The notes under the pieces: model-generated
What the model was told of the DNA's origin: nothing
Database searches by the model: none
What the model saw: only the letters and a program-made list of their open reading frames with translations
Program-made: the position numbers and the translations under genes
Origin: Methanocorpusculum sp.
GTDB taxonomy: Archaea > Halobacteriota > Methanomicrobia > Methanomicrobiales > Methanocorpusculaceae
Assembly (NCBI GenBank): GCA_017387505.1
Contig: JAFOFB010000003.1
Span: 1-64,000, forward strand
Direction of reading: 5' to 3'
Length of the DNA stretch: 64,000 nt
Shown here: piece after piece, positions 1 through 64,000 of the stretch
Layout: each line of letters starts with the position of its first letter
Numbering within the stretch: position 1 is the stretch's first letter

Positions 1-275
1 CACACAGACGCTCCCTTCGGTCGCGCAGCTCGTCGCTCTCGCTCGCTAACACTCGCGAGCTGCATCGCCAGTCCTTCGGACTTGCTCAACGCTTAGTCAC
101 TTCGTTCCCTCGCTTGCCGCAGCCGCTTTGGAGCTGCCAAGATTTAAATAAATCTCGAACAAATTACTTCCAAATTGAAAAATAAGCGACCACAAAGCGG
201 CTGCGGCAGCAGTTCGCCGAAGGCGAAAGCGACTGGTCGCTGCGCCGTAGGCGCGTCTGCGTGGTCTGCGTTTTT
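1..275. repeat. Palindromic repeat element (MITE-like), cut by the window edge
   Basis: GC-rich arms face each other around an AT-rich core (about 140-188). The left arm ends in GCAGCCGCTTTGGAGCTGC and the right arm begins CACAAAGCGGCTGCGGCAGC; the right end carries a near-tandem GTCTGCGTGGTCTGCG. The 28 bp GCTCCCTTCGGTCGCGCAG.. segment and the 20 bp CGCAGCCGCTTTGGAGCTGC segment recur, inverted, at about 17515-17600, so this is a dispersed repeat. Reading frames across it are low-complexity and have no family resemblance, so I call no gene in 1-471. The left end lies outside the window. Confidence 0.6.
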
Positions 276-471
276 TACTAAGGGTATCCAAAGACAAGGG
301 AAAATACTCCAAACTGCAAAATGTACGGCAGTGTTTGTACTTTGAAAAAGGAGCAAAGCCGGTAAAAGCGAAAGGTTGCGCTGTTACTGCCGCGACCAAA
401 CGACCAGCGCAACAGGGAATCAAGACTATGTTCAATTGGCATAATCTTCTAGAGGAGGCTTAAGGGGTGCT

Positions 472-639
472 TCACTCTAACGAATATATTTGTGCGCTGA
501 GTATATAATTTTGCGTGTCAGAAAAGAACAAAGAAGGAGGTGTATTCTCCTTCTTCATTTTCAGAATTTTATACCATTCCCGAATTTCACGGGATACGAA
601 AACTGCGGCGAATATTGTCGCAATTATTGTTTTGAACAT
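472..639 (-). CDS. SREIREW-family microprotein, copy 1 (55 aa, unknown function)
   Basis: A 55-residue frame starting ATG at 639. It has a hydrophobic N-terminus (IIATIFAAVF), the motif VSREIREW at residues 15-22, a lysine-rich middle, and a PPSLFF segment. Two other frames in this window (1518-1673 and 51878-52027) share the motif at the same position, the basic middle and the PP(F/S)L tail, which is the main evidence that it is translated. Upstream on the minus strand lies an AT-rich TATA-like stretch near 685-695 and an inverted repeat CTGCC..GGCAG (about 650-683), the same order as in the other copies. I do not recognise a known family; a small membrane peptide is possible. Confidence 0.5.
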   Translation of the reverse strand: MFKTIIATIFAAVFVSREIREWYKILKMKKENTPPSLFFSDTQNYILSAQIYSLE

Positions 640-761
640 AGTTTTGATTCCTGCCGGGCTTTTTTGGTCGTGCCTCGGCAGATTATATTTATCCGTGCAT
701 ATATAATAACCGTCCGTCCATCAGTACGTCAGATATTCTGTTAGATATTCTCATGAGAGTT

Positions 762-1280
762 TTATCTTACAATCCCGATATAGGGAAGGTTTCTGTATTT
801 CTGGTCAACGTCAAGTCCATAACCCACAATGAAATCATCTCCGATGGTAAATCCGATGTAGTCTCCTTCGAATGGAACTGTACGGCACTCGTGTTTATCC
901 AGAAGAGAACAGACTTTAAGCGATGCCGGATTTCTTGCCTGCATCATCTCTTTTACAACAGAAAGTGTTCTTCCTGTGTCGATGACATCCTCGATGATGA
1001 TGATATTCTTATCCTTTACTGCACTATCATCGACATCGAGCTTCATGGATACCTTTCCTGTGGATTTTGTTCCAACATAGCTTGATGTCTGGATAAATTC
1101 CATAAAGACCGGGATGGTAATTCTCTTGGCAAGTTCGCATGCGAAAAACACCGCGCCTTTTAATGTGCAGAGAAGTGTTACACTTTTTCCTGCATAATCG
1201 GCGTCAATCTGTGCCGCAAGCTCTCTGATTCTTGCATCAATGACGTCTTCTGAAATTAAAACGTCGATAGTATCTGTCAT
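762..1280 (-). CDS. hpt: Hypoxanthine (guanine) phosphoribosyltransferase
   Basis: Transfers phosphoribose from PRPP to hypoxanthine or guanine in purine salvage; cytoplasmic. With the ATG at 1280 the protein is 172 aa, near the usual ~175-180 for the bacterial-type enzyme. The start region VLISEDVI, the flexible-loop region around SSYVGTKSTGKV (66-77) and the PRPP-binding motif IIIIEDVIDTGRTL (93-106) are all present, with the late LDVDQKYRNLPYIG segment. The frame stays open upstream to ATGs at 1391 and 1427, but those 37-49 extra residues have no counterpart in the family and lie in a repeat duplicated at 51.7 kb. The ATG at 1391 has an AAAAAGGA sequence just upstream, so an extended form beginning MSKLFKLF cannot be excluded. 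Confidence 0.85.
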   Translation of the reverse strand: MTDTIDVLISEDVIDARIRELAAQIDADYAGKSVTLLCTLKGAVFFACELAKRITIPVFMEFIQTSSYVGTKSTGKVSMKLDVDDSAVKDKNIIIIEDVIDTGRTLSVVKEMMQARNPASLKVCSLLDKHECRTVPFEGDYIGFTIGDDFIVGYGLDVDQKYRNLPYIGIVR

Positions 1281-1386
1281 AGATACTGATTCGACGGAAA
1301 AAGAAATATTGTTATCGGAAACTGCTATTCTTTTGATATTTCCTTTTTCGATACAGAAGGATTTACAAAACAGTTTGAATAATTTA

Positions 1387-1515
1387 GACATGCATCCTTT
1401 TTTGCGGTCACAACTCCGCGGATGCATGTCTTGATACTTTCTATGTTAAACACGCTCTACGAACATGTTATAGAGTGACTGCGGCGGCAGTTAAACTCTA
1501 AATAGTATATTGTCT
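1387..1515 (-). promoter_or_regulatory. Structured 5' leader of hpt (two hairpins)
   Basis: Downstream of an AT-rich AATATACTATTTAG box (about 1501-1514) the minus strand can fold TAGAGT-ACTGC-cgcc-GCAGT-ACTCTA (about 1472-1500) and then GACATGCATCC..GGATGCATGTC (1387-1430). Both are kept in the second copy at 51.7 kb, the first with a G-U substitution. This looks like a promoter and leader RNA for hpt. Position relative to a real transcription start is not known. Confidence 0.45.
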
Positions 1516-1517
1516 TG

Positions 1518-1673
1518 TCAAGTATAAAATGTTGTTCCAGTTGGAAAAGAATAGATGAGAAAAGGAGGATGAGATTCACCGTCCTTTTCTCTTCTTCGTA
1601 GTGCGATCCATTCCCGTATTTCACGGGAAACAGCCGAGATGGCTGTAAGTGCCATAAAAATGGTATCTAACAT
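1518..1673 (-). CDS. SREIREW-family microprotein, copy 2 (51 aa)
   Basis: Starts ATG at 1673. The N-terminus is hydrophobic (MLDTIFMALTAISAV), followed by SREIREW at residues 16-22, a strongly charged ALRRREKDGESH stretch and the tail PPFLIYSFPTGTTFYT. It aligns end to end with copy 3 at 51878-52027. Most differences between them are conservative or third-position and the one length change (2 codons near the C-terminus) is in frame, which argues for protein-level selection. The promoter region holds a perfect TATA-bearing palindrome CCAATATAGATATTGG (1701-1716) and a hairpin GGTCAG-CTGACC between TATA and ATG. Function is unknown. Confidence 0.6.
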   Translation of the reverse strand: MLDTIFMALTAISAVSREIREWIALRRREKDGESHPPFLIYSFPTGTTFYT

Positions 1674-1962
1674 AGAGTATCAGGTCAGTTTGTGGGCTGA
1701 CCAATATCTATATTGGATTCGATTATATTTGAGAGTAACACAAATCCGAAAAATCAGTAAAAAGCGTGTTGTGATAAGTGACGCCCTGCCTGCCCCCACT
1801 GCATCCATCCCGCAAGATGCGGCAGTGAAAAGCAGGCGGCTTGGGTTTTCCAAGCCCCCGGGGCTTTGGGGATAGTTAGTACAAAGTGATTTTTCTCAAA
1901 CCGAAGGCATTTTCCCTGCGGATGAAATTGGTGAGGAGTGAACCTCCAATGAGGTTCAAAGA

Positions 1963-2508
1963 TTATTTCTCAGGAACGACAAACTCGCCCTTTGCTATGA
2001 TGCCGTTGGTTCTGATATCAGAAACAGTCCATTTGACTGTAGCTCCAGATGGTATGTACTCAAGAGAGTTACTTTCTTCTACCACAACGGCTATTCTAAT
2101 TCTGTCTCCTGTTGAAACGGTTGCTTCACCGTTCTGGCTCTCTTTACCGAGAACTTTCATATGGTTTAGAGTATCTCCTTCTCTCACTATAATAATACCA
2201 AATTGAGCACCTCCAACAGGTTCGAGAGTTATCTGAATGTTTTCGAGAACCATAGAGTCTCCACCTTTGTGAACAATGTCAAAGGTATTCAGTACAGGCT
2301 TGTTTCCTGAGAATCCATCAATTATGGTTGGGTGCAGTTGTGGTTTGTCTGCTTCAAGCAGAGCCATTGGAGTAGTAGATGTGGAATCTCCAGCCATACC
2401 TGTTGCAAAAGCAGTAATTACTGCGGCAATCACAACCGTTACAACAAGCATCAGCATAACACCAATCACAGGTGATGCCGCATCCTCATTTCTTTTCTGC
2501 CTCTTCAT
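1963..2508 (-). CDS. Archaeal type IV pilin, class III-signal-type N-terminus (181 aa)
   Basis: Pilin-like surface protein of the archaeal pilin N-terminal family (DUF1628/PF07790). The N-terminus is a short charged leader, then DAASPVIGVMLMLVVTVVIA, the cleavage and assembly helix shared with the two pilins upstream. The rest is a predicted beta-rich extracellular domain. Its ATG overlaps the TGA that ends the extended frame of the preceding pilin (ATGA), so the genes are translationally coupled. Third of three tandem pilin genes. After its stop, 1840-1890 contains a GC-rich hairpin (CTTGGG..CCAAG, CCCCGGGG) that could end the transcript. Substrate or adhesion role unknown. Confidence 0.85.
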   Translation of the reverse strand: MKRQKRNEDAASPVIGVMLMLVVTVVIAAVITAFATGMAGDSTSTTPMALLEADKPQLHPTIIDGFSGNKPVLNTFDIVHKGGDSMVLENIQITLEPVGGAQFGIIIVREGDTLNHMKVLGKESQNGEATVSTGDRIRIAVVVEESNSLEYIPSGATVKWTVSDIRTNGIIAKGEFVVPEK

Positions 2509-3401
2509 TGTACAATCACCGTCTTGTCGTAAATTGCCTTTCCACTTGGGGTGTGTACAATCATCACATCAACAGCAGTTCCGGGCTGTAAATGTTTCAT
2601 GATTCCAGACTTCTTGGTTGAACCATCTGCACATACACAGTCTATAGTACACTCTGATGCTTTATGAACTCCAGTCCATCCATTTACTGCACAATATGCA
2701 CAGTCTCCATCATTTAAGGTATATCCTCCATCAATTGCGTCTGCAATGTAACACTGCGTACCCCATTTTTTGCAGTATTCGCAGTTTGGATTCTCTCCGT
2801 AACCATGAGATTAATAATATATTTCTGGGTTTGGTGCTACTTCTATCTTGGAATTATAGTTATCAAAAACTACATTCATGAATTCACTCTCTGTGTTAGT
2901 TGCACCATCGAGGAAGTCTGAAGTTGCAGTGAGTTTCATACCCGGGGTTAAGATGACATCACCAAAGTAGTGGTCAAGACCTGTTGAACCATATTCAGGA
3001 TTTTCTTTCTGAACCGGCATTGTGGATTTCACATACAATGGCTGTTTACGTGTATTAAGACCATTCTTGTACTCTTCTTTTTCTTTGAAGCCTTTTGCAG
3101 AGAATGTACTGTAGTGTGAACATCCGTCATGTGTCCACGAGAATCTGAGTTCAATATCATCAGTATCAACAGGTTCTCCAGAAAGATGGGTGATAAATAA
3201 CTCAGGACCTTTCAGACCTATAAGGGATGCTGTACTTGATAATATTTCCACATCCAACGTGGCAACAGGCGCGGCTTCTGTTTCTCCAACAACTCCTGTT
3301 GCAAAGATAGTAACAGCCGCGGCAATCACGACCGTTACTACAAGCATCAGCATGACGCCAATCACAGGTGAGATAGCGTCATCAGATTTTTTCGTAATCA
3401 T
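2505..3401 (-). pseudogene. Type IV pilin gene interrupted by an in-frame TAA at codon 197
   Basis: The first 196 codons (3401-2814) encode a complete pilin start: charged leader, DAISPVIGVMLMLVVTVVIA helix, then a beta-type domain ending APNPEIYY. A TAA at 2811-2813 follows. The same frame then runs on for 101 codons to a TGA at 2505-2507 that overlaps the next pilin's ATG. The continuation has eight cysteines (CEYC, CAYC, CVC among them) and ends in a segment (PGTAVDVMIV..KTVIVQ) that matches the C-terminal pattern of the first pilin (PGEILKVTLG..KEVIVKA). So the original product was ~298 aa. It may be a broken gene, a shortened working pilin, a sequencing error, or stop readthrough. The stop is UAA, not the pyrrolysine codon UAG. 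Confidence 0.75.
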
Positions 3402-3422
3402 TTCAGATACTTCCTGGCTTTC

Positions 3423-3854
3423 TTATGCCTTGACGATTACTTCTTTGTTGAAGACAGTGTGCTTGTCGTTAGAGGTAACAACAATCTGAACGGTGTCACT
3501 TAATTTCTTCTCACCAAGAGTTACTTTCAGAATTTCTCCAGGGGTGAAATATGAATCCTGTCCGGTTTTATCAATAGTACCTTTGACAATAAACTCTCCA
3601 TCTTCTTTGTAAATGTTTACTGAAAGTTTGTCAATTTCAAGTCTGTCACCAGAGAGAGACTGAATCATTACTTTATCTTCGTATGCATCAGCACTCAGAA
3701 CAACAGACGGTGTTGGTTCAGTATCCGTTGCGATTCCGCCTGCAAAAGCCGCAACAACAGCGGCGATAACGATAGTTACAACGAGCATCAGCATAACACC
3801 GATAACCGGTGAAACTGCATCTTCCTTCTTCTTTAAAATAACATCAGCTTTCAT
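3423..3854 (-). CDS. Archaeal type IV pilin (143 aa)
   Basis: First gene of the pilin cluster. After a 12-residue charged leader comes DAVSPVIGVMLMLVVTIVIA, the conserved archaeal prepilin N-terminus, then a compact ~110-residue extracellular domain. A Shine-Dalgarno-like AGGAGA lies about 8 nt before the ATG. The following pilin begins 21 bp downstream. Mature protein is expected to be cleaved by an archaeal prepilin peptidase and assembled by a PilB/TadC-type machine, neither of which is in this window. Upstream, 3855-4120 has no gene and holds an AT-rich promoter region only. Confidence 0.85.
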   Translation of the reverse strand: MKADVILKKKEDAVSPVIGVMLMLVVTIVIAAVVAAFAGGIATDTEPTPSVVLSADAYEDKVMIQSLSGDRLEIDKLSVNIYKEDGEFIVKGTIDKTGQDSYFTPGEILKVTLGEKKLSDTVQIVVTSNDKHTVFNKEVIVKA

Positions 3855-4120
3855 AGAATTTTCTCCTAAATGTTACAAACCAAAGTTGAGGGGCTTTTTT
3901 TTCCTCAGCTCTGCGGCAACAAAGAAAGCGGGAGTACGGACTTCCAAATTGCTGATAAATCTATCTAAAAAAAACGCCTTAAATCTATCTATTTTTAGTA
4001 AAAAATGAGGTATTAAAACAACTTAAATTGATTTATTCTGCGGATTAATTCCAATCTCGAAGATGGTTTATTGGATTGGTGAATGCGAGTGTGTCCGCGC
4101 ATGGAATAATTTTAGACCGT

Positions 4121-4977
4121 CCGCTAATCTACGCTAATCTCAGCCAATCGCATTCCGTTCCCTCGCTCACTTCGACGTGACTAATCGTCACGTCTCGTGT
4201 TGCTTAATCGCAAACGCTCGGCGGAATGCTGGACTCGCGCTTCGGCGCTCGCCGCGTGGTTCGAAGAAAGACAAGGTATGAGCAGGTATGAAATACATGC
4301 ATCGCCGGAAAATCTATTATTGTTTATGCTGATTTTACTGTATGGACGATTCTGTAAATATCATCGATGACTTGTACTACAAGGATGAAGTATACAATAT
4401 CATAAAGTGTGCCTTCAATGTCTACAACACACTTGGTTTCGGATTTCTTGAAGCTGTATATCAGGAAGCTTTGGAAATTGAATTTCGAAAGAATGGTATT
4501 GAATATGAGTCACAAAAGCCTCTCAGCATTTACTATCAGGGTGAAGAACTTTCAAAGAAATATTTTGCAGACATTGTTGTAGGTGACAATATCATAATTG
4601 AATTGAAGGCAATAAGTTCACTAACTCAGGCTGACTCTTCACAACTCATTAACTATATGAAAGCGACAGGAATCAAACTTGGTCTGCTCATAAATTTTGG
4701 TAATCGTAGAAAACTTGAATGGGAAAGAAGAGTATTTACTAATTCAACATACCAGAAAAAAGGAAACATACCTGAGTGAATCAATTATCTTGGCGAGCGC
4801 CAGTACTTCGTACTTGCTTATGCCTTGTGTTTCTTCGAACCACGCGGCGAGCGCCGAAGCGCGAGTCCAGCATCTCGCCGAGCGTTTGCGATAGCAACAC
4901 GAGACGCGACGATAAGTCGCGTCGAAGTGAGCGAGGAAATCGAGATGCGATTGGCTAAGATTAGCGTGGATTAGCGG
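4121..4977. mobile_element. GxxExxY cassette with ~160-bp terminal inverted repeats
   Basis: The left arm (4121 to about 4285) and right arm (about 4815-4977) are imperfect inverted repeats. Outer ends are a near-tandem CCGCTAATCTACGCTAATCT on the left and its reverse complement (ATTAGCGTGGATTAGCGG) on the right; inner ends both contain TTTCTTCGAACCACGCGGCGAGCGC. The only gene inside is the GxxExxY protein. The element sits between the pilin cluster and the end of the TPR gene. A related element with the gene deleted is at 51217-51592. No transposase is encoded, so any mobility would be in trans or by another route; mobility itself is inferred. Confidence 0.65.
4342..4779 (+). CDS. GxxExxY protein (PD-(D/E)XK nuclease-like, 145 aa)
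   Basis: Full-length member of the GxxExxY family (PF13366). The naming motif is GFGFLEAVYQEAL (residues 34-46), and FADIVVGDNIIIELKAI (about 75-91) gives the D-(x)n-E-x-K pattern of the PD-(D/E)XK nuclease fold, so the catalytic residues look intact. The C-terminal LGLLINFG is also typical. Family function is not established; a nucleic-acid-cutting role is inferred from fold only. The gene is alone between long inverted repeats and oriented away from the pilins, as expected for a self-contained cassette. Confidence 0.9.
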   Translation: MDDSVNIIDDLYYKDEVYNIIKCAFNVYNTLGFGFLEAVYQEALEIEFRKNGIEYESQKPLSIYYQGEELSKKYFADIVVGDNIIIELKAISSLTQADSSQLINYMKATGIKLGLLINFGNRRKLEWERRVFTNSTYQKKGNIPE

Positions 4978-5009
4978 ATTATAAAAAAGAAGAAATTAGA
5001 AACCCCCGC

Positions 5010-7151
5010 TCAAACACGGAAAGCAAGAACGTCTGCTGTACTTTCGGCACTCCATGCAGAAACCGCATCCTTTCCGGATGCTTCTGCGTAAAGCACTGCT
5101 GCGTATGCAGTGTTCTCCGCTCCCGGAAGACAGAAGAGCTTGTCTGCCGCAAGAGACTTCGGCTCAGCACACACAATCTCTAATGCCTCTTTCATGTGGC
5201 GGTAGGAATCGTCTGCCGGATTTAAGACGCATGCCTCCTTTGCGGCATCGAGTGCTGCATCAAACTCGCCCATTCGAATCGATGCTTTGGCAATTCCTGC
5301 CCATGCTGCCGGGAAACGCTCGTTCTGCTTTAATGCAAGGCGGTAGGTCTCGACAGCCTGCTTGTACTCTCCTTCTTCAGCCTCCATCCAGGCAAGCTCG
5401 ATTAAGATGCGGGAGCGAATCTCGCTTCCAGGATTTGCACGAAGAGCCGCTCTAAGCATAGAGCGTGCGGCAGAAATCATACCAAGGTCAAGATACACCG
5501 AGCCGAGAGCAAGCGACACGCGGGCGCGTTCGTCATCTCTGGTTGAACGTGCTGATAAAATCTGCTCTGCGGCTTTTCTGCGGTTTTCTTCTGAAAGGAA
5601 CAGAAATGCCGGATAGATTACAGCCGCCGCCGACTCAATTCCTCTGGACAGGCTTGCGGTTACAGCTTTGTTTACGGCATTTACGGCCATTGCAAACTCA
5701 TCTGCATCCTGAGCGTGGATAACTGCTTCGAGTGCCGTAACACCTCTTGCATATCCTGCCGCCTCTGCTGTAAGGCCTGCGGCAACGGAGGCTGAGAAGA
5801 GCTTTGGAAGAATTCTGCTCTCAAGTTCCGGAGCTGCTTTTGCCGCACGGTTGTACCAGAATAAAGCACAGACCGGATCGAATCCGAAGTATGCAAAGTC
5901 TCCTTTCTCGACTGCGAGTGCCGCTTCAACTGCGGAATCTGCGGCAGAGAGTTTTTCGGTATCCGGATTTCCTGAGTAATCGAGATACATGTTCATCTCG
6001 GAAAGGCGGTTTACAGCGGCAGAGAAAATCTCTTCGGGACAGTCTTCTGTTCCAACGATGTCCTCTATCCAGCGGTACTCGTTTGCATAGTTTCTGCGTT
6101 TGCGCATTTCCGCAGAGAATGAGAGATACAGCATACAGCGTTTGTCTGTTGGAAGCTCATCTGCAAGTCTTGTGATTCTTGCATAGTACTCCTGCATGTC
6201 CTCTCCTAAATCCTCTCCTGCGATGCAGAGGTTCTTGAGGCCGTCGGCTACTTCGTATTTGTCGTTCTTATTGCTTTGCAGGAATGCGTTTTTGTAGCAC
6301 TCAAAGGCGTTGTCGAAATCTTTGAACTCGGTTAAGATTTCGCCCATCATCTCGAATGCCGGCTTTTCTGCCTCACTTCCGGCATATGCCAAGGTGATGT
6401 TTGCATAAAGGTCGAGTGCGGCGTCATAGTTTCCTGAGGCATACAGCCAGTCTGCGGCTGATACTGCCGGTTTCGGGTCTGCGATGTCTAAGAGCGGGCG
6501 GGTTATTTTCTCCCACTCCTCAGGAGTTACTCTTGGCATGTTGAGCCAGACAATCATTTCGTCTTCGCAGAGTGTTGAGAACCATGCGCCTGCAACGCAG
6601 ACAACAGCGTCGTAGATGACGTCTGCTGCAAGGTTTGGAACTCCTGCTAAGTGGGCTGCTGCTAAGTCAATCGGGAATGCGTGCCAGAACGGGCGTCTTC
6701 CCGAGCCGAAGTACATATCCGAGTTTTTGATTTTGTCAATTACGGCAGCCCGGCTTTTGATTCTCCAAAGAGATTCCGGTGTTTCTGTTTCTGATTCAGC
6801 GAAGAGTTCGGCGGTTTTGTTTGTACCTGAGATATGTGAGCGAAGGAGGCAGGCAAGTACTTCTTTTCTTTTTCCGTCGGCTGCCGCATAGGATGCTGTA
6901 AGCCATTCTTTGAGTGTGGTTTTTGCATCCGCTGTTTCACAGTCCGAGAGGAGCGAGAGAAGTAATCCTCTGTCCTCTTCGTGGCTTAAGATGGATGATA
7001 CAACGCGTGCGTGAAATCCTCCGTCCACACTCATACGGTAAAGGAACATATTCTGTAAGACGAGGTGGTCGTAGGATTCTTCGATGTTGTCGAAGACGGT
7101 TAGGTAATCTGAGAGATACTGCTGTGTGAGATGCCCTTCGCTGACATTCAT
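5010..7151 (-). CDS. Large TPR-repeat protein (713 aa)
   Basis: Helical repeat protein. TPR-like units are clearest in two blocks: residues about 250-310 (GNYDAALDLYANITLAY, EFKDFDNAFECYKNAF) and about 550-670 (LGSVYLDLGMISAARSMLRAALRANPGS, EGEYKQAVETYRLALKQNERFPAAWAGIAKASIRMGEFDAAL). No catalytic domain, signal peptide or membrane segment is seen. Probably a cytoplasmic scaffold for protein-protein contacts; partner unknown. It stands alone: the start is divergent from nothing, a 104-bp gap separates it from the aminotransferase upstream, and its 3' end lies 33 bp from the edge of the GxxExxY element. Confidence 0.8.
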   Translation of the reverse strand: MNVSEGHLTQQYLSDYLTVFDNIEESYDHLVLQNMFLYRMSVDGGFHARVVSSILSHEEDRGLLLSLLSDCETADAKTTLKEWLTASYAAADGKRKEVLACLLRSHISGTNKTAELFAESETETPESLWRIKSRAAVIDKIKNSDMYFGSGRRPFWHAFPIDLAAAHLAGVPNLAADVIYDAVVCVAGAWFSTLCEDEMIVWLNMPRVTPEEWEKITRPLLDIADPKPAVSAADWLYASGNYDAALDLYANITLAYAGSEAEKPAFEMMGEILTEFKDFDNAFECYKNAFLQSNKNDKYEVADGLKNLCIAGEDLGEDMQEYYARITRLADELPTDKRCMLYLSFSAEMRKRRNYANEYRWIEDIVGTEDCPEEIFSAAVNRLSEMNMYLDYSGNPDTEKLSAADSAVEAALAVEKGDFAYFGFDPVCALFWYNRAAKAAPELESRILPKLFSASVAAGLTAEAAGYARGVTALEAVIHAQDADEFAMAVNAVNKAVTASLSRGIESAAAVIYPAFLFLSEENRRKAAEQILSARSTRDDERARVSLALGSVYLDLGMISAARSMLRAALRANPGSEIRSRILIELAWMEAEEGEYKQAVETYRLALKQNERFPAAWAGIAKASIRMGEFDAALDAAKEACVLNPADDSYRHMKEALEIVCAEPKSLAADKLFCLPGAENTAYAAVLYAEASGKDAVSAWSAESTADVLAFRV

Positions 7152-7255
7152 GATATGTTAATCTATTGCGGTCTGTATATGTAATGGTTCTCTTTTTGTT
7201 CGAGGTGGGATACGCTCACTTAGAGATTACAGAAAACAAAATAAAAAAAGAATAT

Positions 7256-8386
7256 TTACAGAACCTTCTCGATTCTGTCAAGAGCTTCTTCGAGTCTCTC
7301 CATGGATGCTGCATAGGACATGCGAATCCATCCGGGAGAACCGAATGCAAAGCCCGGAGTGCATGCAACGTGTGCTTCTTCGAGCCACTTGTTTGCAATT
7401 GCGTTATCGTCTCCGTCAACTTTGACGAATGCGTAGAATGCACCTTCTGCCGGAGCGGTTGAAAGTCCCATTCCTGCAAGTCTTCCGATTACATACTTTC
7501 TGCGCTTCTCAAACTCCTTTCTCATATCCTCAACGCAGGTCTGGTCTCCTGTAAGGGCTGCAACTCCTCCCCACTGTGAGAAGGTTGTGACATTTCCAAC
7601 AGAGTGCTGCATTACTTTGTCCATGTACGGGATAACAGACGTTGGAGCTGCTAAGTATCCAAGACGCCATCCGGTCATTGCGAATGCTTTGGAAAATCCG
7701 TTGATGGTAATTGTTCTCTCAGCCATATCCGGCAGTGAGCCGATTGAGACGTGCTCTTTTCCATAGACGAGCTTTTCGTAGATTTCGTCTGACATACAGT
7801 AGAGGTCGTGATCGACACATGCATCTGCGATTAAACGAAGGGATGAGCGTGCGAGAACAGAGCCTGTCGGGTTGGACTGGGAGTTGACGATAATCATCTT
7901 GGTTTTGTCGGTGATTGCTTCAAAGAGGCTTTCGTCAACCTGGAAGTTCTCGTTTAAGTGGTGGTGAACCGGCTTTCCGCGTGCAATCTTTACTGCCGGA
8001 TCGTATGATACCCATGCCGGGTCAAGAATGATTACTTCATCTCCCGGATTTAAGCAGGCGGTCATTGTGATGCGGATTGCATCCTTTGCTCCGCTTGTGA
8101 CTAAAATCTGCTTTGCATCATATGCGAGGTTGTTTTCGCGTCTGAGTTTTTCGGCAATTGCGTTTGTAAGCTCCGGAATGCCTCTGGATGGTGCGTAGTG
8201 GGTTTCTCCGCGGTTTAATGCGTCGATTGCGGCTTGAGTGATATGCGCAGGTGTTGCAAAATCAGGTTCGCCTACAGCTAAACTGATGACGTCGATTCCT
8301 GCGGCAGACATCTCTTTGGATTTGTTATTCATTGCCATCGTTGCAGACGGCGGGACTGATGCTATGTTTTCGGAAAGCGGCAACAT
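7256..8386 (-). CDS. Class I/II pyridoxal-phosphate aminotransferase, aspartate type
   Basis: PLP-dependent amino-group transfer, most likely aspartate/2-oxoglutarate or a broad amino-acid range. I take the ATG at 8386 (376 aa) because the family begins MxxLSxxxxxVPPSATMAM; the longer frame to 8476 adds residues without family match. SLAVGEPDFATPAHI, the NSQSNPTGSV motif, DEIYEKLVYG and the PLP-lysine segment TINGFSKAFAMTGWRLGYL are all present. A TATA-like TTATATTTTA on the minus strand (about 8405-8416) ends about 20-25 nt before the ATG and no Shine-Dalgarno is visible, which suggests a leaderless mRNA. Confidence 0.88.
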   Translation of the reverse strand: MLPLSENIASVPPSATMAMNNKSKEMSAAGIDVISLAVGEPDFATPAHITQAAIDALNRGETHYAPSRGIPELTNAIAEKLRRENNLAYDAKQILVTSGAKDAIRITMTACLNPGDEVIILDPAWVSYDPAVKIARGKPVHHHLNENFQVDESLFEAITDKTKMIIVNSQSNPTGSVLARSSLRLIADACVDHDLYCMSDEIYEKLVYGKEHVSIGSLPDMAERTITINGFSKAFAMTGWRLGYLAAPTSVIPYMDKVMQHSVGNVTTFSQWGGVAALTGDQTCVEDMRKEFEKRRKYVIGRLAGMGLSTAPAEGAFYAFVKVDGDDNAIANKWLEEAHVACTPGFAFGSPGWIRMSYAASMERLEEALDRIEKVL

Positions 8387-8690
8387 TACTATTATGTCTG
8401 CTGTTAAAATATAAGAATTCGCGGAGTGGTTTTGATGATTCCTGCGAGATTTTTCGGAAGCCTCATCTTTTCCCATTAACTGTTTCGGAATTTTCGGCTT
8501 ACCCGAAATGTTTTGGGCGATGGTTTATTGGAACCGAACGACACATAGATGTAGTGAGGTGAGATGAAATGGCAGGAATCCGCTAAGTTTAGATGAAGGA
8601 AACATGGGTTAAACCTCTCTATGTAAAAGACAATGTACCAGCAAATTTAATGTCTCTTTTCCTTCTTTTGTTTTTCAAAAAAAAGTTGTT
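8387..8690. other. Intergenic stretch without a gene
   Basis: Contains the aminotransferase promoter at its left side. At 8648-8685 there are runs of T and A (TTTTTCAAAAAAAAG) just after the stop of the ABC-2 permease at 8691, consistent with a minus-strand transcript end. I see no convincing reading frame or repeat here. Confidence 0.5.
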
Positions 8691-9296
8691 TTAGAATTCT
8701 TTTTTCGCATATATTCTCTGACTTACAAGATATGATGCCGCACAGCAGATAACAGATACTGCAAGTATTCCAAATCCTGACGGCAGATGTGATGCATTTC
8801 CTGTCAGAAACAGCACGATAGAACTGAATACTATTCCAATCTGGAAAAATCCGAGAATCGTCAGTCCGATTTTCGACGGATTTGACATCCCTGAATCAAG
8901 CAGACAGCAGATTGGAATGGATACTGAGCCGTATATGATGCTGAATGCAAGAGCTGGAATCAGCAGAGTGCAAAGCCCTTGCGAGAACAAACATAGAACT
9001 GTTCCAATCAGAGTTATGACGACAAAAGATATTGCAAAGAGAAGATATCTTGAGCGTACAACGTCTTTTCTGGAATAGCGGGTTGTGAGGAGAAAATCCT
9101 CATAGTTCTCCGATACATTGCCTTCCGCAACTAACTCAACTACCTTCGGGGCAAAGCTGATGTTTCCAAGAAAGGCAACAATGTCAACTCCCGAAACTCC
9201 GAAACACACCATCAGGAAAGCAAATACTCCAAGCAGAGCAAGGATGCGGTATTTGTGCGTCAGGAATTCCGAGTAGAGCAGATTTGCAGACTTCAT
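8691..9296 (-). CDS. ABC-2 type transporter permease subunit (201 aa)
   Basis: Integral membrane protein with about six hydrophobic segments, paralogous to the gene just upstream. Shared landmarks are the LTTRYSRKDVVRSRYLL segment after the first two helices (compare LTAPVSRKEIIRSKYLL in the upstream copy) and a C-terminal IYAKKEF. Last gene of the operon GntR-ATPase-permease-permease; separated by one base from the upstream permease. Likely forms a heterodimeric ABC-2 exporter with it. Substrate unknown; YtrA-type operons in bacteria respond to cell-envelope stress. Confidence 0.8.
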   Translation of the reverse strand: MKSANLLYSEFLTHKYRILALLGVFAFLMVCFGVSGVDIVAFLGNISFAPKVVELVAEGNVSENYEDFLLTTRYSRKDVVRSRYLLFAISFVVITLIGTVLCLFSQGLCTLLIPALAFSIIYGSVSIPICCLLDSGMSNPSKIGLTILGFFQIGIVFSSIVLFLTGNASHLPSGFGILAVSVICCAASYLVSQRIYAKKEF

Positions 9297-9297
9297 C

Positions 9298-9948
9298 TTA
9301 GAACTCTCTTTTCGCGTAGATTTTCCGGCTTATGGAGTAAGACACACCGTATGCGGCAAGGCTTATTGCGAGCACTCCAATCAGAAACGGCACTGTCGAT
9401 GCCGCAAATTCGAGAAACATCGTAATTCCAAATGTTGCTCCGTAAAGTCCTGCAACCACCACCAGAATGGCGAAGGCGACATATCTGGATGCGTGCTGCC
9501 CAAACTTCAGATAGATTGGAATCACAACTGCTCCGTAGACAAGAGCATAGCAGAATCCGACAAAGAGCATCAGAAACAGCCATTCTTCTCCGCTGAACAT
9601 CGGGACAAGCGATATCAGCAGAAGAATCACTGCGGAAATCAGAAATGCTCCTGCAAGGGAGAGTATCTGTAAAAGATACTTTGAGCGGATAATCTCTTTT
9701 CTGGAAACAGGAGCAGTCAGGACAAATGAATCCCATCCGTCGGTTTCGTCATAGATAAGGGTTGATTCAACTACCTTTACTGCAAACACCATAAGCATGA
9801 TGCAGAGCGCAAGAAATCCTCCGGAAAATCCAAGGATGATGGTAAAGAGCAGGAAAAGCACTGCTAAAGCTACGATTGGGAATGCTTCTTTTAAGAGAAA
9901 CAAATCTTTGTAGATCAATCCTTTGTAAATTGATTTATCGGAATTCAT
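9298..9948 (-). CDS. ABC-2 type transporter permease subunit (216 aa)
   Basis: Six predicted membrane helices, with a cytosolic LTAPVSRKEIIRSKYLLQ segment between helices 2 and 3 and the C-terminal signature SRKIYAKREF shared with the downstream permease. Its ATG overlaps the end of the ATPase gene by four bases, so it is coupled. Homology to the next gene indicates tandem duplication and a two-permease transporter. Confidence 0.8.
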   Translation of the reverse strand: MNSDKSIYKGLIYKDLFLLKEAFPIVALAVLFLLFTIILGFSGGFLALCIMLMVFAVKVVESTLIYDETDGWDSFVLTAPVSRKEIIRSKYLLQILSLAGAFLISAVILLLISLVPMFSGEEWLFLMLFVGFCYALVYGAVVIPIYLKFGQHASRYVAFAILVVVAGLYGATFGITMFLEFAASTVPFLIGVLAISLAAYGVSYSISRKIYAKREF

Positions 9949-10805
9949 ACCTCATCTCCTCTTGCATAGAACAGCATCAGTGCTTCGGTGGTTACAGAAT
10001 CAATGACTACTTCCGGATAGCGGAGGCGTAACTGTTCTTTGTTCCGCACAAGAATCTCGCATCCGAACTGATTCTTTCTGATGCGAAGAAGTCCGTCTCT
10101 TTCTGCATCAAGGGCTTCTGCTTCTTCTGCGCTGCATTTTAAGATGCCTGCTTCTCCTAAGAGTTCGTCGGTTGTAACCGAGAAGAGAATCTCTCCATCG
10201 TTGATGAAGGTTAAGTAGTCTGCAATTTTGTCGATGTCGCTTGTGATGTGCGATGAGAAGAGGATTGCATGGTTTTCATCCTGCATGAAATCCTGAAAGA
10301 TTTCCAAGACCTCATCGCGTACAACGGGGTCAAGACCTGCGGTCGGCTCATCTAAGATGAGAAGGTCTGGGTGGTGTGAGAGGGCTACAGCGATTGATAA
10401 CTTCATCCGCATTCCGCGGGATAAGTCTTTGATTTTCTTTTCTGTATCGAGGTTGAAGCGGTTTAGGTATTCTTTGAAGAGACTGCTGTCCCAATCCTCA
10501 TAGAGGTGCGGGAATATCTTTGCAGCCTGACGGATGCGAAGGGTTTTGTGCAGGTGTAAGTCGTCGAATACGACACCAATCTTTGCTCTGGTTTCTGCAT
10601 CTTCGATGCTTCCGCCAAGAACTCGGACGTCTCCTGCATCTTTTCTGATAAGCCCTAATATGGCTTTAATTGTCGTCGTTTTTCCAGCACCGTTTTCGCC
10701 GACAAATCCCATTACAGCACCACGAGGAAGTGTGAATGAGATATCTTTGAGAGAAAATCCGTTGTAGGTTTTTTTCAGGTTGTGTACTTCTAAAGCATTC
10801 TGCAT
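9945..10805 (-). CDS. ABC transporter ATP-binding protein, GntR-linked
   Basis: Nucleotide-binding subunit of the exporter. Walker A GENGAGKTT, the ABC signature LSRGMRMKLSIA, Walker B LLILDEPTAGLDP and the switch histidine region ILFSSHI are in order over the first ~200 of 286 residues; the C-terminal third is a divergent accessory domain. I take the ATG at 10805 (MQNALEVHNL), five bases after the regulator's stop, with GGAG in the regulator's last codons as ribosome site; the longer frame to 10835 overlaps that gene. Confidence 0.87.
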   Translation of the reverse strand: MQNALEVHNLKKTYNGFSLKDISFTLPRGAVMGFVGENGAGKTTTIKAILGLIRKDAGDVRVLGGSIEDAETRAKIGVVFDDLHLHKTLRIRQAAKIFPHLYEDWDSSLFKEYLNRFNLDTEKKIKDLSRGMRMKLSIAVALSHHPDLLILDEPTAGLDPVVRDEVLEIFQDFMQDENHAILFSSHITSDIDKIADYLTFINDGEILFSVTTDELLGEAGILKCSAEEAEALDAERDGLLRIRKNQFGCEILVRNKEQLRLRYPEVVIDSVTTEALMLFYARGDEV

Positions 10806-10809
10806 TGTT

Positions 10810-11184
10810 TTACTCCAAGTCGAAGAGTGCATCAAGCATCTCTTGTAACTCTTCTTTGGTTATTCCGTAGGTTTTCGCGGTATCAACTGCCTTTTGCAGA
10901 TGTTCTTCGGCATTTTTCAGCTGCTGTTCGCGTAATATGTCTGGATTCTTTTGCGAAACAAAGCTTCCTTTGCCGACAACTGTCTCGATAAAGCCGTCAC
11001 GTTCAAGGTCAGTGTATGCCCGTTTGGTTGTAATGACGCTGATTCTAAGCTCTTTAGCCAAGAGACGCATGCTTGGAAGTGCCGCGCCGTCTTCTAATTC
11101 GCCTGATAGAATCATCCGCTTTATCTGAGCGGTTATCTGCTCATAAATCGGCTTCCCGCTTGAGTTGCTGATAATGATGTTCAC
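10810..11184 (-). CDS. GntR family regulator, YtrA type (124 aa)
   Basis: DNA-binding repressor controlling the downstream ABC exporter. A GTG start at 11184 gives the normal family opening NIIISNSSGKPIYEQITAQIK and has GAGG eight bases upstream; the ATG alternatives add residues foreign to the family. The winged helix runs to about residue 75 (MRLLAKELRISVITTKRAYTDLERDGFIETVVGKGSFV), followed by the short helical dimerisation tail typical of the YtrA subfamily, with no ligand domain. Upstream, TGTATAC/TATACACAATATTACACG is a plausible promoter and operator. Divergently arranged with the TraX-like gene. Confidence 0.85.
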   Translation of the reverse strand: MNIIISNSSGKPIYEQITAQIKRMILSGELEDGAALPSMRLLAKELRISVITTKRAYTDLERDGFIETVVGKGSFVSQKNPDILREQQLKNAEEHLQKAVDTAKTYGITKEELQEMLDALFDLE

Positions 11185-11288
11185 ATGAGGTCCTCGTGTA
11201 ATATTGTGTATATTGATTGTATACATTAATACTTTCGGTGGAAAGACAAAAGTCTTGTAGATTCGAAAAGATACAATAGGAATAGGAA

Positions 11289-12023
11289 ATGACAAAATTC
11301 AGATTTGAGACCACATCAGCAACTCTCCACATCTTAGCGATGGCATTTATGCTGTGTGACCATCTCTGGGGGACAATAGTTTCCGGAAACGAATGGCTTA
11401 CATGCATCGGACGCTTAGCGCTTCCGATATTTGCATTCCTGCTTGTTGAAGGATACTTCCACACCAAAAATCTGAAAAAATATGCGGGACGTCTTTTCAT
11501 CTTCGCGCTTATCTCTGAGATTCCATTCAACCTCATGATGGGCGGCAGCATATTCTTTCCAATCCACCAGAACATTCTTTTCAGCTTCCTAATAGCGCTT
11601 GGTCTCATTTTCCTGAATGAAAAAGCAAAAGCGAATGGAAAAATCAGTCTTCGGATTCTAACGGGCGTATGCACTGTTATTTTGGGTGCAGTATTTGGAC
11701 TTTTGACAATGGTAGACTTCTACCACGCAGGAATCTTAACTGTTCTTGTATTCTACTTCTTCCGCGGGCGGGCATGGTGGTGTTACGCAGGACAGTTCTT
11801 ATGTCTTGCATACATTAACTTCGAGTTGTTAGGTGGTCTTGTTTACGAGTTTGCATCCTTCACATTCCCTCAGCAGGGCTTTGCACTGTTCGCTCTAATC
11901 TTCATCTGGCTCTATCATGGAAAACAGGGATACCACAGTAAACCATTCCAATACTTCTGCTATGCATTCTATCCTCTCCACATGATGGTCCTTGCATTAC
12001 TTAGAATCCTGCTAACCTCATGA
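11289..12023 (+). CDS. TraX-like integral membrane protein (244 aa)
   Basis: Member of the TraX family (PF05857), multi-pass acyltransferase-like membrane proteins named after the F-pilin acetylase. Seen directly: the opening LHILAMAFMLCDHLWGT, the conserved CIGRLALPIFAFLLVEGYFHTKNLKKYAGRLFIFALISEIPF segment (about residues 38-80), about eight hydrophobic helices, and a late FYPLHMMVL. Substrate in archaea unknown; in this organism with several pilins, surface-protein or lipid modification is possible but only guessed. Monocistronic, divergent from the GntR gene. Confidence 0.75.
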   Translation: MTKFRFETTSATLHILAMAFMLCDHLWGTIVSGNEWLTCIGRLALPIFAFLLVEGYFHTKNLKKYAGRLFIFALISEIPFNLMMGGSIFFPIHQNILFSFLIALGLIFLNEKAKANGKISLRILTGVCTVILGAVFGLLTMVDFYHAGILTVLVFYFFRGRAWWCYAGQFLCLAYINFELLGGLVYEFASFTFPQQGFALFALIFIWLYHGKQGYHSKPFQYFCYAFYPLHMMVLALLRILLTS

Positions 12024-12058
12024 CCACTGTTAAACCCTATGAAAACCAATAGTACTGT

Positions 12059-12910
12059 ATGGTAAAAGTAGCAGCATTCGGTATGGGCCGCATTGGAGGA
12101 GAAGCGGCCTACATCTCCGCCGTCAACGGGTTTGCCGATGAGCTTGTATTATACGATATTATGCCGGAATTTTTGCATGCACAAAAACTCGATATCATGC
12201 ATGCAAGGGATGTTCCAATCTCTACAAACATCTCCGACATGAAGGATGCGGATTACTGTATCTTCTCTGCAGGATACTCCCGTTCTCCGAATGTAAAAAC
12301 CAGAGCTGATTTATTCGACAAGAATCTCCCAATCGCCCGCGAGGCAGCAGAGCTTCTCAAAGGTTTTTCAGGGAAACTGATTGTAATCACTAATCCGATG
12401 GATGTCTTTACCTGGTATTTCGCAAAGCACTCAGGTTTAGACGAGGGTCAGGTTGTCGGTTTTGGAGGACTTCTTGACAGCCGCAGATTTACTGTTGCTC
12501 TTTCTTCGATGGGAATTAAAGAGGAGGGAATGGTTTTAGGAGAACACGGAGAAAATCAGGTGCCGCTTTTCTCGAATCTCTCTGTAGATGTACCGGAAGC
12601 CGTCCGCGAGGAGGTGCTCCTTGGTCTTCGCGGTTCTTCTATGCCTGTCATTAAAGGAAAGGGTGGAACTGTCTTTGGTCCTGCATATCATATCTTCAAT
12701 ATGATGCAGAAGATTGAGAGAGGCGAGGAGTTTATCTGCTCGCTTCCGGCAAACGGTGCATACGGTATTGACGGTTGTTCGATTGGTCTGCCGGCCAAGG
12801 TTACCAGAAACGGTGCAAAGATTAACGAGAATTTACAGCTCGATGACTGGGAGGCTGGAAAACTCAATGCCGCAGCTGAGTTCCTGACTGGCCTTTGCTG
12901 GAGAGTGTAA
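12059..12910 (+). CDS. mdh: Malate dehydrogenase (NAD(P)-dependent, 283 aa)
   Basis: Interconverts malate and oxaloacetate, feeding the incomplete reductive TCA branch used for biosynthesis. The Rossmann loop is GMGRIGGEA (8-16), the active-site loop SRSPNVKTRADLFDKN (about 77-92), VITNPMDVF (about 111-119), the catalytic region LLDSRRF and HGEN. Slightly shorter than the usual ~310-330 aa. An AGTACTGTATGG context with no Shine-Dalgarno precedes the start. The DNA polymerase gene begins directly after its stop. Confidence 0.87.
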   Translation: MVKVAAFGMGRIGGEAAYISAVNGFADELVLYDIMPEFLHAQKLDIMHARDVPISTNISDMKDADYCIFSAGYSRSPNVKTRADLFDKNLPIAREAAELLKGFSGKLIVITNPMDVFTWYFAKHSGLDEGQVVGFGGLLDSRRFTVALSSMGIKEEGMVLGEHGENQVPLFSNLSVDVPEAVREEVLLGLRGSSMPVIKGKGGTVFGPAYHIFNMMQKIERGEEFICSLPANGAYGIDGCSIGLPAKVTRNGAKINENLQLDDWEAGKLNAAAEFLTGLCWRV

Positions 12911-15298
12911 ATGGATATCGCCATTAATCAGGCTGAATATTCAAACACTCCTGCAGGCCCTGTAGTTCATATTTTCGGTCGTGAGGCGGACGGAACAGCG
13001 CACGAAGTAAAGGTGACGGGTTTTCGTCCGTACTTTTGGGTTCGCGAAAGCGAAGCACACCGTCCGCATTCGGATAAGGTCGAGGTTACAGATGATAGGG
13101 CCTTTTCGATTAAAGGCGAGCCGCTTATCAGGCTTTATACTCAAAAGCCGACTGATGTCCGGATTGTTCGCGAGAATTATCATCACTTTGAGGCTGATAT
13201 TCCGTTTGCAACCCGTTTTCTGATTGATTTGGGTTTAACAGGCGGCGTTTCTTTCCCGTCTGAGACATGCAGTTACACTGAACTCTCCCCCGCACATGTG
13301 CTCTCGAAGGCAAGGGTTTGTATGTGCGATATTGAGTGTGACGACAGATACGGTTTCCCGGAAGCTGAGCGTGATGCGATTAACTGTATTACATGTCATG
13401 ATTCGTTTGATGACTGCTATACTACGTTCTTCTTAAACGGCGAGACGCCGCTTTCGAAAGCGGAGCCGCTTCCAAACGGCTGCTTTGATGAGAGCCGCCA
13501 CAAAATCCTCGCCTTCGATTCCGAGCGCGAGCTCTTTAAGGCGTTTATCAATTATGTTCAGGAGAAGAATCCTGATATTCTGTCCGGGTGGAACTTTGCG
13601 GATTTCGATGCGGCGTATATTCTGAAAAGAGCTGAGGTTCTTGGATTCAAGGCTGATGTTTTCGCCAGAATTCCGGGCGTTGTTGACAGGAATGCGATGA
13701 GGGGCCGCGTTATTTTCGATTTGCTTACTGCATACAAGAAGATGCAGAGCGGGCAGAAGGAGTCGTACCGTTTAGATGCCATTGCAGAAGAGGAGCTTGG
13801 TGAGCGAAAGGTTCGCTATACTGGAACTTTAGGTGACCTCTGGAACAATGATCCCTTAAAGATGATTGAGTACAACTTTAAGGATGTTGAGCTGTGCGTT
13901 GGAATTAACCGCAAGAACAGTATTGTTGAGTTCTTCCAGGAGGTGTCGCGTTATGTGGGCTGTCCGCTTGATAAGACTTTGAACTCTTCGAATGTGGTTG
14001 ATATCTTTATTCTTAGAAGAGCGTTTGGAAAGTTTGTTCTTCCGTCGAAAGGAAACGGTACGGGTGAGGAGTTCGAAGGAGCTACTGTTTTTGCTCCGTC
14101 GAAGGGTGTTTGTGAGAATGTTGTCGTGCTTGATTTGAAGTCGCTCTATCCGATGGCTATGATGACCTTGAATGCGTCTCAGGAGACAAAGTCTCCAGAC
14201 GGTGAGATTCATGCGCCAAACGGTATCAGGTTTAAGAAGTCGCCGGATGGTCTGACGAGGAGTATTATCGGAGAACTTCTAACGGAAAGAGACAACAAGA
14301 AGAAACTTAGAAACACTTTCCCATATGGTTCTGATGAGTATAATCTCTATGATATGCAGCAGAATGTGCTTAAGGTCATCATGAATTCGTACTATGGGGT
14401 TTCCGGCTTTGCACGTTTCCGCCTCTACGATAGGGAGATTGGTTCTGCTGTGACTTCTGTTGGACGCGCTATTATTCAGCATACGAGAAAAATCATCAAT
14501 GAGAATGGATACGAGGTTATCTACGGAGATACGGATTCCTGTTTCGTTCAGCTTCCGATGGTGTCTCAGGAGGAGACAATTGAGATTGCAAGAAAGCTTG
14601 AGGCGGAGTTAAACGCAAGTTATCCAACTTTTGCGAAGGAGACTCTTGGTGCTGATGACTGTTATTTTTCGATTAAGTTCGAGAAGATTTACCGCCGTTT
14701 CTTCCAGGGTGGGGCAAAGAAGCGGTATGCGGGTCATTTAACCTGGAAGGAGGGTCAGGAGATTGACAAAATCGATATCGCAGGTTTTGAGATGAAGAGG
14801 TCTGATTCTTCTCATATCACCCGTGAGGCGCAGGGTGCGGTTCTGGAGATGATTTTGAAGGGCAATGGGAAGTCTGATATCAAGTCATATCTGCCGCCGA
14901 TTCTCAAAGATTACCGCGCCGGTAAGTATCCGCTCGAGAAGGCAGGTATTCCAGGCGGTATTAACAAGGCTTTGGATGATTATGCGCACCTTGATGCTCA
15001 CGGAAGGGGGGCACAGTATGCGAATCAGTATTTGGGAACAGACTTCAAACGCGGAAGTAAGCCGAAGAGGGTTTATATTAAACGCAGTCTTCGCCCTGAT
15101 GAGTTCCCGAATACGGATGTTATCTGCTTTGAGTATCCGGATCAGATTCCGGATGGGGCTTTTGAGATTGACTGGGAGACTATGCTCGAAAAGACGATTC
15201 AGGCGCCTCTCAATAGAATTTTTGACGCTCTCGGGTGGGATTGGGATGAGTTCGATCCGAAGGTTGCAAAAAAGACGACTCTTGATATGTTCTTCTAA
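12911..15298 (+). CDS. polB: Family B DNA polymerase (795 aa)
   Basis: Replicative or repair DNA polymerase with 3'-5' proofreading. Exonuclease motif I is CDIECDD (about 138-144), Exo II lies in GWNFADFDAAYI (about 225-236). Polymerase motif A is LDLKSLYPMAM (about 405-415), motif B VLKVIMNSYYGVSGFA (about 487-502), motif C YGDTDSCF (about 537-544). Length is normal for archaeal PolB. The ATG at 12911 is directly after the mdh stop, so the two are probably co-transcribed. No intein is present at motifs A-C. Confidence 0.93.
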   Translation: MDIAINQAEYSNTPAGPVVHIFGREADGTAHEVKVTGFRPYFWVRESEAHRPHSDKVEVTDDRAFSIKGEPLIRLYTQKPTDVRIVRENYHHFEADIPFATRFLIDLGLTGGVSFPSETCSYTELSPAHVLSKARVCMCDIECDDRYGFPEAERDAINCITCHDSFDDCYTTFFLNGETPLSKAEPLPNGCFDESRHKILAFDSERELFKAFINYVQEKNPDILSGWNFADFDAAYILKRAEVLGFKADVFARIPGVVDRNAMRGRVIFDLLTAYKKMQSGQKESYRLDAIAEEELGERKVRYTGTLGDLWNNDPLKMIEYNFKDVELCVGINRKNSIVEFFQEVSRYVGCPLDKTLNSSNVVDIFILRRAFGKFVLPSKGNGTGEEFEGATVFAPSKGVCENVVVLDLKSLYPMAMMTLNASQETKSPDGEIHAPNGIRFKKSPDGLTRSIIGELLTERDNKKKLRNTFPYGSDEYNLYDMQQNVLKVIMNSYYGVSGFARFRLYDREIGSAVTSVGRAIIQHTRKIINENGYEVIYGDTDSCFVQLPMVSQEETIEIARKLEAELNASYPTFAKETLGADDCYFSIKFEKIYRRFFQGGAKKRYAGHLTWKEGQEIDKIDIAGFEMKRSDSSHITREAQGAVLEMILKGNGKSDIKSYLPPILKDYRAGKYPLEKAGIPGGINKALDDYAHLDAHGRGAQYANQYLGTDFKRGSKPKRVYIKRSLRPDEFPNTDVICFEYPDQIPDGAFEIDWETMLEKTIQAPLNRIFDALGWDWDEFDPKVAKKTTLDMFF

Positions 15299-15326
15299 AG
15301 CGGTTTTTCCGCTTTCTTTTTTTTAG
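15296..15326 (+). terminator. Hairpin plus T-run after polB
   Basis: AAAGCGGTTTTTCCGCTTTC forms a perfect short hairpin followed by eight T, overlapping the polB stop. The T-run faces the converging ftr transcript, so it may serve polB mainly. Confidence 0.6.
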
Positions 15327-15355
15327 AATTTAGAAAAGAAAAAAATTGAAGGGGT

Positions 15356-16252
15356 TTAGATGCAGTCCTTTAAGTTGAACTTGAATGGACCGAGGTTTCC
15401 GCCGTAGTTTCCTGCGGTGATCTTAACGACACCCGGAACTCTGCATGCTGCCTGGACACCAGCCTTCATTGCTGCCTTGACTGCCTCTTCGGAGACACCG
15501 TCGATGACAATCTCGTAAACTGCCTTGACGCCTTCTGGAATCTCGGTCTCGAGACCTTTCTCGATGACTGCTTCGCGGATGGTTGGGCAGAACTTTTCGT
15601 TGGTGGATGCTCCCATGAACTTGTAGTTTAAGGATCCAACCTTGGAACCGGAGGAGACAACTCCTCCTGGGAATGGAGTGATGACACCATCAACTTCTGC
15701 GATTGCATCAACTGCTGCTTCTGCTGCGATTAATGCGGACATCTGGGAGTCACCGAGGATTAAGAAGTTACCGCCTGCAACACCTTTGATTGCACCGATT
15801 TCTTCCTCAACGATGAAGTCGCCGTCCATGATTGGGATAGACCAGCACTGGATTCCGCCGACTTCGACCTTCTTCTCGAACTTGTCTCCGAAGAAGTGGA
15901 GCTTGATTGGGATGATTTCCTCTTCGCCTGCGTGTCCGTTGAAGACTGCAGTGGTTGGTGCGGTTAAGACACATTCAGAGACACGCTCTAAGACCTGCTC
16001 TTTGAGTGCTTTCTTTCCGCAGCAGATGAGGATGGAGTATCCTGGACGGTTGTCCGGAGTTTCGGATGCTGGGAGGAACTTCTCGATTCCTGCTTCACAT
16101 GGGCATCCGATGGTGGAAGTTGCAAAACCGGTTGCTTCGGTTGCTGCCTTGTATGCCCATTCCTTCGTTACTGCAGTGATAATTACGCGGGCTGCCCAGA
16201 CAGGGAAACCTTCTGCGTAAGTATCCTCGATAATTACACCGTTAAATTCCAT
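15356..16252 (-). CDS. ftr: Formylmethanofuran:tetrahydromethanopterin formyltransferase
   Basis: Second step of CO2 reduction to methane: moves the formyl group from methanofuran to H4MPT. At 298 aa it is the normal length, and the opening EFNGVIIEDTYAEGFPVWAARVIITA, the GFATSTIGCPCEAGIE segment and GAIKGVAGGNFLILGDSQ are highly typical. Cytoplasmic homotetramer. Codon bias looks strong, as for a highly expressed gene. It stands alone here, convergent with polB, with an AGGTGAAC ribosome-site context before the ATG. Confidence 0.95.
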   Translation of the reverse strand: MEFNGVIIEDTYAEGFPVWAARVIITAVTKEWAYKAATEATGFATSTIGCPCEAGIEKFLPASETPDNRPGYSILICCGKKALKEQVLERVSECVLTAPTTAVFNGHAGEEEIIPIKLHFFGDKFEKKVEVGGIQCWSIPIMDGDFIVEEEIGAIKGVAGGNFLILGDSQMSALIAAEAAVDAIAEVDGVITPFPGGVVSSGSKVGSLNYKFMGASTNEKFCPTIREAVIEKGLETEIPEGVKAVYEIVIDGVSEEAVKAAMKAGVQAACRVPGVVKITAGNYGGNLGPFKFNLKDCI

Positions 16253-16318
16253 ATGTTCACCTATGTAGTGATAACATATGAATTGGTCTGAAGACTAAAT
16301 AACTCTTTTTACCTGTAC

Positions 16319-17056
16319 TCACCTTTTGTGTTCTTTTATTCTCTGCCATACTTCGTCATGGTGTCTGGATACGGAATTCGGGAATGCTTTTGTGAGGCGA
16401 AGGATTGGTTTTTTGGGGCCTTTGAATGCTTTAATTATGCTGTCTCTAAGTTCTTCAGCATCTTCAAGGAGGTCGTCTGCCGCATTTTCTATTTTGGTGT
16501 GTATGTTTTCGAGATGTGTTTTTAGGTGGAGCAGTGATGAGATGGTTACTGAGAGGTCGATTGTGATGAGGACAAGAAACACCAGAGCTAACGGGTTTTC
16601 GATGTTTGCCGGAATGTTTGGGCTGATATTTGATATGACGGGTTGTACTATGTAGATGATTATAACAGACATCACTCCGAAGAAGAGTGCGCTTTTGAGG
16701 CATATGCGGCCCTGAAAGTTGAAGCGCTGTTTTGAGTAGTCCCACCAGCGGATGTGAAAGGCGCTTTCGAGGATGACTGCTGTTATGTATTCAAGAATTG
16801 TGCAGATTATCATTCCGGCGATAAAGACTATCGGGATGTCTATGTATGGGAGATGGGCTGGAATGTGTGGTGCTGATAGCGATAAGGCGATGATTACAAA
16901 TACTGCTCCAAATCCGTAGACAGGAATTATTGGGCCGTTTAAGAATCCGCGGTTTATGAAGTGTCCGGCACGTATGGAGCAGAATGCGGTTTCCAACACC
17001 CATCCAAGGAAGCCGTATAGGATAAACCAGAGAAATAAGGTTATAATGTCGGGCAT
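16319..17056 (-). CDS. Putative ABC-transporter type IV / DUF1113 membrane protein (245 aa)
   Basis: Matches the family PF06541: LWFILYGFLGWVLETAFCSIRAGHFINRGFLNGPIIPVYGFGA at residues about 8-50 is its hallmark, followed by CTILEYITAVILESAFHIRWWDYS (about 86-109). Five or six membrane helices in the first ~165 residues and a soluble C-terminal helical tail (coiled-coil-like, LHLKTHLENIHTKIENAADDLLEDAEEL). The biochemical role of the family is not known. Monocistronic. Confidence 0.8.
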   Translation of the reverse strand: MPDIITLFLWFILYGFLGWVLETAFCSIRAGHFINRGFLNGPIIPVYGFGAVFVIIALSLSAPHIPAHLPYIDIPIVFIAGMIICTILEYITAVILESAFHIRWWDYSKQRFNFQGRICLKSALFFGVMSVIIIYIVQPVISNISPNIPANIENPLALVFLVLITIDLSVTISSLLHLKTHLENIHTKIENAADDLLEDAEELRDSIIKAFKGPKKPILRLTKAFPNSVSRHHDEVWQRIKEHKR

Positions 17057-17143
17057 TAACAGCTTTGTATGCTGTAAAAGTTATAATAACTGAAGATTGC
17101 GGCAGAAAATAGACAAAATGAAATTCGAGTAAAAGGGAGGAGA

Positions 17144-17299
17144 TTATTCTCTGCGAACTCCCTTAAATGGAGAACCATCATTCTTTCCTGCAACGAAGCG
17201 ACCTTTGTCATCACGTTTTATATATTTACCATTAATTAATACCTGAGATCTTCCTTTAACTGCTCCAATTCTATATCCTGAACCTGTATTTGTTGCCAT
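17144..17299 (-). CDS. Small basic protein, 51 aa (GSGxRxGAVKGRSQ type)
   Basis: Starts ATG at 17299 and reads MATNTGSGYRIGAVKGRSQV, then NGKYIKRDDKGRFVAGK and ends SPFKGVRRE. I have the impression that short proteins of this pattern (GSG..GAVKxRSQ, WxKRD, FKGVR) are widespread and annotated hypothetical; function unknown. A TATA box AGTATATAATG lies about 25-35 nt before the ATG with no ribosome site, so the message would be leaderless. Three very small genes follow aEF-2 on the same strand where tuf would often be. Confidence 0.7.
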   Translation of the reverse strand: MATNTGSGYRIGAVKGRSQVLINGKYIKRDDKGRFVAGKNDGSPFKGVRRE

Positions 17300-17373
17300 A
17301 TGATTTACGTATAGCACTCAAGCATTATATACTTAACTGAGGTGCGAAAAAGTAAGGGGAGAAGATTCGTAAT

Positions 17374-17472
17374 TTATCTAAACCCAAAAAGTGAATCAAA
17401 ATCATTTTTAGATTTCTTGGATTTTGATTTAGACGGAGATTTTGGAAGAGAGACATCAATTATGGGAACCAT
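17374..17472 (-). CDS. Possible 32-aa Lys/Ser-rich peptide
   Basis: ATG at 17472, MVPIIDVSLPKSPSKSKSKK then SKNDFDSLFGFR. Low-complexity middle. It starts right at the truncated edge of a repeat element (the sequence CCGCTTTGTGGTCGC is shared with the element at 1-275), has no TATA box nearby, and could be the 3' remnant of a larger gene cut by that element. Weak call. Confidence 0.25.
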   Translation of the reverse strand: MVPIIDVSLPKSPSKSKSKKSKNDFDSLFGFR

Positions 17473-17477
17473 ACATC

Positions 17478-17605
17478 CGCTTTGTGGTCGCCAAATAGAG
17501 TTCTGAGTTCAAAAGCAGCTCCAAAGCGGCTGCGAAGCAGGTCGGCGTTAGCCGACAGCGACGAGCTGCGCGACCGAAGGGAGCATCAGCGTTATCTGCG
17601 GTTTT
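17478..17605. repeat. Partial copy of the 1-275 palindromic element, inverted
   Basis: Reverse complement shares GCTCCCTTCGGTCGCGCAGC and adjoining TCGTCGCT, then CGCAGCCGCTTTGGAGCTGC and GCGACCACAAAGCGG with the element at the window start, in the same order. The far arm is missing. The stretch 17473-17704 holds nothing else that I can see. Confidence 0.6.
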
Positions 17606-17704
17606 CCAAATCAGGACGGTGATTATCCGAGATAAATAGAATTTCGGAGAGAAGCCGCATGGATGATAAAAATTAATTAAAAAATAGATTGGAGATATAA
17701 TAAG

Positions 17705-17851
17705 TTAGAATAAATTATTATTTTTACGTCTCATTACTTGTGGATATGTTCCAATTACTTCTTTTTCAAAATCAGATTTGCGCCGTCCATCACCTGTGCT
17801 CATTTTTCTGAGTAGTCCGGCAAGAGTTTCAGGTCCTCTTTTTGATGCCAT
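17705..17851 (-). CDS. Small basic protein, 48 aa
   Basis: Starts ATG at 17851: MASKRGPETLAGLLRKMSTG, then DGRRKSDFEKEVIGTYPQVMRRKNN. No recognised family. A TATA element (ATTATATC on the minus strand, about 17873-17882) sits about 25 nt before the ATG, again suggesting a leaderless transcript. Positive charge and size suggest a nucleic-acid- or ribosome-binding peptide, which is a guess. Confidence 0.55.
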   Translation of the reverse strand: MASKRGPETLAGLLRKMSTGDGRRKSDFEKEVIGTYPQVMRRKNNNLF

Positions 17852-17965
17852 AATTATATTCTTATCTCTACTGAGATATAATAATTCGTGCTAAAATAAC
17901 AACAGTAAAACAGTTTTAGAAAAAACCCGAGAGGGTGGGTTTTAAAAAGATAAAGGGAAGGGAGA

Positions 17966-20164
17966 TTACTCGAGGTAATCCTTCGGGGTTGGAATCTCTT
18001 CCTTGAGGCCCTTTCTCTTACGGATACCCTTAACGATTTCCGGAAGCATACCCTGCGGGACCATTGCGAATCCTGCGAAGGACTGAGACCACATTGCACG
18101 ACCCTCAGTTGCAGAGCGGAGGTCGCCTGCGAAACCGAAGAGTTCTGCAACTGGTGCCTGACCGTTGACAACGATCTGGTCTCCCTCGACATCGGTGGTG
18201 GAGAGCATTCCGCGTCTTCCCTGAATCTGGGAGATTGCTGCACCCATCTGGTCCTGTGGGACGGTGATCTGAATGTTCTGCATCGGCTCTAAGAGGGTGT
18301 CGCCTGCCATGAGGAGTGCTGCCTTCATACCGCCGCGAACTGCCGGAATGACCTGTCCCGGACCGCGGTGGATTGCATCTTCGTGGAGCTTGACATCGTG
18401 GAGCTTGATTAAGACATTCTGAACCTGCTCGTCTGCAAGCGGTCCGCCGTCGAGAGCCTCGTGGATACCATCGATGATAAGTTCCATGGTTTCGTTGAGG
18501 TACTGAATACCCTTGGTACAGTCGACGAACATGTTGGATCCGTAGATGTCCTTAACAGACTTTGCTTCTTCCTTGTCCATACCGAGTGCGACGAGTGCGT
18601 CACGGCGTGCGATGTTGTCCATGTTCATGGTAACTTCGTTTGCCTGGATTGCATCGAGGATGTTCTGCGGCATTGGCTCAACAGAGATGAAGAATCTGTT
18701 GTGTCTGTTCGGGGACTTTCCTTCTACAGTGCCGTTGAGTGCCTGAGAGACGGTCTCACGGTATACAACGATTGGCGGGGAGGTAATGATGTCGACACCT
18801 TTGTCTCTCTTGATACGACCAGTGACGACTTCAAGGTGAAGTTCACCCATACCTGCGATGAGGTGTTCTCCGGTCTCTTCGTTGATGTTGACACGGATTG
18901 TCGGGTCTTCCTTACCAACCTGGTGAAGAACTTCGATGAGTTTTGGAAGGTCTTTGGTGTTCTTTGCTTCGACTGCGACGGTCATAACCGGCTCAGAGTA
19001 GTGCTGGAGCGACTCGAATGGGGTCATTTCCTTTAAGGAAGTGACGGTGGAACCTACGATTGCGTCACCAAGACCAGTAACTGCTGCGATGTTTCCTGCA
19101 ACAATCTTGTCGACATCAACACGGGTTGGACCCATGAAAATACCGACCTGCTGGAGTCTGTTCGGCTTACCTGCAGTTCCGGAAACGAAAAGTTCCTGAC
19201 CGCGGGTGAGAGTTCCGGAGAACAGTCTTCCGGTTGCGACTTCTCCTGCGTGCTTGTCGAAGGAGATATCAGTAATCATAAGTGCAACAGGTCCGTTCGG
19301 GTCGCATGCGTACATTGCCTTACCGACAGTGGACTCGACGTCGCCGTGCCAGATGATGTGGCATCTGTTACCCTGTGCCTGGAGCGGGTTTGGAAGGAAC
19401 TCAACGACCATATCGAGGAGAACTGCGTGAAGCGGGGATGCCTTTGCAAGGTACTTTGCGTCGCCTTCGTTACACTTGTCAATGATAGTCTGGAGGGTGA
19501 CACCGGACTTCTTCATGTATGGGATTGAGATTGCCCAGTTGTACAGTGCGGAACCGAATGCTACGTTGCCCTTTAATGCATCGAGCTTCCATCCACCGTT
19601 GTTGTAGAGCTCCTCGTTCATTCCCTTGATGAGCTTGTTAACTTTGTCGATGACTTTTCCTAAGCGGATCATCATGTCCTGCGGGTTAACTTTAAGCTCG
19701 TTGATAAGTCTGTCAACCTTGTTGATGAACAGTACTGGGTGAACACCCTCTTTGAGTGCCTGACGGAGAACAGTCTCAGTCTGCGGCATTGGACCTTCGA
19801 CTGCATCGACGACAACGACTGCACCGTCGACTGCTCTCATTGCACGAGTAACATCTCCACCGAAGTCGACGTGACCTGGGGTATCAATCATGTTGATGAG
19901 GTATTCCTGACCGTTGACTTCGTGAACCATCGAAACGTTGGAGGAGTCGATAGTAATTCCACGTGCCTGTTCTTCCTCGTCGGAGTCAGTCCAGCATGCC
20001 TTTCCTGCAAGTTCCTCAGAGAGCATTCCTGCTCCAGAGAGAAGGTTATCAGAAAGGGTAGTCTTTCCGTGGTCAATGTGTGCTACGATACCGATGTTTC
20101 TAATGTGCTGAGTGTCGTTCATCAGCACATTAATACGCTCAACCATCTTCTTTCCGCGTGACAT
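17966..20164 (-). CDS. fusA: Translation elongation factor aEF-2 (732 aa)
   Basis: GTPase driving ribosomal translocation. G1 is AHIDHGKTT (about 28-36), followed by [16 protein letters not shown] and NKVD. The C-terminal [18 protein letters not shown] loop (about 592-609) carries the histidine modified to diphthamide. Length is normal for archaea. It follows S12 and S7 in the classic str order, but elongation factor 1A and S10 do not come after it; small genes and a repeat do. Confidence 0.95.
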
Positions 20165-20200
20165 TTTCTTTCACCTGAAAAATAAATTGTATGGGGGTGA

Positions 20201-20785
20201 TTAGCGTGCAGACTTTGCCATACGCTCGACTTCGTCTTTCTTTCCGACAGAGAAGCACTTGGTGTCGCCCTTTGCTGCCATGATTAACTCATTTGCAAGG
20301 ACAAGGTATGCCGGCTTCTTTGTTTTGTGGGATCCCTTCCAGGTTGCAAGGGCAATGTATCTGAGTGCAGTGTTGACACGGCGGATTGGTGCAGAGTCAA
20401 CGGACTTTGGAACATTGATACCACCGTACTTTAAGCGGACAATTTCCTCACGCGGTGCTGCGTTGGAGATTGCGTCAACTAAGACCTGAAGCGGGTTCTG
20501 CTTGGTCTTCTTGTTGATCTCGTCGAATGCATCCATGACCATCTTGGTACAGTGCATCTTCTTACCGGTGTTGGTTTCGGTCTGCATTAAGCGGTTGATA
20601 AGTCTCTCGACGATTGCCATCTGGGACTTGGTGAACTGCTGCTGGGTAAGTCTTCCACAGGAGCTTGGGATTTCAGTGGAGCTTACAGTGATGTAGCGGA
20701 TGAGACCCTGATCTTTTACAACGACTTCGGAAGTATCCCACTTGCCGAAGAGGAGAATCTTGGAGGTTGCGTTTTCTTCAGTCAT
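20201..20785 (-). CDS. rps7: 30S ribosomal protein S7
   Basis: Primary 16S rRNA-binding protein of the small-subunit head. 194 aa as usual for archaea. The segment NPLQVLVDAISNAAPREEIVRLKYGGINVPKSVDSAPIRRVNTALRYIA is diagnostic. It lies between S12 (5-bp gap) and aEF-2 (36-bp gap) in one operon. Confidence 0.95.
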   Translation of the reverse strand: MTEENATSKILLFGKWDTSEVVVKDQGLIRYITVSSTEIPSSCGRLTQQQFTKSQMAIVERLINRLMQTETNTGKKMHCTKMVMDAFDEINKKTKQNPLQVLVDAISNAAPREEIVRLKYGGINVPKSVDSAPIRRVNTALRYIALATWKGSHKTKKPAYLVLANELIMAAKGDTKCFSVGKKDEVERMAKSAR

Positions 20786-20790
20786 GATAT

Positions 20791-21219
20791 TTACCTTCTT
20801 GCCTTCTCCTGACGTCCGAGAACAAGTTCATGTAAGGTGACACCGTTTACTGCGATGACAACGAAACGAACTCCCGGGATATCTCCCATAGAACGTCCTG
20901 CACGACCGCCGATACCACAGATGGTAACTTCGTCGTGTTCATCAATGAAGTTGATTGCACCGTCGCCGACTGCGAATGCAGTGACCTGACGACCGTTCTT
21001 GATGAGCTGAACTCTGACGCACTTTCTGATTGCGGAGTTCGGCTGCTTTGCTTCAACACCGACCTTTTCGAGGACGATTGCACGTCCGAGCGGTGCACCC
21101 TCTAACGGGTCTGCTTTCAGTTTCAGTTTAAGTGCCTTGCGGGAGTAAACTGAGTCGCTCCACCGGAATTTCTTGGCGTTGCGAACTAATTGTCTTGCTG
21201 CGAATTTTCCCTGTCCCAT
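20791..21219 (-). CDS. rps12: 30S ribosomal protein S12
   Basis: Decoding-centre protein of the small subunit. 142 aa, archaeal/eukaryotic (S23-like) form: [49 protein letters not shown]. First gene of the S12-S7-aEF2 operon; NusA and L30e, commonly just upstream in archaea, are absent here (a nusA is at 36949-37452). Confidence 0.95.
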
Positions 21220-21268
21220 TAAAGTTCCTCTTTATACAAGTTGGATTAATGTGAATTGGTATTGTGAC

Positions 21269-21293
21269 TGTTAGCGGAGATCTCACGCTAACA
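21269..21293. promoter_or_regulatory. 25-bp palindrome in the rps12 leader
   Basis: TGTTAGCG-GAGATCTC-A-CGCTAACA, 50 bp before the rps12 ATG. Eight-base arms match perfectly around a palindromic GAGATCTC core. Either a protein operator or an RNA hairpin in the leader of the ribosomal operon. A candidate TATA (TTATAAC on the minus strand) is at about 21323-21332. Confidence 0.5.
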
Positions 21294-21438
21294 TGTTCCT
21301 ATACTTATGAGTTAGATGAGGTTATAATAGTGACGGAGGTCAAAATAAGGCCGTTTTGGGCTTCAAATCACTCATTTTCGCGACTTTCTTCACGTCAAAA
21401 CAACTATGTTTAAATATGATGAGCTGAGTTGGTTGCAT

Positions 21439-21494
21439 TTTTTGCAAAAACAAAATGTTCGCAACCGAACATTGTTGTGTTGCTGCTGCAAAAA
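21439..21494. terminator. Nested inverted repeat between rps12 and the FBPA-like gene
   Basis: Outer arms TTTTTGCA (21439-21446) and TGCAAAAA (21487-21494); inner hairpin AATGTTCG-caac-CGAACATT (21454-21473). It lies downstream of the FBPA-like gene (stop at 21523) and so fits a minus-strand terminator or barrier. The rest of 21220-21522 is AT-rich promoter sequence without a gene. Confidence 0.4.
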
Positions 21495-21522
21495 TCTATG
21501 CGCGCTAAAAGCGCGTGAAAAA

Positions 21523-22170
21523 TTACTGCTGAGATGCCCTAAAGCGCGGGGCATCAAAAAGCGGTGTGTCAAAAAGGTCAAGCGGTCCGGTAAGCAATCC
21601 GTTGCCTAAGGAGAATCCAAGAGCAACAACCGGGGTTACTTTTGTTCTAACGATTGCCGAGTCACAAAGGCTCACAGGAGATATTCCGCGAAGGCTTGTT
21701 TTCTCATCTGCAAATGTTTCGAGGAGTTCTGCTGTAGTGGAGAACTCATCTTCAGTTCTGCAAAGCATTATTGATGCGGAGGCGGAAGCCTGGTTTTCTC
21801 CATTCGGAATTAATCCGTTCCAGAACTCTTTATCAGATGAGCCTGCGAGGAAGAGAATAAGCGATTCGGATTCACGCTCTTCAAAGGTTAAGGAGATTGA
21901 AGAATCCTCCGCCTTGTTTTTGAAGAGTTTTCTTTTCTCTGCAATCTCTTCTCCAACCGCATATGCTTCCTTAATTACTTCTTCAACATCGCCGTCTGAA
22001 ACAATTAAGGAAACAACTCTGTCTCCAATGTGTGTGACAACAAAGTCATGCAGAATGTTTCCTTTTGCTTTCCGGAATACTTTGTCTACTGCCTGTAAGA
22101 CATCCGGAAATACACGGGTACATCCTGCAATTCCGCCGAGAGGTTTTGAGTAAACCGTGACTGTGTACAT
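21523..22170 (-). CDS. Truncated, probably non-catalytic FBP aldolase/phosphatase-like protein (215 aa)
   Basis: Resembles archaeal fructose-1,6-bisphosphate aldolase/phosphatase (class V FBPase, normally ~370-400 aa). Alignable parts are the N-terminus (VTVYSKPLGGIAGCTRVFPDVL), the HDFVVTHIGD segment, LTFEERESESLILFLA, and near the end VTPVVALGFSLGNGLLTGPLDLFDTPLFD. The N-terminal Asp and His metal ligands of the active enzyme are replaced here (SKPLGG, CTRV), the GDD pair reads GDR, an internal portion is missing, and the protein stops before the C-terminal active-site region. Its ATG overlaps the TAA of class I fbp (TAATG), so it is made with it. Regulatory partner or relic; the family assignment is my recollection of the alignment, not a search. 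Confidence 0.6.
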   Translation of the reverse strand: MYTVTVYSKPLGGIAGCTRVFPDVLQAVDKVFRKAKGNILHDFVVTHIGDRVVSLIVSDGDVEEVIKEAYAVGEEIAEKRKLFKNKAEDSSISLTFEERESESLILFLAGSSDKEFWNGLIPNGENQASASASIMLCRTEDEFSTTAELLETFADEKTSLRGISPVSLCDSAIVRTKVTPVVALGFSLGNGLLTGPLDLFDTPLFDAPRFRASQQ

Positions 22171-23054
22171 TACTCGGTTGCTTCAATCTTGGCAATCATG
22201 CCGTGGCTTCCGACATAGACGATGGTTCTCTGGTGGACTTCTTCTGGAACAATATCTAAGGTGGTCTTTGTTCCGTTGGAAACAGCTCCTCCTGCCTGGA
22301 CTGCGAGGAATCCAATCGGGTTTACTTCAAAGACTAAGCGGAGCTTTCCGTTTGGCTGTTTCTCGCTTGGCGGGTATGCATATACTCCTCCGTACTGGAG
22401 AATCTGGTGGAAGTCTGCAACGAATGAACCTGAGTAACGGTTCTTTGCTCCCTCGTTTTCGATGCGGTTGACGAACTTTGCGTGCTTTCCAAGCCACTCG
22501 GTTCTAACTCCTCCGCTTCCGTAGAGGTTTCCTTCCGGAATCTTGACATGGTTTTTGAGCATCTGGTAGACGCCGTCTTTGTCCTGAGCAAAGATTGCAA
22601 CACCGCGGCCAACAGAGACGGTAAGGGTGGTCATTGGACCGTAGAGAACATAGAATGCAGCTTTGAGGTCTTTTCCAGCCTGCATGCAGCTTCCTTCATA
22701 GATTCCAACGATGGTTCCGACACAGAGGTTGACCTTGATTAAAGAGGAGCCATCAAGCGGGTCCATAACTACAGAGTACTTTGCAGACTCACTGAGTTTT
22801 ACAATGTCATCGCGCTCTTCGGATGCAACTTCGCGAACAAGTCCGCTTGCTGCAAGCACATTAGTAATGTGTGTGTCAGACCAAGTGTCCATCTCGGCCT
22901 GAGTTTCACCGGAGGAGTTGGTCGAGTCTGCATAGTTCTGGTTTGAGATGAATGCGTCACGAATCGGTGCTGCCTGTGCTCCGATAAGGGAGATAATTGA
23001 GGCAAGCTCGTCGTCAGCACCGCATTCTTTAAGATATTCAGGCAGTGTGGTCAT
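22170..23054 (-). CDS. fbp: Fructose-1,6-bisphosphatase, class I
   Basis: Hydrolyses fructose 1,6-bisphosphate in gluconeogenesis. 294 aa. Metal and substrate motifs: ASEERDDIV (Glu pair, about 80-88), VVMDPLDGSSLIKVNLCVGTIVGIY (about 96-120), YSGSFVADFHQILQYGGVYAYP (about 204-225) and FEVNPIGFLAVQAGG. Class I is the bacterial/eukaryotic type; many archaea use the bifunctional class V enzyme, of which a shrunken homologue is encoded next in the same operon. Confidence 0.9.
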   Translation of the reverse strand: MTTLPEYLKECGADDELASIISLIGAQAAPIRDAFISNQNYADSTNSSGETQAEMDTWSDTHITNVLAASGLVREVASEERDDIVKLSESAKYSVVMDPLDGSSLIKVNLCVGTIVGIYEGSCMQAGKDLKAAFYVLYGPMTTLTVSVGRGVAIFAQDKDGVYQMLKNHVKIPEGNLYGSGGVRTEWLGKHAKFVNRIENEGAKNRYSGSFVADFHQILQYGGVYAYPPSEKQPNGKLRLVFEVNPIGFLAVQAGGAVSNGTKTTLDIVPEEVHQRTIVYVGSHGMIAKIEATE

Positions 23055-23140
23055 AGTATCTATACTATATGCTTTCCAAGATAATAATTTTCAAGGTTAG
23101 AATAGAAAAGAGGAAGATATGAACAATTAATTGAATGTAT

Positions 23141-23222
23141 GCGAGGGAAGGGATTCGAACCCTTGAACTCCTGGAGACTGCGCCCTAAACGCAGCGCCGT
23201 TGGCCGACTTGGCAACCCTCGC
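23141..23222 (-). tRNA. tRNA-Leu (anticodon UAG)
   Basis: Minus strand begins GCGAGGG and ends CCCTCGC (7-bp acceptor). Anticodon arm CTGCG-TTTAGGG-CGCAG gives UAG, reading CUA/CUN leucine codons. Long variable arm (class II), T arm AAGGG-TTCGAAT-CCCTT. 3' CCA is not encoded. No TATA box is seen immediately upstream; see the adjoining repeat. Confidence 0.93.
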
Positions 23223-23378
23223 TTAGTTTCTTTCAGGTTGAGAATCACTGAATGCCCAAACATACCTGCTAAGTCCCAACGGGACGCATGCAGGTCAGGA
23301 TCGCAAGGCATTTGCCTTGCTCATGACTCGAGCACGCTCTCGTCCATCGCGGGCATACGGGCGATTAGCAACCCTCGC
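23212..23378. repeat. Structured ~145-bp insert flanked by an 11-bp duplication of the tRNA-Leu 5' end
   Basis: GCAACCCTCGC occurs at 23212-23222 (5' end of the tRNA gene) and again at 23368-23378. Between them is a GC-rich, highly foldable segment: GCAAGGC-attt-GCCTTGC, GTCCC-aac-GGGAC inside CCTGC..GCAGG, and ATGCCC..GGGCAT. TATA-like ATATATAT lies beyond the distal copy (23387-23394). This looks like an insertion with target duplication that has moved the tRNA away from its promoter. Confidence 0.5.
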
Positions 23379-23487
23379 AACTTGTCTAGATATATATGTT
23401 AGGTATCACTAAATACTCTTCTATCGAATCTACTAAAAAAATTCAGTGATAAAGTCTATCTTTTATCACGGAGAATAGAATAGTAAC

Positions 23488-23640
23488 ATGGTTGTAGAAC
23501 ACACCTGCGGATTCAAACGCGATATTTACTGTAGGGAATGCAGTACAGAACTTATTCAAAACCCGCGCGGCGAACTCCTCTGTCCAAAATGCGGAAGAAG
23601 ACCTGCAATTCTTTGTCCGCACTGCGGAAAACTCTGGTAA
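23488..23640 (+). CDS. Small zinc-ribbon protein (50 aa)
   Basis: ATG at 23488. Three CxxC pairs in 50 residues: YCREC (14-18), LCPKC (32-36), LCPHC (44-48), plus an N-terminal HTC, enough for one or two zinc sites. Ends CGKLW. Convergent with the DUF1922 gene, two bases apart. Role unknown; such ribbons usually mediate nucleic-acid or protein contacts. Confidence 0.65.
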   Translation: MVVEHTCGFKRDIYCRECSTELIQNPRGELLCPKCGRRPAILCPHCGKLW

Positions 23641-23642
23641 TT

Positions 23643-23912
23643 TCAGGCAGACTTCAGCCACTCGGAATACTTCTTCCTCACGAGTGCAACCTCTTCCGGA
23701 TGTAAATCAACACGTCCGGTATGCTGAAGATATCTGTGAACTGCAGAAATAAGCTCTTCCGCTTCAGAAAAATCATTTACTTCCAGATATACGGGAACCT
23801 CTGAGAGTGAAATTACCTCGCCGCAGACGGGGCAGAGCTTCCACTTCCCAAACTTATCTGTATATGTGAACTCGCGGCAGTTCGGACAGCGTACAACCCA
23901 ATAACTGCTCAT
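23643..23912 (-). CDS. DUF1922 zinc-binding protein (89 aa)
   Basis: N-terminal zinc ribbon RCPNCREFTYTDKFGKWKLCPVCG (about 8-31) followed by a helical C-terminus, matching the small archaeal DUF1922 family (PF09082). Function unknown; a nucleic-acid-binding ribbon is usual for such proteins. Monocistronic, converging on the small zinc-ribbon gene. Confidence 0.75.
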   Translation of the reverse strand: MSSYWVVRCPNCREFTYTDKFGKWKLCPVCGEVISLSEVPVYLEVNDFSEAEELISAVHRYLQHTGRVDLHPEEVALVRKKYSEWLKSA

Positions 23913-23956
23913 CTCTTCTTTGAATATTGTCCTGACAGGTAAATAAGGTATCTGTG

Positions 23957-24442
23957 TCAGAGACGCTGTATAATCGAGTTTGCCGCAACGGTTACCGTCT
24001 TCATCTCAGGTTTCATGATGGCAACAGGAACATCAACAACTCTTTCGACGAGTGATGACAGAATCGGAGCACAGATAATTCCTGACGCTCCTTCATTTCT
24101 TGCATGAACTGCTGCAACGAGACAGTCTTCGAGAGAGTTTGCGGTGTATCCTTTAAGTCTGTACTCAACTCCGTCTGATACTATTTTAGTTCCTTCGACT
24201 TCATCGAGAAGGAACTTTGCAGCAATTACAGCGATGAACTTTCCATGATTTGGAGAGAATACAGAAACGATTTTCTTAACCGTTGAAAGACGCGGGTCAC
24301 GTTCTCCTGATGCTATTTTGTAGAGAGTGACCGCAGGGATTCCTGTAAGTTCCGAGAGCTGGCGAATTGACATGCCGCGTCTGTCAAGCTCTTCCTGGAA
24401 TGCTATTCTGAAATCAGTCTCAAATATACGCTGTTCAAACAT
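23957..24442 (-). CDS. XRE-type helix-turn-helix regulator with C-terminal sensor-like domain (161 aa)
   Basis: HTH at about residues 18-56 (RGMSIRQLSELTGIPAVTLYKIASGERDPRLSTVKKIV). The C-terminal half (about 85-161; SLEDCLVAAVHARNEGASGIICAPILSSLVERVVDVPVAIMKP) loosely recalls the ligand domain of PrpR-type regulators, where a phosphate- or acyl-binding loop precedes a hydrophobic IPVVEI strand. That resemblance is only suggestive. Lies next to the metal-ATPase gene on the same strand with a 62-bp gap, so control of that gene is possible but unproven. Confidence 0.7.
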   Translation of the reverse strand: MFEQRIFETDFRIAFQEELDRRGMSIRQLSELTGIPAVTLYKIASGERDPRLSTVKKIVSVFSPNHGKFIAVIAAKFLLDEVEGTKIVSDGVEYRLKGYTANSLEDCLVAAVHARNEGASGIICAPILSSLVERVVDVPVAIMKPEMKTVTVAANSIIQRL

Positions 24443-24504
24443 TGTAAGATACCAATTACAGTAATTTATGACGTTAGTTATTAAAAAATGTGGTGTGGAG
24501 TATA

Positions 24505-26346
24505 TTATGCTCTAAGCATCCGCATGGAGTTGAGAATCGCGATTACTGCAACACCAACGTCTGCAAAGATTGCTTCCCACATGTTTGCAACGCCGAACAG
24601 TGCAAGTATGATTACTCCGAACTTGATTCCTAGTGCAAAGACAATGTTCTGGATTACGATGCAACGAGTCTTCTTTGCAATTCTGATAGCTTCAGGCAGT
24701 CGTGCAAGCGAGTCGTCCATTAAGACAATATCTGCGGCTTCTATTGCCGCATCGCTTCCAAGCGCACCCATTGATACGCCGATATCTGCTCTGGCAAGTA
24801 CTGGTGCGTCGTTGATTCCGTCACCAACGAATACAACTCTACCTCGGTTTTCGCTGATGAGTTCTTCAACAGCGGATACTTTATCCTGCGGCAGAAGGTC
24901 AGAGCGGAATTCTGAAACACCGACAGTGTCTGCGACACGTTTTGCGGCACTTTCTCTGTCTCCTGTGAGCATTACAGTTTTCTTAATTCCAATCGAGCGA
25001 AGCTCGCTGAATGCCTTCTTTGCCTCAGGTTTTATGGTGTCTTCCAAAACAACACACCCGATGTATCTTCCGTCAACAGCCGCATAGACAGTTGTGCTGT
25101 CTGACACCGCTGGTTCGAATGAGATTCCATTCTCATCCATGAGTTTGGCATTTCCAGACAGCACATGGTGTCCGTCAACCTCCGCAGATATACCGCGCCC
25201 TCCAAACTCCTGGATGTTTCGGACACGGTTTCTGTCAACCTCTCCAAACTTCTCGCGGATGGATACAGAAAGCGGGTGTGTGCTTTCCGATCCTGCATGG
25301 GCTGAATAATACAGTGCCTCTTCATCCGCAGAAACTACAGAGAATGTTCCTGTCGTAATCGTGCCTGTTTTGTCGAATACAAAGGTGTCTGCTTTTGCGA
25401 GTGCTTCAAGGTAATTTCCTCCCTTAATCAGGATGCCGTGTCTTGATGCCGCTCCTATTCCGCCAAAAAATCCAAGCGGAATTGAGATTACAAGAGCGCA
25501 TGGGCATGACACAACAAGGAAGATTAATGCACGGAAAATCCACTCTTCCCATACTCCGTTGAAGAAAAGCGGAGGGATAAATGCTGCGGCAAGAGCTGCA
25601 AAAACAACAGCAGGCGTATAGTAGCGTGCAAAAACGCTTATGAAGTTCTCAGCCTTTGCCTTCTTAGCCGCTGCATTTTCAACGAGCTCCAAGATTCTGG
25701 ATACTGCAGAGTCTCCGAACGTTTTTTCAGTTTTTACTCTCAGAACCCCTGAGAGATTGATGCATCCGGAAATTACTGAATCGCCTGATGATACTTCACG
25801 CGGGATTGACTCTCCGGTTAATGCGGATGTATCAAGTTCGGATGTTCCGTCAATCACAACTCCATCGAGCGGCACTCTGTCGCCTGCTCTGATGAGAATT
25901 GTAGAGCCGACTGGAACTTCATCTGGAGAGATGGTTACAAACTCGTCTCCTTTAAGGATGTTTGCAGTATCAGGGGCGATGCTCATGAGGTCTGCAATTG
26001 ACTGGCGTGAGCGTGCGACTGCAACATCTTCGAATAGTTCTCCTGTTTTGTAGAACAGCATCACAAAGACTGCTTCCGGATACTGACCGATTACAAGTGC
26101 GCCGATTGTTGCAAGCCCCATCAGGAAGTTTTCGTCAAAAACTCTTCCGCGAATGATGTTTCGTACGGCAGAGTAGAGTACATCCCATCCGATTACAAGA
26201 TATGGAATCAGGAATGCCGGAAGACGAAGAATTCCTTCAAGCGGCAGAAAGCTGACAACAGCAAGAAGAATTCCTGAAAGAATTATTCTTGCAACTGTTA
26301 GTTTCTGTGATTTTGAGAGTGTAATTATGGTTCGATGATTTTGCAA
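24505..26346 (-). CDS. Heavy-metal-translocating P1B-type ATPase (613 aa)
   Basis: ATP-driven metal efflux (zinc/cadmium type most likely). Metal site SCPCAL in the sixth helix (about 280-285), phosphorylation site DKTGTITTG (about 323-331), SESTHPLS for the HP motif, GDGINDAPVLARADIGVSMG hinge and about eight helices. There is no N-terminal metal-binding domain: that is encoded by the separate gene just upstream, with which it overlaps by 22 bp. The EHPL-type motif reads THPL. A divergent HxlR gene lies beyond. Confidence 0.9.
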   Translation of the reverse strand: MQNHRTIITLSKSQKLTVARIILSGILLAVVSFLPLEGILRLPAFLIPYLVIGWDVLYSAVRNIIRGRVFDENFLMGLATIGALVIGQYPEAVFVMLFYKTGELFEDVAVARSRQSIADLMSIAPDTANILKGDEFVTISPDEVPVGSTILIRAGDRVPLDGVVIDGTSELDTSALTGESIPREVSSGDSVISGCINLSGVLRVKTEKTFGDSAVSRILELVENAAAKKAKAENFISVFARYYTPAVVFAALAAAFIPPLFFNGVWEEWIFRALIFLVVSCPCALVISIPLGFFGGIGAASRHGILIKGGNYLEALAKADTFVFDKTGTITTGTFSVVSADEEALYYSAHAGSESTHPLSVSIREKFGEVDRNRVRNIQEFGGRGISAEVDGHHVLSGNAKLMDENGISFEPAVSDSTTVYAAVDGRYIGCVVLEDTIKPEAKKAFSELRSIGIKKTVMLTGDRESAAKRVADTVGVSEFRSDLLPQDKVSAVEELISENRGRVVFVGDGINDAPVLARADIGVSMGALGSDAAIEAADIVLMDDSLARLPEAIRIAKKTRCIVIQNIVFALGIKFGVIILALFGVANMWEAIFADVGVAVIAILNSMRMLRA

Positions 26347-26546
26347 TCAGGCTCTACTTTGCGAATGGCTTTTTTGACCTCTTCTAATACCGCAGGGAAG
26401 TTTTCTTCGTCTGCTTCGAGGATTAATTTCTGAGTCATGAAGACAACAGCTGCGGACTGTACGCCGTTGATTTTTTTGATTGCATGCTCCATGTTTGCCG
26501 CGCAGTGTGCACAGCAGAGGTTTTCAAGTTTGTATGATTTCTGCAT
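26325..26546 (-). CDS. Stand-alone heavy-metal-associated (HMA) domain protein (73 aa)
   Basis: Ferredoxin-like metal chaperone domain. The metal site is CCAHCAANME (residues 10-19), followed by INGVQSAAVVFMTQKLILEAD typical of HMA. It is the missing N-terminal domain of the P-type ATPase, encoded as its own polypeptide upstream and overlapping. It probably hands metal to the pump or senses it. Confidence 0.88.
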   Translation of the reverse strand: MQKSYKLENLCCAHCAANMEHAIKKINGVQSAAVVFMTQKLILEADEENFPAVLEEVKKAIRKVEPDCKIIEP

Positions 26547-26624
26547 AGTAGTTTCCTTTGGTTACTTAGTGTTGGATTTATATTAATATAAAGCGAAAAG
26601 TTACTTCAAAGAGAGGAGATTTCC

Positions 26625-26999
26625 TTGGAGAAACTTAGTCACGAACAGATTTGTTTCTGCCCGCTTCACGGTATTCTGGATACTATTAGTAAGAAGTGGG
26701 CTTTGATGGTTATTGCTGTTATTGGAAACTCAGGTTCAGCCGGATTTAACGAACTAAAACGTGCTCTATGTAACGTGAGTTCGAAGACGCTTTCGAATAC
26801 GCTAAAGGATTTGGAGGCTCAAAATCTGGTCGAGCGACGGGTTGAGGATACGATGCCTCCAACGGTTCATTACTATCTGACTGTTTCGGGTTGGGAGCTT
26901 CGGGAACTTTTGATTCCGCTTTTAGAGTGGGTTCGAAAAAACGGCGGGCATGAAGAAGAGGGATGCCCTATTCATGTAAATATGGAAAAAGAGGTTTAG
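26625..26999 (+). CDS. HxlR-family winged-helix regulator, likely metal-linked (124 aa)
   Basis: Begins with TTG at 26625, preceded by GAGAGGAG (8 bases before). HxlR winged helix at about 10-105: ICFCPLHGILDTISKKWALMVI, FNELKRALCNVSSKTLSNTLKDLEAQNLVERRV. Cysteines and histidines at both ends (CFCPLH and GCPIH) could bind metal. Divergent from the HMA/ATPase pair across 78 bp with shared promoter space (TATTAATATAAAG), so it is a good candidate for controlling them. Confidence 0.82.
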   Translation: MEKLSHEQICFCPLHGILDTISKKWALMVIAVIGNSGSAGFNELKRALCNVSSKTLSNTLKDLEAQNLVERRVEDTMPPTVHYYLTVSGWELRELLIPLLEWVRKNGGHEEEGCPIHVNMEKEV

Positions 27000-27913
27000 A
27001 GAAGAATCATCAGAAGGATTCCAGCAATTGCCGCGAGCACTGTTGTCCACCTCATAACTGAAATAATCGAGCGTCCGCCTTCGGCAAGTGTACGCTTTTC
27101 CTCTCCAATTTTGTACACTCCCGGTTTTTCAAAGCAGATGCCGCATCCGCCTGCAATAAGGCTCATCGGTGTCCCGCCGTTAAAGCCCGGACGCTTCTTT
27201 CTATCTTTTCTATAACACTTCAGAGCATCGCCTGCGGTTCCTTTGAATGCAAAGATTACAAGCAGGAGAAATCCTGTGACTCTTGCCGGAATAAAAGCCA
27301 GAACATCGTCTGCTCTTGCCGCAAACCAACCGATGCGGATTCTCTCATCCTGATATCCAAGCATTGCATCCATAGTGTTTGCACAGCGGAAAAGAACCGC
27401 TCCAGAAATTCCAGCCCCGAAGATAATCTCGAATACAACAAACCAGAAGATTGGAGCTATGATGCTGTCAACCAGATTTTCTGCCGCCGATTCGTATGCA
27501 CCGGATCTTATCTGCTCGAAGGTCAGTTTTTTTGTATCGCGGCTTACAAGGAATGATACCGCACGGCGTCCTTCCTCCTCGCCTTTTGAAAGAGCATCTT
27601 CAACAGATGCAACATGCTCTTCCAAAGATCTCCATCCGATACAGAATGCAAGAGCAAGGATTGAGAAAATCACAAAGACTGCTTTTGGAGCAAACAGATA
27701 GAGAAGAACGCATGGCACAAATGCGGCAGCAACCGTCACCGCCCATCCAAGAATGCCTATAACTCTTTCAAGCGATTTCGGATAGAAGTTTGTCCTTCCC
27801 CAGAATCCTATAAGATTTCCAAGCAGAGCTACCGGATGAAAACGCGTTCTCGGATCGCCTATTAGCCTGTCAATGACAAGCCCTAAAAAAAGAATTATTG
27901 AGCCGAACGGCAT
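26996..27913 (-). CDS. cbiB: Adenosylcobinamide-phosphate synthase
   Basis: Attaches aminopropanol (phosphate) to adenosylcobyrate in cobalamin biosynthesis; integral membrane. Opening LFLGLVIDRLIGDPRTRFHPVALLGNLIGF, the SAAENLVDSIIAPIFWF segment (about 142-158) and FRCANTMDAMLGYQDERIRIGWFAARADDVLAFIPARVTG (about 171-210) are diagnostic. 305 aa. Its start overlaps the end of the upstream gene by 19 bp; its stop overlaps the converging HxlR gene by 4 bp. Confidence 0.9.
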   Translation of the reverse strand: MPFGSIILFLGLVIDRLIGDPRTRFHPVALLGNLIGFWGRTNFYPKSLERVIGILGWAVTVAAAFVPCVLLYLFAPKAVFVIFSILALAFCIGWRSLEEHVASVEDALSKGEEEGRRAVSFLVSRDTKKLTFEQIRSGAYESAAENLVDSIIAPIFWFVVFEIIFGAGISGAVLFRCANTMDAMLGYQDERIRIGWFAARADDVLAFIPARVTGFLLLVIFAFKGTAGDALKCYRKDRKKRPGFNGGTPMSLIAGGCGICFEKPGVYKIGEEKRTLAEGGRSIISVMRWTTVLAAIAGILLMILL

Positions 27914-28422
27914 GCAATAAGAATTCCGGCGAGCATAATCACATAGATAATAACAGCCATCAGAATTCCCGGAGCAGACGGGAACACTGCAATCCAGAGG
28001 ATTAAAACAGCGAGAGCTAAGGCCGGCATAACTCCGTTGATTACCTGATGCGGAATCTTAAACGGCTCTTTTTCAACCGGGACTTCTTCGCAGACACACG
28101 GTTCCGGATCTGGAAGGAGAACATTTACAGTAAACTCCTCGCGGTGCATACCGTATCCGGAAATCATCTGCATGACAAAGCTTCCCGGATTTGCATTCGG
28201 CAGAATCTCGATTTTGACTTCGGATTCATCCTGCACGTAGAGATTCTCGTAAGTGAAACTCGTGTATGCATTCCCCTCAGTCTTCAGAGTTGCGTGGGTT
28301 GGTGCTCCGTAGTTGATGATTCTGACATGGAGTGATGTTCCAACACTTACATCAACGCTGTCGGTTGAAATTTCCAGCGAGTTGATTCCAAGACGGTTTA
28401 ATTGTACTTCAACAAGTGCCAT
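27895..28422 (-). CDS. Conserved archaeal membrane-anchored protein, function unknown (175 aa)
   Basis: An N-terminal ~105-residue beta-sandwich-like part (LNRLGINSLEISTDSVDVSVGTSLHVRIINYGAPTHATLK), a Pro/Glu/Cys linker, and two C-terminal membrane helices (about 128-170). Possibly an extracytoplasmic domain tethered at its C-terminus, although no signal peptide is visible, which would leave the sandwich inside. Lies between trm112 and cbiB, coupled to both by overlap or close spacing (its ATG is 3 bases after the trm112 stop). Confidence 0.65.
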   Translation of the reverse strand: MALVEVQLNRLGINSLEISTDSVDVSVGTSLHVRIINYGAPTHATLKTEGNAYTSFTYENLYVQDESEVKIEILPNANPGSFVMQMISGYGMHREEFTVNVLLPDPEPCVCEEVPVEKEPFKIPHQVINGVMPALALAVLILWIAVFPSAPGILMAVIIYVIMLAGILIACRSAQ

Positions 28423-28424
28423 GA

Positions 28425-28604
28425 TTACCTCTGATTATCCGGGAGAAGGTCGGCGATTCCTTCCTCAATCGAATAAACGCGTTCGCATTTCGTACAGGTA
28501 AGCGTTCCTTTCAGAACTTCAGTCTCATCGCCCTCAGACTCTAAGAGACACAGGCTGCCTTTGCATTCAGGACAGCAGATATAATCCATTATCCATCTCT
28601 TCAT
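28425..28604 (-). CDS. Trm112-family methyltransferase activator (59 aa)
   Basis: Short zinc-binding partner protein that stabilises and activates SAM methyltransferases for tRNA and release factor. MKRWIMDYICCPECKGSLCL opens it, TCTKCERVYSIEEGIADLLP (36-55) closes it, with four zinc-ligand cysteines (CPEC, CTKC). A start at 28589 is possible, but MKRW.. is the usual opening. First gene of an operon with the unknown membrane protein and cbiB. Confidence 0.85.
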   Translation of the reverse strand: MKRWIMDYICCPECKGSLCLLESEGDETEVLKGTLTCTKCERVYSIEEGIADLLPDNQR

Positions 28605-28735
28605 GTGATATCCTGTTCAGAAAGAATCTTCCTGCACAATATTATAGTACTCTTTGTTTGGAAAGGTGATAAGGCATTGGGTTGGAAGTGTCCCATCAGA
28701 AAATCACTTAATACATTATTTACAAAGTTATACAT

Positions 28736-29266
28736 ATGAATACCAGAAATCCGGGAATTGCCAACTTCGGCATTACCGTCATCCAGTCACGCCACAGTGT
28801 GCGCAAATTCAAGGACGCAGAAGTCCCGCAGGAGTTTGTAAGAAAAGCTCTTGAGTGTGCATCCAAGGCATCCACCGCAAGAAACGTTCAGCCGTGGATT
28901 TTTGTTGTAGTTAAGGAAAAGGAAACCCTCGCAAAGATTGCAGAGCTTGCACCAAACGGAGCATTCATTGCAGGTGCAGGCGTTGGAATTCTCGTCTTCG
29001 GTGAAGCAGACCACCAGTATGTTGTCGAAGACTGTTCTGCAGCAACCCAGAACCTTTTACTCGCACTCCACGCATACGGATACGGCGGATGCTGGATTGC
29101 AGGAAACGGCAAGGACTATGCAGAGGCTGTAAGAGAACTCGTCGCAGTTCCGGACAAATACAAACTCATGTCTATCGTTGCAGCTGGTGTTCCGGATGTT
29201 GGCGGAATCACTCTTGCAGAGAAGAAGAAGCTCGAAGATATTGTATTCAACGAGAAATACGAGTAA
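28736..29266 (+). CDS. Nitroreductase-family flavoprotein (176 aa)
   Basis: FMN-dependent oxidoreductase fold. Start motif IQSRHSVRKFKDAEVPQEFVRKALECASKASTARNVQPWIFVVV gives the FMN phosphate-binding R-S/H-S-x-R, and CSAATQNLLLALHAYGYGGCWI supplies the isoalloxazine-contact region. Physiological substrate unknown. A second, distinct member is at 44147-44674. Monocistronic; ATACATATGAAT context suggests a promoter close to the start. Confidence 0.85.
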   Translation: MNTRNPGIANFGITVIQSRHSVRKFKDAEVPQEFVRKALECASKASTARNVQPWIFVVVKEKETLAKIAELAPNGAFIAGAGVGILVFGEADHQYVVEDCSAATQNLLLALHAYGYGGCWIAGNGKDYAEAVRELVAVPDKYKLMSIVAAGVPDVGGITLAEKKKLEDIVFNEKYE

Positions 29267-29305
29267 GTATTTCTCATATCTTTTTTTTCAAAAAAAGTTA
29301 GGTGC

Positions 29306-31042
29306 TTAGAGCACTATCATGCAGACTACAAGTACTGCAAAGAATGCGACCAGCAGGAAGAGCAGACAGAACGGTCCAAGATTTGAGATAATTCCAGACA
29401 CAAGAGATGTGAGCTGGATGATTTTTCCAGGCCCGAACACTTCAACCTCTTCACAGGTTTCGGTTGCCGCTCCAACCTCTGTAGGAGATAAGTCGTCGAC
29501 TGCACGCTTGACGCTGTCTAAGACAAACGGCACGATTTCCTCTGCGTCAATCTCCAGGCCTACCGGATTTCTTCCGTACATGGAGTTTACCACATGAGAG
29601 TCGTTTGTCATAATTTCGCATTCGTCAAATCCTTCCGCAAGGACTGCATCGCGGAGAATCTCGCGGACACCTGCTTTTACGTTGTTTCCATCAAAGAGCA
29701 CATAGACAGTTCTCTTGTCTCCTGCTTCGGTTACAAGAGTTACAATTCCTGTGTCTCCAAATCCATGATTGCGGTCAAACGGAAGTTCAACGTGAGATAC
29801 ACCTGCTCTAAGGGAGAACATCTCTGCATTTTCCATCTTGGAAAGTGCGGCAGTGCCTCCGGTGATGAACTCGTTTCCTGCTTTGGTTGACGGGTAGATG
29901 ATTTTGGTGACGTTGGTCATGCAGTTGTGAGCATCAACAAATCCGACATTGTCATAGCTGTGTTTTGCCTCACCCATGATGATTCTTCCAATGGAGTAGT
30001 CCATATCTTCTGTCATCTTCGGAGAGCGGGTTGTAACCATCAGAAGTGAGTCGCCGAACTTCTGAGAGAGAATCGAGACATTTCTGCATTTGCTCCTTAC
30101 AGGACGGCTTGCAAGGTTTGAGTATTTTGCATTCGGCCTGCTCTTTCTGATGGCAGCAGAGATTTTGACCGTCTCGTTGTTTGAGATCATGTTTAAGTCA
30201 TGACTTGCGCATCCGTGAGAGATGAGAACTGTTGCTTCGTTTGAGAATTCCTGGAAGAGGAGGTTTGGGAAGTTGCTTCCGCCAATGTCTGCCATCGGGC
30301 CCGGATGGAGGTTTGGAACAACGAACCAGACGTCCTTCTTATTTTCGCGGCGGAAGAAGAAGGTGGTGACATGAACTGATACAAACTCACTGATTTTGTG
30401 GAAGTAGTCTTCCATGTCGTTTGAGCCGTTGGTTAAGTGTCCGAAGAATACATTTACGAAGTGCATTCCGGAAAGTCCGACGGAACGCTTGAGCGGCATG
30501 TCAAAGAGGAGGAGGAAAGCTATGACACAGACTGCAAATGTTCCAACGGAGACAATTACCGGCATCAGGATTCCGTTTCCAAAGAGGAGGAAAGCACAGA
30601 CTGATGAGACAATGGTAGGCATTGCCGCCGGGATAATCATTCTCGGGATGCGGTAGTCAACGACAGCCACAAGTACAATCATTCGGATTGCAAAGACAAA
30701 TCCGAGTCCGTAAACGTATGCGAAGGAGATTCCAAGAAGCGGAGCTGTAAGAAGCCAGAATATTGCAAATATTTCTCCTGCAAGAGCTAAGAGGGCTGAG
30801 CGGTTCCATGTGAACTCCTGACGGCCAAGAATTTTAACGAGAGGATTTGTTGTAAGGATTGCAAATGCTGCAGGAATCGAGAAGGCAAAGCCTAATCCGA
30901 TTCCAATGTTTGATGCATAGCAGATTAAATCAATTACTGCTCCGATTGCTAAGATGATAAGCAGTGACTGCCACCACTTAGGTGCCCGAAACATGAATCT
31001 TGTTAATGTCTCCGGCTGAATTTCCCGGATTTTTATTTTCAT
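29306..31042 (-). CDS. DUF2070 family membrane protein (578 aa)
   Basis: Archaeal protein with about seven membrane helices in the first ~185 residues, one C-terminal helix (about 552-576), and between them a soluble domain (FVVPNLHPGPMADIGGSNFPNLL, VLISHGCASHDLNMISNNETVKIS, FVDAHNCMTN, GFGDTGIVTLVTEAG). The conserved His/Asp-rich soluble part looks enzymatic, but no activity has been assigned. One base downstream of the Dph6-like gene and likely co-transcribed. Confidence 0.85.
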   Translation of the reverse strand: MKIKIREIQPETLTRFMFRAPKWWQSLLIILAIGAVIDLICYASNIGIGLGFAFSIPAAFAILTTNPLVKILGRQEFTWNRSALLALAGEIFAIFWLLTAPLLGISFAYVYGLGFVFAIRMIVLVAVVDYRIPRMIIPAAMPTIVSSVCAFLLFGNGILMPVIVSVGTFAVCVIAFLLLFDMPLKRSVGLSGMHFVNVFFGHLTNGSNDMEDYFHKISEFVSVHVTTFFFRRENKKDVWFVVPNLHPGPMADIGGSNFPNLLFQEFSNEATVLISHGCASHDLNMISNNETVKISAAIRKSRPNAKYSNLASRPVRSKCRNVSILSQKFGDSLLMVTTRSPKMTEDMDYSIGRIIMGEAKHSYDNVGFVDAHNCMTNVTKIIYPSTKAGNEFITGGTAALSKMENAEMFSLRAGVSHVELPFDRNHGFGDTGIVTLVTEAGDKRTVYVLFDGNNVKAGVREILRDAVLAEGFDECEIMTNDSHVVNSMYGRNPVGLEIDAEEIVPFVLDSVKRAVDDLSPTEVGAATETCEEVEVFGPGKIIQLTSLVSGIISNLGPFCLLFLLVAFFAVLVVCMIVL

Positions 31043-31699
31043 TTACCAAAACCTCCTATAGGTAACTTTTCCAACCATTCCTTCGAAATGGGTTTCCATG
31101 CCTTCTGCGTTCACAGGAGATGAGAAGAACGGAGCGTTGAATACAAGTGATTCGTACTCTCCTCCTTCTCCTGCGATATGGATGCGGCGTTTTTTCTCAA
31201 CAACTTTTAAGACGCGGATTAAATCCTCGTCGATTCTTTTGCCGAGAACATTTTCACCAAGTCCGTCTGCGGCAGTTACAACAATTCTTGCATCCATGCG
31301 GGATGCAACTTCGGATACGACATCATCCGGCGTCATTCCCCAAAGGGGGGCAAAGACTTCAAGGCCTAACTCGCAGCAGACTGCTTCGACTCTTTCACGC
31401 TGATAGGTTGAGGCAATCGCACCGACGATTAATCCGTCGGTTTCAAGCCCCTTGATACCTTCTTTCATGTCAGTGATTTCAGCTTCCTTTTCACCTGCGC
31501 TTAAAATCTCGAGATATTCCATCCCTGCTCTTTCTGCCATGATGCGGACTGCATCAAGGTTTGCCGAGTGGAACATATAGGATTCTTTGTTTTCCGGAAC
31601 TACCGTTATCATGTGGGTTACGGTGTGTCCTTTATCAATTGCTTTCTGGATTGCAAGGATGGAGTCTTTTCCGCCGGATGTTAATGCCGCAAGTTTCAT
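31043..31699 (-). CDS. Diphthine-ammonia ligase-like ATPase (TIGR00289 type, 218 aa)
   Basis: Adenine-nucleotide alpha hydrolase (PP-loop ATPase). PP-loop TSGGKDSILAIQKA at residues 7-20; GAIASTYQRERVEAVCCELGLEVFAPLWGMTPDDVV (about 98-133) and GGEYESLVFNAPFF are typical of Dph6/MJ0570 proteins. It probably performs the last amidation step making diphthamide on aEF-2, which in this organism retains the target histidine (17966-20164). Overlaps the kinase upstream by 4 bases. Confidence 0.85.
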   Translation of the reverse strand: MKLAALTSGGKDSILAIQKAIDKGHTVTHMITVVPENKESYMFHSANLDAVRIMAERAGMEYLEILSAGEKEAEITDMKEGIKGLETDGLIVGAIASTYQRERVEAVCCELGLEVFAPLWGMTPDDVVSEVASRMDARIVVTAADGLGENVLGKRIDEDLIRVLKVVEKKRRIHIAGEGGEYESLVFNAPFFSSPVNAEGMETHFEGMVGKVTYRRFW

Positions 31700-32580
31700 G
31701 CGGGGAGTTCTCCAAATGCTTTTTCAAAGCGGGCGGCCATTTCGTCCCATGTTGGAAGGTTGGTCTGTGTTCCAATCTTTTCAACAGCAAATGAGGATAC
31801 TACAGCTCCAACTTTGCATGCATCGGCTAAATCAAATCCTTTTTTCCATGCGGTAAAGAGTCCTGCTCTGTATGCGTCACCAGCTCCTGTCGGGTCAACT
31901 GCTGAGACTGCAACAGACGGGATTTTTTCTATTTCCCCGCGATAGAGTGTGCTTCCTGCTTTTCCTTCGGTGATGATTGCAGTTGGAACTGCGGCAATGA
32001 TGTCTTTGTGATTCATGCCTGTTGTTTCTGACATTATGTCGAGTTCGAAGTTGTTGCAGATGAGAAGTCCGATGTTTGCGAAGAGTTCTTCGAGCTGTTC
32101 TTTGGTGTAGTATTTTACATCCTGACCCGGATCGAGTGATGCAAATTCTGCGTTTTTGGCGACACCTATGTTATATGCGGCGTCTCCTGTTGCCATGTGG
32201 ATGAATTCACGCTTCGGAGATTCGCTTCGGGCAAATGCCTCGCCTGCTCCCCATTCGAAGTAGGTAATCTGGTCTCCTGCTGTTGTGTTTACCATGAAGG
32301 CAGTTGAACAGTTTTCAGGGCTTTCGAAGAATGAGGTTTTTACTCCCATTTCTTTGAGGTGTCTCTCGTACGGGCTTTCTGGAAAATCTCGTCCTACAGC
32401 AGAGATGAGTTCTGCTTCTCCGCCAAGCTTTGCGATTCCGACCGCGATGTTTGCGGCTCCTCCTCCGAAGTAGTTTTCGCGGTTTACTCCTCTTCTGGAT
32501 TCTCCAACCGGCGGGAATTCATCGACTGTTATGATGTAGTCGTTGCAGAGGTGACCCGTTACGGAGATTAAGTTACTCAT
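31696..32580 (-). CDS. PfkB-family carbohydrate/nucleoside kinase (294 aa)
   Basis: Ribokinase fold. N-terminal GGAANIAVGIAKLGGEAELISAVGRDFPE (about 39-67), anion-hole motif DPTGAGDAYRAGLF (about 233-246) with the catalytic Asp. Substrate cannot be read from sequence; archaeal members act on sugars, nucleosides or ADP-dependent substrates. Central gene of DUF555-PfkB-Dph6-DUF2070 operon, overlapping both neighbours. Confidence 0.85.
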   Translation of the reverse strand: MSNLISVTGHLCNDYIITVDEFPPVGESRRGVNRENYFGGGAANIAVGIAKLGGEAELISAVGRDFPESPYERHLKEMGVKTSFFESPENCSTAFMVNTTAGDQITYFEWGAGEAFARSESPKREFIHMATGDAAYNIGVAKNAEFASLDPGQDVKYYTKEQLEELFANIGLLICNNFELDIMSETTGMNHKDIIAAVPTAIITEGKAGSTLYRGEIEKIPSVAVSAVDPTGAGDAYRAGLFTAWKKGFDLADACKVGAVVSSFAVEKIGTQTNLPTWDEMAARFEKAFGELPA

Positions 32581-32932
32581 TTGACACCTCTGTTTCGAGC
32601 TGTTCGATGCTGTAGGTTGAAAGCGGGATGTCGCGGAGTGCTTTTCCGGTTACGGTTTTTGCGATACGCTCTGCATGTTCAGGATTTTCTGCGGAGAATA
32701 CTTTCATGGAGAGAAGAAGTCCGACGAATCCGGTTCTGGCCACAACCATTCCTGTGTCGATTTCTCTTTCGCAGTAAGGACATGGTGTTGTTAATACATC
32801 GAAGTCGACAAATTTTGCAGACGGCTGAAGACGTTTTCCTGCTTCACTTACAGCGATGCCGATGGCATCAGAGACGGATGTTACGTCTTTTACAATCCAT
32901 GCGGCTTCCAAAATTACCCGATAATCCAACAT
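32573..32932 (-). CDS. DUF555 (UPF0212) protein (119 aa)
   Basis: Conserved methanogen protein of unknown function. MLDYRVILEAAWIVKDVTSV, CPYCEREIDTGMVVARTGFVGLLLSMKVFSAENPEHAERIAKTVTG are characteristic; the CPYC pair suggests zinc. I prefer the ATG at 32932 over 32941. First gene of the operon with the PfkB kinase. Confidence 0.85.
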   Translation of the reverse strand: MLDYRVILEAAWIVKDVTSVSDAIGIAVSEAGKRLQPSAKFVDFDVLTTPCPYCEREIDTGMVVARTGFVGLLLSMKVFSAENPEHAERIAKTVTGKALRDIPLSTYSIEQLETEVSNE

Positions 32933-33053
32933 AGTCATCACTCTTTAGTTGTGTTATATATTTGATTTGATTGTAGATAATAATTCGGTGAGGGGACTCT
33001 CAACATCTTTTTTATCTCTCTTCACGACAAATATATACTCAATAGGATTAGCC

Positions 33054-33854
33054 ATGCCCGAAGATCCATTATACAACATCTTAAGAAGCAAACGTGAGAC
33101 AACCCGCTTCCAGGTTTTAGTCGAGATTGCTGAACACCAGCCGTCTATTCGTCAGCAGGAAATCGCAGACAAACTTGGTGTCACCCCGCAGGCAATCTCC
33201 GAGTATGTTCGCGTACTCGCTGAAGAAGGATACATCAGTGCCGAGGGAAGAGGAAGATACTATGTCACTCACAAAGGTGTCGAGTGGGTATTAAACAATG
33301 CAGAAGTTCTCGAAGCATATGCCCGTCATGTCAGACGCGACATCATTCACCAGGTAGTAACATGGGCAGCCATCGCAGATACCGACCTGAAAAAAGGAGA
33401 TTCAGTTGGTGTCTATATGAAGGATGGATGGCTCTATGCAGGTAAAAAACCCCAGACAGCTATGGGAATGGTTGCAAACGATGCCAAAGAAGGAGACGAT
33501 GTAGGAGTTGCACGCCTTGCCGGAATCATCGAGCACACCGAAGGCAAAGTCGATGTGGCAAAAGTTCCGCGTATTGAACGCGGCGGATCTTCTGCAGTCA
33601 ACCATACGGCTCTTTCTGCATTAAGTAAGAACGCGGATGTTGTCGGAGCAGTTGGTCTTGAAGCATACTTAGCTCTCAAGAAAGCTGATGTTACTCCTGA
33701 TATGTTCTACGGAGCACGGGAAGGTGTTATCGAAGCTGCATTCCACGGACTGCGCTGTCTGATGCTCATCGTTGATGAAGAGTTTACTGAATTCCTAAAA
33801 CGTCTGGAAACCGCAGGGCTTTCCTACACCATTCATGAGCTGGTGAAGGAATAA
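33054..33854 (+). CDS. Archaeal winged-helix regulator (MarR-like N-terminus, 266 aa)
   Basis: N-terminal winged HTH (about 12-75: TTRFQVLVEIAEHQPSIRQQEIADKLGVTPQAISEYVRVLAEEGYISAEGRGRYYVT) followed by a ~190-residue conserved domain of unknown function with a DUF-type alternating Gly/Asp pattern (KKGDSVGVYMKDGWLYAG). Start chosen at 33054 (MPEDPLYNILRSKRETTRF); the longer frame to 32949 crosses the TATA box ATATATAC at 33030-33037. Its stop abuts the helicase start, a linkage I would expect to be conserved in methanogens. Confidence 0.8.
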   Translation: MPEDPLYNILRSKRETTRFQVLVEIAEHQPSIRQQEIADKLGVTPQAISEYVRVLAEEGYISAEGRGRYYVTHKGVEWVLNNAEVLEAYARHVRRDIIHQVVTWAAIADTDLKKGDSVGVYMKDGWLYAGKKPQTAMGMVANDAKEGDDVGVARLAGIIEHTEGKVDVAKVPRIERGGSSAVNHTALSALSKNADVVGAVGLEAYLALKKADVTPDMFYGAREGVIEAAFHGLRCLMLIVDEEFTEFLKRLETAGLSYTIHELVKE

Positions 33855-36497
33855 GTGTCAACAATTGTTCAGCCCTATAAGAAAGGGTACAAGGTTTTCT
33901 TCTGCGACGACAAAAAGGCTGGAAAAATCAAACATGTTGGAACTGTAGAACTCGAGCAGACCTCAAAGGGCATGAGGCCATCAGAGTTTTTTGTCCGCCG
34001 TCCAGGCACATCCCACGTTCAGAAAACTCCAACTAAAGAGTTCATAACCGTACTTCGGGCAAACGGCGCGGTTATGCTGACAGAAACACTTCCGGAGTTT
34101 CAGGATTTCCTTCGCGGAATGAACATCAAGTGGGAGAAGGTTTCTCTCTGCCGCACGTGTCTTTTCGATGACAGGATTATGCCGTTAAACGAGCAGACAA
34201 GAATCCGCTGCGGAACGGAGTTTGTCTGTCTCGACTGTGCAAAGCGCGAGCTTCGCCGCGAACTTGCACATATCAAGCGTCTTGGAAAGCGTACACAGCT
34301 TCACATCGAAGAACTCCTGGAAGAGTATCGCGACCTCGACATGGTATTGGCAATTCTTCAGCCGGAATCTCTCGACACCAAGAAAACCATGTTCGACTGT
34401 CTCGAGGCTCACGAGCAGGTTGCAACCGAGAGAATCGAAAACCTTCCGCTTCCGCGCGAGTTTGTCGATGTCTGCGGTGTTGACACATTAATGCCTGCAC
34501 AGCAGTTAGCAGTCGAAGCCGGACTTCTTTATGGAAAAGACCTGCTGGTTGTTGCAGCCACCGCATCCGGAAAGACCTTCATCGGAGAGATGGCAGGTCT
34601 GAAGAACTATCTGGAAAAGAGAGGGCGCATGCTCTTCTTAGTCCCGCTTGTTGCTCTCGCGAACCAGAAGTACGACAGATTCTCCGAGAAGTACAAGGAC
34701 ATTACTCAGACCTCCATTATGACCGGAACTTCCCGTCTGAACCTTCCTGAGACAAGAGCTGTTGGAAACAGAGGTTCCGGCGGCGGAATTGTTGTTGGTA
34801 CATACGAAGGTGTGGACAACATGCTTAGAAAGGGCATGAAACTGAACAACATCGGAACAGTCGTTATCGATGAGGTTCAGACCTTAGAAGATCCTGAACG
34901 CGGTCACCGCTTAGACGGTCTTATTGCCCGCTTAAAGTATGTAGCACCAAAGGCTCAGTTCCTTTATCTCTCGGCAACAATCGGTTCTCCGCATATCTTA
35001 GCAAAGAAACTGCATGCCTCGCTCGTCCCGTATGCCGAGCGTCCGGTTGCTCTTGAGCGTCACTTAATCTTCACCGAAAAGGAAGCAAAGGTTCCGTACA
35101 TCAAGAAGCTTGTCTTCGAAGAGTTCAACAAAGTATCTTCGAAGGGATACAAAGGACAGACCATCGTATTCACGAATGCGAGAACCCGCTGTCACTCGCT
35201 TGCCGAAGCAATCGGTTCGATGGCCGCACCATATCATGCAGGTCTCACATCTCAGGAACGCCGTCAGGTTGAGAAGAAGTTCGAGGAAGGAAAGCTCGCA
35301 TGTGTTGTAACGACAGCTGCTCTCGCTGCCGGTGTTGATTTCCCGGCAAGTCAGGTCATCTTCGATGCTCTGGCGATGGGAATCAACTGGCTCTCGGTTC
35401 AGGAGTTCCACCAGATGATGGGTCGTGCAGGAAGACCGGACTACCACGATATCGGACGTGTTGTAATCCTGGCTGAGCCTGGTGCATCGTACTCACGAGA
35501 GACCAAACTCACCGAAGAAGAGGTAGCAATTCAGCTCTTGAGAGGAAGAATGGAGGAAGTAGCTCCAGTCTACGAAATCGAGGAGGCCTCTGAAGAGTTT
35601 GCAGCAAACGCAGTTGTTGCCCGCGGAAACGAGAAGGATATTGCAGGCATCGGCTCTTCGATGGTTGGAGAAGGCGATGACCCTCTGTCTGAGATGATTA
35701 GACACAAGTTAGTCCGAAAGAACGGAACAACACTTGAGCTCTCACCTCTCGGACGCGTAATGGCTGAGCACTTTATCGGAATGAATCGTGTCTTAGCTAT
35801 CGACCATCTTGTCCGCGAGATGGATGAACCTCTCGAAATCATCGCTGAACTTGCCGCTATGGATGAGGAAGAGGCAAAGGAGCGCCGCCGCGGAGACAAA
35901 GGTTCTGTAGAAAAGAATGGTCTTAATAAAGCACGTGAGCTGATGTCCAAGAAACAGGAGCCTCCTGCATGGGTTGCCAAACGTAAAGAACAGAATGCGG
36001 CAATCAAACGCGAGCATACTAAAGACAGAGTTGAGCGTGCAGGAAAACGCCCTGTCGAACGCGAAATCATCCGCGAGGCAAAAGCCCCAAGACGTGTCAC
36101 CAAAGAGCAGGAGGAGAGAATCGAGCGTAAGAAGCGTGAGGCAAACCAGTTCATTCCGGCACCGAAGCGCAAAAAGTCTGATGAGTGGGATGCAGTTGAA
36201 GCCGGAATTGATGCACGCCGTGCCGGAAAGTATGATGATGCCTTAGGCATCCTTCTTGCTTGGGTCGACAATCACCCAAGAGACAGCCGTGCCTTAACTG
36301 AGCTTGGAAAGGTGTATGATCTTAGAGGTTCCCGCGATGAAGCATACTCCTGCTATCAGAGAGCGGCCGCGGCAGACACCCAGAACCGCGAAGCAATTGA
36401 CCGCATGAATGCGTACTTAATCGGAATCACGGTTGATATCGATGACGAACCGGCAAGCAGGATTCCAACCGGTGTTGTGAAGAGGAAAAATACCTGA
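33855..36497 (+). CDS. Ski2-like DEAD/DEAH helicase with zinc finger and C-terminal TPR (880 aa)
   Basis: GTG start directly after the regulator's TAA. Order: N-terminal domain (DUF5814-like, 1-95); a four-cysteine zinc module CRTCLFDDR..CGTEFVCLDC (about 98-125); helicase core with Q-motif GVDTLMPAQQLAVEAG, Walker A AATASGKT (about 232-239), DEVQ in motif II (about 340), SATIG motif III, and motif VI QMMGRAGRPDYHDIGR (about 520-535); a Lys/Arg-rich linker; and a TPR-like tail (about 775-850). RNA or DNA unwinding in archaea; exact role unknown. Confidence 0.88.
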   Translation: MSTIVQPYKKGYKVFFCDDKKAGKIKHVGTVELEQTSKGMRPSEFFVRRPGTSHVQKTPTKEFITVLRANGAVMLTETLPEFQDFLRGMNIKWEKVSLCRTCLFDDRIMPLNEQTRIRCGTEFVCLDCAKRELRRELAHIKRLGKRTQLHIEELLEEYRDLDMVLAILQPESLDTKKTMFDCLEAHEQVATERIENLPLPREFVDVCGVDTLMPAQQLAVEAGLLYGKDLLVVAATASGKTFIGEMAGLKNYLEKRGRMLFLVPLVALANQKYDRFSEKYKDITQTSIMTGTSRLNLPETRAVGNRGSGGGIVVGTYEGVDNMLRKGMKLNNIGTVVIDEVQTLEDPERGHRLDGLIARLKYVAPKAQFLYLSATIGSPHILAKKLHASLVPYAERPVALERHLIFTEKEAKVPYIKKLVFEEFNKVSSKGYKGQTIVFTNARTRCHSLAEAIGSMAAPYHAGLTSQERRQVEKKFEEGKLACVVTTAALAAGVDFPASQVIFDALAMGINWLSVQEFHQMMGRAGRPDYHDIGRVVILAEPGASYSRETKLTEEEVAIQLLRGRMEEVAPVYEIEEASEEFAANAVVARGNEKDIAGIGSSMVGEGDDPLSEMIRHKLVRKNGTTLELSPLGRVMAEHFIGMNRVLAIDHLVREMDEPLEIIAELAAMDEEEAKERRRGDKGSVEKNGLNKARELMSKKQEPPAWVAKRKEQNAAIKREHTKDRVERAGKRPVEREIIREAKAPRRVTKEQEERIERKKREANQFIPAPKRKKSDEWDAVEAGIDARRAGKYDDALGILLAWVDNHPRDSRALTELGKVYDLRGSRDEAYSCYQRAAAADTQNREAIDRMNAYLIGITVDIDDEPASRIPTGVVKRKNT

Positions 36498-36637
36498 GAG
36501 ATGTCTGGAATTATCCATCATCTCTGAAAACTTCTTTTTCTAATAGGGCTTCTGCCATTTATTTTTCCAATACTATCTGCCGGGACTAATAGTAATCGTA
36601 ATTTCCCATGGTGGGATTTTCAAAAAAGAAAAAAAAA

Positions 36638-36952
36638 TTAGTCGTGCAGGTGCATTCCTGCACGGCGAAGCTCAAGTTCTTCTTCGATTAATGCGAAGTC
36701 AACATTGGCTGCCTTTAATGCAACCATCAGATGGAACATTAAATCTGCGGCTTCTCCGACAATCTGCTCTTCTTTTCCGTCCTTGCATGCGAGAACGAAC
36801 TCGCAGGCTTCTTCACCTACTTTTTCGAGGGATTTGTTGATTCCCTTCTCGTGGAATAAAAGGTGGCGGACATATGACTTTTCAGTGGATGTGGATTCTG
36901 CACGCTGGCAGATGACCTGCCATAACTCATCAAATACGTTTGCGTTACTCAT
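36638..36952 (-). CDS. hisE: Phosphoribosyl-ATP pyrophosphatase
   Basis: Second step of histidine biosynthesis. 104 aa. All-alpha MazG-like fold with KVGEEACEFVLACKDGKEEQIVGEAADLMFHLMVAL (about 43-78), carrying the EExxE and ExxD metal ligands. Overlaps nusA by 4 bases (ATGA). Other his genes are not in the window. Confidence 0.92.
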   Translation of the reverse strand: MSNANVFDELWQVICQRAESTSTEKSYVRHLLFHEKGINKSLEKVGEEACEFVLACKDGKEEQIVGEAADLMFHLMVALKAANVDFALIEEELELRRAGMHLHD

Positions 36953-37452
36953 GCTTTTTCTCCAAGAATCTCAATTTCTGCGATGTCGCGTCCGAAGAAA
37001 CGGCGGACTAAAAGACGGGCTTTCTCGATAGTTGCCCCTCCTTTTCCAATGGCAAGACCGAAGTTTGCACGCTCGGATACTGAAACCTCAACAGGGGAAG
37101 TTCCTTCACCGAAGACAACCGATGCAATCTCTGCGGGCTTGAACATATTAGAAACAAAAGCCTCGCGTGATTCATCAAACTCAACCATCTCGATGCGTTT
37201 TCCAAGAACTCTTGCGAGTTTTTTGATATTGTCTCCGCCCTTTCCAATGGCAAGACCCATATCTCCCGGTTTTATGATATAGATAATACGCTCAAAGCGG
37301 TCATCAATTACGCAGTCAACAGCGGTAGAGCGGGTTAAAATTCTAAGCTCTTCTATGTATCGTCTTTCTTTGAATCCGAGACTTCTTTCCATGACCGCAA
37401 GGTCAAGGCAGTCAGCCTCGGTAGGATTTTCACGGGTAAAGAAATTTGTCAT
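36949..37452 (-). CDS. nusA: Archaeal NusA-like KH-domain protein (167 aa)
   Basis: Transcription termination/antitermination RNA-binding factor reduced to two KH domains, as in archaea. GxxG loops are AIGKGGDNIKKLARVLGKRIEMVEF (about 69-93) and AIGKGGATIEKARLLVRRFFGRDIAEIEI (about 134-162). Usually located in the rpo-L30e-NusA-S12 cluster; here it sits between proS and hisE, 16 kb from rps12. Confidence 0.88.
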   Translation of the reverse strand: MTNFFTRENPTEADCLDLAVMERSLGFKERRYIEELRILTRSTAVDCVIDDRFERIIYIIKPGDMGLAIGKGGDNIKKLARVLGKRIEMVEFDESREAFVSNMFKPAEIASVVFGEGTSPVEVSVSERANFGLAIGKGGATIEKARLLVRRFFGRDIAEIEILGEKA

Positions 37453-37511
37453 GTATTCTCCATTTAGATATTTAGAAAATGAAAAGTGGGGATATGTCCC
37501 CTATTGGAAGA

Positions 37512-38945
37512 TTAGTAAGAGCGTCCGATTAATGCCGGTTTTGCCGGTTTACCGCAGATGATACATCTGCCTTCATCGTCTGCAACATATTTGCTTCTGA
37601 TTTCGGTTCCAAGAAGCGCGGAGTTGGTGAGTTCTTCTAACTTGTCTGCACATTCGCGGTCACCGCACCAGTGAACAGCAACAACGTTTCCTTCGAGGAC
37701 TTCGTTTGCTTCCTCAACGGTTTCTGCGTGTTTGAGGTGTGCTTCTAAGTGGTTTTCTGCCTTCTCTAAAATCTGGTCGTGTGCTTCGTTTAAGAGGCGG
37801 TTGACGGATTCAACAGCTCCTTCGCGTGGAATCTGAGTCTTTACACCAAGGCGGTTGACGCAGACGAGCTGTTTGTTGTCAAGGTCACGCGGGCCGATTT
37901 CAACTCTGAGAGGTACACCGTTGAGCTCCCAGTGGTAGTACTTTGCACCAGGTCTCATATCACGCTTGTCGGTCTTGACACGAAGTCCTGCTGCTTTAAG
38001 CTCTGCTTCGAGCTCTGCTGCTGCTGCTAAGATTTCGTCTCCGCGCTTTCCAACGATAATCGGGATGATGACAACCTGAGTTGGTGCAACAGTTGCCGGA
38101 AGGACGAGACCTTTGTCGTCACCGTGTACAGCGATAATTGCGGCAAGGCTTCTCTCGGAAATTCCAAAGCAGGTCTGGGATGCGAGCTTCTGCTCTCCGT
38201 TGACATCTTCGTAGGTGATGTCGAAGGTCTTTGCGAAGTGGTCTCCTAAGTGGTGGACGGTTCCAATCTGGAGGGTTCTTCCATCCGGGAAGACTGCATC
38301 GACTGCAATAGTGAAGTCTGCTCCAGGGAATTTGTCCCAGTCCGGGCGCTTGGAGATGATGATTGGGACACCTAACTCGCGGTAGAACTCTTTTGCGAGC
38401 TCGATTTCGTACTCAACCTGGTTGTTTGCATCCTCCCAGTCGGTGTGGACGGTGTGAGATTCCATGAAGGAGGTGATTTCTCTGACACGGATTAACGGAC
38501 GGGTGTGCTTTGTCTCGTAGCGGAAGGTGTTTACAATCTGATAGAGCTTGAGCGGTAAGTCTGCGTGGGAACGTACCCATAAGGAGTACATCGGGTAGAT
38601 TGCAGTCTCACTGGTCGGTCTGAGTGCGAGCTTGACATCAAGAGGGGTTAAACCGCCGTGAGTTACCCAGTAAACTTCGTCTTCGAAGCCTTTGATGTGC
38701 TCGGCTTCTTTCATGAACTCGTTTTCCGGGATGAGAAGCGGGAAGAGTGCTTCTTCGTGGTCGCGGTTTAAGAGACTGCGGAGGAGATTATAGGTGTGCT
38801 GACGAAGTGCGAATCCAAATGGATACCATACGTTAAGTCCCTTAACCGGGTATCTTACGTCGATGATATCTGCACGGCGGATGACTTCGTTGTACCATGC
38901 ACTGAAATCAGTGCGTGAGGGTAAGCCTTCTGTTTCTTCTGCCAT
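37512..38945 (-). CDS. proS: Prolyl-tRNA synthetase, archaeal/eukaryotic type
   Basis: Class II synthetase, 477 aa. Motif 2 region [17 protein letters not shown] (about 143-159), motif 3 near [22 protein letters not shown] (about 275-296), anticodon domain, and the C-terminal zinc domain ending [17 protein letters not shown] with a Tyr C-terminus typical of type 3 ProRS. It is divergent from def across 106 bp. Confidence 0.94.
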
Positions 38946-39051
38946 TGATATTGTTCACCTAAGCATATTATGTTGGACCCGTGAGAGTATTAAGATAGAG
39001 GTTGGGCTTTGCGGCATGTTGATGATTTCCTGCGTTCAATATACTTACAGC

Positions 39052-39540
39052 ATGGATATCCAGATATACGGAAAACCGGTTTTAGCCGCTGTTGCCGAAC
39101 CGGTAAAAGAAATCACCCCCGAACTCCTTGAAATCTTAGACGAAATGGTTCCAATGCTTTCCACTCACCGAGGCGTTGGCCTTGCCGCTCCGCAGGTTGG
39201 AATCTCTCAGAGATTTTTTATCATGAATGCGGGAGACAAACTTAGAAAAGTCATCAACCCTGAGATTATCAAAGCAGGCTCTGCTCAGGCTGAGATGGAA
39301 GAAGGTTGTCTCTCGGTTCCGGGAATCCACAAAAAAGTCCGCCGTCCGCGTCGTATAACTGTCCGCTACACAAACGAAGCAGGAGAAACCGTAGAAGAAG
39401 AACTCAAAGACTTCCCTGCACGTGTTTTCCAGCACGAATACGATCACTTAGACGGAGTTTTATTTGTCGACCGTTTAACGCCTGTCGCACGCAAACTGAT
39501 TTCCAGACAGCTTGAATCATTAAAGGAGGAAGAAGAATGA
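39052..39540 (+). CDS. def: Peptide deformylase, canonical type (162 aa)
   Basis: Removes formyl from N-formyl-methionine of new proteins. All three signature motifs are intact: GVGLAAPQVG (41-50), EGCLSVPG (84-91, Cys metal ligand) and HEYDHLDG (128-135, two His ligands and catalytic Glu). Start chosen at 39052 (MDIQIYGKPVLAA). Length is bacterial-like. Its stop overlaps the start of fmt (ATGA), so the two are an operon. Archaea normally start translation with unformylated Met, so an active-looking def-fmt pair here is remarkable and suggests bacterial origin. Codon use and base composition look like the neighbours'. Confidence 0.92.
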   Translation: MDIQIYGKPVLAAVAEPVKEITPELLEILDEMVPMLSTHRGVGLAAPQVGISQRFFIMNAGDKLRKVINPEIIKAGSAQAEMEEGCLSVPGIHKKVRRPRRITVRYTNEAGETVEEELKDFPARVFQHEYDHLDGVLFVDRLTPVARKLISRQLESLKEEEE

Positions 39541-40481
39541 GAGTAATTTTTATGGGAACGCCGGAGTATGCAATCTCATCGTTAGAGGCAGTCTATGCCG
39601 AGCATGAAGTGGTTGCTGTTCTCACCAGAGCAGACAAGCCGAACAAGAGAGGAAACAAAATCCAGTTCTCTCCTGTAAAAGAGTTCGCACTCGCCCACAA
39701 CATCCCGGTATTCCAGCCGGAAAATCTGAAAGACGAAGCACTCTACAATGAACTTGCTGCTCTCAATCCTGACATTTCTGCGGTTGTTGCATATGGAATG
39801 ATGATTCCAAACAACATCATTGACCTCCCGAAGATGGGAACAATTAATGTTCACGGCTCCCTTCTTCCAAAATACCGCGGAGCAGCACCGATGCAGTACT
39901 CAGTTTTAAACGGAGATGAAACTGCCGGTGTAACTATCATGTATGTCTGCGAGGCTCTTGACTCAGGAGACATTATCTTAAAGAAAGAGATTCCTGTCGG
40001 AGAAGACGAGACTTTTGGAGAACTTCATGACCGCCTTTCTGTATTAGGTGCTGTGGCTCTTGTTGAAGCAATGCGGGAAATTGAGGCTGGAACTTCCACC
40101 AGAACTCCGCAGAATTCTGCAGAGGCAACCTTCGCCCCATCGATTAAGAAGGAAGAGTGTGTGATTGACTGGTCTCTTCCATCTGCACAGGTTCACAACC
40201 GTGTTCGCGGTCTCTCTCCGATTCCGTGTGCAAACACCCGTCTCCCTGATGGAAAGCTTCTGAAAATCTACCGTACGGAAAAGGTCGAAGGATATTCTGG
40301 ACAGCCTGGCGAAATTGTGGATGTAATCAAAAAGAAGGGATTTGTTGTTGCATGCGGAGACGGAGCAGTATGTGTTGTCTCTGCAAAGCCTGAAGGAAAG
40401 CGTGAGATGCCTGGATTTGAGTTAGTCAACGGGCATTATGTAAAAATCGGTGATGTTTTTTCAGCAGGAAACTCCTGCTGA
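39537..40481 (+). CDS. fmt: Methionyl-tRNA formyltransferase (314 aa)
   Basis: Would formylate Met-tRNAi using 10-formyl-THF. N-terminal formyltransferase domain (1-~190): MRVIFMGTPEYAISSLEAV, NVHGSLLPKYRGAAPMQ (104-120, catalytic Asn104 and His106) and EALDSGDIIL (139-148, catalytic Asp145). C-terminal Fmt OB-fold domain (~205-305): VHNRVRGLSPIPCANT is the Fmt-specific hinge, which separates it from PurN and sugar formyltransferases. Full bacterial length. The formyl donor is a question, because methanogens mostly carry one-carbon units on H4MPT. Confidence 0.9.
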   Translation: MRVIFMGTPEYAISSLEAVYAEHEVVAVLTRADKPNKRGNKIQFSPVKEFALAHNIPVFQPENLKDEALYNELAALNPDISAVVAYGMMIPNNIIDLPKMGTINVHGSLLPKYRGAAPMQYSVLNGDETAGVTIMYVCEALDSGDIILKKEIPVGEDETFGELHDRLSVLGAVALVEAMREIEAGTSTRTPQNSAEATFAPSIKKEECVIDWSLPSAQVHNRVRGLSPIPCANTRLPDGKLLKIYRTEKVEGYSGQPGEIVDVIKKKGFVVACGDGAVCVVSAKPEGKREMPGFELVNGHYVKIGDVFSAGNSC

Positions 40482-40488
40482 ACTTTTT

Positions 40489-41859
40489 TTAGAATGCGTA
40501 GCTTGCAGGGTTGAAGAATGCAAGCATTAAGTTGTAGAACTCTTTGATGATGTCGAGCGGGTTCGGAATAAATGTTGTTTTTGGGAAGATGTATGTTGCT
40601 TTGATTGAATTTGCATCTACCGAGATAACTTCTGCCTGTTCACCGTTGATATACACAATTGTCTCTTTATCAAAAGCTGTATTTGAACTGCTTATAATTG
40701 GTATGGTAACTGTTGATGTGTATTCAACACCTGCTTCAAACTCACCTTCAATCAGAGATGGACTCCAGGTAATAGTTGCCGCATTGGCAGAACCGCTTGG
40801 ACTGGTTTTGACATATGTTGCTTTTGTAGAGGCAACAGCTCCTGTTGCCGGAGCATCAACAGTTACGTCCACAGTACTAACAGAAGCAATCTGCGCGAAA
40901 GTGTAAGAAACCGTAGCCTGCGTATCACTGATTCTCTGTACGTACGCCTCAACACCGTTTACCTTTGCTGTGACGGTTGTATCAAAGAGGTAACCGTATT
41001 TTGCATTGATGGAGATGGTTGTCGTGTAGGAAGTATCCGGCTTGAATGTTCCAGACGGACTCCATGAAGCACTGCCGGTAAACATATTTGAGTTTGTCGT
41101 AATTGTTGATGTTGGTGATATTCCAACCGCAGGTGCTGTCACTCCCAGATTCATGGAGGAGATACGCCCTAATTCCTTAGTTTTTGGATAGGTGTAAGTT
41201 AGAGTGACTGTATCTCCGCTTTTTGAAATCTGATTATCTGCAAGAGTATATCCGCCGATTTTCGCATCGATTGAACTCGATGACGAAGCCCATTCATATT
41301 TGTTGGATTTCAGTTTGAGTTTGATGGTGACAGTATATGCCTTATCCATCAAATATGTTGAGTCATTTGGAGACCATGAGATACTGTCTACTGATGCAAC
41401 TGATTTTCCTTCGTTTGTATCGACAGTGACAGATTTATCCTGGCTTGCAGAGGTGATAGGGGCTGTGATGTCAAGTATTTCGATTTCATCAATTACTTCT
41501 GCGGCCTCCGTTGAAGAGAATTTATATGAGACGAATCCTGTTTTTCTATCATCGTTTATTTCAATCTTTGTTGCGGCCTTTCCGTTAACAGTTGCGGATA
41601 CTGTATCTGAGAACCCAGCAGATGCAGTAACTTTGACTTTTACTGTATATTCTGTACCTGCATCAAAGGTATCATGATCAGGACTCCAAGTAACAGAAGA
41701 AACAATAACTCCAGAGTTTGCATTGGCACTTGTGTCAGGCTCGTCATCAATATCCGGCGTATCAATTCCCGTGATGGTGATGGTGGATACAGCTCCGTTC
41801 ACACACCCTGCAAGCAGCAACACCGCGAGCAGTACAGTTATTATCTTCCAAATCTTCAT
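40489..41859 (-). CDS. Secreted lipoprotein with four beta-domain repeats (456 aa)
   Basis: N-terminal signal with a lipobox-like LLLAGC (about 15-20), so probably lipid-anchored outside the cell. The rest is about four ~95-residue repeats, each with WSP, an (F/D)xAGxxYT segment and a YTF/YKF strand end: VSSVTWSPDHDTFDAGTEYTVKV, VDSISWSPNDSTYLMDKAYTVTI, GSASWSPSGTFKPDTSYTTTI, ATITWSPSLIEGEFEAGVEYTSTV. Similar domains occur in surface proteins; ligand unknown. Starts one base after the stop of the PH/Yip1 gene, so they are co-transcribed. Confidence 0.75.
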   Translation of the reverse strand: MKIWKIITVLLAVLLLAGCVNGAVSTITITGIDTPDIDDEPDTSANANSGVIVSSVTWSPDHDTFDAGTEYTVKVKVTASAGFSDTVSATVNGKAATKIEINDDRKTGFVSYKFSSTEAAEVIDEIEILDITAPITSASQDKSVTVDTNEGKSVASVDSISWSPNDSTYLMDKAYTVTIKLKLKSNKYEWASSSSSIDAKIGGYTLADNQISKSGDTVTLTYTYPKTKELGRISSMNLGVTAPAVGISPTSTITTNSNMFTGSASWSPSGTFKPDTSYTTTISINAKYGYLFDTTVTAKVNGVEAYVQRISDTQATVSYTFAQIASVSTVDVTVDAPATGAVASTKATYVKTSPSGSANAATITWSPSLIEGEFEAGVEYTSTVTIPIISSSNTAFDKETIVYINGEQAEVISVDANSIKATYIFPKTTFIPNPLDIIKEFYNLMLAFFNPASYAF

Positions 41860-41860
41860 T

Positions 41861-43789
41861 TTAAATCACCCCGATGCAGACAAGTACTGCATAGATAATC
41901 ACAAGTCCGACAAAGGAAGCAGCAGCAGCCACACCTTGCCCCATATCCTGACTTGATGCAATTCCTTTCCAGGCACAGATTGAAGCCCAGATGGATGCGG
42001 CAAACATTCCAAAGATTGGAATCCATCCGCATACTGCAAAGGTCATTGAACTGCGCATCACAACACCCATACATTCGGAGAATGATGCTCCCGGTTCAAT
42101 AAGGGCTGCAAGACCTCCTGAGATTACTGCATGCAGGAGAACTGCAACTGCCCAAAGGACAAACAGCATCAGAATCATGATGACTAAGAGAAGCGGGTTG
42201 TCGGACATAGATGTGATAATCGGGAAAGTTGCCTTATCCAGCTTTAAAATAAGCGGGATGATGAAGGCAAGGAAGAGCACAGTAATCACTGACCATATTG
42301 CTCCGCTTAAGAGGAAGAGCGGAAGTGCCTGCTTTACTCCGTCCCTGCAGTAGTAGGAGAAGGCATCAGTTGGTCTTGTGATGAATCCCATTATACTTCC
42401 GTTGTATGGTGCCTTTGGTTTCGGCATTCTTGGCGTACGTTCCGCACGTACCTTCTCAGGTTTTGCACGTTTCTGAGTTTTCTGTACTCTCTGAGGTCTA
42501 TCTTCTACTGTGGCTGGATGAAGTTCGGCTCCGCAGAACGAACAGTACTCATCGGCCGCATGATTCATTGCATGGCATGAGGGGCAGGATATCTGCTGAG
42601 TGTGAACAGGCTTTTGAGGAGTTACTGTTGTTACTGTGTAGTCTCGGGTCTCCGGAGTTGTGATTGCTCTATCCGGGATAACTTCAGTTAATGCATCAAT
42701 CCAGGCTTCGCGGTCGTTGACTGAGGAGAAGATGATGTGCATCTCCTTCTCACCCATGGATGAACCAATCTTGAGAGCGATTCCAGGCTCGCCGATTTCG
42801 CTAGCCATTCTGACTGCACGGTTTAAGGTGTTTAAGGCAAACTCTCCAACAAGTCCTGACGGGGTGTCAACTACAAAGCGGGTGTTTGTTAAGTGGATTA
42901 CAGACAGTCTGTTTTTGATTCTGACATTCGGAGTTGTAACGAGTGTTTTCTCGTTTGTTGCGGGAACAAAGGTTCCAACTCTCTCAGGTGCTGCCGGCTC
43001 TTCATGTTTTGGTTCAGGTCTGTGTGCTGGAAGTTTTGCCTGCAGTTCACTCATCCATGCGTCACGTGCAGGCTTTGTCGGGAATGAGAGAATCATCTGA
43101 CGAAGGCCTGACTGCATTCCGACAGATAATGCAATTTCAGGTTCACCTGCGTCTGATTCGAGTTCTGCTGCATCTTTGAGGTCTGAGATTGCAAACTCTC
43201 TGCCGATTTTTCCTGCGTTGTTCTGGAGGATTAAGCGGAGGTTGGTTAAGTATATAGTAAAGAATGTGTGCTTGACGCGAACTCCTGCAGTACTGATTGT
43301 GATTGTTTCTCCCTGAATTAAGTCAGGCTCACCTGCAGGTTTTTCTTCAGGTTTGCTCTCGATGATTGTTATTGTCTCAGATGGTTTTGGTTTTTCAGTT
43401 TCGGTCTCGATTACGATGTCTTTGTTGATGTCTGTCCTCGTCTGCTCGTTTTCAGCCGGTACTGCAAGCGGGTTTTCTCCAACTATATTTGTGATGTTGT
43501 CTACCCATGCATCACGTTCTCCTTCCCTGAACTGCTCTGAGCACGGAAATGTCCAGATCATTTCTTTCTGTCCGGCTGGTGTTTGGAATACGATTTTTAC
43601 AGCCGGTTCTCTGTCCTGAAGCGGAATTTGGTAGGCGGCGATTATTGAGGTTGTTTTGAATTCACGCGAGGTTGGCCCATCTATTATGAGCCGTTTGTTT
43701 GTGAGTGTTGCGAAGTACTGCTGACCTTTGACGAGGATTGATGAGGCATAGTGCTGTACTTCACCATCATTCATCGAGACGGGAGACAT
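41861..43789 (-). CDS. Triple PH-like, zinc-ribbon, Yip1-type membrane protein (642 aa)
   Basis: Three ~100-residue repeats of a PH/GRAM-like fold (about 8-105, 155-255, 275-375; each with a strand LTNKRLIID / LTNLRLILQ / LTNTRFVVD and a final W-containing helix RDAWVDNI / RDAWMSEL / REAWIDAL). Then a zinc ribbon (SCPSCHAMNHAADEYCSFCG, about 398-417), a basic linker and a C-terminal five-helix Yip1-like membrane domain (about 455-640). I know no named function. Suggests membrane-surface sensing or trafficking. Possibly starts at MNDGE five residues later. Confidence 0.7.
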   Translation of the reverse strand: MSPVSMNDGEVQHYASSILVKGQQYFATLTNKRLIIDGPTSREFKTTSIIAAYQIPLQDREPAVKIVFQTPAGQKEMIWTFPCSEQFREGERDAWVDNITNIVGENPLAVPAENEQTRTDINKDIVIETETEKPKPSETITIIESKPEEKPAGEPDLIQGETITISTAGVRVKHTFFTIYLTNLRLILQNNAGKIGREFAISDLKDAAELESDAGEPEIALSVGMQSGLRQMILSFPTKPARDAWMSELQAKLPAHRPEPKHEEPAAPERVGTFVPATNEKTLVTTPNVRIKNRLSVIHLTNTRFVVDTPSGLVGEFALNTLNRAVRMASEIGEPGIALKIGSSMGEKEMHIIFSSVNDREAWIDALTEVIPDRAITTPETRDYTVTTVTPQKPVHTQQISCPSCHAMNHAADEYCSFCGAELHPATVEDRPQRVQKTQKRAKPEKVRAERTPRMPKPKAPYNGSIMGFITRPTDAFSYYCRDGVKQALPLFLLSGAIWSVITVLFLAFIIPLILKLDKATFPIITSMSDNPLLLVIMILMLFVLWAVAVLLHAVISGGLAALIEPGASFSECMGVVMRSSMTFAVCGWIPIFGMFAASIWASICAWKGIASSQDMGQGVAAAASFVGLVIIYAVLVCIGVI

Positions 43790-43925
43790 TTAAATCATTA
43801 ATAGTTTGGATTTATAAGTATAAATGGGTGGCACTTCCTCTGTGTGGGTTGCATGACACAGGTGATTTTTGTGTGTTTCAGAAGAGTTAATAGTGTTCTT
43901 GCACAATAGTATTGTGCAGTTTTTC

Positions 43926-43997
43926 GGGCTTGTATATCAGGGGTAGATAGCTACGTTCGCAACGTAGATGCCGCGGGTTCAAATCCCGCCAAGTCCA
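43926..43997 (+). tRNA. tRNA-Ala (anticodon CGC)
   Basis: 72 nt. Acceptor GGGCTTG/CAAGTCC contains the G3-U70 pair that specifies alanine. Anticodon arm CTACG-TTCGCAA-CGTAG gives CGC (codon GCG). T arm GCGGG-TTCAAAT-CCCGC; discriminator A; no encoded CCA. A TATA-like stretch is not obvious in the 130 bp upstream. Confidence 0.95.
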
Positions 43998-44146
43998 TTT
44001 TGTCCGCCGTTTTTGTCGAGGATGCTTAGTTTCTTTTCTGCTTTTATGAATTGTTTGAGGATTTGTTTTTTGGTTGGATGTATATGTTGTCAATTAATCT
44101 ATGAAGTGTAAATAACAATATAAAAAAGAAAAAAAGTGAGACAAAC

Positions 44147-44674
44147 TCACCAGATATCATAATGTGCATGCTCTTCAGCATCCATACGCTCAGGAGAAGC
44201 ATGCGGCGGCATACCAACACCAACAGTCAGAATAACAGCCGGCCTCATATGAGTTGGCAAATCAAGAATCTCCTTAACCGCCTCATCATCAAACTGACCA
44301 ACCCAGCAGGTATGAAGGCGGATAGCGTGTGCTGCAAGCATCATATAAGTGGCCGCAATCGTTGCATCCTGCAGAGCATATAAAATGCCGCGGTCACCAT
44401 AACGGGACATCGAACGGACATAATTTGCACAGACAACAAAAGCACAGCCCGAATCAAAAATCTGATGCTGGCCGCCTGAAGCATCAGTCAGCTCCTCAAG
44501 CTGACCGTCATCTGTAACAATTACAACATCCCATGCCTCAAGATTTCCTGCAGACGGAGCCGTCTTTGCAGCAGAAAGCAGATAATCCTTCTCCTCCTCA
44601 GTAATCCCGCCTGCCTCATATTCACGGACAGACCTGCGGGATGCAAGGAACGAATGAAACTCAGTCGGATCCAT
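44147..44674 (-). CDS. Nitroreductase-family flavoprotein (175 aa)
   Basis: FMN-binding start SFLASRRSVREYEAGGITEEEKDYLLSAAKTAPSAGNLEAWDVVIV, then ALQDATIAATYMMLAAHAIRLHTCWVGQFDDEAVKEILDLPTHMRPAVILTVG, as in SagB/Nfs-type enzymes. Substrate unknown. The start is directly after the stop of the upstream 120-aa gene. Confidence 0.85.
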   Translation of the reverse strand: MDPTEFHSFLASRRSVREYEAGGITEEEKDYLLSAAKTAPSAGNLEAWDVVIVTDDGQLEELTDASGGQHQIFDSGCAFVVCANYVRSMSRYGDRGILYALQDATIAATYMMLAAHAIRLHTCWVGQFDDEAVKEILDLPTHMRPAVILTVGVGMPPHASPERMDAEEHAHYDIW

Positions 44675-45037
44675 TTAGAGCAGACCTTCGGCAGAAAGAA
44701 CCTCAAAGGCCTCAACTGCTGCAGTCGTAACCGGAATCATAGCGGCCCCTGAGTTGTCGGATGCAAGACCGAACTGGTTTGTCTCAACGAGATTGATAAC
44801 CTCATCAAGGCCTTTGGATGCAGTTAAGAACTCCTCATTTCCGGTCTGAGCTGCTGCGGACTTCACTTCAGCGTTTAAAGTATCGAGAAGAGTAATCAGC
44901 ATATATTTTGCTCCAGGCTTATCCTCCTTCTTTAAGGTTGGGATAGTTGTTAACTGGTGAGCAATCATCATGATATCGAGCTTTAATCTCTCAGCTAAAT
45001 GATACTGTAAAAGTGCCTGCTTCGGAGTTAATGTCAT
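44675..45037 (-). CDS. Conserved hypothetical protein, helical (120 aa)
   Basis: Predominantly alpha-helical, soluble, no cysteines or recognisable motif (LTPKQALLQYHLAERLKLDIMMIAHQLTTIPTLKKEDKPG). Coupled to the nitroreductase. I do not recognise the family. Confidence 0.65.
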   Translation of the reverse strand: MTLTPKQALLQYHLAERLKLDIMMIAHQLTTIPTLKKEDKPGAKYMLITLLDTLNAEVKSAAAQTGNEEFLTASKGLDEVINLVETNQFGLASDNSGAAMIPVTTAAVEAFEVLSAEGLL

Positions 45038-45081
45038 ACCTACATGTAGGTTTTCGTGGGATATAAAGAAGAGTGAGATGC

Positions 45082-46062
45082 TTATCTAAGCATCTCAAAA
45101 AGTTCTGCTGCAAAGGTATTCATCTGCAGATACTCGTTTTGACCCGCACGAACAGCGATGTCCGCACGCGAGAAAAGAAGAGCAATGTCTGGAGTGATGT
45201 ATGCACGAATACTTTTTCGAAGAAGTGAGAGGACATCAGATGCTGAAAGTCCGTACTCAATCATCAGATTTTCACAAATCTGACGCCCTTTATCTCCGTC
45301 TCCTGAAACCATTGCTCTAATGCATGCATCAGCCATACATCCTGTTTCGGTCTGTGAGAGTTCAAGCGGGTCGCCTACTCCATAGCGTGCGGCAAGTTCA
45401 AGCCACATAACCGCCTTTCTCACATCGCCCTTTGCTCCAAGAACAATCATCTCGAGCATGTCATCTGAAACAGAACAGCCCTCCACATCTAATATAGTGC
45501 GGAGATGAGATGTCATCACATCATCCTCGATTGGAAGGAAGTAGAGCGGAACACATCTTGAACGGATTGGATCGATTAATGATGCAATTGTGTTCGTGAC
45601 AAAAATGAAGCGGCAGGTCTGGCTGTACCGTTCCATAATTCTTCGAAGTGCTGCCTGAGCATCCTTTGGTAAATCGCCTGCTCCATCAAAGATTATGAGA
45701 CGAAATGGAGCGGAGAGCGGTTTTAAGGATGCGTGCCACTTTACAATATACTTGAAGTTTGCAAGAACTGACTTTCCCTTCTGGTAAAGATGTGCGAAAC
45801 GCTCGTTTTCTGCAAAGTATGTGTGTCCCTGCGAAAACATTACGCTGACCGGAAGGACAGTTGTGTTTTCCGCAGGAGATTCGGAGTAGAATCCACGAGA
45901 GAAGATTTCAAGAGCTGCGGTTTTTCCAACCCCGCTTCTTCCAATGACCATTAAATGCGGAAGGTTTCCTGCATCTGCGTAGGCTGTAAGCTGTTTTGCC
46001 GCAGAGGCCTGTCCAAGGAGTGAGTCAAAAGTTTCCGGACGATACTTTTCAATCCAGAGCAT
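45082..46062 (-). CDS. RFC small-subunit paralogue with degenerate Walker B (326 aa)
   Basis: Clamp-loader AAA+ protein. RFC box MLWIEKYRPETFDSLLGQ; Walker A GRSGVGKT (41-48); arginine-finger SRC motif in DPIRSRCVP (164-171). The Walker B, normally (L)xDEAD, reads RLIIFDGAGDL (about 121-131), lacking the catalytic Glu, so ATP binding may persist while hydrolysis is weak. Likely an auxiliary RfcS2-type subunit. Start overlaps the PPS stop by 14 bp in the coaBC/nmd3 operon. Confidence 0.82.
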   Translation of the reverse strand: MLWIEKYRPETFDSLLGQASAAKQLTAYADAGNLPHLMVIGRSGVGKTAALEIFSRGFYSESPAENTTVLPVSVMFSQGHTYFAENERFAHLYQKGKSVLANFKYIVKWHASLKPLSAPFRLIIFDGAGDLPKDAQAALRRIMERYSQTCRFIFVTNTIASLIDPIRSRCVPLYFLPIEDDVMTSHLRTILDVEGCSVSDDMLEMIVLGAKGDVRKAVMWLELAARYGVGDPLELSQTETGCMADACIRAMVSGDGDKGRQICENLMIEYGLSASDVLSLLRKSIRAYITPDIALLFSRADIAVRAGQNEYLQMNTFAAELFEMLR

Positions 46063-46786
46063 TGTCTAAGAACTCCTTGATGTCATTGATTGCAGCCTTT
46101 AAAATTGCACGGCTGTCAATCTCCGGCATCTCGATGGCTCCGCCCTCAGCTTTTAAGCGTCTGCATTCGGCTGCGATATTTGGAAGAGCTCTTCTTACTT
46201 CATCAACGATTGGAAGAGTTGCCATTTTGGATGTGCGGTCGATCGGGTTTAAGTCAACGGTGATGACAATCTTTCCCATTCCAACGAGTGCTTCACAGCG
46301 GTCACCATCCTCTAACGGGACTAAGACAACATCTGCAGAACCGATTCCATCCGGACAGCAAAGACCTCTGTCGTGCGGAAGAGGTACACAACGCTCGACT
46401 TCTCCGCGGTTTACAATACAGCCTGCTTCTTCGAGTACTGCGTTTACTTTTTTCAGACGCTCTTCGGTTCTGTGGAAGAGGTTTACCTCAACCTGAGCTC
46501 CTGATGCTTTCTGTAAATCAGCGATTTCTGCGGCAGCTAAGGATGCTGTGTTTCCGTTGATGGAAAGTACCGGATGCTTTGCGGCAAGAAGTACGGCTGC
46601 TGCCAGTTTTTCTGCGGCAAGAGCGGATGCTGATGTTTTTTCTCCAAACAGGTAGTCGAAGGCTTCTCCTCTTCCGTGAGAGGTGAGGCCTTCGTATGAT
46701 ACAACGCCTGCGTGGGCTGCAGCTACAAGGTTTTCGCGGGTTTTGAGTGAGATATATCTTGGGTGGCTTTCTGGAATGTCAGACAT
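46049..46786 (-). CDS. 4-phosphopantoate-beta-alanine ligase (PPS)
   Basis: Archaeal CoA biosynthesis: joins phosphopantoate and beta-alanine into phosphopantothenate. I take the ATG at 46786 (MSDIPESHPRYISLKTRENL, 245 aa), overlapping the pantoate kinase stop by 8 bp. DUF137 landmarks: GLTSHGRGEAFDYLFGE, ALVGMGKIVITVDLNPIDRTSKMATLPIVDEV. Follows PoK and coaBC in pathway-linked order. Confidence 0.92.
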   Translation of the reverse strand: MSDIPESHPRYISLKTRENLVAAAHAGVVSYEGLTSHGRGEAFDYLFGEKTSASALAAEKLAAAVLLAAKHPVLSINGNTASLAAAEIADLQKASGAQVEVNLFHRTEERLKKVNAVLEEAGCIVNRGEVERCVPLPHDRGLCCPDGIGSADVVLVPLEDGDRCEALVGMGKIVITVDLNPIDRTSKMATLPIVDEVRRALPNIAAECRRLKAEGGAIEMPEIDSRAILKAAINDIKEFLDNALD

Positions 46787-47615
46787 ATGAATCCTCGAGA
46801 ATAACCGGTCCTGTTTTCGAGACCGAGAGAGTATAAACCTCTCCGAATTCGGAGAGTACAGACTTTGCATCTTTTCCGAAGGCAAAGATTCCTTCGCCAA
46901 GCATGGTCATGGAGGCGATGACACCTTTTGCATCGCAGGCAGCTAGAATTTCCATGAGGCGTGGTGTTAAGAGCCCGCTTTTTTCGGCAAACGAGCGGGA
47001 GTTCTTCATGAGACCTTCAAGGTCATCAGGTTTGCATTCCGGAAATGCTGCACGTACTTTTTCCATCTTCTCCGGAGATGTGATGATATCAGGTGTCGGG
47101 ATTGCCCCGAATGATACTGCATAAATTGGCTCATTAGTAAAGATGCGTTTTTCAACGCCGTCAATTCCGGCAGATGTGCGAACAACAATTCCCCCTCCGG
47201 AAGCTGCGGCAACATCTCCTAATCCTGTGCCGTGTCTGACCTCGAAGTCGTGAGCTAAGGCAGTAAGCGCTTCATCAGAGTATCCAAGGTCAAAGAGACG
47301 GTTTGCCGCATGATAAGAGGCAAGGAGGCCTGCGGCACTCATTCCAAATCCTGCACCAATCGGCATCTCAGCATCAACAGTAACTGAAGCGGATACTCCA
47401 AGAGTTCGAAGAACTTCTTTGATGAGCCATCCGTCATCCATGCTGTTTTTGATGCTGATGCAGGATGCATCTGCCTCTGTCATGGTGAGCATAACTCCGC
47501 GGCTGATTACAATTCCAGCCCCGATACTTCCTGTCGAACCGGTTGTTGTTCCGTCAACTCTCTGGAAGTATCCAGATATATGTCCCGGAGCGAATGCTAC
47601 AACACGGCGTCCCAT
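46779..47615 (-). CDS. Pantoate kinase (GHMP superfamily)
   Basis: Phosphorylates pantoate, the archaeal replacement for the bacterial PanK order. 278 aa; GHMP ATP-binding loop PIGAGFGMSAAGLLAS (about 86-101), start AFAPGHISGYF and C-terminal motif GEGIFAFG. Coupled to coaBC (19-bp overlap) and PPS. Together they make three consecutive CoA steps. Confidence 0.9.
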   Translation of the reverse strand: MGRRVVAFAPGHISGYFQRVDGTTTGSTGSIGAGIVISRGVMLTMTEADASCISIKNSMDDGWLIKEVLRTLGVSASVTVDAEMPIGAGFGMSAAGLLASYHAANRLFDLGYSDEALTALAHDFEVRHGTGLGDVAAASGGGIVVRTSAGIDGVEKRIFTNEPIYAVSFGAIPTPDIITSPEKMEKVRAAFPECKPDDLEGLMKNSRSFAEKSGLLTPRLMEILAACDAKGVIASMTMLGEGIFAFGKDAKSVLSEFGEVYTLSVSKTGPVILEDSYV

Positions 47616-48730
47616 ATCTTCCTCGCGATAACGTCTTTTTCTCCTGAGACTGGTGTTTCAGAACCCTCCTGCAGGAGAATGTATTCTCCGGATTTTGCCC
47701 CCATAGTTTCCGGATAGTTTGCTGCAACCAGGATGACATCTTTTTCTGCGAGAAGACGTCTGCCTGCATCTACTGCATCCTCTCCAATCTTGAATCCGAT
47801 AATCTTTGCACCTTTTCCGCTCATCTGTGTGATGAGTTTTGGAAGCGGCTGGAGGTCGATTGATACTGGTTTTCCGGAGTGAATTTTCTCAGCAGAACGA
47901 ACTGGAGCAAAGTCAGAGATTGCTGCAGCACTCATATAGTAATCCGGGGATGGCTCTCCAAGGACAGCTTCTGCCATTTCACCTGCGGTGGTGATGCTGA
48001 TATTTTTTACGCACGGTACTTTTCCATGCAGCCCGGTGTTTGAGACAACTGTGACTTCAGCTCCTCTGCGGAAAGCTTCGAGGGCTGCTTCCCGTCCCAT
48101 CTTTCCGGATGAGCGGGTTGTCATCACACGAACGCTGTCAACTTCTTCGCGGCACGAACCGCTTGTGATGAGAACTTTTTTGCCTGCAAGGCTCTGTGGT
48201 GTTAGAGCCTTTTCCGCGTAGAGACAAATCTCTTCGATTCCTGCAATCTTTGCTTTCTCTTCTTCGATTCTTGGCGGGACGACTTCGATTCCAAGAGACG
48301 GGAGACTTTCGAGATTTTTCTTTACTATTGGGTGGCGGTACATTGATTCATGCATCGCGGGGGCTAAAACAATCGGCATTCCGCGTCCGATGGCTGTTGT
48401 TGCGAAGGTTGTGACGATTGTATCGTCAATTCCGCAGGCGATTTTGGAGATGGTGTTGGCAGTAGACGGTGCGATTAAGAGCAAATCGGCTTTTCCGCCT
48501 TCTCCGCAATAGAGGACGTGTTCAACCATTCCGGTGATTTTTGTGATTGCCGGAGTTGCACAAGCATAGGTGAGCGCATCCGGGTGGATGATGCCGCAGG
48601 CTGCTTCAGTGATTACAGGAATTACTTCTGCGCCCCTCCTTCTAAGCTCGTGTGCAAGCTTGATTGTCTCAACGGCGGCTATACTGCCGCAGACGGCTAA
48701 GACAATTCGTTTGTTTTCCAGCGTTTTCAT
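47597..48730 (-). CDS. coaBC: Bifunctional phosphopantothenoylcysteine decarboxylase/phosphopantothenate-cysteine ligase
   Basis: 377 aa from ATG 48730 (MKTLENKRIVLAVCGSIAAV). N-terminal flavoprotein decarboxylase (CoaC) with the catalytic His region and PAMHESMYRHP (about 131-141); C-terminal ligase (CoaB) with KVLITSGSCREEVDSVRVMTTRSSGKMGREAA and KDVILVAANY. Converts phosphopantothenate to phosphopantetheine. ATGA overlap with the upstream Trm5/TYW2 gene. Confidence 0.92.
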   Translation of the reverse strand: MKTLENKRIVLAVCGSIAAVETIKLAHELRRRGAEVIPVITEAACGIIHPDALTYACATPAITKITGMVEHVLYCGEGGKADLLLIAPSTANTISKIACGIDDTIVTTFATTAIGRGMPIVLAPAMHESMYRHPIVKKNLESLPSLGIEVVPPRIEEEKAKIAGIEEICLYAEKALTPQSLAGKKVLITSGSCREEVDSVRVMTTRSSGKMGREAALEAFRRGAEVTVVSNTGLHGKVPCVKNISITTAGEMAEAVLGEPSPDYYMSAAAISDFAPVRSAEKIHSGKPVSIDLQPLPKLITQMSGKGAKIIGFKIGEDAVDAGRRLLAEKDVILVAANYPETMGAKSGEYILLQEGSETPVSGEKDVIARKIWDAVL

Positions 48731-49596
48731 ATCAGTTTCACGTCCCATACACAATGCCACGTCCGGCTTGCGTATTTCTTTACTTTATATTCGCTTATAG
48801 TATACCTAAAGCCTGCGGATGAGACAGTATTTTCTATCTCGCTTTGACGGTCACCAACCCCATGGACATGGAGTGTTGTTCCAACATCTGAATGGGCTAA
48901 GGCGTGATTTAGGAATTCCGGAGCATCGAAGTGTCCCATGAGAATTCTGTCGTAAGTGCCTCTAAGTTTTTCGCGGCAGTCTCCGCATTCTGCGTTGACA
49001 TTTCGTCCCAGATAGTTTGCTTCGATGTTTTTTTGCAGGAAGGCAAATGATTCCGGGTTGATTTCAACCGCGTGAACCTTTCCTCCGGCAAGACCTGCGG
49101 ACAATGTGAAGTAGCCAATTCCGGCAAACATGTCGGCGATTTTTTCCCCTTCCCTCACAAGGGATCGGATGCGAAGTTTTTCTCCGCGATTTCCTTGCGA
49201 GAACATGACCTTTGACGGGTCAAGTGTGTAGGAAAGCCCCGCCTCACGGAATGTTACTTCGTGAGGTGTTCCGAAGAGTACGCGGATTTCCGGAATCCGC
49301 ATGACACCATTCTGCCCCACGCTGTGGAGAATGCAGGACGGGTGTTCGAAGGCTTGAATTTCTTCGAGTTCGGATTTGGTTGGAGCATCTCCGTGGATGA
49401 GGATGGTGTCTCCCATCTTCTGATATCCTCTTCCCTTGTATGGGGTGCGCTCTTCGAGGATTTCATCGAAGGGAAGTCCTTCCTTTACCGGGATGTATGC
49501 TGTGTCTCCTTCGACAAAAACCCTGCGGGTTGTGTCAACCCAATCCTCTTTCTGCCGCTTTGCGATTTCGCTTTTGTGGAAGAGCCGTACGTTCAC
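48727..49596 (-). CDS. Trm5/TYW2-family tRNA methyltransferase or aminocarboxypropyltransferase (289 aa)
   Basis: SAM-dependent enzyme modifying G37 of tRNA-Phe. N-terminal LFGTPHEVTFREAGLSYTLDPSKVMFSQGNRGEKLRI then SAM motif I ADMFAGIGYFTLSAGLAGGKVHAVEINPESF (about 153-183). In place of the Trm5 NPPY motif the catalytic strand reads DRILMGHFDAPEFL (about 225-238), which points to the TYW2/Taw2 (wyosine) branch rather than m1G37. Four-base overlaps with NMD3 and coaBC. Confidence 0.8.
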   Translation of the reverse strand: MNVRLFHKSEIAKRQKEDWVDTTRRVFVEGDTAYIPVKEGLPFDEILEERTPYKGRGYQKMGDTILIHGDAPTKSELEEIQAFEHPSCILHSVGQNGVMRIPEIRVLFGTPHEVTFREAGLSYTLDPSKVMFSQGNRGEKLRIRSLVREGEKIADMFAGIGYFTLSAGLAGGKVHAVEINPESFAFLQKNIEANYLGRNVNAECGDCREKLRGTYDRILMGHFDAPEFLNHALAHSDVGTTLHVHGVGDRQSEIENTVSSAGFRYTISEYKVKKYASRTWHCVWDVKLI

Positions 49597-50657
49597 GATT
49601 CGTCTTCGGGTGTTTCAACACCTAAGGGGATGATTGTGTCTTTGTGGCGGAGGAAGAGGAGGTTTTGTCCTTCGTATGCTTCAATCCAGTTTCTGTCCGG
49701 AGCTTCAAGCACTTCGTTTGTCTGCGGGTCAAGGATTCCAATAAGTCCTGCATCACGGTAGATGATTGTTCCAGCTTCCGGAGAGCGTATGTTTCCGATT
49801 AACGGGTCGTCATCGTTTTCGCGGAAGGAGCGGTTTAAGCCGGTCTTTAAGTCTTTTACAAAGACGGTGTCTTTGTTCTGGCGAAGAATCTGGAAGTAGC
49901 CTTTTTCGCGGAAGATGACGTCTCCTCTTGAGAAGTGCGGGAGGCGAAGTGAGTAGGTTACGCGGTAGAGGCGGATTCCGTTCTTTTCTCCGATGAGTTT
50001 GGGGTGGGTGGTGTAGCTTCCGCCAAGAGCTCCAACGATGTCGTGAGCGATTGCTGTACCGATGGCCTGCGAGCTGTAGGTGATGTCAACACCGTCTTTG
50101 GTTTCTTCGACATCGGATACGAAGGAGAGTCTATCTCCTGCGTTTTGCATCTGGTCTTCAATCTGGTATGCGATTTCACCTGCTCTTCTGATTTCGAAGG
50201 CTGTTGGTTTTCTACCGGTCGCTCTTACCTGGATGACGCCTTCGTAGTAGCTTCCCATGATTCTGCTGCAGCGGTCGCACTGTTCGTGAACCCATACGAA
50301 TTTGATTTTGGCGGTATGTTCTACAGGAATTCCATAGAGTTCTCCAATGACGAGGACAGTTGCTAAGGATCGGTTGCTGCTTGTGTCTCTGATGCTGATT
50401 GATTTCTGGACGTTTTTGACGTCAGGGTGGATTTTGATTGAGGTTTCGACTAAGGTGTAGCTTAGGTCTTCGCGGGTGATTGCAGAGTCAGACCACATGC
50501 CGGATGTTTTGACCGAGTCGCAGGACGGGCAGATTGTGCATTCGAGGCGGGCTGGAATTTCTACCCATACGAGGTCTTTTGCTTTGCATTTTCCGCAGAG
50601 TTCTCCGTTGTCGCTTGGGGCTCCGCATTTTGGACAGAATCCTTGTGTGAGGCTCAT
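49593..50657 (-). CDS. nmd3: NMD3-related ribosome biogenesis protein (354 aa)
   Basis: Archaeal homologue of the eukaryotic 60S export adaptor Nmd3, thought to act in large-subunit maturation. Start at 50657 (MSLTQGFCPKCGAPSDNGELCGKC). Zinc ligands in CPKC, CGKC, CTICPSC and HEQCDRCSRI fit the C4-type N-terminal domain. C-terminal OB/SH3-like part. One base after DUF424; the longer frame to 50696 overlaps that gene. Confidence 0.87.
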   Translation of the reverse strand: MSLTQGFCPKCGAPSDNGELCGKCKAKDLVWVEIPARLECTICPSCDSVKTSGMWSDSAITREDLSYTLVETSIKIHPDVKNVQKSISIRDTSSNRSLATVLVIGELYGIPVEHTAKIKFVWVHEQCDRCSRIMGSYYEGVIQVRATGRKPTAFEIRRAGEIAYQIEDQMQNAGDRLSFVSDVEETKDGVDITYSSQAIGTAIAHDIVGALGGSYTTHPKLIGEKNGIRLYRVTYSLRLPHFSRGDVIFREKGYFQILRQNKDTVFVKDLKTGLNRSFRENDDDPLIGNIRSPEAGTIIYRDAGLIGILDPQTNEVLEAPDRNWIEAYEGQNLLFLRHKDTIIPLGVETPEDES

Positions 50658-50658
50658 T

Positions 50659-50952
50659 TTATACTCCGTATATTTGTGCGTGCGGGATGTTTCCAATGAG
50701 GATGATTGTTTCTTTGTCGATGATGCCTGCTTTGAGTGCTATGGCACAGACTTTTTCTCCGATGATGTTTGCATTGGCGGCAGACTTTAGGGCATTGATG
50801 ATTTCTTCTTCGGTTGCACACTCTGAGCCGTAGAATGATTCGTCGACTACGATGTCACACTGCGGGCAGGTTAAGGTTTGTCCGATTAAGTCTGCATCAC
50901 ATGCGGCGACTACTGTGTCGCATCCTGATATATTGTGTATTTTGAGATGCAT
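50659..50952 (-). CDS. DUF424 protein (97 aa)
   Basis: Small archaeal protein, commonly beside nmd3 or translation genes. MHLKIHNISGCDTVVAACDADLIGQTL and a later NIIGEKVCAIALKAGIIDKETIILIGNIPHAQIY match the family; CPQC suggests a metal site. Function unknown. First gene of the nmd3-coaBC-RFC-like operon; a TATA-like ATATATA is near 50955-50963. Confidence 0.82.
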   Translation of the reverse strand: MHLKIHNISGCDTVVAACDADLIGQTLTCPQCDIVVDESFYGSECATEEEIINALKSAANANIIGEKVCAIALKAGIIDKETIILIGNIPHAQIYGV

Positions 50953-51216
50953 AGTTGTGTATATATTTGGGTGTTGAAGTGTATATTCGTTGGGGGTGAG
51001 GAGAGGGGGACCTGCGGGATGCGATAAGTGTCCCTGCAGGGTGACCGAGCCGGTTTTGGTTTGAGGCTATTTGTTGTGTCATTTATTATGCCATTTATTG
51101 TGTCACAATGGTGTCATTTGTGGTATCATTCTGCGAGTCCTATGTGATAACAGTAGTTCGCTAATTTTTACCACGAATAGATTTTGAAATATATTTTGTC
51201 TCCAAAGAGCAAAAAA

Positions 51217-51592
51217 CCGCTAATCTACGCTAATCTCAGCCAATCGCATTCCGTACTTTCGCAAGCTCTTCGGTCTTGCTCATGGCTTGAGCCACTTCGT
51301 GTCTCTCGCCCTTCGCTTGCTTACACTCGGCTAGTCGCCTCGTGTTCGAGTTGCTATCGCAAACGCTCAGCGGAATGCTGGACTCGCGCTTCGGCGCTCG
51401 CCAAGAAAATTGATTAACTCAGATATATTTACACCGAATCTAACTTGCGTATACTCACACCATTTGGCGAGCTCCGAAGCACGAGTCCAGCATCTCGCCG
51501 AGTGGTGGCGATTAGACACGAGCATACTCTTTAGAGTATGCGAGAGCGAGGAAATCGAGATGCGATTGGCTGGGATTAGTGTAGATTAGCGG
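51217..51592. mobile_element. Solo MITE: deleted derivative of the GxxExxY cassette
   Basis: Inverted-repeat arms as at 4121-4977: outer ends CCGCTAATCTACGCTAATCT and GTGTAGATTAGCGG, inner GCGGAATGCTGGACTCGCGC and CGAGTCCAGCATCTCGCCGAG. Between the arms only ~70 bp remain, including (inverted) CTGAGTTAATCAATTTTCTTGGCGAGCG, which matches the stop-codon region of the GxxExxY gene (CTGAGTGAATCAATTATCTTGGCGAGCG). No gene inside. 50953-51216 and 51593-51728 hold no gene that I can see. Confidence 0.65.
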
Positions 51593-51728
51593 ACTGTTAT
51601 TATAATTCAGAAATCATGTCTCAGAAAAATTAGCAAACTATTGAATAGGCCGGATAAGAAGCCATGTATGAGTATGCAATTCGTGTTTTTCGAGTAAAGA
51701 TAAGGTTATGGATATATTGAGTTTTGAT

Positions 51729-52076
51729 AAAACAGTTTGAATAATTTAGACATGCATCCTTTTTAGCGGTTGCGAACTCCGCGGATGCATGTCAAGAGCG
51801 AGTCATGTTTGATTGATGACTTAAGAAATATAGAGCGACTGCGGCGGCAGTTAAACTCTAAATAATATATTGTCTCATCAAGTATAAATTGTTGTTCCAA
51901 AAGAGTAGTTGAGAAAAGGAGGATGAGATTCATCATCCTTTTCTCTTTTTCTTAATTCAATCCAACACCGTATTTCACGGGATACAGCAGATAATGCCGT
52001 AATTAGTAAACAGATGCTGTCAAACATTCTTCACTCTTGGCCAGCTTCGCGGGCTGACCAATATCTATATTGGATT
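51729..52076. repeat. Direct repeat, copy B of the hpt leader/microprotein region
   Basis: Second copy of 1367-1719 in the same orientation, ending CCAATATCTATATTGG. The inverted repeat is at 51749-51759 / 51783-51793. Here no hpt follows: after ATGTCTAAATTATTCAAACTG the frame stops after 15 codons. The copy is therefore the upstream unit on its own, with the microprotein as its only gene. Confidence 0.75.
51878..52027 (-). CDS. SREIREW-family microprotein, copy 3 (49 aa)
   Basis: Starts ATG at 52027: MFDSICLLITALSAVSREIR, then CWIELRKREKDDESHPPFLNYSFGTTIYT. Same plan as copies 1 and 2 (hydrophobic head, SREIRxW, charged middle, PPFLxYSF..TT.YT). The upstream region keeps the TATA palindrome (52058-52073), and the hairpin between TATA and ATG changes to GGTCAGC/GCTGGCC, keeping pairing with a G-U. 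Function unknown; see findings. Confidence 0.55.
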   Translation of the reverse strand: MFDSICLLITALSAVSREIRCWIELRKREKDDESHPPFLNYSFGTTIYT

Positions 52077-52374
52077 TCAAGCTATTTGATTTTTGCAGGG
52101 CACCTTACTTTCTGATTGTTGGATACCACACACGAAAAAAACACACTATACTATATGCTCTCCACCTCCATACCCAAAACCCCCAGCTCATTCTCCCAAG
52201 TGCAACCCAATCCGTTGTTTGTCGAAATGAATTTTTGCGATTTCGGCTATGATTTTTTCACTTGCAGCACACTTTTTTCATGCGCTGTCATAGCAAAAAC
52301 CAATCATGAGTGTGAATACAAGCCCCTATGAGGGCTCCAAAATCTGTTTTGACCACCAGGTTTATAATATGGGC
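52077..52374. other. Intergenic stretch without a gene
   Basis: AT-rich, with GCATAGTATAC-like and T-run sequence and no reading frame of family-like composition. Nothing else recognised. Confidence 0.4.
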
Positions 52375-52520
52375 TAATCAAATATAATAGCATACTTCGC
52401 TCGACGGAGTATAATCCTTGCAGAACGATTGTTCGGCGAATGCCGAATATCACGCGTTTGCAAGCCTTCGGGCGAGCAGACACAAACACACAATCCTATA
52501 TTAGGAGGAATAAAATTCAC
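52375..52520 (+). promoter_or_regulatory. Promoter and long 5' leader of the S-layer gene
   Basis: AAATATAATAGC (about 52381-52392) fits an archaeal TATA box. It is followed by a ~110-nt leader able to form TTCGGCG-aa-TGCCGAA (52432-52447) and GCAAGCC-ttc-GGGCGAGC-type hairpins (about 52458-52475), then a strong TTAGGAGG (about 52501-52508) before ATG 52521. A structured leader with strong ribosome site suits a very abundant protein. Confidence 0.55.
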
Positions 52521-54617
52521 ATGAACGCAAAGAAAATTATGGGCGCAGTCCTCGTCGCACTGCTCGCAGCAGCACTCTTCGTTGGTGCAGGCGCAGCAGT
52601 AACCACAGAAGCAGACGGCGATATTGTGTTCGTAAACCAGATGGTTTCCAAGACCATCTACGGTGGAAACTGGGTAGGTCCAAACGGAGCATACACTCCA
52701 GCAGACGTACCAGCAGCATCTGCAACTGAGGTCTACTTCGGTGAAGCAGGAACTTACACCGCAAAAGTAAATGATCAGACTATTACCCTTACTGTCAAAG
52801 CACCTGAATTAGTAATTGCAGGTGTTGTTGATGGTAAATACACTTTCATCCCAGGTGACTTCTACCAGGGAAGTGGTGAAGGAGTAATTTACATTCAGAA
52901 CCCTGCATCTAATGCTGTAACCTACACTCTCTACTACAACGGAGAGAAGCAGAACAACAACGCTCAGATTACTGTTCCTAACGATGCAACCACTGGAAAG
53001 AAGACTATCCAGGCTGAGTTCAATGCAGGTGCTTTCGTTGCAGGAACCACTCCGGAACAGCTCATCACTGCACCAGTTACCTTCTCTGTTGTTGATGGAG
53101 AAACTGCAGTAGCAATCTCTGCAGCAGCAACCTCTGTCCTCAAGAGCGATAATATTAAGTTAACCGTCACTGGTCAGCCAGGTATTGCATACAACGTTAC
53201 CTTCGACTACGGAGCATTCACCGTTGCAGAGCAGATTGGATTCAGCACCTTCGCCAACATCAATGGTACTGTAGTTGGTGCAGACCAGAAGACTGGTATT
53301 CAGTTCACCATGCCGGCAGGCGGCAAAGCAACCTTTAACATTCAGGCAGTCGAAGCTGTTGCAGGTGACTCTGAAAAGATTACTGCACAGGCAGTTGGCG
53401 GTACAAAGAAGGCATCCGTCCTCATCAAGTTCGAGAAGGGAACTATCTCTGCAAAGGCAGATGCAGCATCCTACTATGTTGGAGACATCGTCACCATCAC
53501 TGGTACCAGAACCACTGGACAGATTAGTAATCTTACCATCAAGGGAACCAACTTTGTAAACGAGACTCTCATGGATTACAACACTGTATTTGCATGGGAG
53601 AACAGTGGAAAGAACTTCGAGTTCACTCTTGATACCTCCAAGATTCTTGACAACGGAAAGAAGTTAGATGTTGGAACCTACACCTTAACCCTCAATGCAT
53701 CTGGAACCAAAGCAACTTTACCACTCGTACTGAAGCAGCCGTTCATCAGCATCGTTGAAGCATCAGAAGTTATTGTTCAGGACACTGAGGCTGAATTCAT
53801 CATCAATGCAGAAGCAGCTGCAGAGATTGCATACTACATCTTCGGAACCAACTACTTCGCATATGGTAAGACTGAAAACCACCCAGAAGACGATGAGGGT
53901 GAAGAAATCTTAACTCAGTTCGTTGTCGAGCTCAACGAAACCCAGACCAAGGGCATGGATGCAGGACAGTACTTCGCAGTCTTCCAGCACCCAATGTACG
54001 ACAAAGAACTCAACATCGAAGCTGTTGGAACTGCTATCATGTTAGGAGAAGTCACACTCTTCAATGTTGATGTCCGCCAGACTGCAAACGCAGCACAGGC
54101 ACTCTGTGACGCACTCGACACTCAGAACATCGATGATATGTACGTCAAGTACTCCTTCTTCGTTGTCGGAGAGGATGAGTCCTTCACTATCAGCGACATC
54201 CCAACTGAAGTTGCAAAGGGAGACAAGATTGTCATCTCTGGTGTTGACACCGCAAACGCAGGAAAGACTGTCCAGGTTGAGATGATTTCCAGTGCATTCG
54301 CAGCAGTCACGAAGGAGATTGTTGGATCTGCAGCATTCATCGTTGTAACCACTGAAGTCGCAAAGGACGGATCTTGGGAAATTACCCTTGACACCTCTGA
54401 CTTAAACGTTGATGAGTACTCTCTCTCTGTTGCAATCAACTCTGTCGAGAAGAAGAACGTTAACGTCAACGTCGTCGAAGGCGCAGACGAGCCAGTCAAC
54501 CCAGAACAGCCAGAGCAGCCAGAAGAGCCTGTTGCACCAGCAACCCCAGGCTTTGGAGCACTCGCAGCACTTGCAGGCCTTGGAGCTGTTGCAGTCCTCC
54601 TCCTCCGCCGCGAGTAA
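52521..54617 (+). CDS. S-layer-type surface protein with PGF-CTERM anchor (698 aa)
   Basis: Signal peptide MNAKKIMGAVLVALLAAALF ending about AVTTEA, then DGDIVFVNQMVSKTIYGGNWVG, the start of a DUF3821-like methanogen surface domain, followed by several beta-sandwich-type segments. The C-terminus is a PEQPEQPEEPVAPATPGF linker, PGFGALAALAGLGAVAVLL helix and RRE: a PGF-CTERM sorting signal, processed by archaeosortase and lipid-anchored. Many predicted N-glycosylation sites. Very likely the main cell-envelope protein. Confidence 0.85.
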   Translation: MNAKKIMGAVLVALLAAALFVGAGAAVTTEADGDIVFVNQMVSKTIYGGNWVGPNGAYTPADVPAASATEVYFGEAGTYTAKVNDQTITLTVKAPELVIAGVVDGKYTFIPGDFYQGSGEGVIYIQNPASNAVTYTLYYNGEKQNNNAQITVPNDATTGKKTIQAEFNAGAFVAGTTPEQLITAPVTFSVVDGETAVAISAAATSVLKSDNIKLTVTGQPGIAYNVTFDYGAFTVAEQIGFSTFANINGTVVGADQKTGIQFTMPAGGKATFNIQAVEAVAGDSEKITAQAVGGTKKASVLIKFEKGTISAKADAASYYVGDIVTITGTRTTGQISNLTIKGTNFVNETLMDYNTVFAWENSGKNFEFTLDTSKILDNGKKLDVGTYTLTLNASGTKATLPLVLKQPFISIVEASEVIVQDTEAEFIINAEAAAEIAYYIFGTNYFAYGKTENHPEDDEGEEILTQFVVELNETQTKGMDAGQYFAVFQHPMYDKELNIEAVGTAIMLGEVTLFNVDVRQTANAAQALCDALDTQNIDDMYVKYSFFVVGEDESFTISDIPTEVAKGDKIVISGVDTANAGKTVQVEMISSAFAAVTKEIVGSAAFIVVTTEVAKDGSWEITLDTSDLNVDEYSLSVAINSVEKKNVNVNVVEGADEPVNPEQPEQPEEPVAPATPGFGALAALAGLGAVAVLLLRRE

Positions 54618-54648
54618 ATTCTTCACTTGAAGAATTAGCTTAAAGCTG
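54617..54648 (+). terminator. Hairpin after the S-layer gene
   Basis: AATTCTTC-actt-GAAGAATT is a perfect 8-bp stem starting at the stop codon, followed by AGCTTAAAGCT. Fits a transcript end; no long T-run until 54690. Confidence 0.5.
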
Positions 54649-54758
54649 ATTGGAAGACACTGATTTGCATCTGCCGTATGGTGGGTGCAAATCACCCAAA
54701 TTTTACTAGAGCTTTTTTCTTATTTTCTAAAACTCTTTTCTCTGAAGCATTCTCTAAG

Positions 54759-55006
54759 CAATGCGATAGCATTGCGTTACAAGCGTAGGTACGATAAGTA
54801 CCGAAGTGACTAAAGGAAATACAAAAACGATACTCTTTTGATTCGCGTAAATTCGCGTGTTCTTTCATACAAAACACTGAACACACATGGAAACAAACAC
54901 GCGATTCTACGCGAATTAAAAATAGAACTGATTTTGAAATATGAAGTCGCTTCGGTGCTTATCGCACCTACGCTTGTAACGCAACACTATCGTGTTACTT
55001 CATGAC
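54759..55006. repeat. Palindromic MITE-like element with nested arms
   Basis: Outer arms GCGATAGCATTGCGTTACAA..GTACCGAAGTGAC (54759-54810) and GTCGCTTCGGTGCTTATCGC..CTATCGTGTTACTTC (54944-55006); inner arms are the near-tandem ATTCGCGTAAATTCGCGTGTT (54841-54861) and AACACGCGATTCTACGCGAATT (54896-54917). It shares GCGATAGCA..CGATAAGT..CGAAGTGA..GGAAAT order with the arm of the GxxExxY cassette, so it belongs to the same wider family. No gene in 54618-55032. Confidence 0.6.
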
Positions 55007-55032
55007 GTTTCTGAAAAAAGATAGAAAAGAGA

Positions 55033-55464
55033 TTATTTAATCGAGCAGGCCGCACCGCACGGCTCCTCAATCGGGTCAACCACACGGTATGCATTAGCCA
55101 GAACAGATGCATTCGCAAGAAGCCCTGCGATTAAAACCGTCTCTAAAATCTCCTCTTTTGAAGCACCCATTCTTTTTGCAGCCTGCATGTGATACTCGGT
55201 ACAGTGGTCACAGCGAAGCGCAGAACCTACAGCAAGGCTGATGAGCTCGACCGTCTTTGGCGGAAGACATCCTCCTTCTCCGATTGCATTTTTGTAGAGC
55301 AGATGGGAGATAAGAGCTTCGGGCATATCCTCAAGCTTCTTATAGATGAGAGGAGCAGAGCCGAACTCACCCTCAACCTTTCGGATAAGCTCGTCTGCTG
55401 TTTCCTTCGCTCCCTTCTCCTGAACGGACTGAATAACCTCTTCAAACTTTGACGTCATCTTCAC
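55033..55464 (-). CDS. Carboxymuconolactone decarboxylase/AhpD-like protein (143 aa)
   Basis: AhpD/CMD fold. The redox motif appears as LRCDHCTEYHMQAAKRMGASKEEI (CxxC and downstream His, about 84-107), suggesting a disulfide or peroxide-linked reductase rather than a true decarboxylase. Starts with GTG 55464 (GTGA overlap with the mmp7 stop) or ATG 55458. Last gene of the MCR-activation operon; an oxygen-protection role is a guess from context. Confidence 0.8.
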   Translation of the reverse strand: MKMTSKFEEVIQSVQEKGAKETADELIRKVEGEFGSAPLIYKKLEDMPEALISHLLYKNAIGEGGCLPPKTVELISLAVGSALRCDHCTEYHMQAAKRMGASKEEILETVLIAGLLANASVLANAYRVVDPIEEPCGAACSIK

Positions 55465-56399
55465 ACCACAATGTTTGTTTCGGAAAGCGGGCGGATTCTG
55501 ATTAACACATAATCACGCATGCGGGACGGCAGAACATCACAGACATCTCCGACAGTAATACCGTCTTCGATGACAAGTCCGCGGATTCTATCCGCATATT
55601 CCGGATAGGAAAGCTTCAGGCGAAGACCGTTTAACTGAACCGCAACCGGAGCCGGCGCTAAAATGTCTTCAATCTCCGGGATTTCCTGTTCAAGAAGCAT
55701 CTGAAGACGTGCAGGAGATACTGACAGCGGGTCTAAAGCAAGCTCCTTGCGGCGCTCGGAGACAACACGCTCAACCTCCTCGATTACAGCATCGAGGCGG
55801 GCGATGTCAGCTTCGGTCTGAGTTCTGTGCATGAAGCGTCCTAAGTTTCCAACATATCCTGCAACAGGAGGTACTGTCTGCTTTTCTAAGACCTCGCGTG
55901 ACGGACCGCCGGTTAAGATAATCGGGATGTTGATTCCGCGCCGGAACTTCTCGAACTTCTGCTCAATACAGGATGCAAAGTTTCCGAGGATGAAGACTGC
56001 GACATCATGCTCATTGATTAAATCGCGCTCCTCATCATTCATCTGCGAGATGCGCTTACCAAAGCCTCTTGCCATTCCAAGCATGTTGGACTTTGAACCG
56101 TGAGCTCTGAGATATTCTGCAACATCACATGCAGAGTGCGGCAGGTGGTGGATTTCAAGACTCGGGATAACAACAGCAATCTCAGTTCCAACAAGCGGAG
56201 ACTCTGAAACCTCTCCTGCAAGAGGTCTTGAGAACACTTTCAGGCGCTCGATATCCTCTGACGGCATTAAAACCTGAAGGATAACTTCGTTTGCGATGTT
56301 GTGACGCTGAACAATGTATCCTCCTAAATCCTCAATGTAGTCAATGACTTCATCGAGCTGGTAGACACCGCCCTTGTATGTAATCGGGACTAAACTCAT
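55461..56399 (-). CDS. mmp7: Methanogenesis marker protein 7
   Basis: 312 aa, restricted to methane-metabolising archaea. MSLVPITYKGGVYQLDEVIDYIEDLGGYIVQRHNIANEVILQVLMP is typical. Known as a component of the ATP-dependent MCR activation machinery. ATGA overlap with mmp17 on one side, GTGA with the AhpD-like gene on the other. Confidence 0.9.
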   Translation of the reverse strand: MSLVPITYKGGVYQLDEVIDYIEDLGGYIVQRHNIANEVILQVLMPSEDIERLKVFSRPLAGEVSESPLVGTEIAVVIPSLEIHHLPHSACDVAEYLRAHGSKSNMLGMARGFGKRISQMNDEERDLINEHDVAVFILGNFASCIEQKFEKFRRGINIPIILTGGPSREVLEKQTVPPVAGYVGNLGRFMHRTQTEADIARLDAVIEEVERVVSERRKELALDPLSVSPARLQMLLEQEIPEIEDILAPAPVAVQLNGLRLKLSYPEYADRIRGLVIEDGITVGDVCDVLPSRMRDYVLIRIRPLSETNIVV

Positions 56400-56977
56400 T
56401 TCAGCTCAGCCTCCATCTTTGCAAAACACTCAGCAATGATATCGTCTGCAACCTTTTGCGGAACGGTGTTTTCCGATGCCGCATAGGAGAAGCGGTTGTG
56501 TCCGTAGTTTTCGCGGCGAACCTTGAATCCCTCTGGTGCGATAACCTGGATTGCGTAAATCAAATCCTTGAAGAGAGACTCAGACGGGTCGATAACAATC
56601 CAGTCTTTCAGGTCTGCCGGGATTTCCACGTTGCTGATGATAACCGTGAAACGGTCCGGCTGGTCAACATTGTCGTGACCTAAGCGCTTCCAGAGCATCG
56701 AAAGCATGGGTGCGAGATAGGTTTCGCTTCCAACAGCAATCGTTGCCTTGCCGTCTTCGATTAAGACATTTCCAACATCAGAAACGCGGACTGCAGAGCG
56801 CGGTGGACGAATAATTCCTGCGGCCGCAAAGAGCGGATACTTCGGGTCGATATAGATGTGAAGACCTGCGACGATTGAAATCAGGTTGTGATCCTGAAGA
56901 ACAGACCGTGCGATATGCTGATAGTTCTCTCCTCCATCTTCGGTTGAATCGACCTTGAAGTACTCCAGACCTGCCAT
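56396..56977 (-). CDS. mmp17: Methanogenesis marker protein 17
   Basis: 193 aa; LEYFKVDSTEDGGENYQHIARSVLQDHNL is the usual opening. Partner of Mmp7/A2 in the activation complex as described for other methanogens. Begins one base after the mmp15 stop. Confidence 0.9.
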   Translation of the reverse strand: MAGLEYFKVDSTEDGGENYQHIARSVLQDHNLISIVAGLHIYIDPKYPLFAAAGIIRPPRSAVRVSDVGNVLIEDGKATIAVGSETYLAPMLSMLWKRLGHDNVDQPDRFTVIISNVEIPADLKDWIVIDPSESLFKDLIYAIQVIAPEGFKVRRENYGHNRFSYAASENTVPQKVADDIIAECFAKMEAELK

Positions 56978-58243
56978 TTATGCCTCCTTCTTCTCCGCCC
57001 GCTTCTTCTCGACAAAGCCGGAAGCGATAAGAGCCGCTCCGACAGCACCGATGTACTGCGAGTGGTGAGGAACAACAACTTCAGTGTTGAGCATTCTGCC
57101 CATAGCACGCACGAGTCCCTGAATAAGAGACGAACCGCCTACCATGATGACCGGCTCTTTGATATCGACTTCCTGAAGCTGCTGTTCGTAAACCTGCTGT
57201 GCAACGCTGTGGCAGGATGCTGCTGCAACATCTTCCGGTTTGTATCCGGATGCAAGAGCATTGACTAAAGACTGAGTTCCGAAGACGATACAGTAACTGT
57301 TCATCGGAACATCTTCTCCACCCTCGCTCTTCATTGATAGAGCACCAAGCTCGGTGATATCGACACCAAGTCTCTTGGAGGTCATCTCAAGGAAACGGCC
57401 CGAAGCACCTGCACAGATACCGCCCATTGTAAATGAGCCTGGAATTCCGTCGTTGACGCTGATTGCCTTGTTGTCCATACCTCCGATATCGATGACTGTT
57501 GCAAAGCCTTTCTGCGCGTTTGCGAGGTAGACTGCTCCCTTGGAGTTGACGGTCAGTTCTTCCTGAATTAAATCTGCGTTCAGGTGTTTGCCGATTAAGA
57601 AACGTCCGTATCCGGTAGTTCCAATCGCCTCGATGTCAGACATCTTAAGACCGGACTCAGCAAGTGCTTCAGCGATAACATCGTCTGCACTCTTTAAGAC
57701 TTCAGTGGTCGGCTTCCATCCTGTACCCACAATCTCGTTGTCCTTCATGATGACACACTTTGTAGTGGACGAACCGGAATCAACACCCATGGTGATTCCG
57801 ACCTGAACTTCACGTGCCATCAGTTCGCGGCGTTTTGCGATTGTTGAAAGTGCCTCAAGACGGGTAAGGAGAGTGGATGCTCCGGTTCTCTCGTTGAAGG
57901 AGTAGGAGACGACTGGAATCTTCGAGTTTTCTACAATGTAGCGGCGAAGCTCATTTCTGACAATGGCTGCCTCTGCACAGCGGAAACAGCTTGCGATAAA
58001 GATACCGTCTGCTTCAACGCGTCCCTCGACAACAGCCTTTGCTCTGGCGATTGCGAGCTTTAAGTCCGGACTCTTTACCGGAAGACCGAACTCCTTGTAT
58101 GCGGTCTTCACATCCTTTAAGGCAACGTCCGGATAGAACATCTGTGCGCCGACGGTTGCTGCCGCAGAGGTGATTTCGTTTTGAATACCGCTGTACTCAG
58201 CACCGCAGGTAATCTGTGCGATACGAACAGGTCTGTCGCTCAT
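56978..58243 (-). CDS. mmp15: Methanogenesis marker protein 15 (BadF/BcrA-type ATPase)
   Basis: 421 aa. Actin-like ATPase domain beginning [31 protein letters not shown] (about 148-180) plus [23 protein letters not shown], whose cysteine suits an intersubunit iron-sulfur cluster as in hydroxyacyl-CoA dehydratase activators. N-terminal ~140 residues hold CFRC. Probably an electron-transfer ATPase that helps reduce the nickel of F430. Confidence 0.92.
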
Positions 58244-58692
58244 GCTGTATCCTCCTTTTTCAGGTCATCTAAGAACTTCTTAATCTGTGCAACGAAGGTC
58301 ACACCCTCCTCGCGGCTTGCCGGATAGCGGAGTTCAAGTCTTGGAATGTCTTTTTCGCGGAGCATGAAACATAAGAGCTCGTTGGTTCTTGCACATCCCA
58401 TGCATCCGAATGAAAGCTCCGGCTCATCAATAATAATGGCTGCTTCTGCCTCTTCTACAAGCGGGCCGTAGAGAGACATTCTGCCTCTGATTCCGGACGG
58501 AACTTCAACAGCCGCCCATTTCAGACCCTTCTGCGGATCTTCAGATGTCATCTGAAGCGGCGGGGAGTCAAATCCAGGAGTCTGGATGTGTTCGCGAATC
58601 GAAACTGCAGAACCAAGCGGCGTGTGTCCGTATCTTGCCACAAGGTCGGAAAGCATCAGGCTGGTTGCCGGATAGATGAATACTTTTGCCAT
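58240..58692 (-). CDS. mmp5: Methanogenesis marker protein 5
   Basis: 150 aa; [27 protein letters not shown] and [19 protein letters not shown], with CMGC suggesting a metal or cluster site. Overlaps mmp15 by 4 bases. Confidence 0.9.
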
Positions 58693-58694
58693 GA

Positions 58695-59150
58695 TTATTC
58701 CTCCATAAGTTGTTCTAAGATATCTGCGTCAAGCGGTTCTTCTACTGGAAGCTGTTCGCCTGCGGCTATTTCTAATTCCTCTGCGGTCATCTTGTCAACC
58801 GCTTCAAGACCGAATGAGATGTATGGTGCCATCTTCATCTCGAACTCATGTCCGAGATATCCTGGACGTGCTCCGCCTAAATCTGCACGACAGCGTCTTG
58901 CATCTCCCGGCGGGAATCCTCTGTCCTTTACAAAGATTCTGTACGGGTCGAGTTTTCTCAAATGGTCAACAATGCGTCCTACATCTTCAGGAGTTCCTGT
59001 AATCTGACATCCAAAACAGGTCTCCTTAATCATAACACCCTGAGCTACTTCGTAAGCAGCGGTTGCAATATCCTGTGGTGTAGTGTCCGGTGAGTCAACA
59101 AAGACGTACTTGGTGACTGTTCCGACATATTCCGGGATGTACGGCTTCAT
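58695..59150 (-). CDS. mmp6: Methanogenesis marker protein 6
   Basis: 151 aa; TKYVFVDSPDTTPQDIATAAYEVAQGVMIKETCFGCQITG and DPYRIFVKDRGFPPGDARRCRADLGGARPGYLGHEFE are hallmark segments. Part of the activation cluster, overlapping mmp3. Confidence 0.9.
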   Translation of the reverse strand: MKPYIPEYVGTVTKYVFVDSPDTTPQDIATAAYEVAQGVMIKETCFGCQITGTPEDVGRIVDHLRKLDPYRIFVKDRGFPPGDARRCRADLGGARPGYLGHEFEMKMAPYISFGLEAVDKMTAEELEIAAGEQLPVEEPLDADILEQLMEE

Positions 59151-60688
59151 TCCTTCACCTCACGAATGTATACAAGGCTTCCTTCCTTCATCTTCTCAAG
59201 TTTTTCCATGTCGAGAACAGTTCCGATAATGTTGGTTCCGGAGAACGGTTCGCCGGTTGGTCCAAACTCATCGTTCTTTACCACACGAACACCTGCCATA
59301 CCCTGAGCAGGACGGGAATCGTTGGTTAATGCGAGTGCATCGGTTGGTGGTGCTTCCTTTGGACAGTTTTCCGGAATGATGTTTACACCTTTTGCGAAGT
59401 CAGGCTTGAAGAGGTACATCTCGTCATCTACATTGAAGAGGAACGGCATTGTTCCAACCGGATAACGCTTTAAGCCTGTTACTCTGCGGTATAAATCGAC
59501 AGTAAGCGGTGCTTTCTTGTAATCCAGGCGGATGTCGATGATGTCATCTAATGCAACGGTGTATAATGAGACCTTTCCTTCCTTTAAGACCTCTAAGGTG
59601 TATGGAGGTTTCTGGTCGATGACGATTCTTCCCTCGACATCACGGTTGTCTGCCATTACACGAAGTCCTCTTGCTTTTGCTTCCGCGACTGCTTCTTTTA
59701 AGAGAAGTCCTCTTAAGTCCAAGAGAGGCGGGATGACTTCGACTGCGAGTTTCTGTTTCGGTTCTGCAAACTTTGCAAGCTCGATTCCGTTTGTGACATT
59801 ACCCACACGGGTGTGGGATTTGTTGCTCTGAACATCAGAGGTATAGATGTATATTGCGCCTGAACCCTTTCCTGCCGTTCTTGCGGTTACCACTCCTTCA
59901 CGTCTCGGCTTCTGGAGTTCCTGCGGCACATACAGTTTTCCTTCTGCATGATCTCTGATGTAGGTGGATGCAGAGCGGTCGATGTCGAATGTACCGTCTC
60001 TCATGCGGAAGAGCATGTGGTCAACGGATTCTGCGGCATGAGTTGATATTTCTTCGTGATTTTCGGTGTATCCCTCTGAGGTTATTGTGAGGGAGGAGAA
60101 AATCTGCATGCCGTCTTCGACTTCGATTTCTAGGTTGGTTACTGCTTCTGCATCACTTGCATCAACGCTGGAAAAGACCTGCTCGATTTTTGTGATCCGG
60201 TCGCCGTTCTTCCAGCGGTTCATGATTCCAAGACCGAAGATGACTTTTCCAATCACTCCTCCGTCTTTGGCTGCTCCATGATCTGCTTTGTGTTCTGTTC
60301 TGCAGAACATGAGATATGCAGTTTTTGAGTCATAACCTCCGCATCCAAGACAGACGTCTCCTCTTGAGTAGCGGTGTTCCTCAACTGCCGGTACGAAATC
60401 CGCTGCAAACGGTCCGAATGCTGCGGCATTTTTGTCTTCAAAGTGAACGCGGAGTGCTTCAGCGTTTTCTTCGCCAATCGGGAAGGAGACTCCTTTTGCA
60501 ACCTCGATTACAATATCTCCTGCGGTTGTTTTGAGCCGCATGTGAGAGGTTTTCTCCTTCGAGACACTTCCCGGTTTTAAGAGAACAACGGTTGCTCCAG
60601 CCGGATGATCCGGCAGGAGGGATGCGAGTGTTGTTCCTTTCGGGACAGTTCTGGTCTCACCGTTTACGATGATGCGGATATCTGTCAT
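59147..60688 (-). CDS. mmp3: Methanogenesis marker protein 3 (UPF0288)
   Basis: 513 aa. N-terminal ubiquitin-like beta-grasp (IRIIVNGETRTVPKGTTLASLLP), a middle domain with VCLGCGGYDSKTAYLMF and repeats of a peptidyl-prolyl isomerase-like fold, and VGTMPFLFNVDDEMYLFKPDFAKG. Reported as a scaffold of the activation complex. Three bases after the component A2 stop. Confidence 0.92.
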   Translation of the reverse strand: MTDIRIIVNGETRTVPKGTTLASLLPDHPAGATVVLLKPGSVSKEKTSHMRLKTTAGDIVIEVAKGVSFPIGEENAEALRVHFEDKNAAAFGPFAADFVPAVEEHRYSRGDVCLGCGGYDSKTAYLMFCRTEHKADHGAAKDGGVIGKVIFGLGIMNRWKNGDRITKIEQVFSSVDASDAEAVTNLEIEVEDGMQIFSSLTITSEGYTENHEEISTHAAESVDHMLFRMRDGTFDIDRSASTYIRDHAEGKLYVPQELQKPRREGVVTARTAGKGSGAIYIYTSDVQSNKSHTRVGNVTNGIELAKFAEPKQKLAVEVIPPLLDLRGLLLKEAVAEAKARGLRVMADNRDVEGRIVIDQKPPYTLEVLKEGKVSLYTVALDDIIDIRLDYKKAPLTVDLYRRVTGLKRYPVGTMPFLFNVDDEMYLFKPDFAKGVNIIPENCPKEAPPTDALALTNDSRPAQGMAGVRVVKNDEFGPTGEPFSGTNIIGTVLDMEKLEKMKEGSLVYIREVKE

Positions 60689-60691
60689 GAG

Positions 60692-62461
60692 TTACATCTC
60701 AAACATTTCTTCAGTGGATTTGTGGAGAGCGTTTTCGTCCTCTTCAGCTTCCGGCGCTCCGCCTGCTAAGGTTGCTTTCTTTGCAACACCGGCTTCGACT
60801 CTCTGGCGTTCTGCAGAGACAGCTTCTTTCATGATGATGAGTTCTGCTTCAGAGAGTTCTGCTAAGACTTTGTCTGTCTCACCGATTGCGACAATTTCTC
60901 CGTTTCTCATGAACATACAGCGGTCACATACATCGCGGACAAATTCCATGTCGTGAGAGACGATGATGAAGGTTTCGTCCATCTCTTCTCTTGCGTGCAT
61001 GATGGAGTGTTTGACGTCAATCTTGGTGATTGGGTCCATGGTTCCGGTTGGTTCGTCGAGGAGAATAATGCGCGGTTCGCGGATTAAGACCTGAGCTAAT
61101 GCAACACGGTGTTTTTCTCCTTCGGAGAGGCTTCCTGGAAGTCTGTTTAAGACGTCTTTTGCCTTCTTGTCGGTGAATCCTGCCATCTTTAAGGTAATCA
61201 TTGCCTTACGGGTGGCAAGCTCTTTCGGGAATTCGAGACCGATTGCATCGGTTAAGTTGTCGATGACGGTTCTGTGCGGGTAGAGGTCGTACTCCTGGTG
61301 AAGCAGGCTGATGTACTGTTTTGCACGTCCTCTGAACATGAATCCAGGTTTTTTCATGTCAATCCATTCGTCACCGACGCGGACAGTAAGGCTTCCTTTT
61401 GTCGGTTCGTAGATTCCTGCAATCATCTTGGAGAGGGTTGTCTTACCTCCGCCGGAAACTCCGATGATTCCGAAGATTTCACGTTCGTTGATTTCGAATG
61501 AGACGTTGTTTACTGCGTTGATGACTCCGCGGTCGACTGCAACGAACTTCTTTAAGAGGTTCTCTGCTTTGATAATCGGCTGTCCTACTTCCTGTACGGT
61601 GTAGTCTGCGTCATCGTGATAGTCTTTCATGAACTCTGCAACGATTTCGTCAGGCATTCCGACTTTGGTGATTCTGCCGTCGTCTAAGAGAACTGCACGG
61701 TCGCAGGCTTCTTCTAAGACCTGAGAGAAGTGGGAGGTAATAATCATTCCCATTCCCTGCTTGTGTGCGGCCTGCTTTAATAAGTCGTGAACGATGTTTG
61801 CAGTCTTCGGGTCAAGGGTTCCTGTCGGTTCATCTGCGCAGAGGAAAAGCGGTTCACGTGCGAGCTGACGTGCTAAGACGACACGCTGCTTTTCTCCTCC
61901 GGATAAGTCACGTGCAACGTGAGTCATACGGTGGGTTAAGCGGACTTCATCGAGGAGGTCTGCTGCTCTGTCGATTGCTTTCTCTGACGGGTATTTGATG
62001 TCGTCTAATGCGCGGAGAACGTTTTCGATTACACGGTCGTCACCGTAGAGTGCGAAGGTTCTCTGGAACATGAGAGAGGTCCTTCTCATGATCTCGGTCT
62101 TGAGTTTCTCGTTTTCAGGATTCCAGAAGTCGACATCGAGTGCAACGAGTTCGTCACCGCACTTCGGACATGCAGTTCCTGCTTTACTCTGGAACTCAAT
62201 CTTTCCGCATTTTTCACAGCGGGAGATATGGTAGATAATCTGTCCTGAGGTTGGTGCGTTGTCAATTCCGCGGATTAAGTGAATCAGGACTGTTTTTCCG
62301 CATCCGCTTCTTCCAATAACTCCAACGATTTCTCCTTCGGAGATTTCGAGGTTGATGTTATCTAAGACGCGAATCATTGTCTGATTTTCATCAGTTGCTA
62401 CCCCTGTTTCTGGGAAATCCATACAGAGGTCTTTGATTGTAATGAATGGAGTGGCAGCCAT
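60692..62461 (-). CDS. atwA: MCR reduction system component A2, double ABC ATPase (589 aa)
   Basis: Soluble tandem ABC ATPase that drives reductive activation of methyl-coenzyme M reductase. NBD1: GRSGCGKTVL, signature LSGGEKQRV, FLCADEPTGTLDP; NBD2: GVSGGGKTTL, signature LSEGEKHRV, IILLDEPTGTMDP. NBD1 has a zinc-ribbon insert (CEKCGKIEFQSKAGTACPKCG, about 81-101). First gene of the eight-gene operon; TATA ATTATATC about 30 nt before the ATG. Confidence 0.95.
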   Translation of the reverse strand: MAATPFITIKDLCMDFPETGVATDENQTMIRVLDNINLEISEGEIVGVIGRSGCGKTVLIHLIRGIDNAPTSGQIIYHISRCEKCGKIEFQSKAGTACPKCGDELVALDVDFWNPENEKLKTEIMRRTSLMFQRTFALYGDDRVIENVLRALDDIKYPSEKAIDRAADLLDEVRLTHRMTHVARDLSGGEKQRVVLARQLAREPLFLCADEPTGTLDPKTANIVHDLLKQAAHKQGMGMIITSHFSQVLEEACDRAVLLDDGRITKVGMPDEIVAEFMKDYHDDADYTVQEVGQPIIKAENLLKKFVAVDRGVINAVNNVSFEINEREIFGIIGVSGGGKTTLSKMIAGIYEPTKGSLTVRVGDEWIDMKKPGFMFRGRAKQYISLLHQEYDLYPHRTVIDNLTDAIGLEFPKELATRKAMITLKMAGFTDKKAKDVLNRLPGSLSEGEKHRVALAQVLIREPRIILLDEPTGTMDPITKIDVKHSIMHAREEMDETFIIVSHDMEFVRDVCDRCMFMRNGEIVAIGETDKVLAELSEAELIIMKEAVSAERQRVEAGVAKKATLAGGAPEAEEDENALHKSTEEMFEM

Positions 62462-62683
62462 TTTTTTACATTCCTTTGATAGTGATATAATATTGGCTCT
62501 GTATCATTATTAGGGTTGTCTAAAAAATCAGAACCTACACAGTGTGCATGTGGTTTTTAGTGTAATTCGCTGTATTTTTTTATAACAGAATGACTTCTGC
62601 GTAACTGAAAAATCAAAAAAGATGCTGTTAGCTAACAAAACCCATACGGGTGAGTAAAAAGTTGTATTGGGATATTAGTGAAT

Positions 62684-62878
62684 TTATCTGCGGCGCTGGC
62701 TGGTGTTAACCTTACGGGTAATGTTGCCTGCGACACGGTTTCTGATGGTCTTGCTCTGGATGGTGGTGACTTCAGAAACAACCTTCTTGTTGTCGTCGAA
62801 GTTTCCGTTGAAGGATTCTCTGTGCTGTTCTAAAAGGGCCTCGCCCATAGTCTTGATATAGCTTGGTTTAATTCCCAT
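62684..62878 (-). CDS. rps17e: 30S ribosomal protein S17e
   Basis: 64 aa archaeal/eukaryotic small-subunit protein. PSYIKTMGEALLEQHRESFN then TTIQSKTIRNRVAGNITRKV, the signature. GAGG ribosome site 12 bases upstream. Separated by 222 bp (62462-62683, no gene) from component A2 and by 19 bp from the ThiN-like gene, likely one operon with it. Confidence 0.92.
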   Translation of the reverse strand: MGIKPSYIKTMGEALLEQHRESFNGNFDDNKKVVSEVTTIQSKTIRNRVAGNITRKVNTSQRRR

Positions 62879-62897
62879 GATATATGCCTCAAATGCT

Positions 62898-63401
62898 CTA
62901 TAATGTTAGTCGTTCCGATATGATAAGTATTCTGTTTGCCACATCGTCTGGAGTCTCTCCAAAAATGTAGATACACCCTCCGTATGTCGGTTCATTTTCT
63001 GCGCAGATAGCGGCAGGCACACCTTCCTTGCAAAGGAACGCAACTCCCCATTCCATCGTTGAAATTCCTTTTGGGAACTTTTCCGCGTCGTATTCTTCTA
63101 CGTCCTGCAATACCTCGCGAACGGTTTCTGCAATATCTTCATTCAGTCTGATGCATCCGACAGCTCTCATGTCAGGAGTAAACCTGCGCGCGGTAATTAT
63201 CACACGTACAACAGGCTCATCAACACCAAATCCTACACTTCCCTCGCGGGCTACAGCAACCCCTTTTGCATCACGTGCATCATCGATTGCATATGCAAGA
63301 GTGATACCGCCTTTTGGAATGATGTATCTGTTTGCACTCTCAACCTTGCCTGAAGCTTTCTGAATCTCACGAAGAACTGCTGACTGCTGTTTTGCTGTCA
63401 T
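62898..63401 (-). CDS. ThiN-like protein (thiamine-phosphate synthase family, 167 aa)
   Basis: Resembles the archaeal ThiN domain: IPKGGITLAYAIDDARDAKGVAVAREGSVGFGVDEPVVRVIITARRFTPDMRAVGCIRL (about 28-86) matches the PxGGxxIAYA..ARD..FGASSHVARVVLTA pattern. ThiN normally joins HMP-PP and thiazole-P. Usually it is fused to a kinase or HTH; here it stands alone, so enzymatic activity is not assured. TAATG-coupled to the HD-domain gene. Confidence 0.7.
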   Translation of the reverse strand: MTAKQQSAVLREIQKASGKVESANRYIIPKGGITLAYAIDDARDAKGVAVAREGSVGFGVDEPVVRVIITARRFTPDMRAVGCIRLNEDIAETVREVLQDVEEYDAEKFPKGISTMEWGVAFLCKEGVPAAICAENEPTYGGCIYIFGETPDDVANRILIISERLTL

Positions 63402-63952
63402 TATGTAAGCCCCAGTTCATCTCTGACTTCTGTGATTTCATTGATTGCAATCTCATACATTCTTTCACGCGGTAGAAGAGAGTCAGACATTGCAATTCTG
63501 TTTCTGTCACAGCCTGCGGCAAAGGATGCGGCTTTGTATTTCTTGGTGACAGTCTTTGGAGTAACTTCAGTAATTTTTCCGCCTTTAACGTATGCACAGG
63601 CAATAACAAGACCTGATACACTGTCTGCTGTCTGAAGGCAGATTTCGACAGTCTCAGTGTATTCACCGTCGAAAAGCATGTGGTTATGGCGTCTTATTGG
63701 AAGAGCAATCTCATCACCGATACCTGCGGCTTTTAAGATTTCATATCCGACTTCACCATGCTTTTCCATATCCTCATCGATTTCCTGGAAGTCGATGTCG
63801 TGAAGAATACCGATTAACTCGTAAAGATTTTCATCCTCTCCAAGTTCTTTTGCAAGACCTTTCATCACAGCGGCTGTTGCTATGCAGTGACCTAAAAGAG
63901 ACTCGGTTGTTACATGTTCTTTGAGAAGCGAAAGCGCCTCATTTCTATCCAT
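63401..63952 (-). CDS. HD-domain phosphohydrolase (HDIG type, 183 aa)
   Basis: Start at 63952 (MDRNEALSLLKEHVTTESLLGHCIATAAVM). HD pattern: H22 in LGHCIATAAVM, GILHDIDFQEID (about 47-58), HGEVGYEIL and RRHNHM, the metal ligands. Hydrolase of unknown nucleotide or phosphate substrate. First gene of an apparent operon with ThiN-like and S17e. Confidence 0.85.
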   Translation of the reverse strand: MDRNEALSLLKEHVTTESLLGHCIATAAVMKGLAKELGEDENLYELIGILHDIDFQEIDEDMEKHGEVGYEILKAAGIGDEIALPIRRHNHMLFDGEYTETVEICLQTADSVSGLVIACAYVKGGKITEVTPKTVTKKYKAASFAAGCDRNRIAMSDSLLPRERMYEIAINEITEVRDELGLT

Positions 63953-64000
63953 GATTATGTATAGGCATTCAAAAGGGATAAAAGCCCGCACGTTAAATAT

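Follow-up and report, generated by a model that had tools for sequence, protein, structure and literature searches.

Whether the initiator is formylated is held to separate bacterial from archaeal translation initiation. Archaeal initiation is of the aIF2 type, unlike that of the hosts of bacterial def-fmt operons, and archaeal aIF2 is not known to require a formyl group. In the bacterial operons (Klebsiella, Bacillus and Paenibacillus), the genes for peptide deformylase (def) and methionyl-tRNA formyltransferase (fmt) overlap or lie close together in this order and are followed by rsmB. Archaea are said to lack FMT in the part of a 2026 review that treats the enzyme (PMC13234167), and a 2023 review, in its passage on the initiator tRNA, holds that archaea do not formylate since the 1:72 mismatch and R11:Y24 were lost (PMC9976931). 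Two other described systems bear comparison: the type 3 peptide deformylases of archaea (PMC12690207) and the cytosolic fMet that eukaryotes make under stress, which the relevant part of the 2026 review traces to a mislocalised mitochondrial enzyme (PMC13234167). The def-fmt pair of Methanocorpusculum described here shares with the bacterial operons the gene order, the overlap or close spacing, both Fmt domains and the three Def motifs, and would be expected to share their 10-formyl-THF chemistry; it differs from them in that fmt is not followed by rsmB and in that residue 41 of Fmt, a Gly in the bacterial operons, is Lys or Arg. It resembles the eukaryotic case, as set out in that part of the review (PMC13234167), in that fMet-tRNAi is here likewise predicted in an e/aIF2 system, and differs from it in having a dedicated operon, a deformylase of its own and a donor supply. 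Among the matches listed in a search of the open-access literature, no title or abstract opening reported an fMet cycle in Methanocorpusculum, although automatic database annotation of the two genes probably exists.

The window, a stretch of 64,000 nucleotides, is part of a 138.8-kb contig from a gut Methanocorpusculum genome of 1.43 Mb (83.5% complete, 0.06% contaminated). On its plus strand def (def1; 39052..39540, 162 aa) and fmt (39537..40481, 314 aa) overlap in the ATGA at 39537-39540, and coordinates and profile scores together bear out the first-pass annotation, which had proposed a def-fmt operon with such an overlap in an archaeon. It had drawn the operon as 38946..40481; the genes are real, but positions 38946-39051 (plus strand) are the intergenic region before def, and we presume that the operon promoter lies there. 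The start of def was set at the ATG at 39052 from homology and from the equivalent start of 162-aa relatives, the mechanical open reading frame beginning earlier, at 38863. Upstream lies a divergent gene on the minus strand (37512-38945), which we take from its sequence to be proS. A terminator-like hairpin with a T-run (40460..40482, plus strand), a match to the consensus only, covers the fmt stop; the region holds four such hairpins, whereas shuffled versions have 2.0 on average. Downstream, two minus-strand genes occupy 40489-43789 and have the sequence features of a repeat-rich surface-type protein (the first) and of a large membrane protein; the first gene 3' of fmt varies strongly in near relatives (40-86% identity).

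Both products score above the curated cut-offs of their families, those of the NCBI equivalog models included. Def reached 148.5 bits against TIGR00079 (pept_deformyl; cut-off 103.95) and 171.4 against Pfam PF01327 (cut-off 22.8), and its motifs I-III are canonical (GVGLAAPQ, EGCLSVPG and HEYDH), just as had been read from the sequence at first pass. Fmt scored 302.5 bits against the TIGR00460 equivalog (cut-off 201.5) and has both domains, with 138.7 for PF00551 (cut-off 26.1) and 81.2 for PF02911 (cut-off 21.1), the latter being the C-terminal domain of its own that had been attributed to it. The catalytic residues had been given as N104, H106 and D145. The first two residues, in the N104-x-H106 motif (codons at 39846..39854, plus strand, counted by hand), are indeed invariant in a 24-row alignment, but the third invariant residue is D142 rather than D145; we take D142, in LD142SGD145, to be the equivalent of PurN D144 and hence, by homology, the catalytic aspartate. 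An AlphaFold model of Fmt had a mean pLDDT of 93.2, and its first 11 matches in the PDB were all solved Fmts, among them 2fmt, the complex with fMet-tRNA, with ArnA behind them.

Over the cut-off, Fmt was found in 24 of the 232 genomes of the order, namely in 23 of the 25 Methanocorpusculum genomes (that of the window included) and in G114, a genome of another family; G035 and G040, the two Methanocorpusculum genomes without it, have a completeness of 73% and 61%. A sample of the phylum gave Fmt in 9 of 392 genomes, all of them Methanocorpusculum, and deformylases were found in 13 genomes of this sample and in 32 of the order's 232. Among named records, Methanocorpusculum isolates come closest, with Fmts that are 94-99% identical; for several of them an animal gut is given as the source. 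As to ancestry, the phylogeny proposed at first pass placed Fmt with bacteria: in a quick tree the Methanocorpusculum Fmts fell among bacterial Fmts (support 97), apart from 14 other archaeal formyltransferase relatives, and in a careful tree (28 bacterial rows, 18 of the 23 Methanocorpusculum rows and G114) the 18 rows and G114 formed one clade (99/99) with Fusobacterium as its sister (99/99). Judged by its place in these trees, the archaeal Fmt is of bacterial origin, and the best reading is that the def-fmt operon was acquired by the Methanocorpusculum ancestor. For Def, the tree singled out no particular bacterial source. Identity as a sugar N-formyltransferase was rejected on the equivalog score, the separate groups of the quick tree and the solved Fmts as best structural matches.

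The Fusobacterium Fmt (47.7% identity), sister in both Fmt trees, carries a related DKPNxRG loop with Ala at position 41, and in its record def and fmt are about 430 kb apart. It is the nearest sampled bacterial relative and not a proven donor, because bacterial sampling was thin: the single scan of named genomes started from six short peptides and gave mostly Campylobacterota, and further bacterial rows were taken from a plasmid collection. The fmt of G114 lay inside the Methanocorpusculum clade in the quick tree; in the careful tree Methanocorpusculum made up one side of a branch that had a support of only 46/89, which concerns the placement of G114, and the def tree put G114 inside Methanocorpusculum (95/85), so that this genome probably received its pair from Methanocorpusculum. 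Beside def-fmt the G114 locus (L248:3713-8183) encodes a formyltransferase scoring below the Fmt cut-off, and presumably also an AMP-ligase-like and a polysaccharide-deacetylase-like protein.

The initiator tRNA of the window's genome has A1:U72, G2:C71, C3:G70, G4:C69, A73 and G11:C24 (standard numbering). A paired 1:72 had been counted beforehand against a formylation cycle, and as far as the tRNA goes this is what was found: A1:U72 is present in all 40 initiators read across the order, and none has the mismatch. The minor determinants G2:C71, C3:G70, G4:C69, A73 and G11:C24 (R11:Y24) are likewise present in 40 of 40. (The set derives from 41 loci, L267 not being a tRNA; L231 was dropped as a duplicate of L017.) No change in the initiator tracks fmt, these positions being identical in the 17 initiators from genomes with the gene and the 23 from genomes without. 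Acceptor-stem elements and elements of the R11:Y24 class are named as Fmt determinants in the relevant parts of two reviews (PMC9976931, PMC13234167), and, contrary to the corresponding passage of the former, the initiators here have R11:Y24 together with the minor acceptor-stem determinants and lack only the 1:72 mismatch. An unpaired 1:72 is a trait of the usual bacterial substrate and bears on the reaction and not on membership of the Fmt family. In vitro, E. coli Fmt is able to formylate certain initiators of eukaryotes and halophiles. According to section 8 of the 2026 review, ScFmt1 of yeast is inactive on cytosolic Met-tRNAi (PMC13234167). The pairing does not settle the matter, given that the remaining determinants are in place and given the residue that this Fmt has at position 41.

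Fmt reads the acceptor stem by means of a 16-residue loop with Arg42, as described in part of the same review (PMC13234167). The residue before Arg42 is Gly41 in E. coli; its equivalent in the window is Lys37, and the codons of Lys37-Arg38 lie at 39645..39650 (plus strand, counted by hand). The Arg42 equivalent was kept in 93 of 93 Fmt rows, including all 24 archaeal ones. Position 41, by contrast, was basic in 24 of 24 archaeal Fmts (17 Arg, 7 Lys) and in 0 of 69 bacterial ones (66 Gly, 2 Asn, 1 Ala), most of the latter being from Campylobacterota; the 69 rows are counted without L102, a fragment, and L279, a cut gene replaced by L282, both of which were part of an earlier alignment with 57 bacterial rows (56 Gly, 1 Ala). 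In a screen of E. coli Fmt, Ramesh and colleagues reportedly found in 1997 that G41R restores formylation of an initiator from which a critical determinant of the acceptor stem is missing; G41K is said to work too, and Asp, Gln and Leu at this position to fail. We take Arg and Lys at 41 to be the suppressor changes that let E. coli Fmt formylate an initiator with a paired 1:72. If this work holds, the archaeal Fmt would by analogy carry the same fix as G41R and G41K, and the loop change may fit the enzyme to the archaeal initiator tRNA. The likeness is suggestive and no proof, because the basic residue probably arose in one event on one branch and was then kept basic with exchange of Arg and Lys.

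The formyl donor, 10-formyl-THF, had been called unexpected in an organism of this kind, a view that the gene content does not sustain. PurN, a user of 10-formyl-THF, scored over the cut-off in 30 of the 33 genomes of the family, the window's own included, and the scan for folD, fhs and THF genes that had been suggested found Fhs (formate-tetrahydrofolate ligase) and PurN but no FolD over the cut-off in the genus. In the passages concerned, PMC3261824 expects archaea that bear PurN to have tetrahydrofolates; it also speaks of four species called Methanomicrobiales without purN or purT, the species that it then names belonging to Methanothermobacter, Methanosphaera and Methanobrevibacter. None of the 25 Methanocorpusculum genomes has FolD over the cut-off, though six gave weak matches below it (19-25 bits); the sister genus has it in 8 of 8, and so do 11 of 11 further genomes queried in the order. 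Conversely, Fhs was present in 19 of 25 Methanocorpusculum genomes (12 of the 12 with a completeness of 90% or more; 912.3 bits in the window's own, cut-off 652) and in 0 of 8 of the sister genus. No other genome of the order's 232 has Fhs over the cut-off, and all 19 have fmt. Of the five genomes with fmt but no Fhs over the cut-off, G026, G034, G037 and G041 are 78-85% complete, and the fifth, G114, has FolD. As the genus has Fhs and no FolD over the cut-off, formyl groups for translation and purine synthesis could come straight from formate, and the genes point to a source of 10-formyl-THF for an fMet cycle. In one relative (L175:439-4657) fhs is followed by purH and lies divergent from ftr, a locus that joins formyl genes of THF, purine and methanogenesis pathways; in the window's genome (L182) a convergent open reading frame, presumably gyrA-like, follows fhs in place of purH.

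We therefore favour, as probable, a working fMet cycle built on a def-fmt operon of bacterial origin. Fhs would charge tetrahydrofolate with formate to give 10-formyl-THF; Fmt, its basic loop residue 41 tolerating A1:U72, would place the formyl group on Met-tRNAi; some or all proteins would begin with fMet, and Def would strip the formyl group from nascent chains. From the loci at hand we infer formylation of Met-tRNAi in the cell and its extent, the use of fMet-tRNAi at initiation with its handling by aIF2 or aIF5B, and the role of residue 41 in reading the initiator. A bolder version, in which all or most Methanocorpusculum proteins start with fMet, which would make these the first archaea known to do so, with Fmt re-tuned at position 41 and initiation coupled to formate by a donor route switched from FolD to Fhs, is put forward tentatively, at somewhat under an even chance. 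In a genus that keeps the pair under strong selection, the role of formylation in an aIF2 system can be tested directly, the way in which Fmt reads the 1:72 pair can be probed through the naturally occurring loop change, and a methanogen is predicted to be sensitive to deformylase inhibitors.

A milder form of the working cycle, which we rate as a serious contender that still falls a little short of evens, is that formylation by Fmt reaches only part of the Met-tRNAi, for example at high formate or in slow growth, and that Def cleans up while bulk initiation proceeds unformylated via aIF2. The retained A1:U72 and the tie of the donor to formate through Fhs both agree with this, as does the conditional formylation in the yeast cytosol under stress that is described in part of PMC13234167. 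Against it can be set, as weak evidence, that a search of Rfam over 38000-42000 gave no match at the gathering score that would hint at a switch. The data do not separate partial from full formylation, and are equally compatible with both.

Far less likely is a formyl job outside initiation, Fmt acting on a small molecule, sugar or amine and Def on formyl peptides, for example from gut bacteria. The wider formyltransferase family is versatile, for the 14 archaeal relatives that group separately presumably do other work; yet the Fmts considered here keep the tRNA insertion loop and its Arg in 24 of 24 cases, and that of the window has the C-terminal domain and lies about 100 bits above the equivalog cut-off. 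Nor does such a job sit well with the constancy of the pair, which stays joined while the flanking genes vary across the genus: def adjoins fmt at 23 of the 24 fmt loci (14 at -4 bases, 6 at +1 and 3 with larger gaps, one of these a contig-end fragment), and for the sole non-adjacent locus, in G033, def sits on a different contig, next to a further piece of fmt.

That the genes are functionless passengers of a recent transfer now being lost is very improbable; a second deformylase, def2, is truncated in the window's genome, as decay would have it, but selection on fmt is purifying, with dN/dS of 0.012-0.144 at dS up to 1.2 in 10 pairs picked by hand and 0.029-0.126 for def in the 9 of these in which it was measurable (one over only 34 codons), and each of the 23 Methanocorpusculum fmt loci is an open frame of 308-315 aa. 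Loss of function was rejected for def1-fmt on these ratios. In the Fmt rows the loop Arg is conserved along with the NxH and Asp motifs, and def1 shows one-letter variants in motif I in G037, G030 and G020 and in motif II in G037. A bacterial fragment or bad join in an archaeal contig can be dismissed, as the first-pass annotation had thought: nothing was found in its support, the operon is conserved across the genus (23 of 25 genomes, among them the single-contig G024 and G042), which excludes absence from relatives and assembly joins, the genes on both sides recur beside it in close relatives and contamination was estimated at 0.06%.

The second deformylase, def2, lies elsewhere in Methanocorpusculum genomes and is sister to def1 (97/93). 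Its motifs are altered to CVGLSAPQ and EGSPC, and with HExDH kept it fits the type 3 peptide deformylases as characterised in part of PMC12690207, which def1, with its canonical motifs and its place beside fmt, does not resemble. Rows of the def2 type are L256, L251, L252, L254, L249, L156 and L157, and def2 also occurs in G114, G116 and G117, of another family; G116 and G117 (89% and 74% complete) have no fmt over the cut-off. In the window's genome only the C-terminal half of def2 is left (G000:C15:116990-117166; L002:901-1725), fused in frame to an upstream open reading frame for a membrane protein, and in G032 the membrane-protein gene and def2 are separate and full-length (L256:1141-2241 and 2290-2781).
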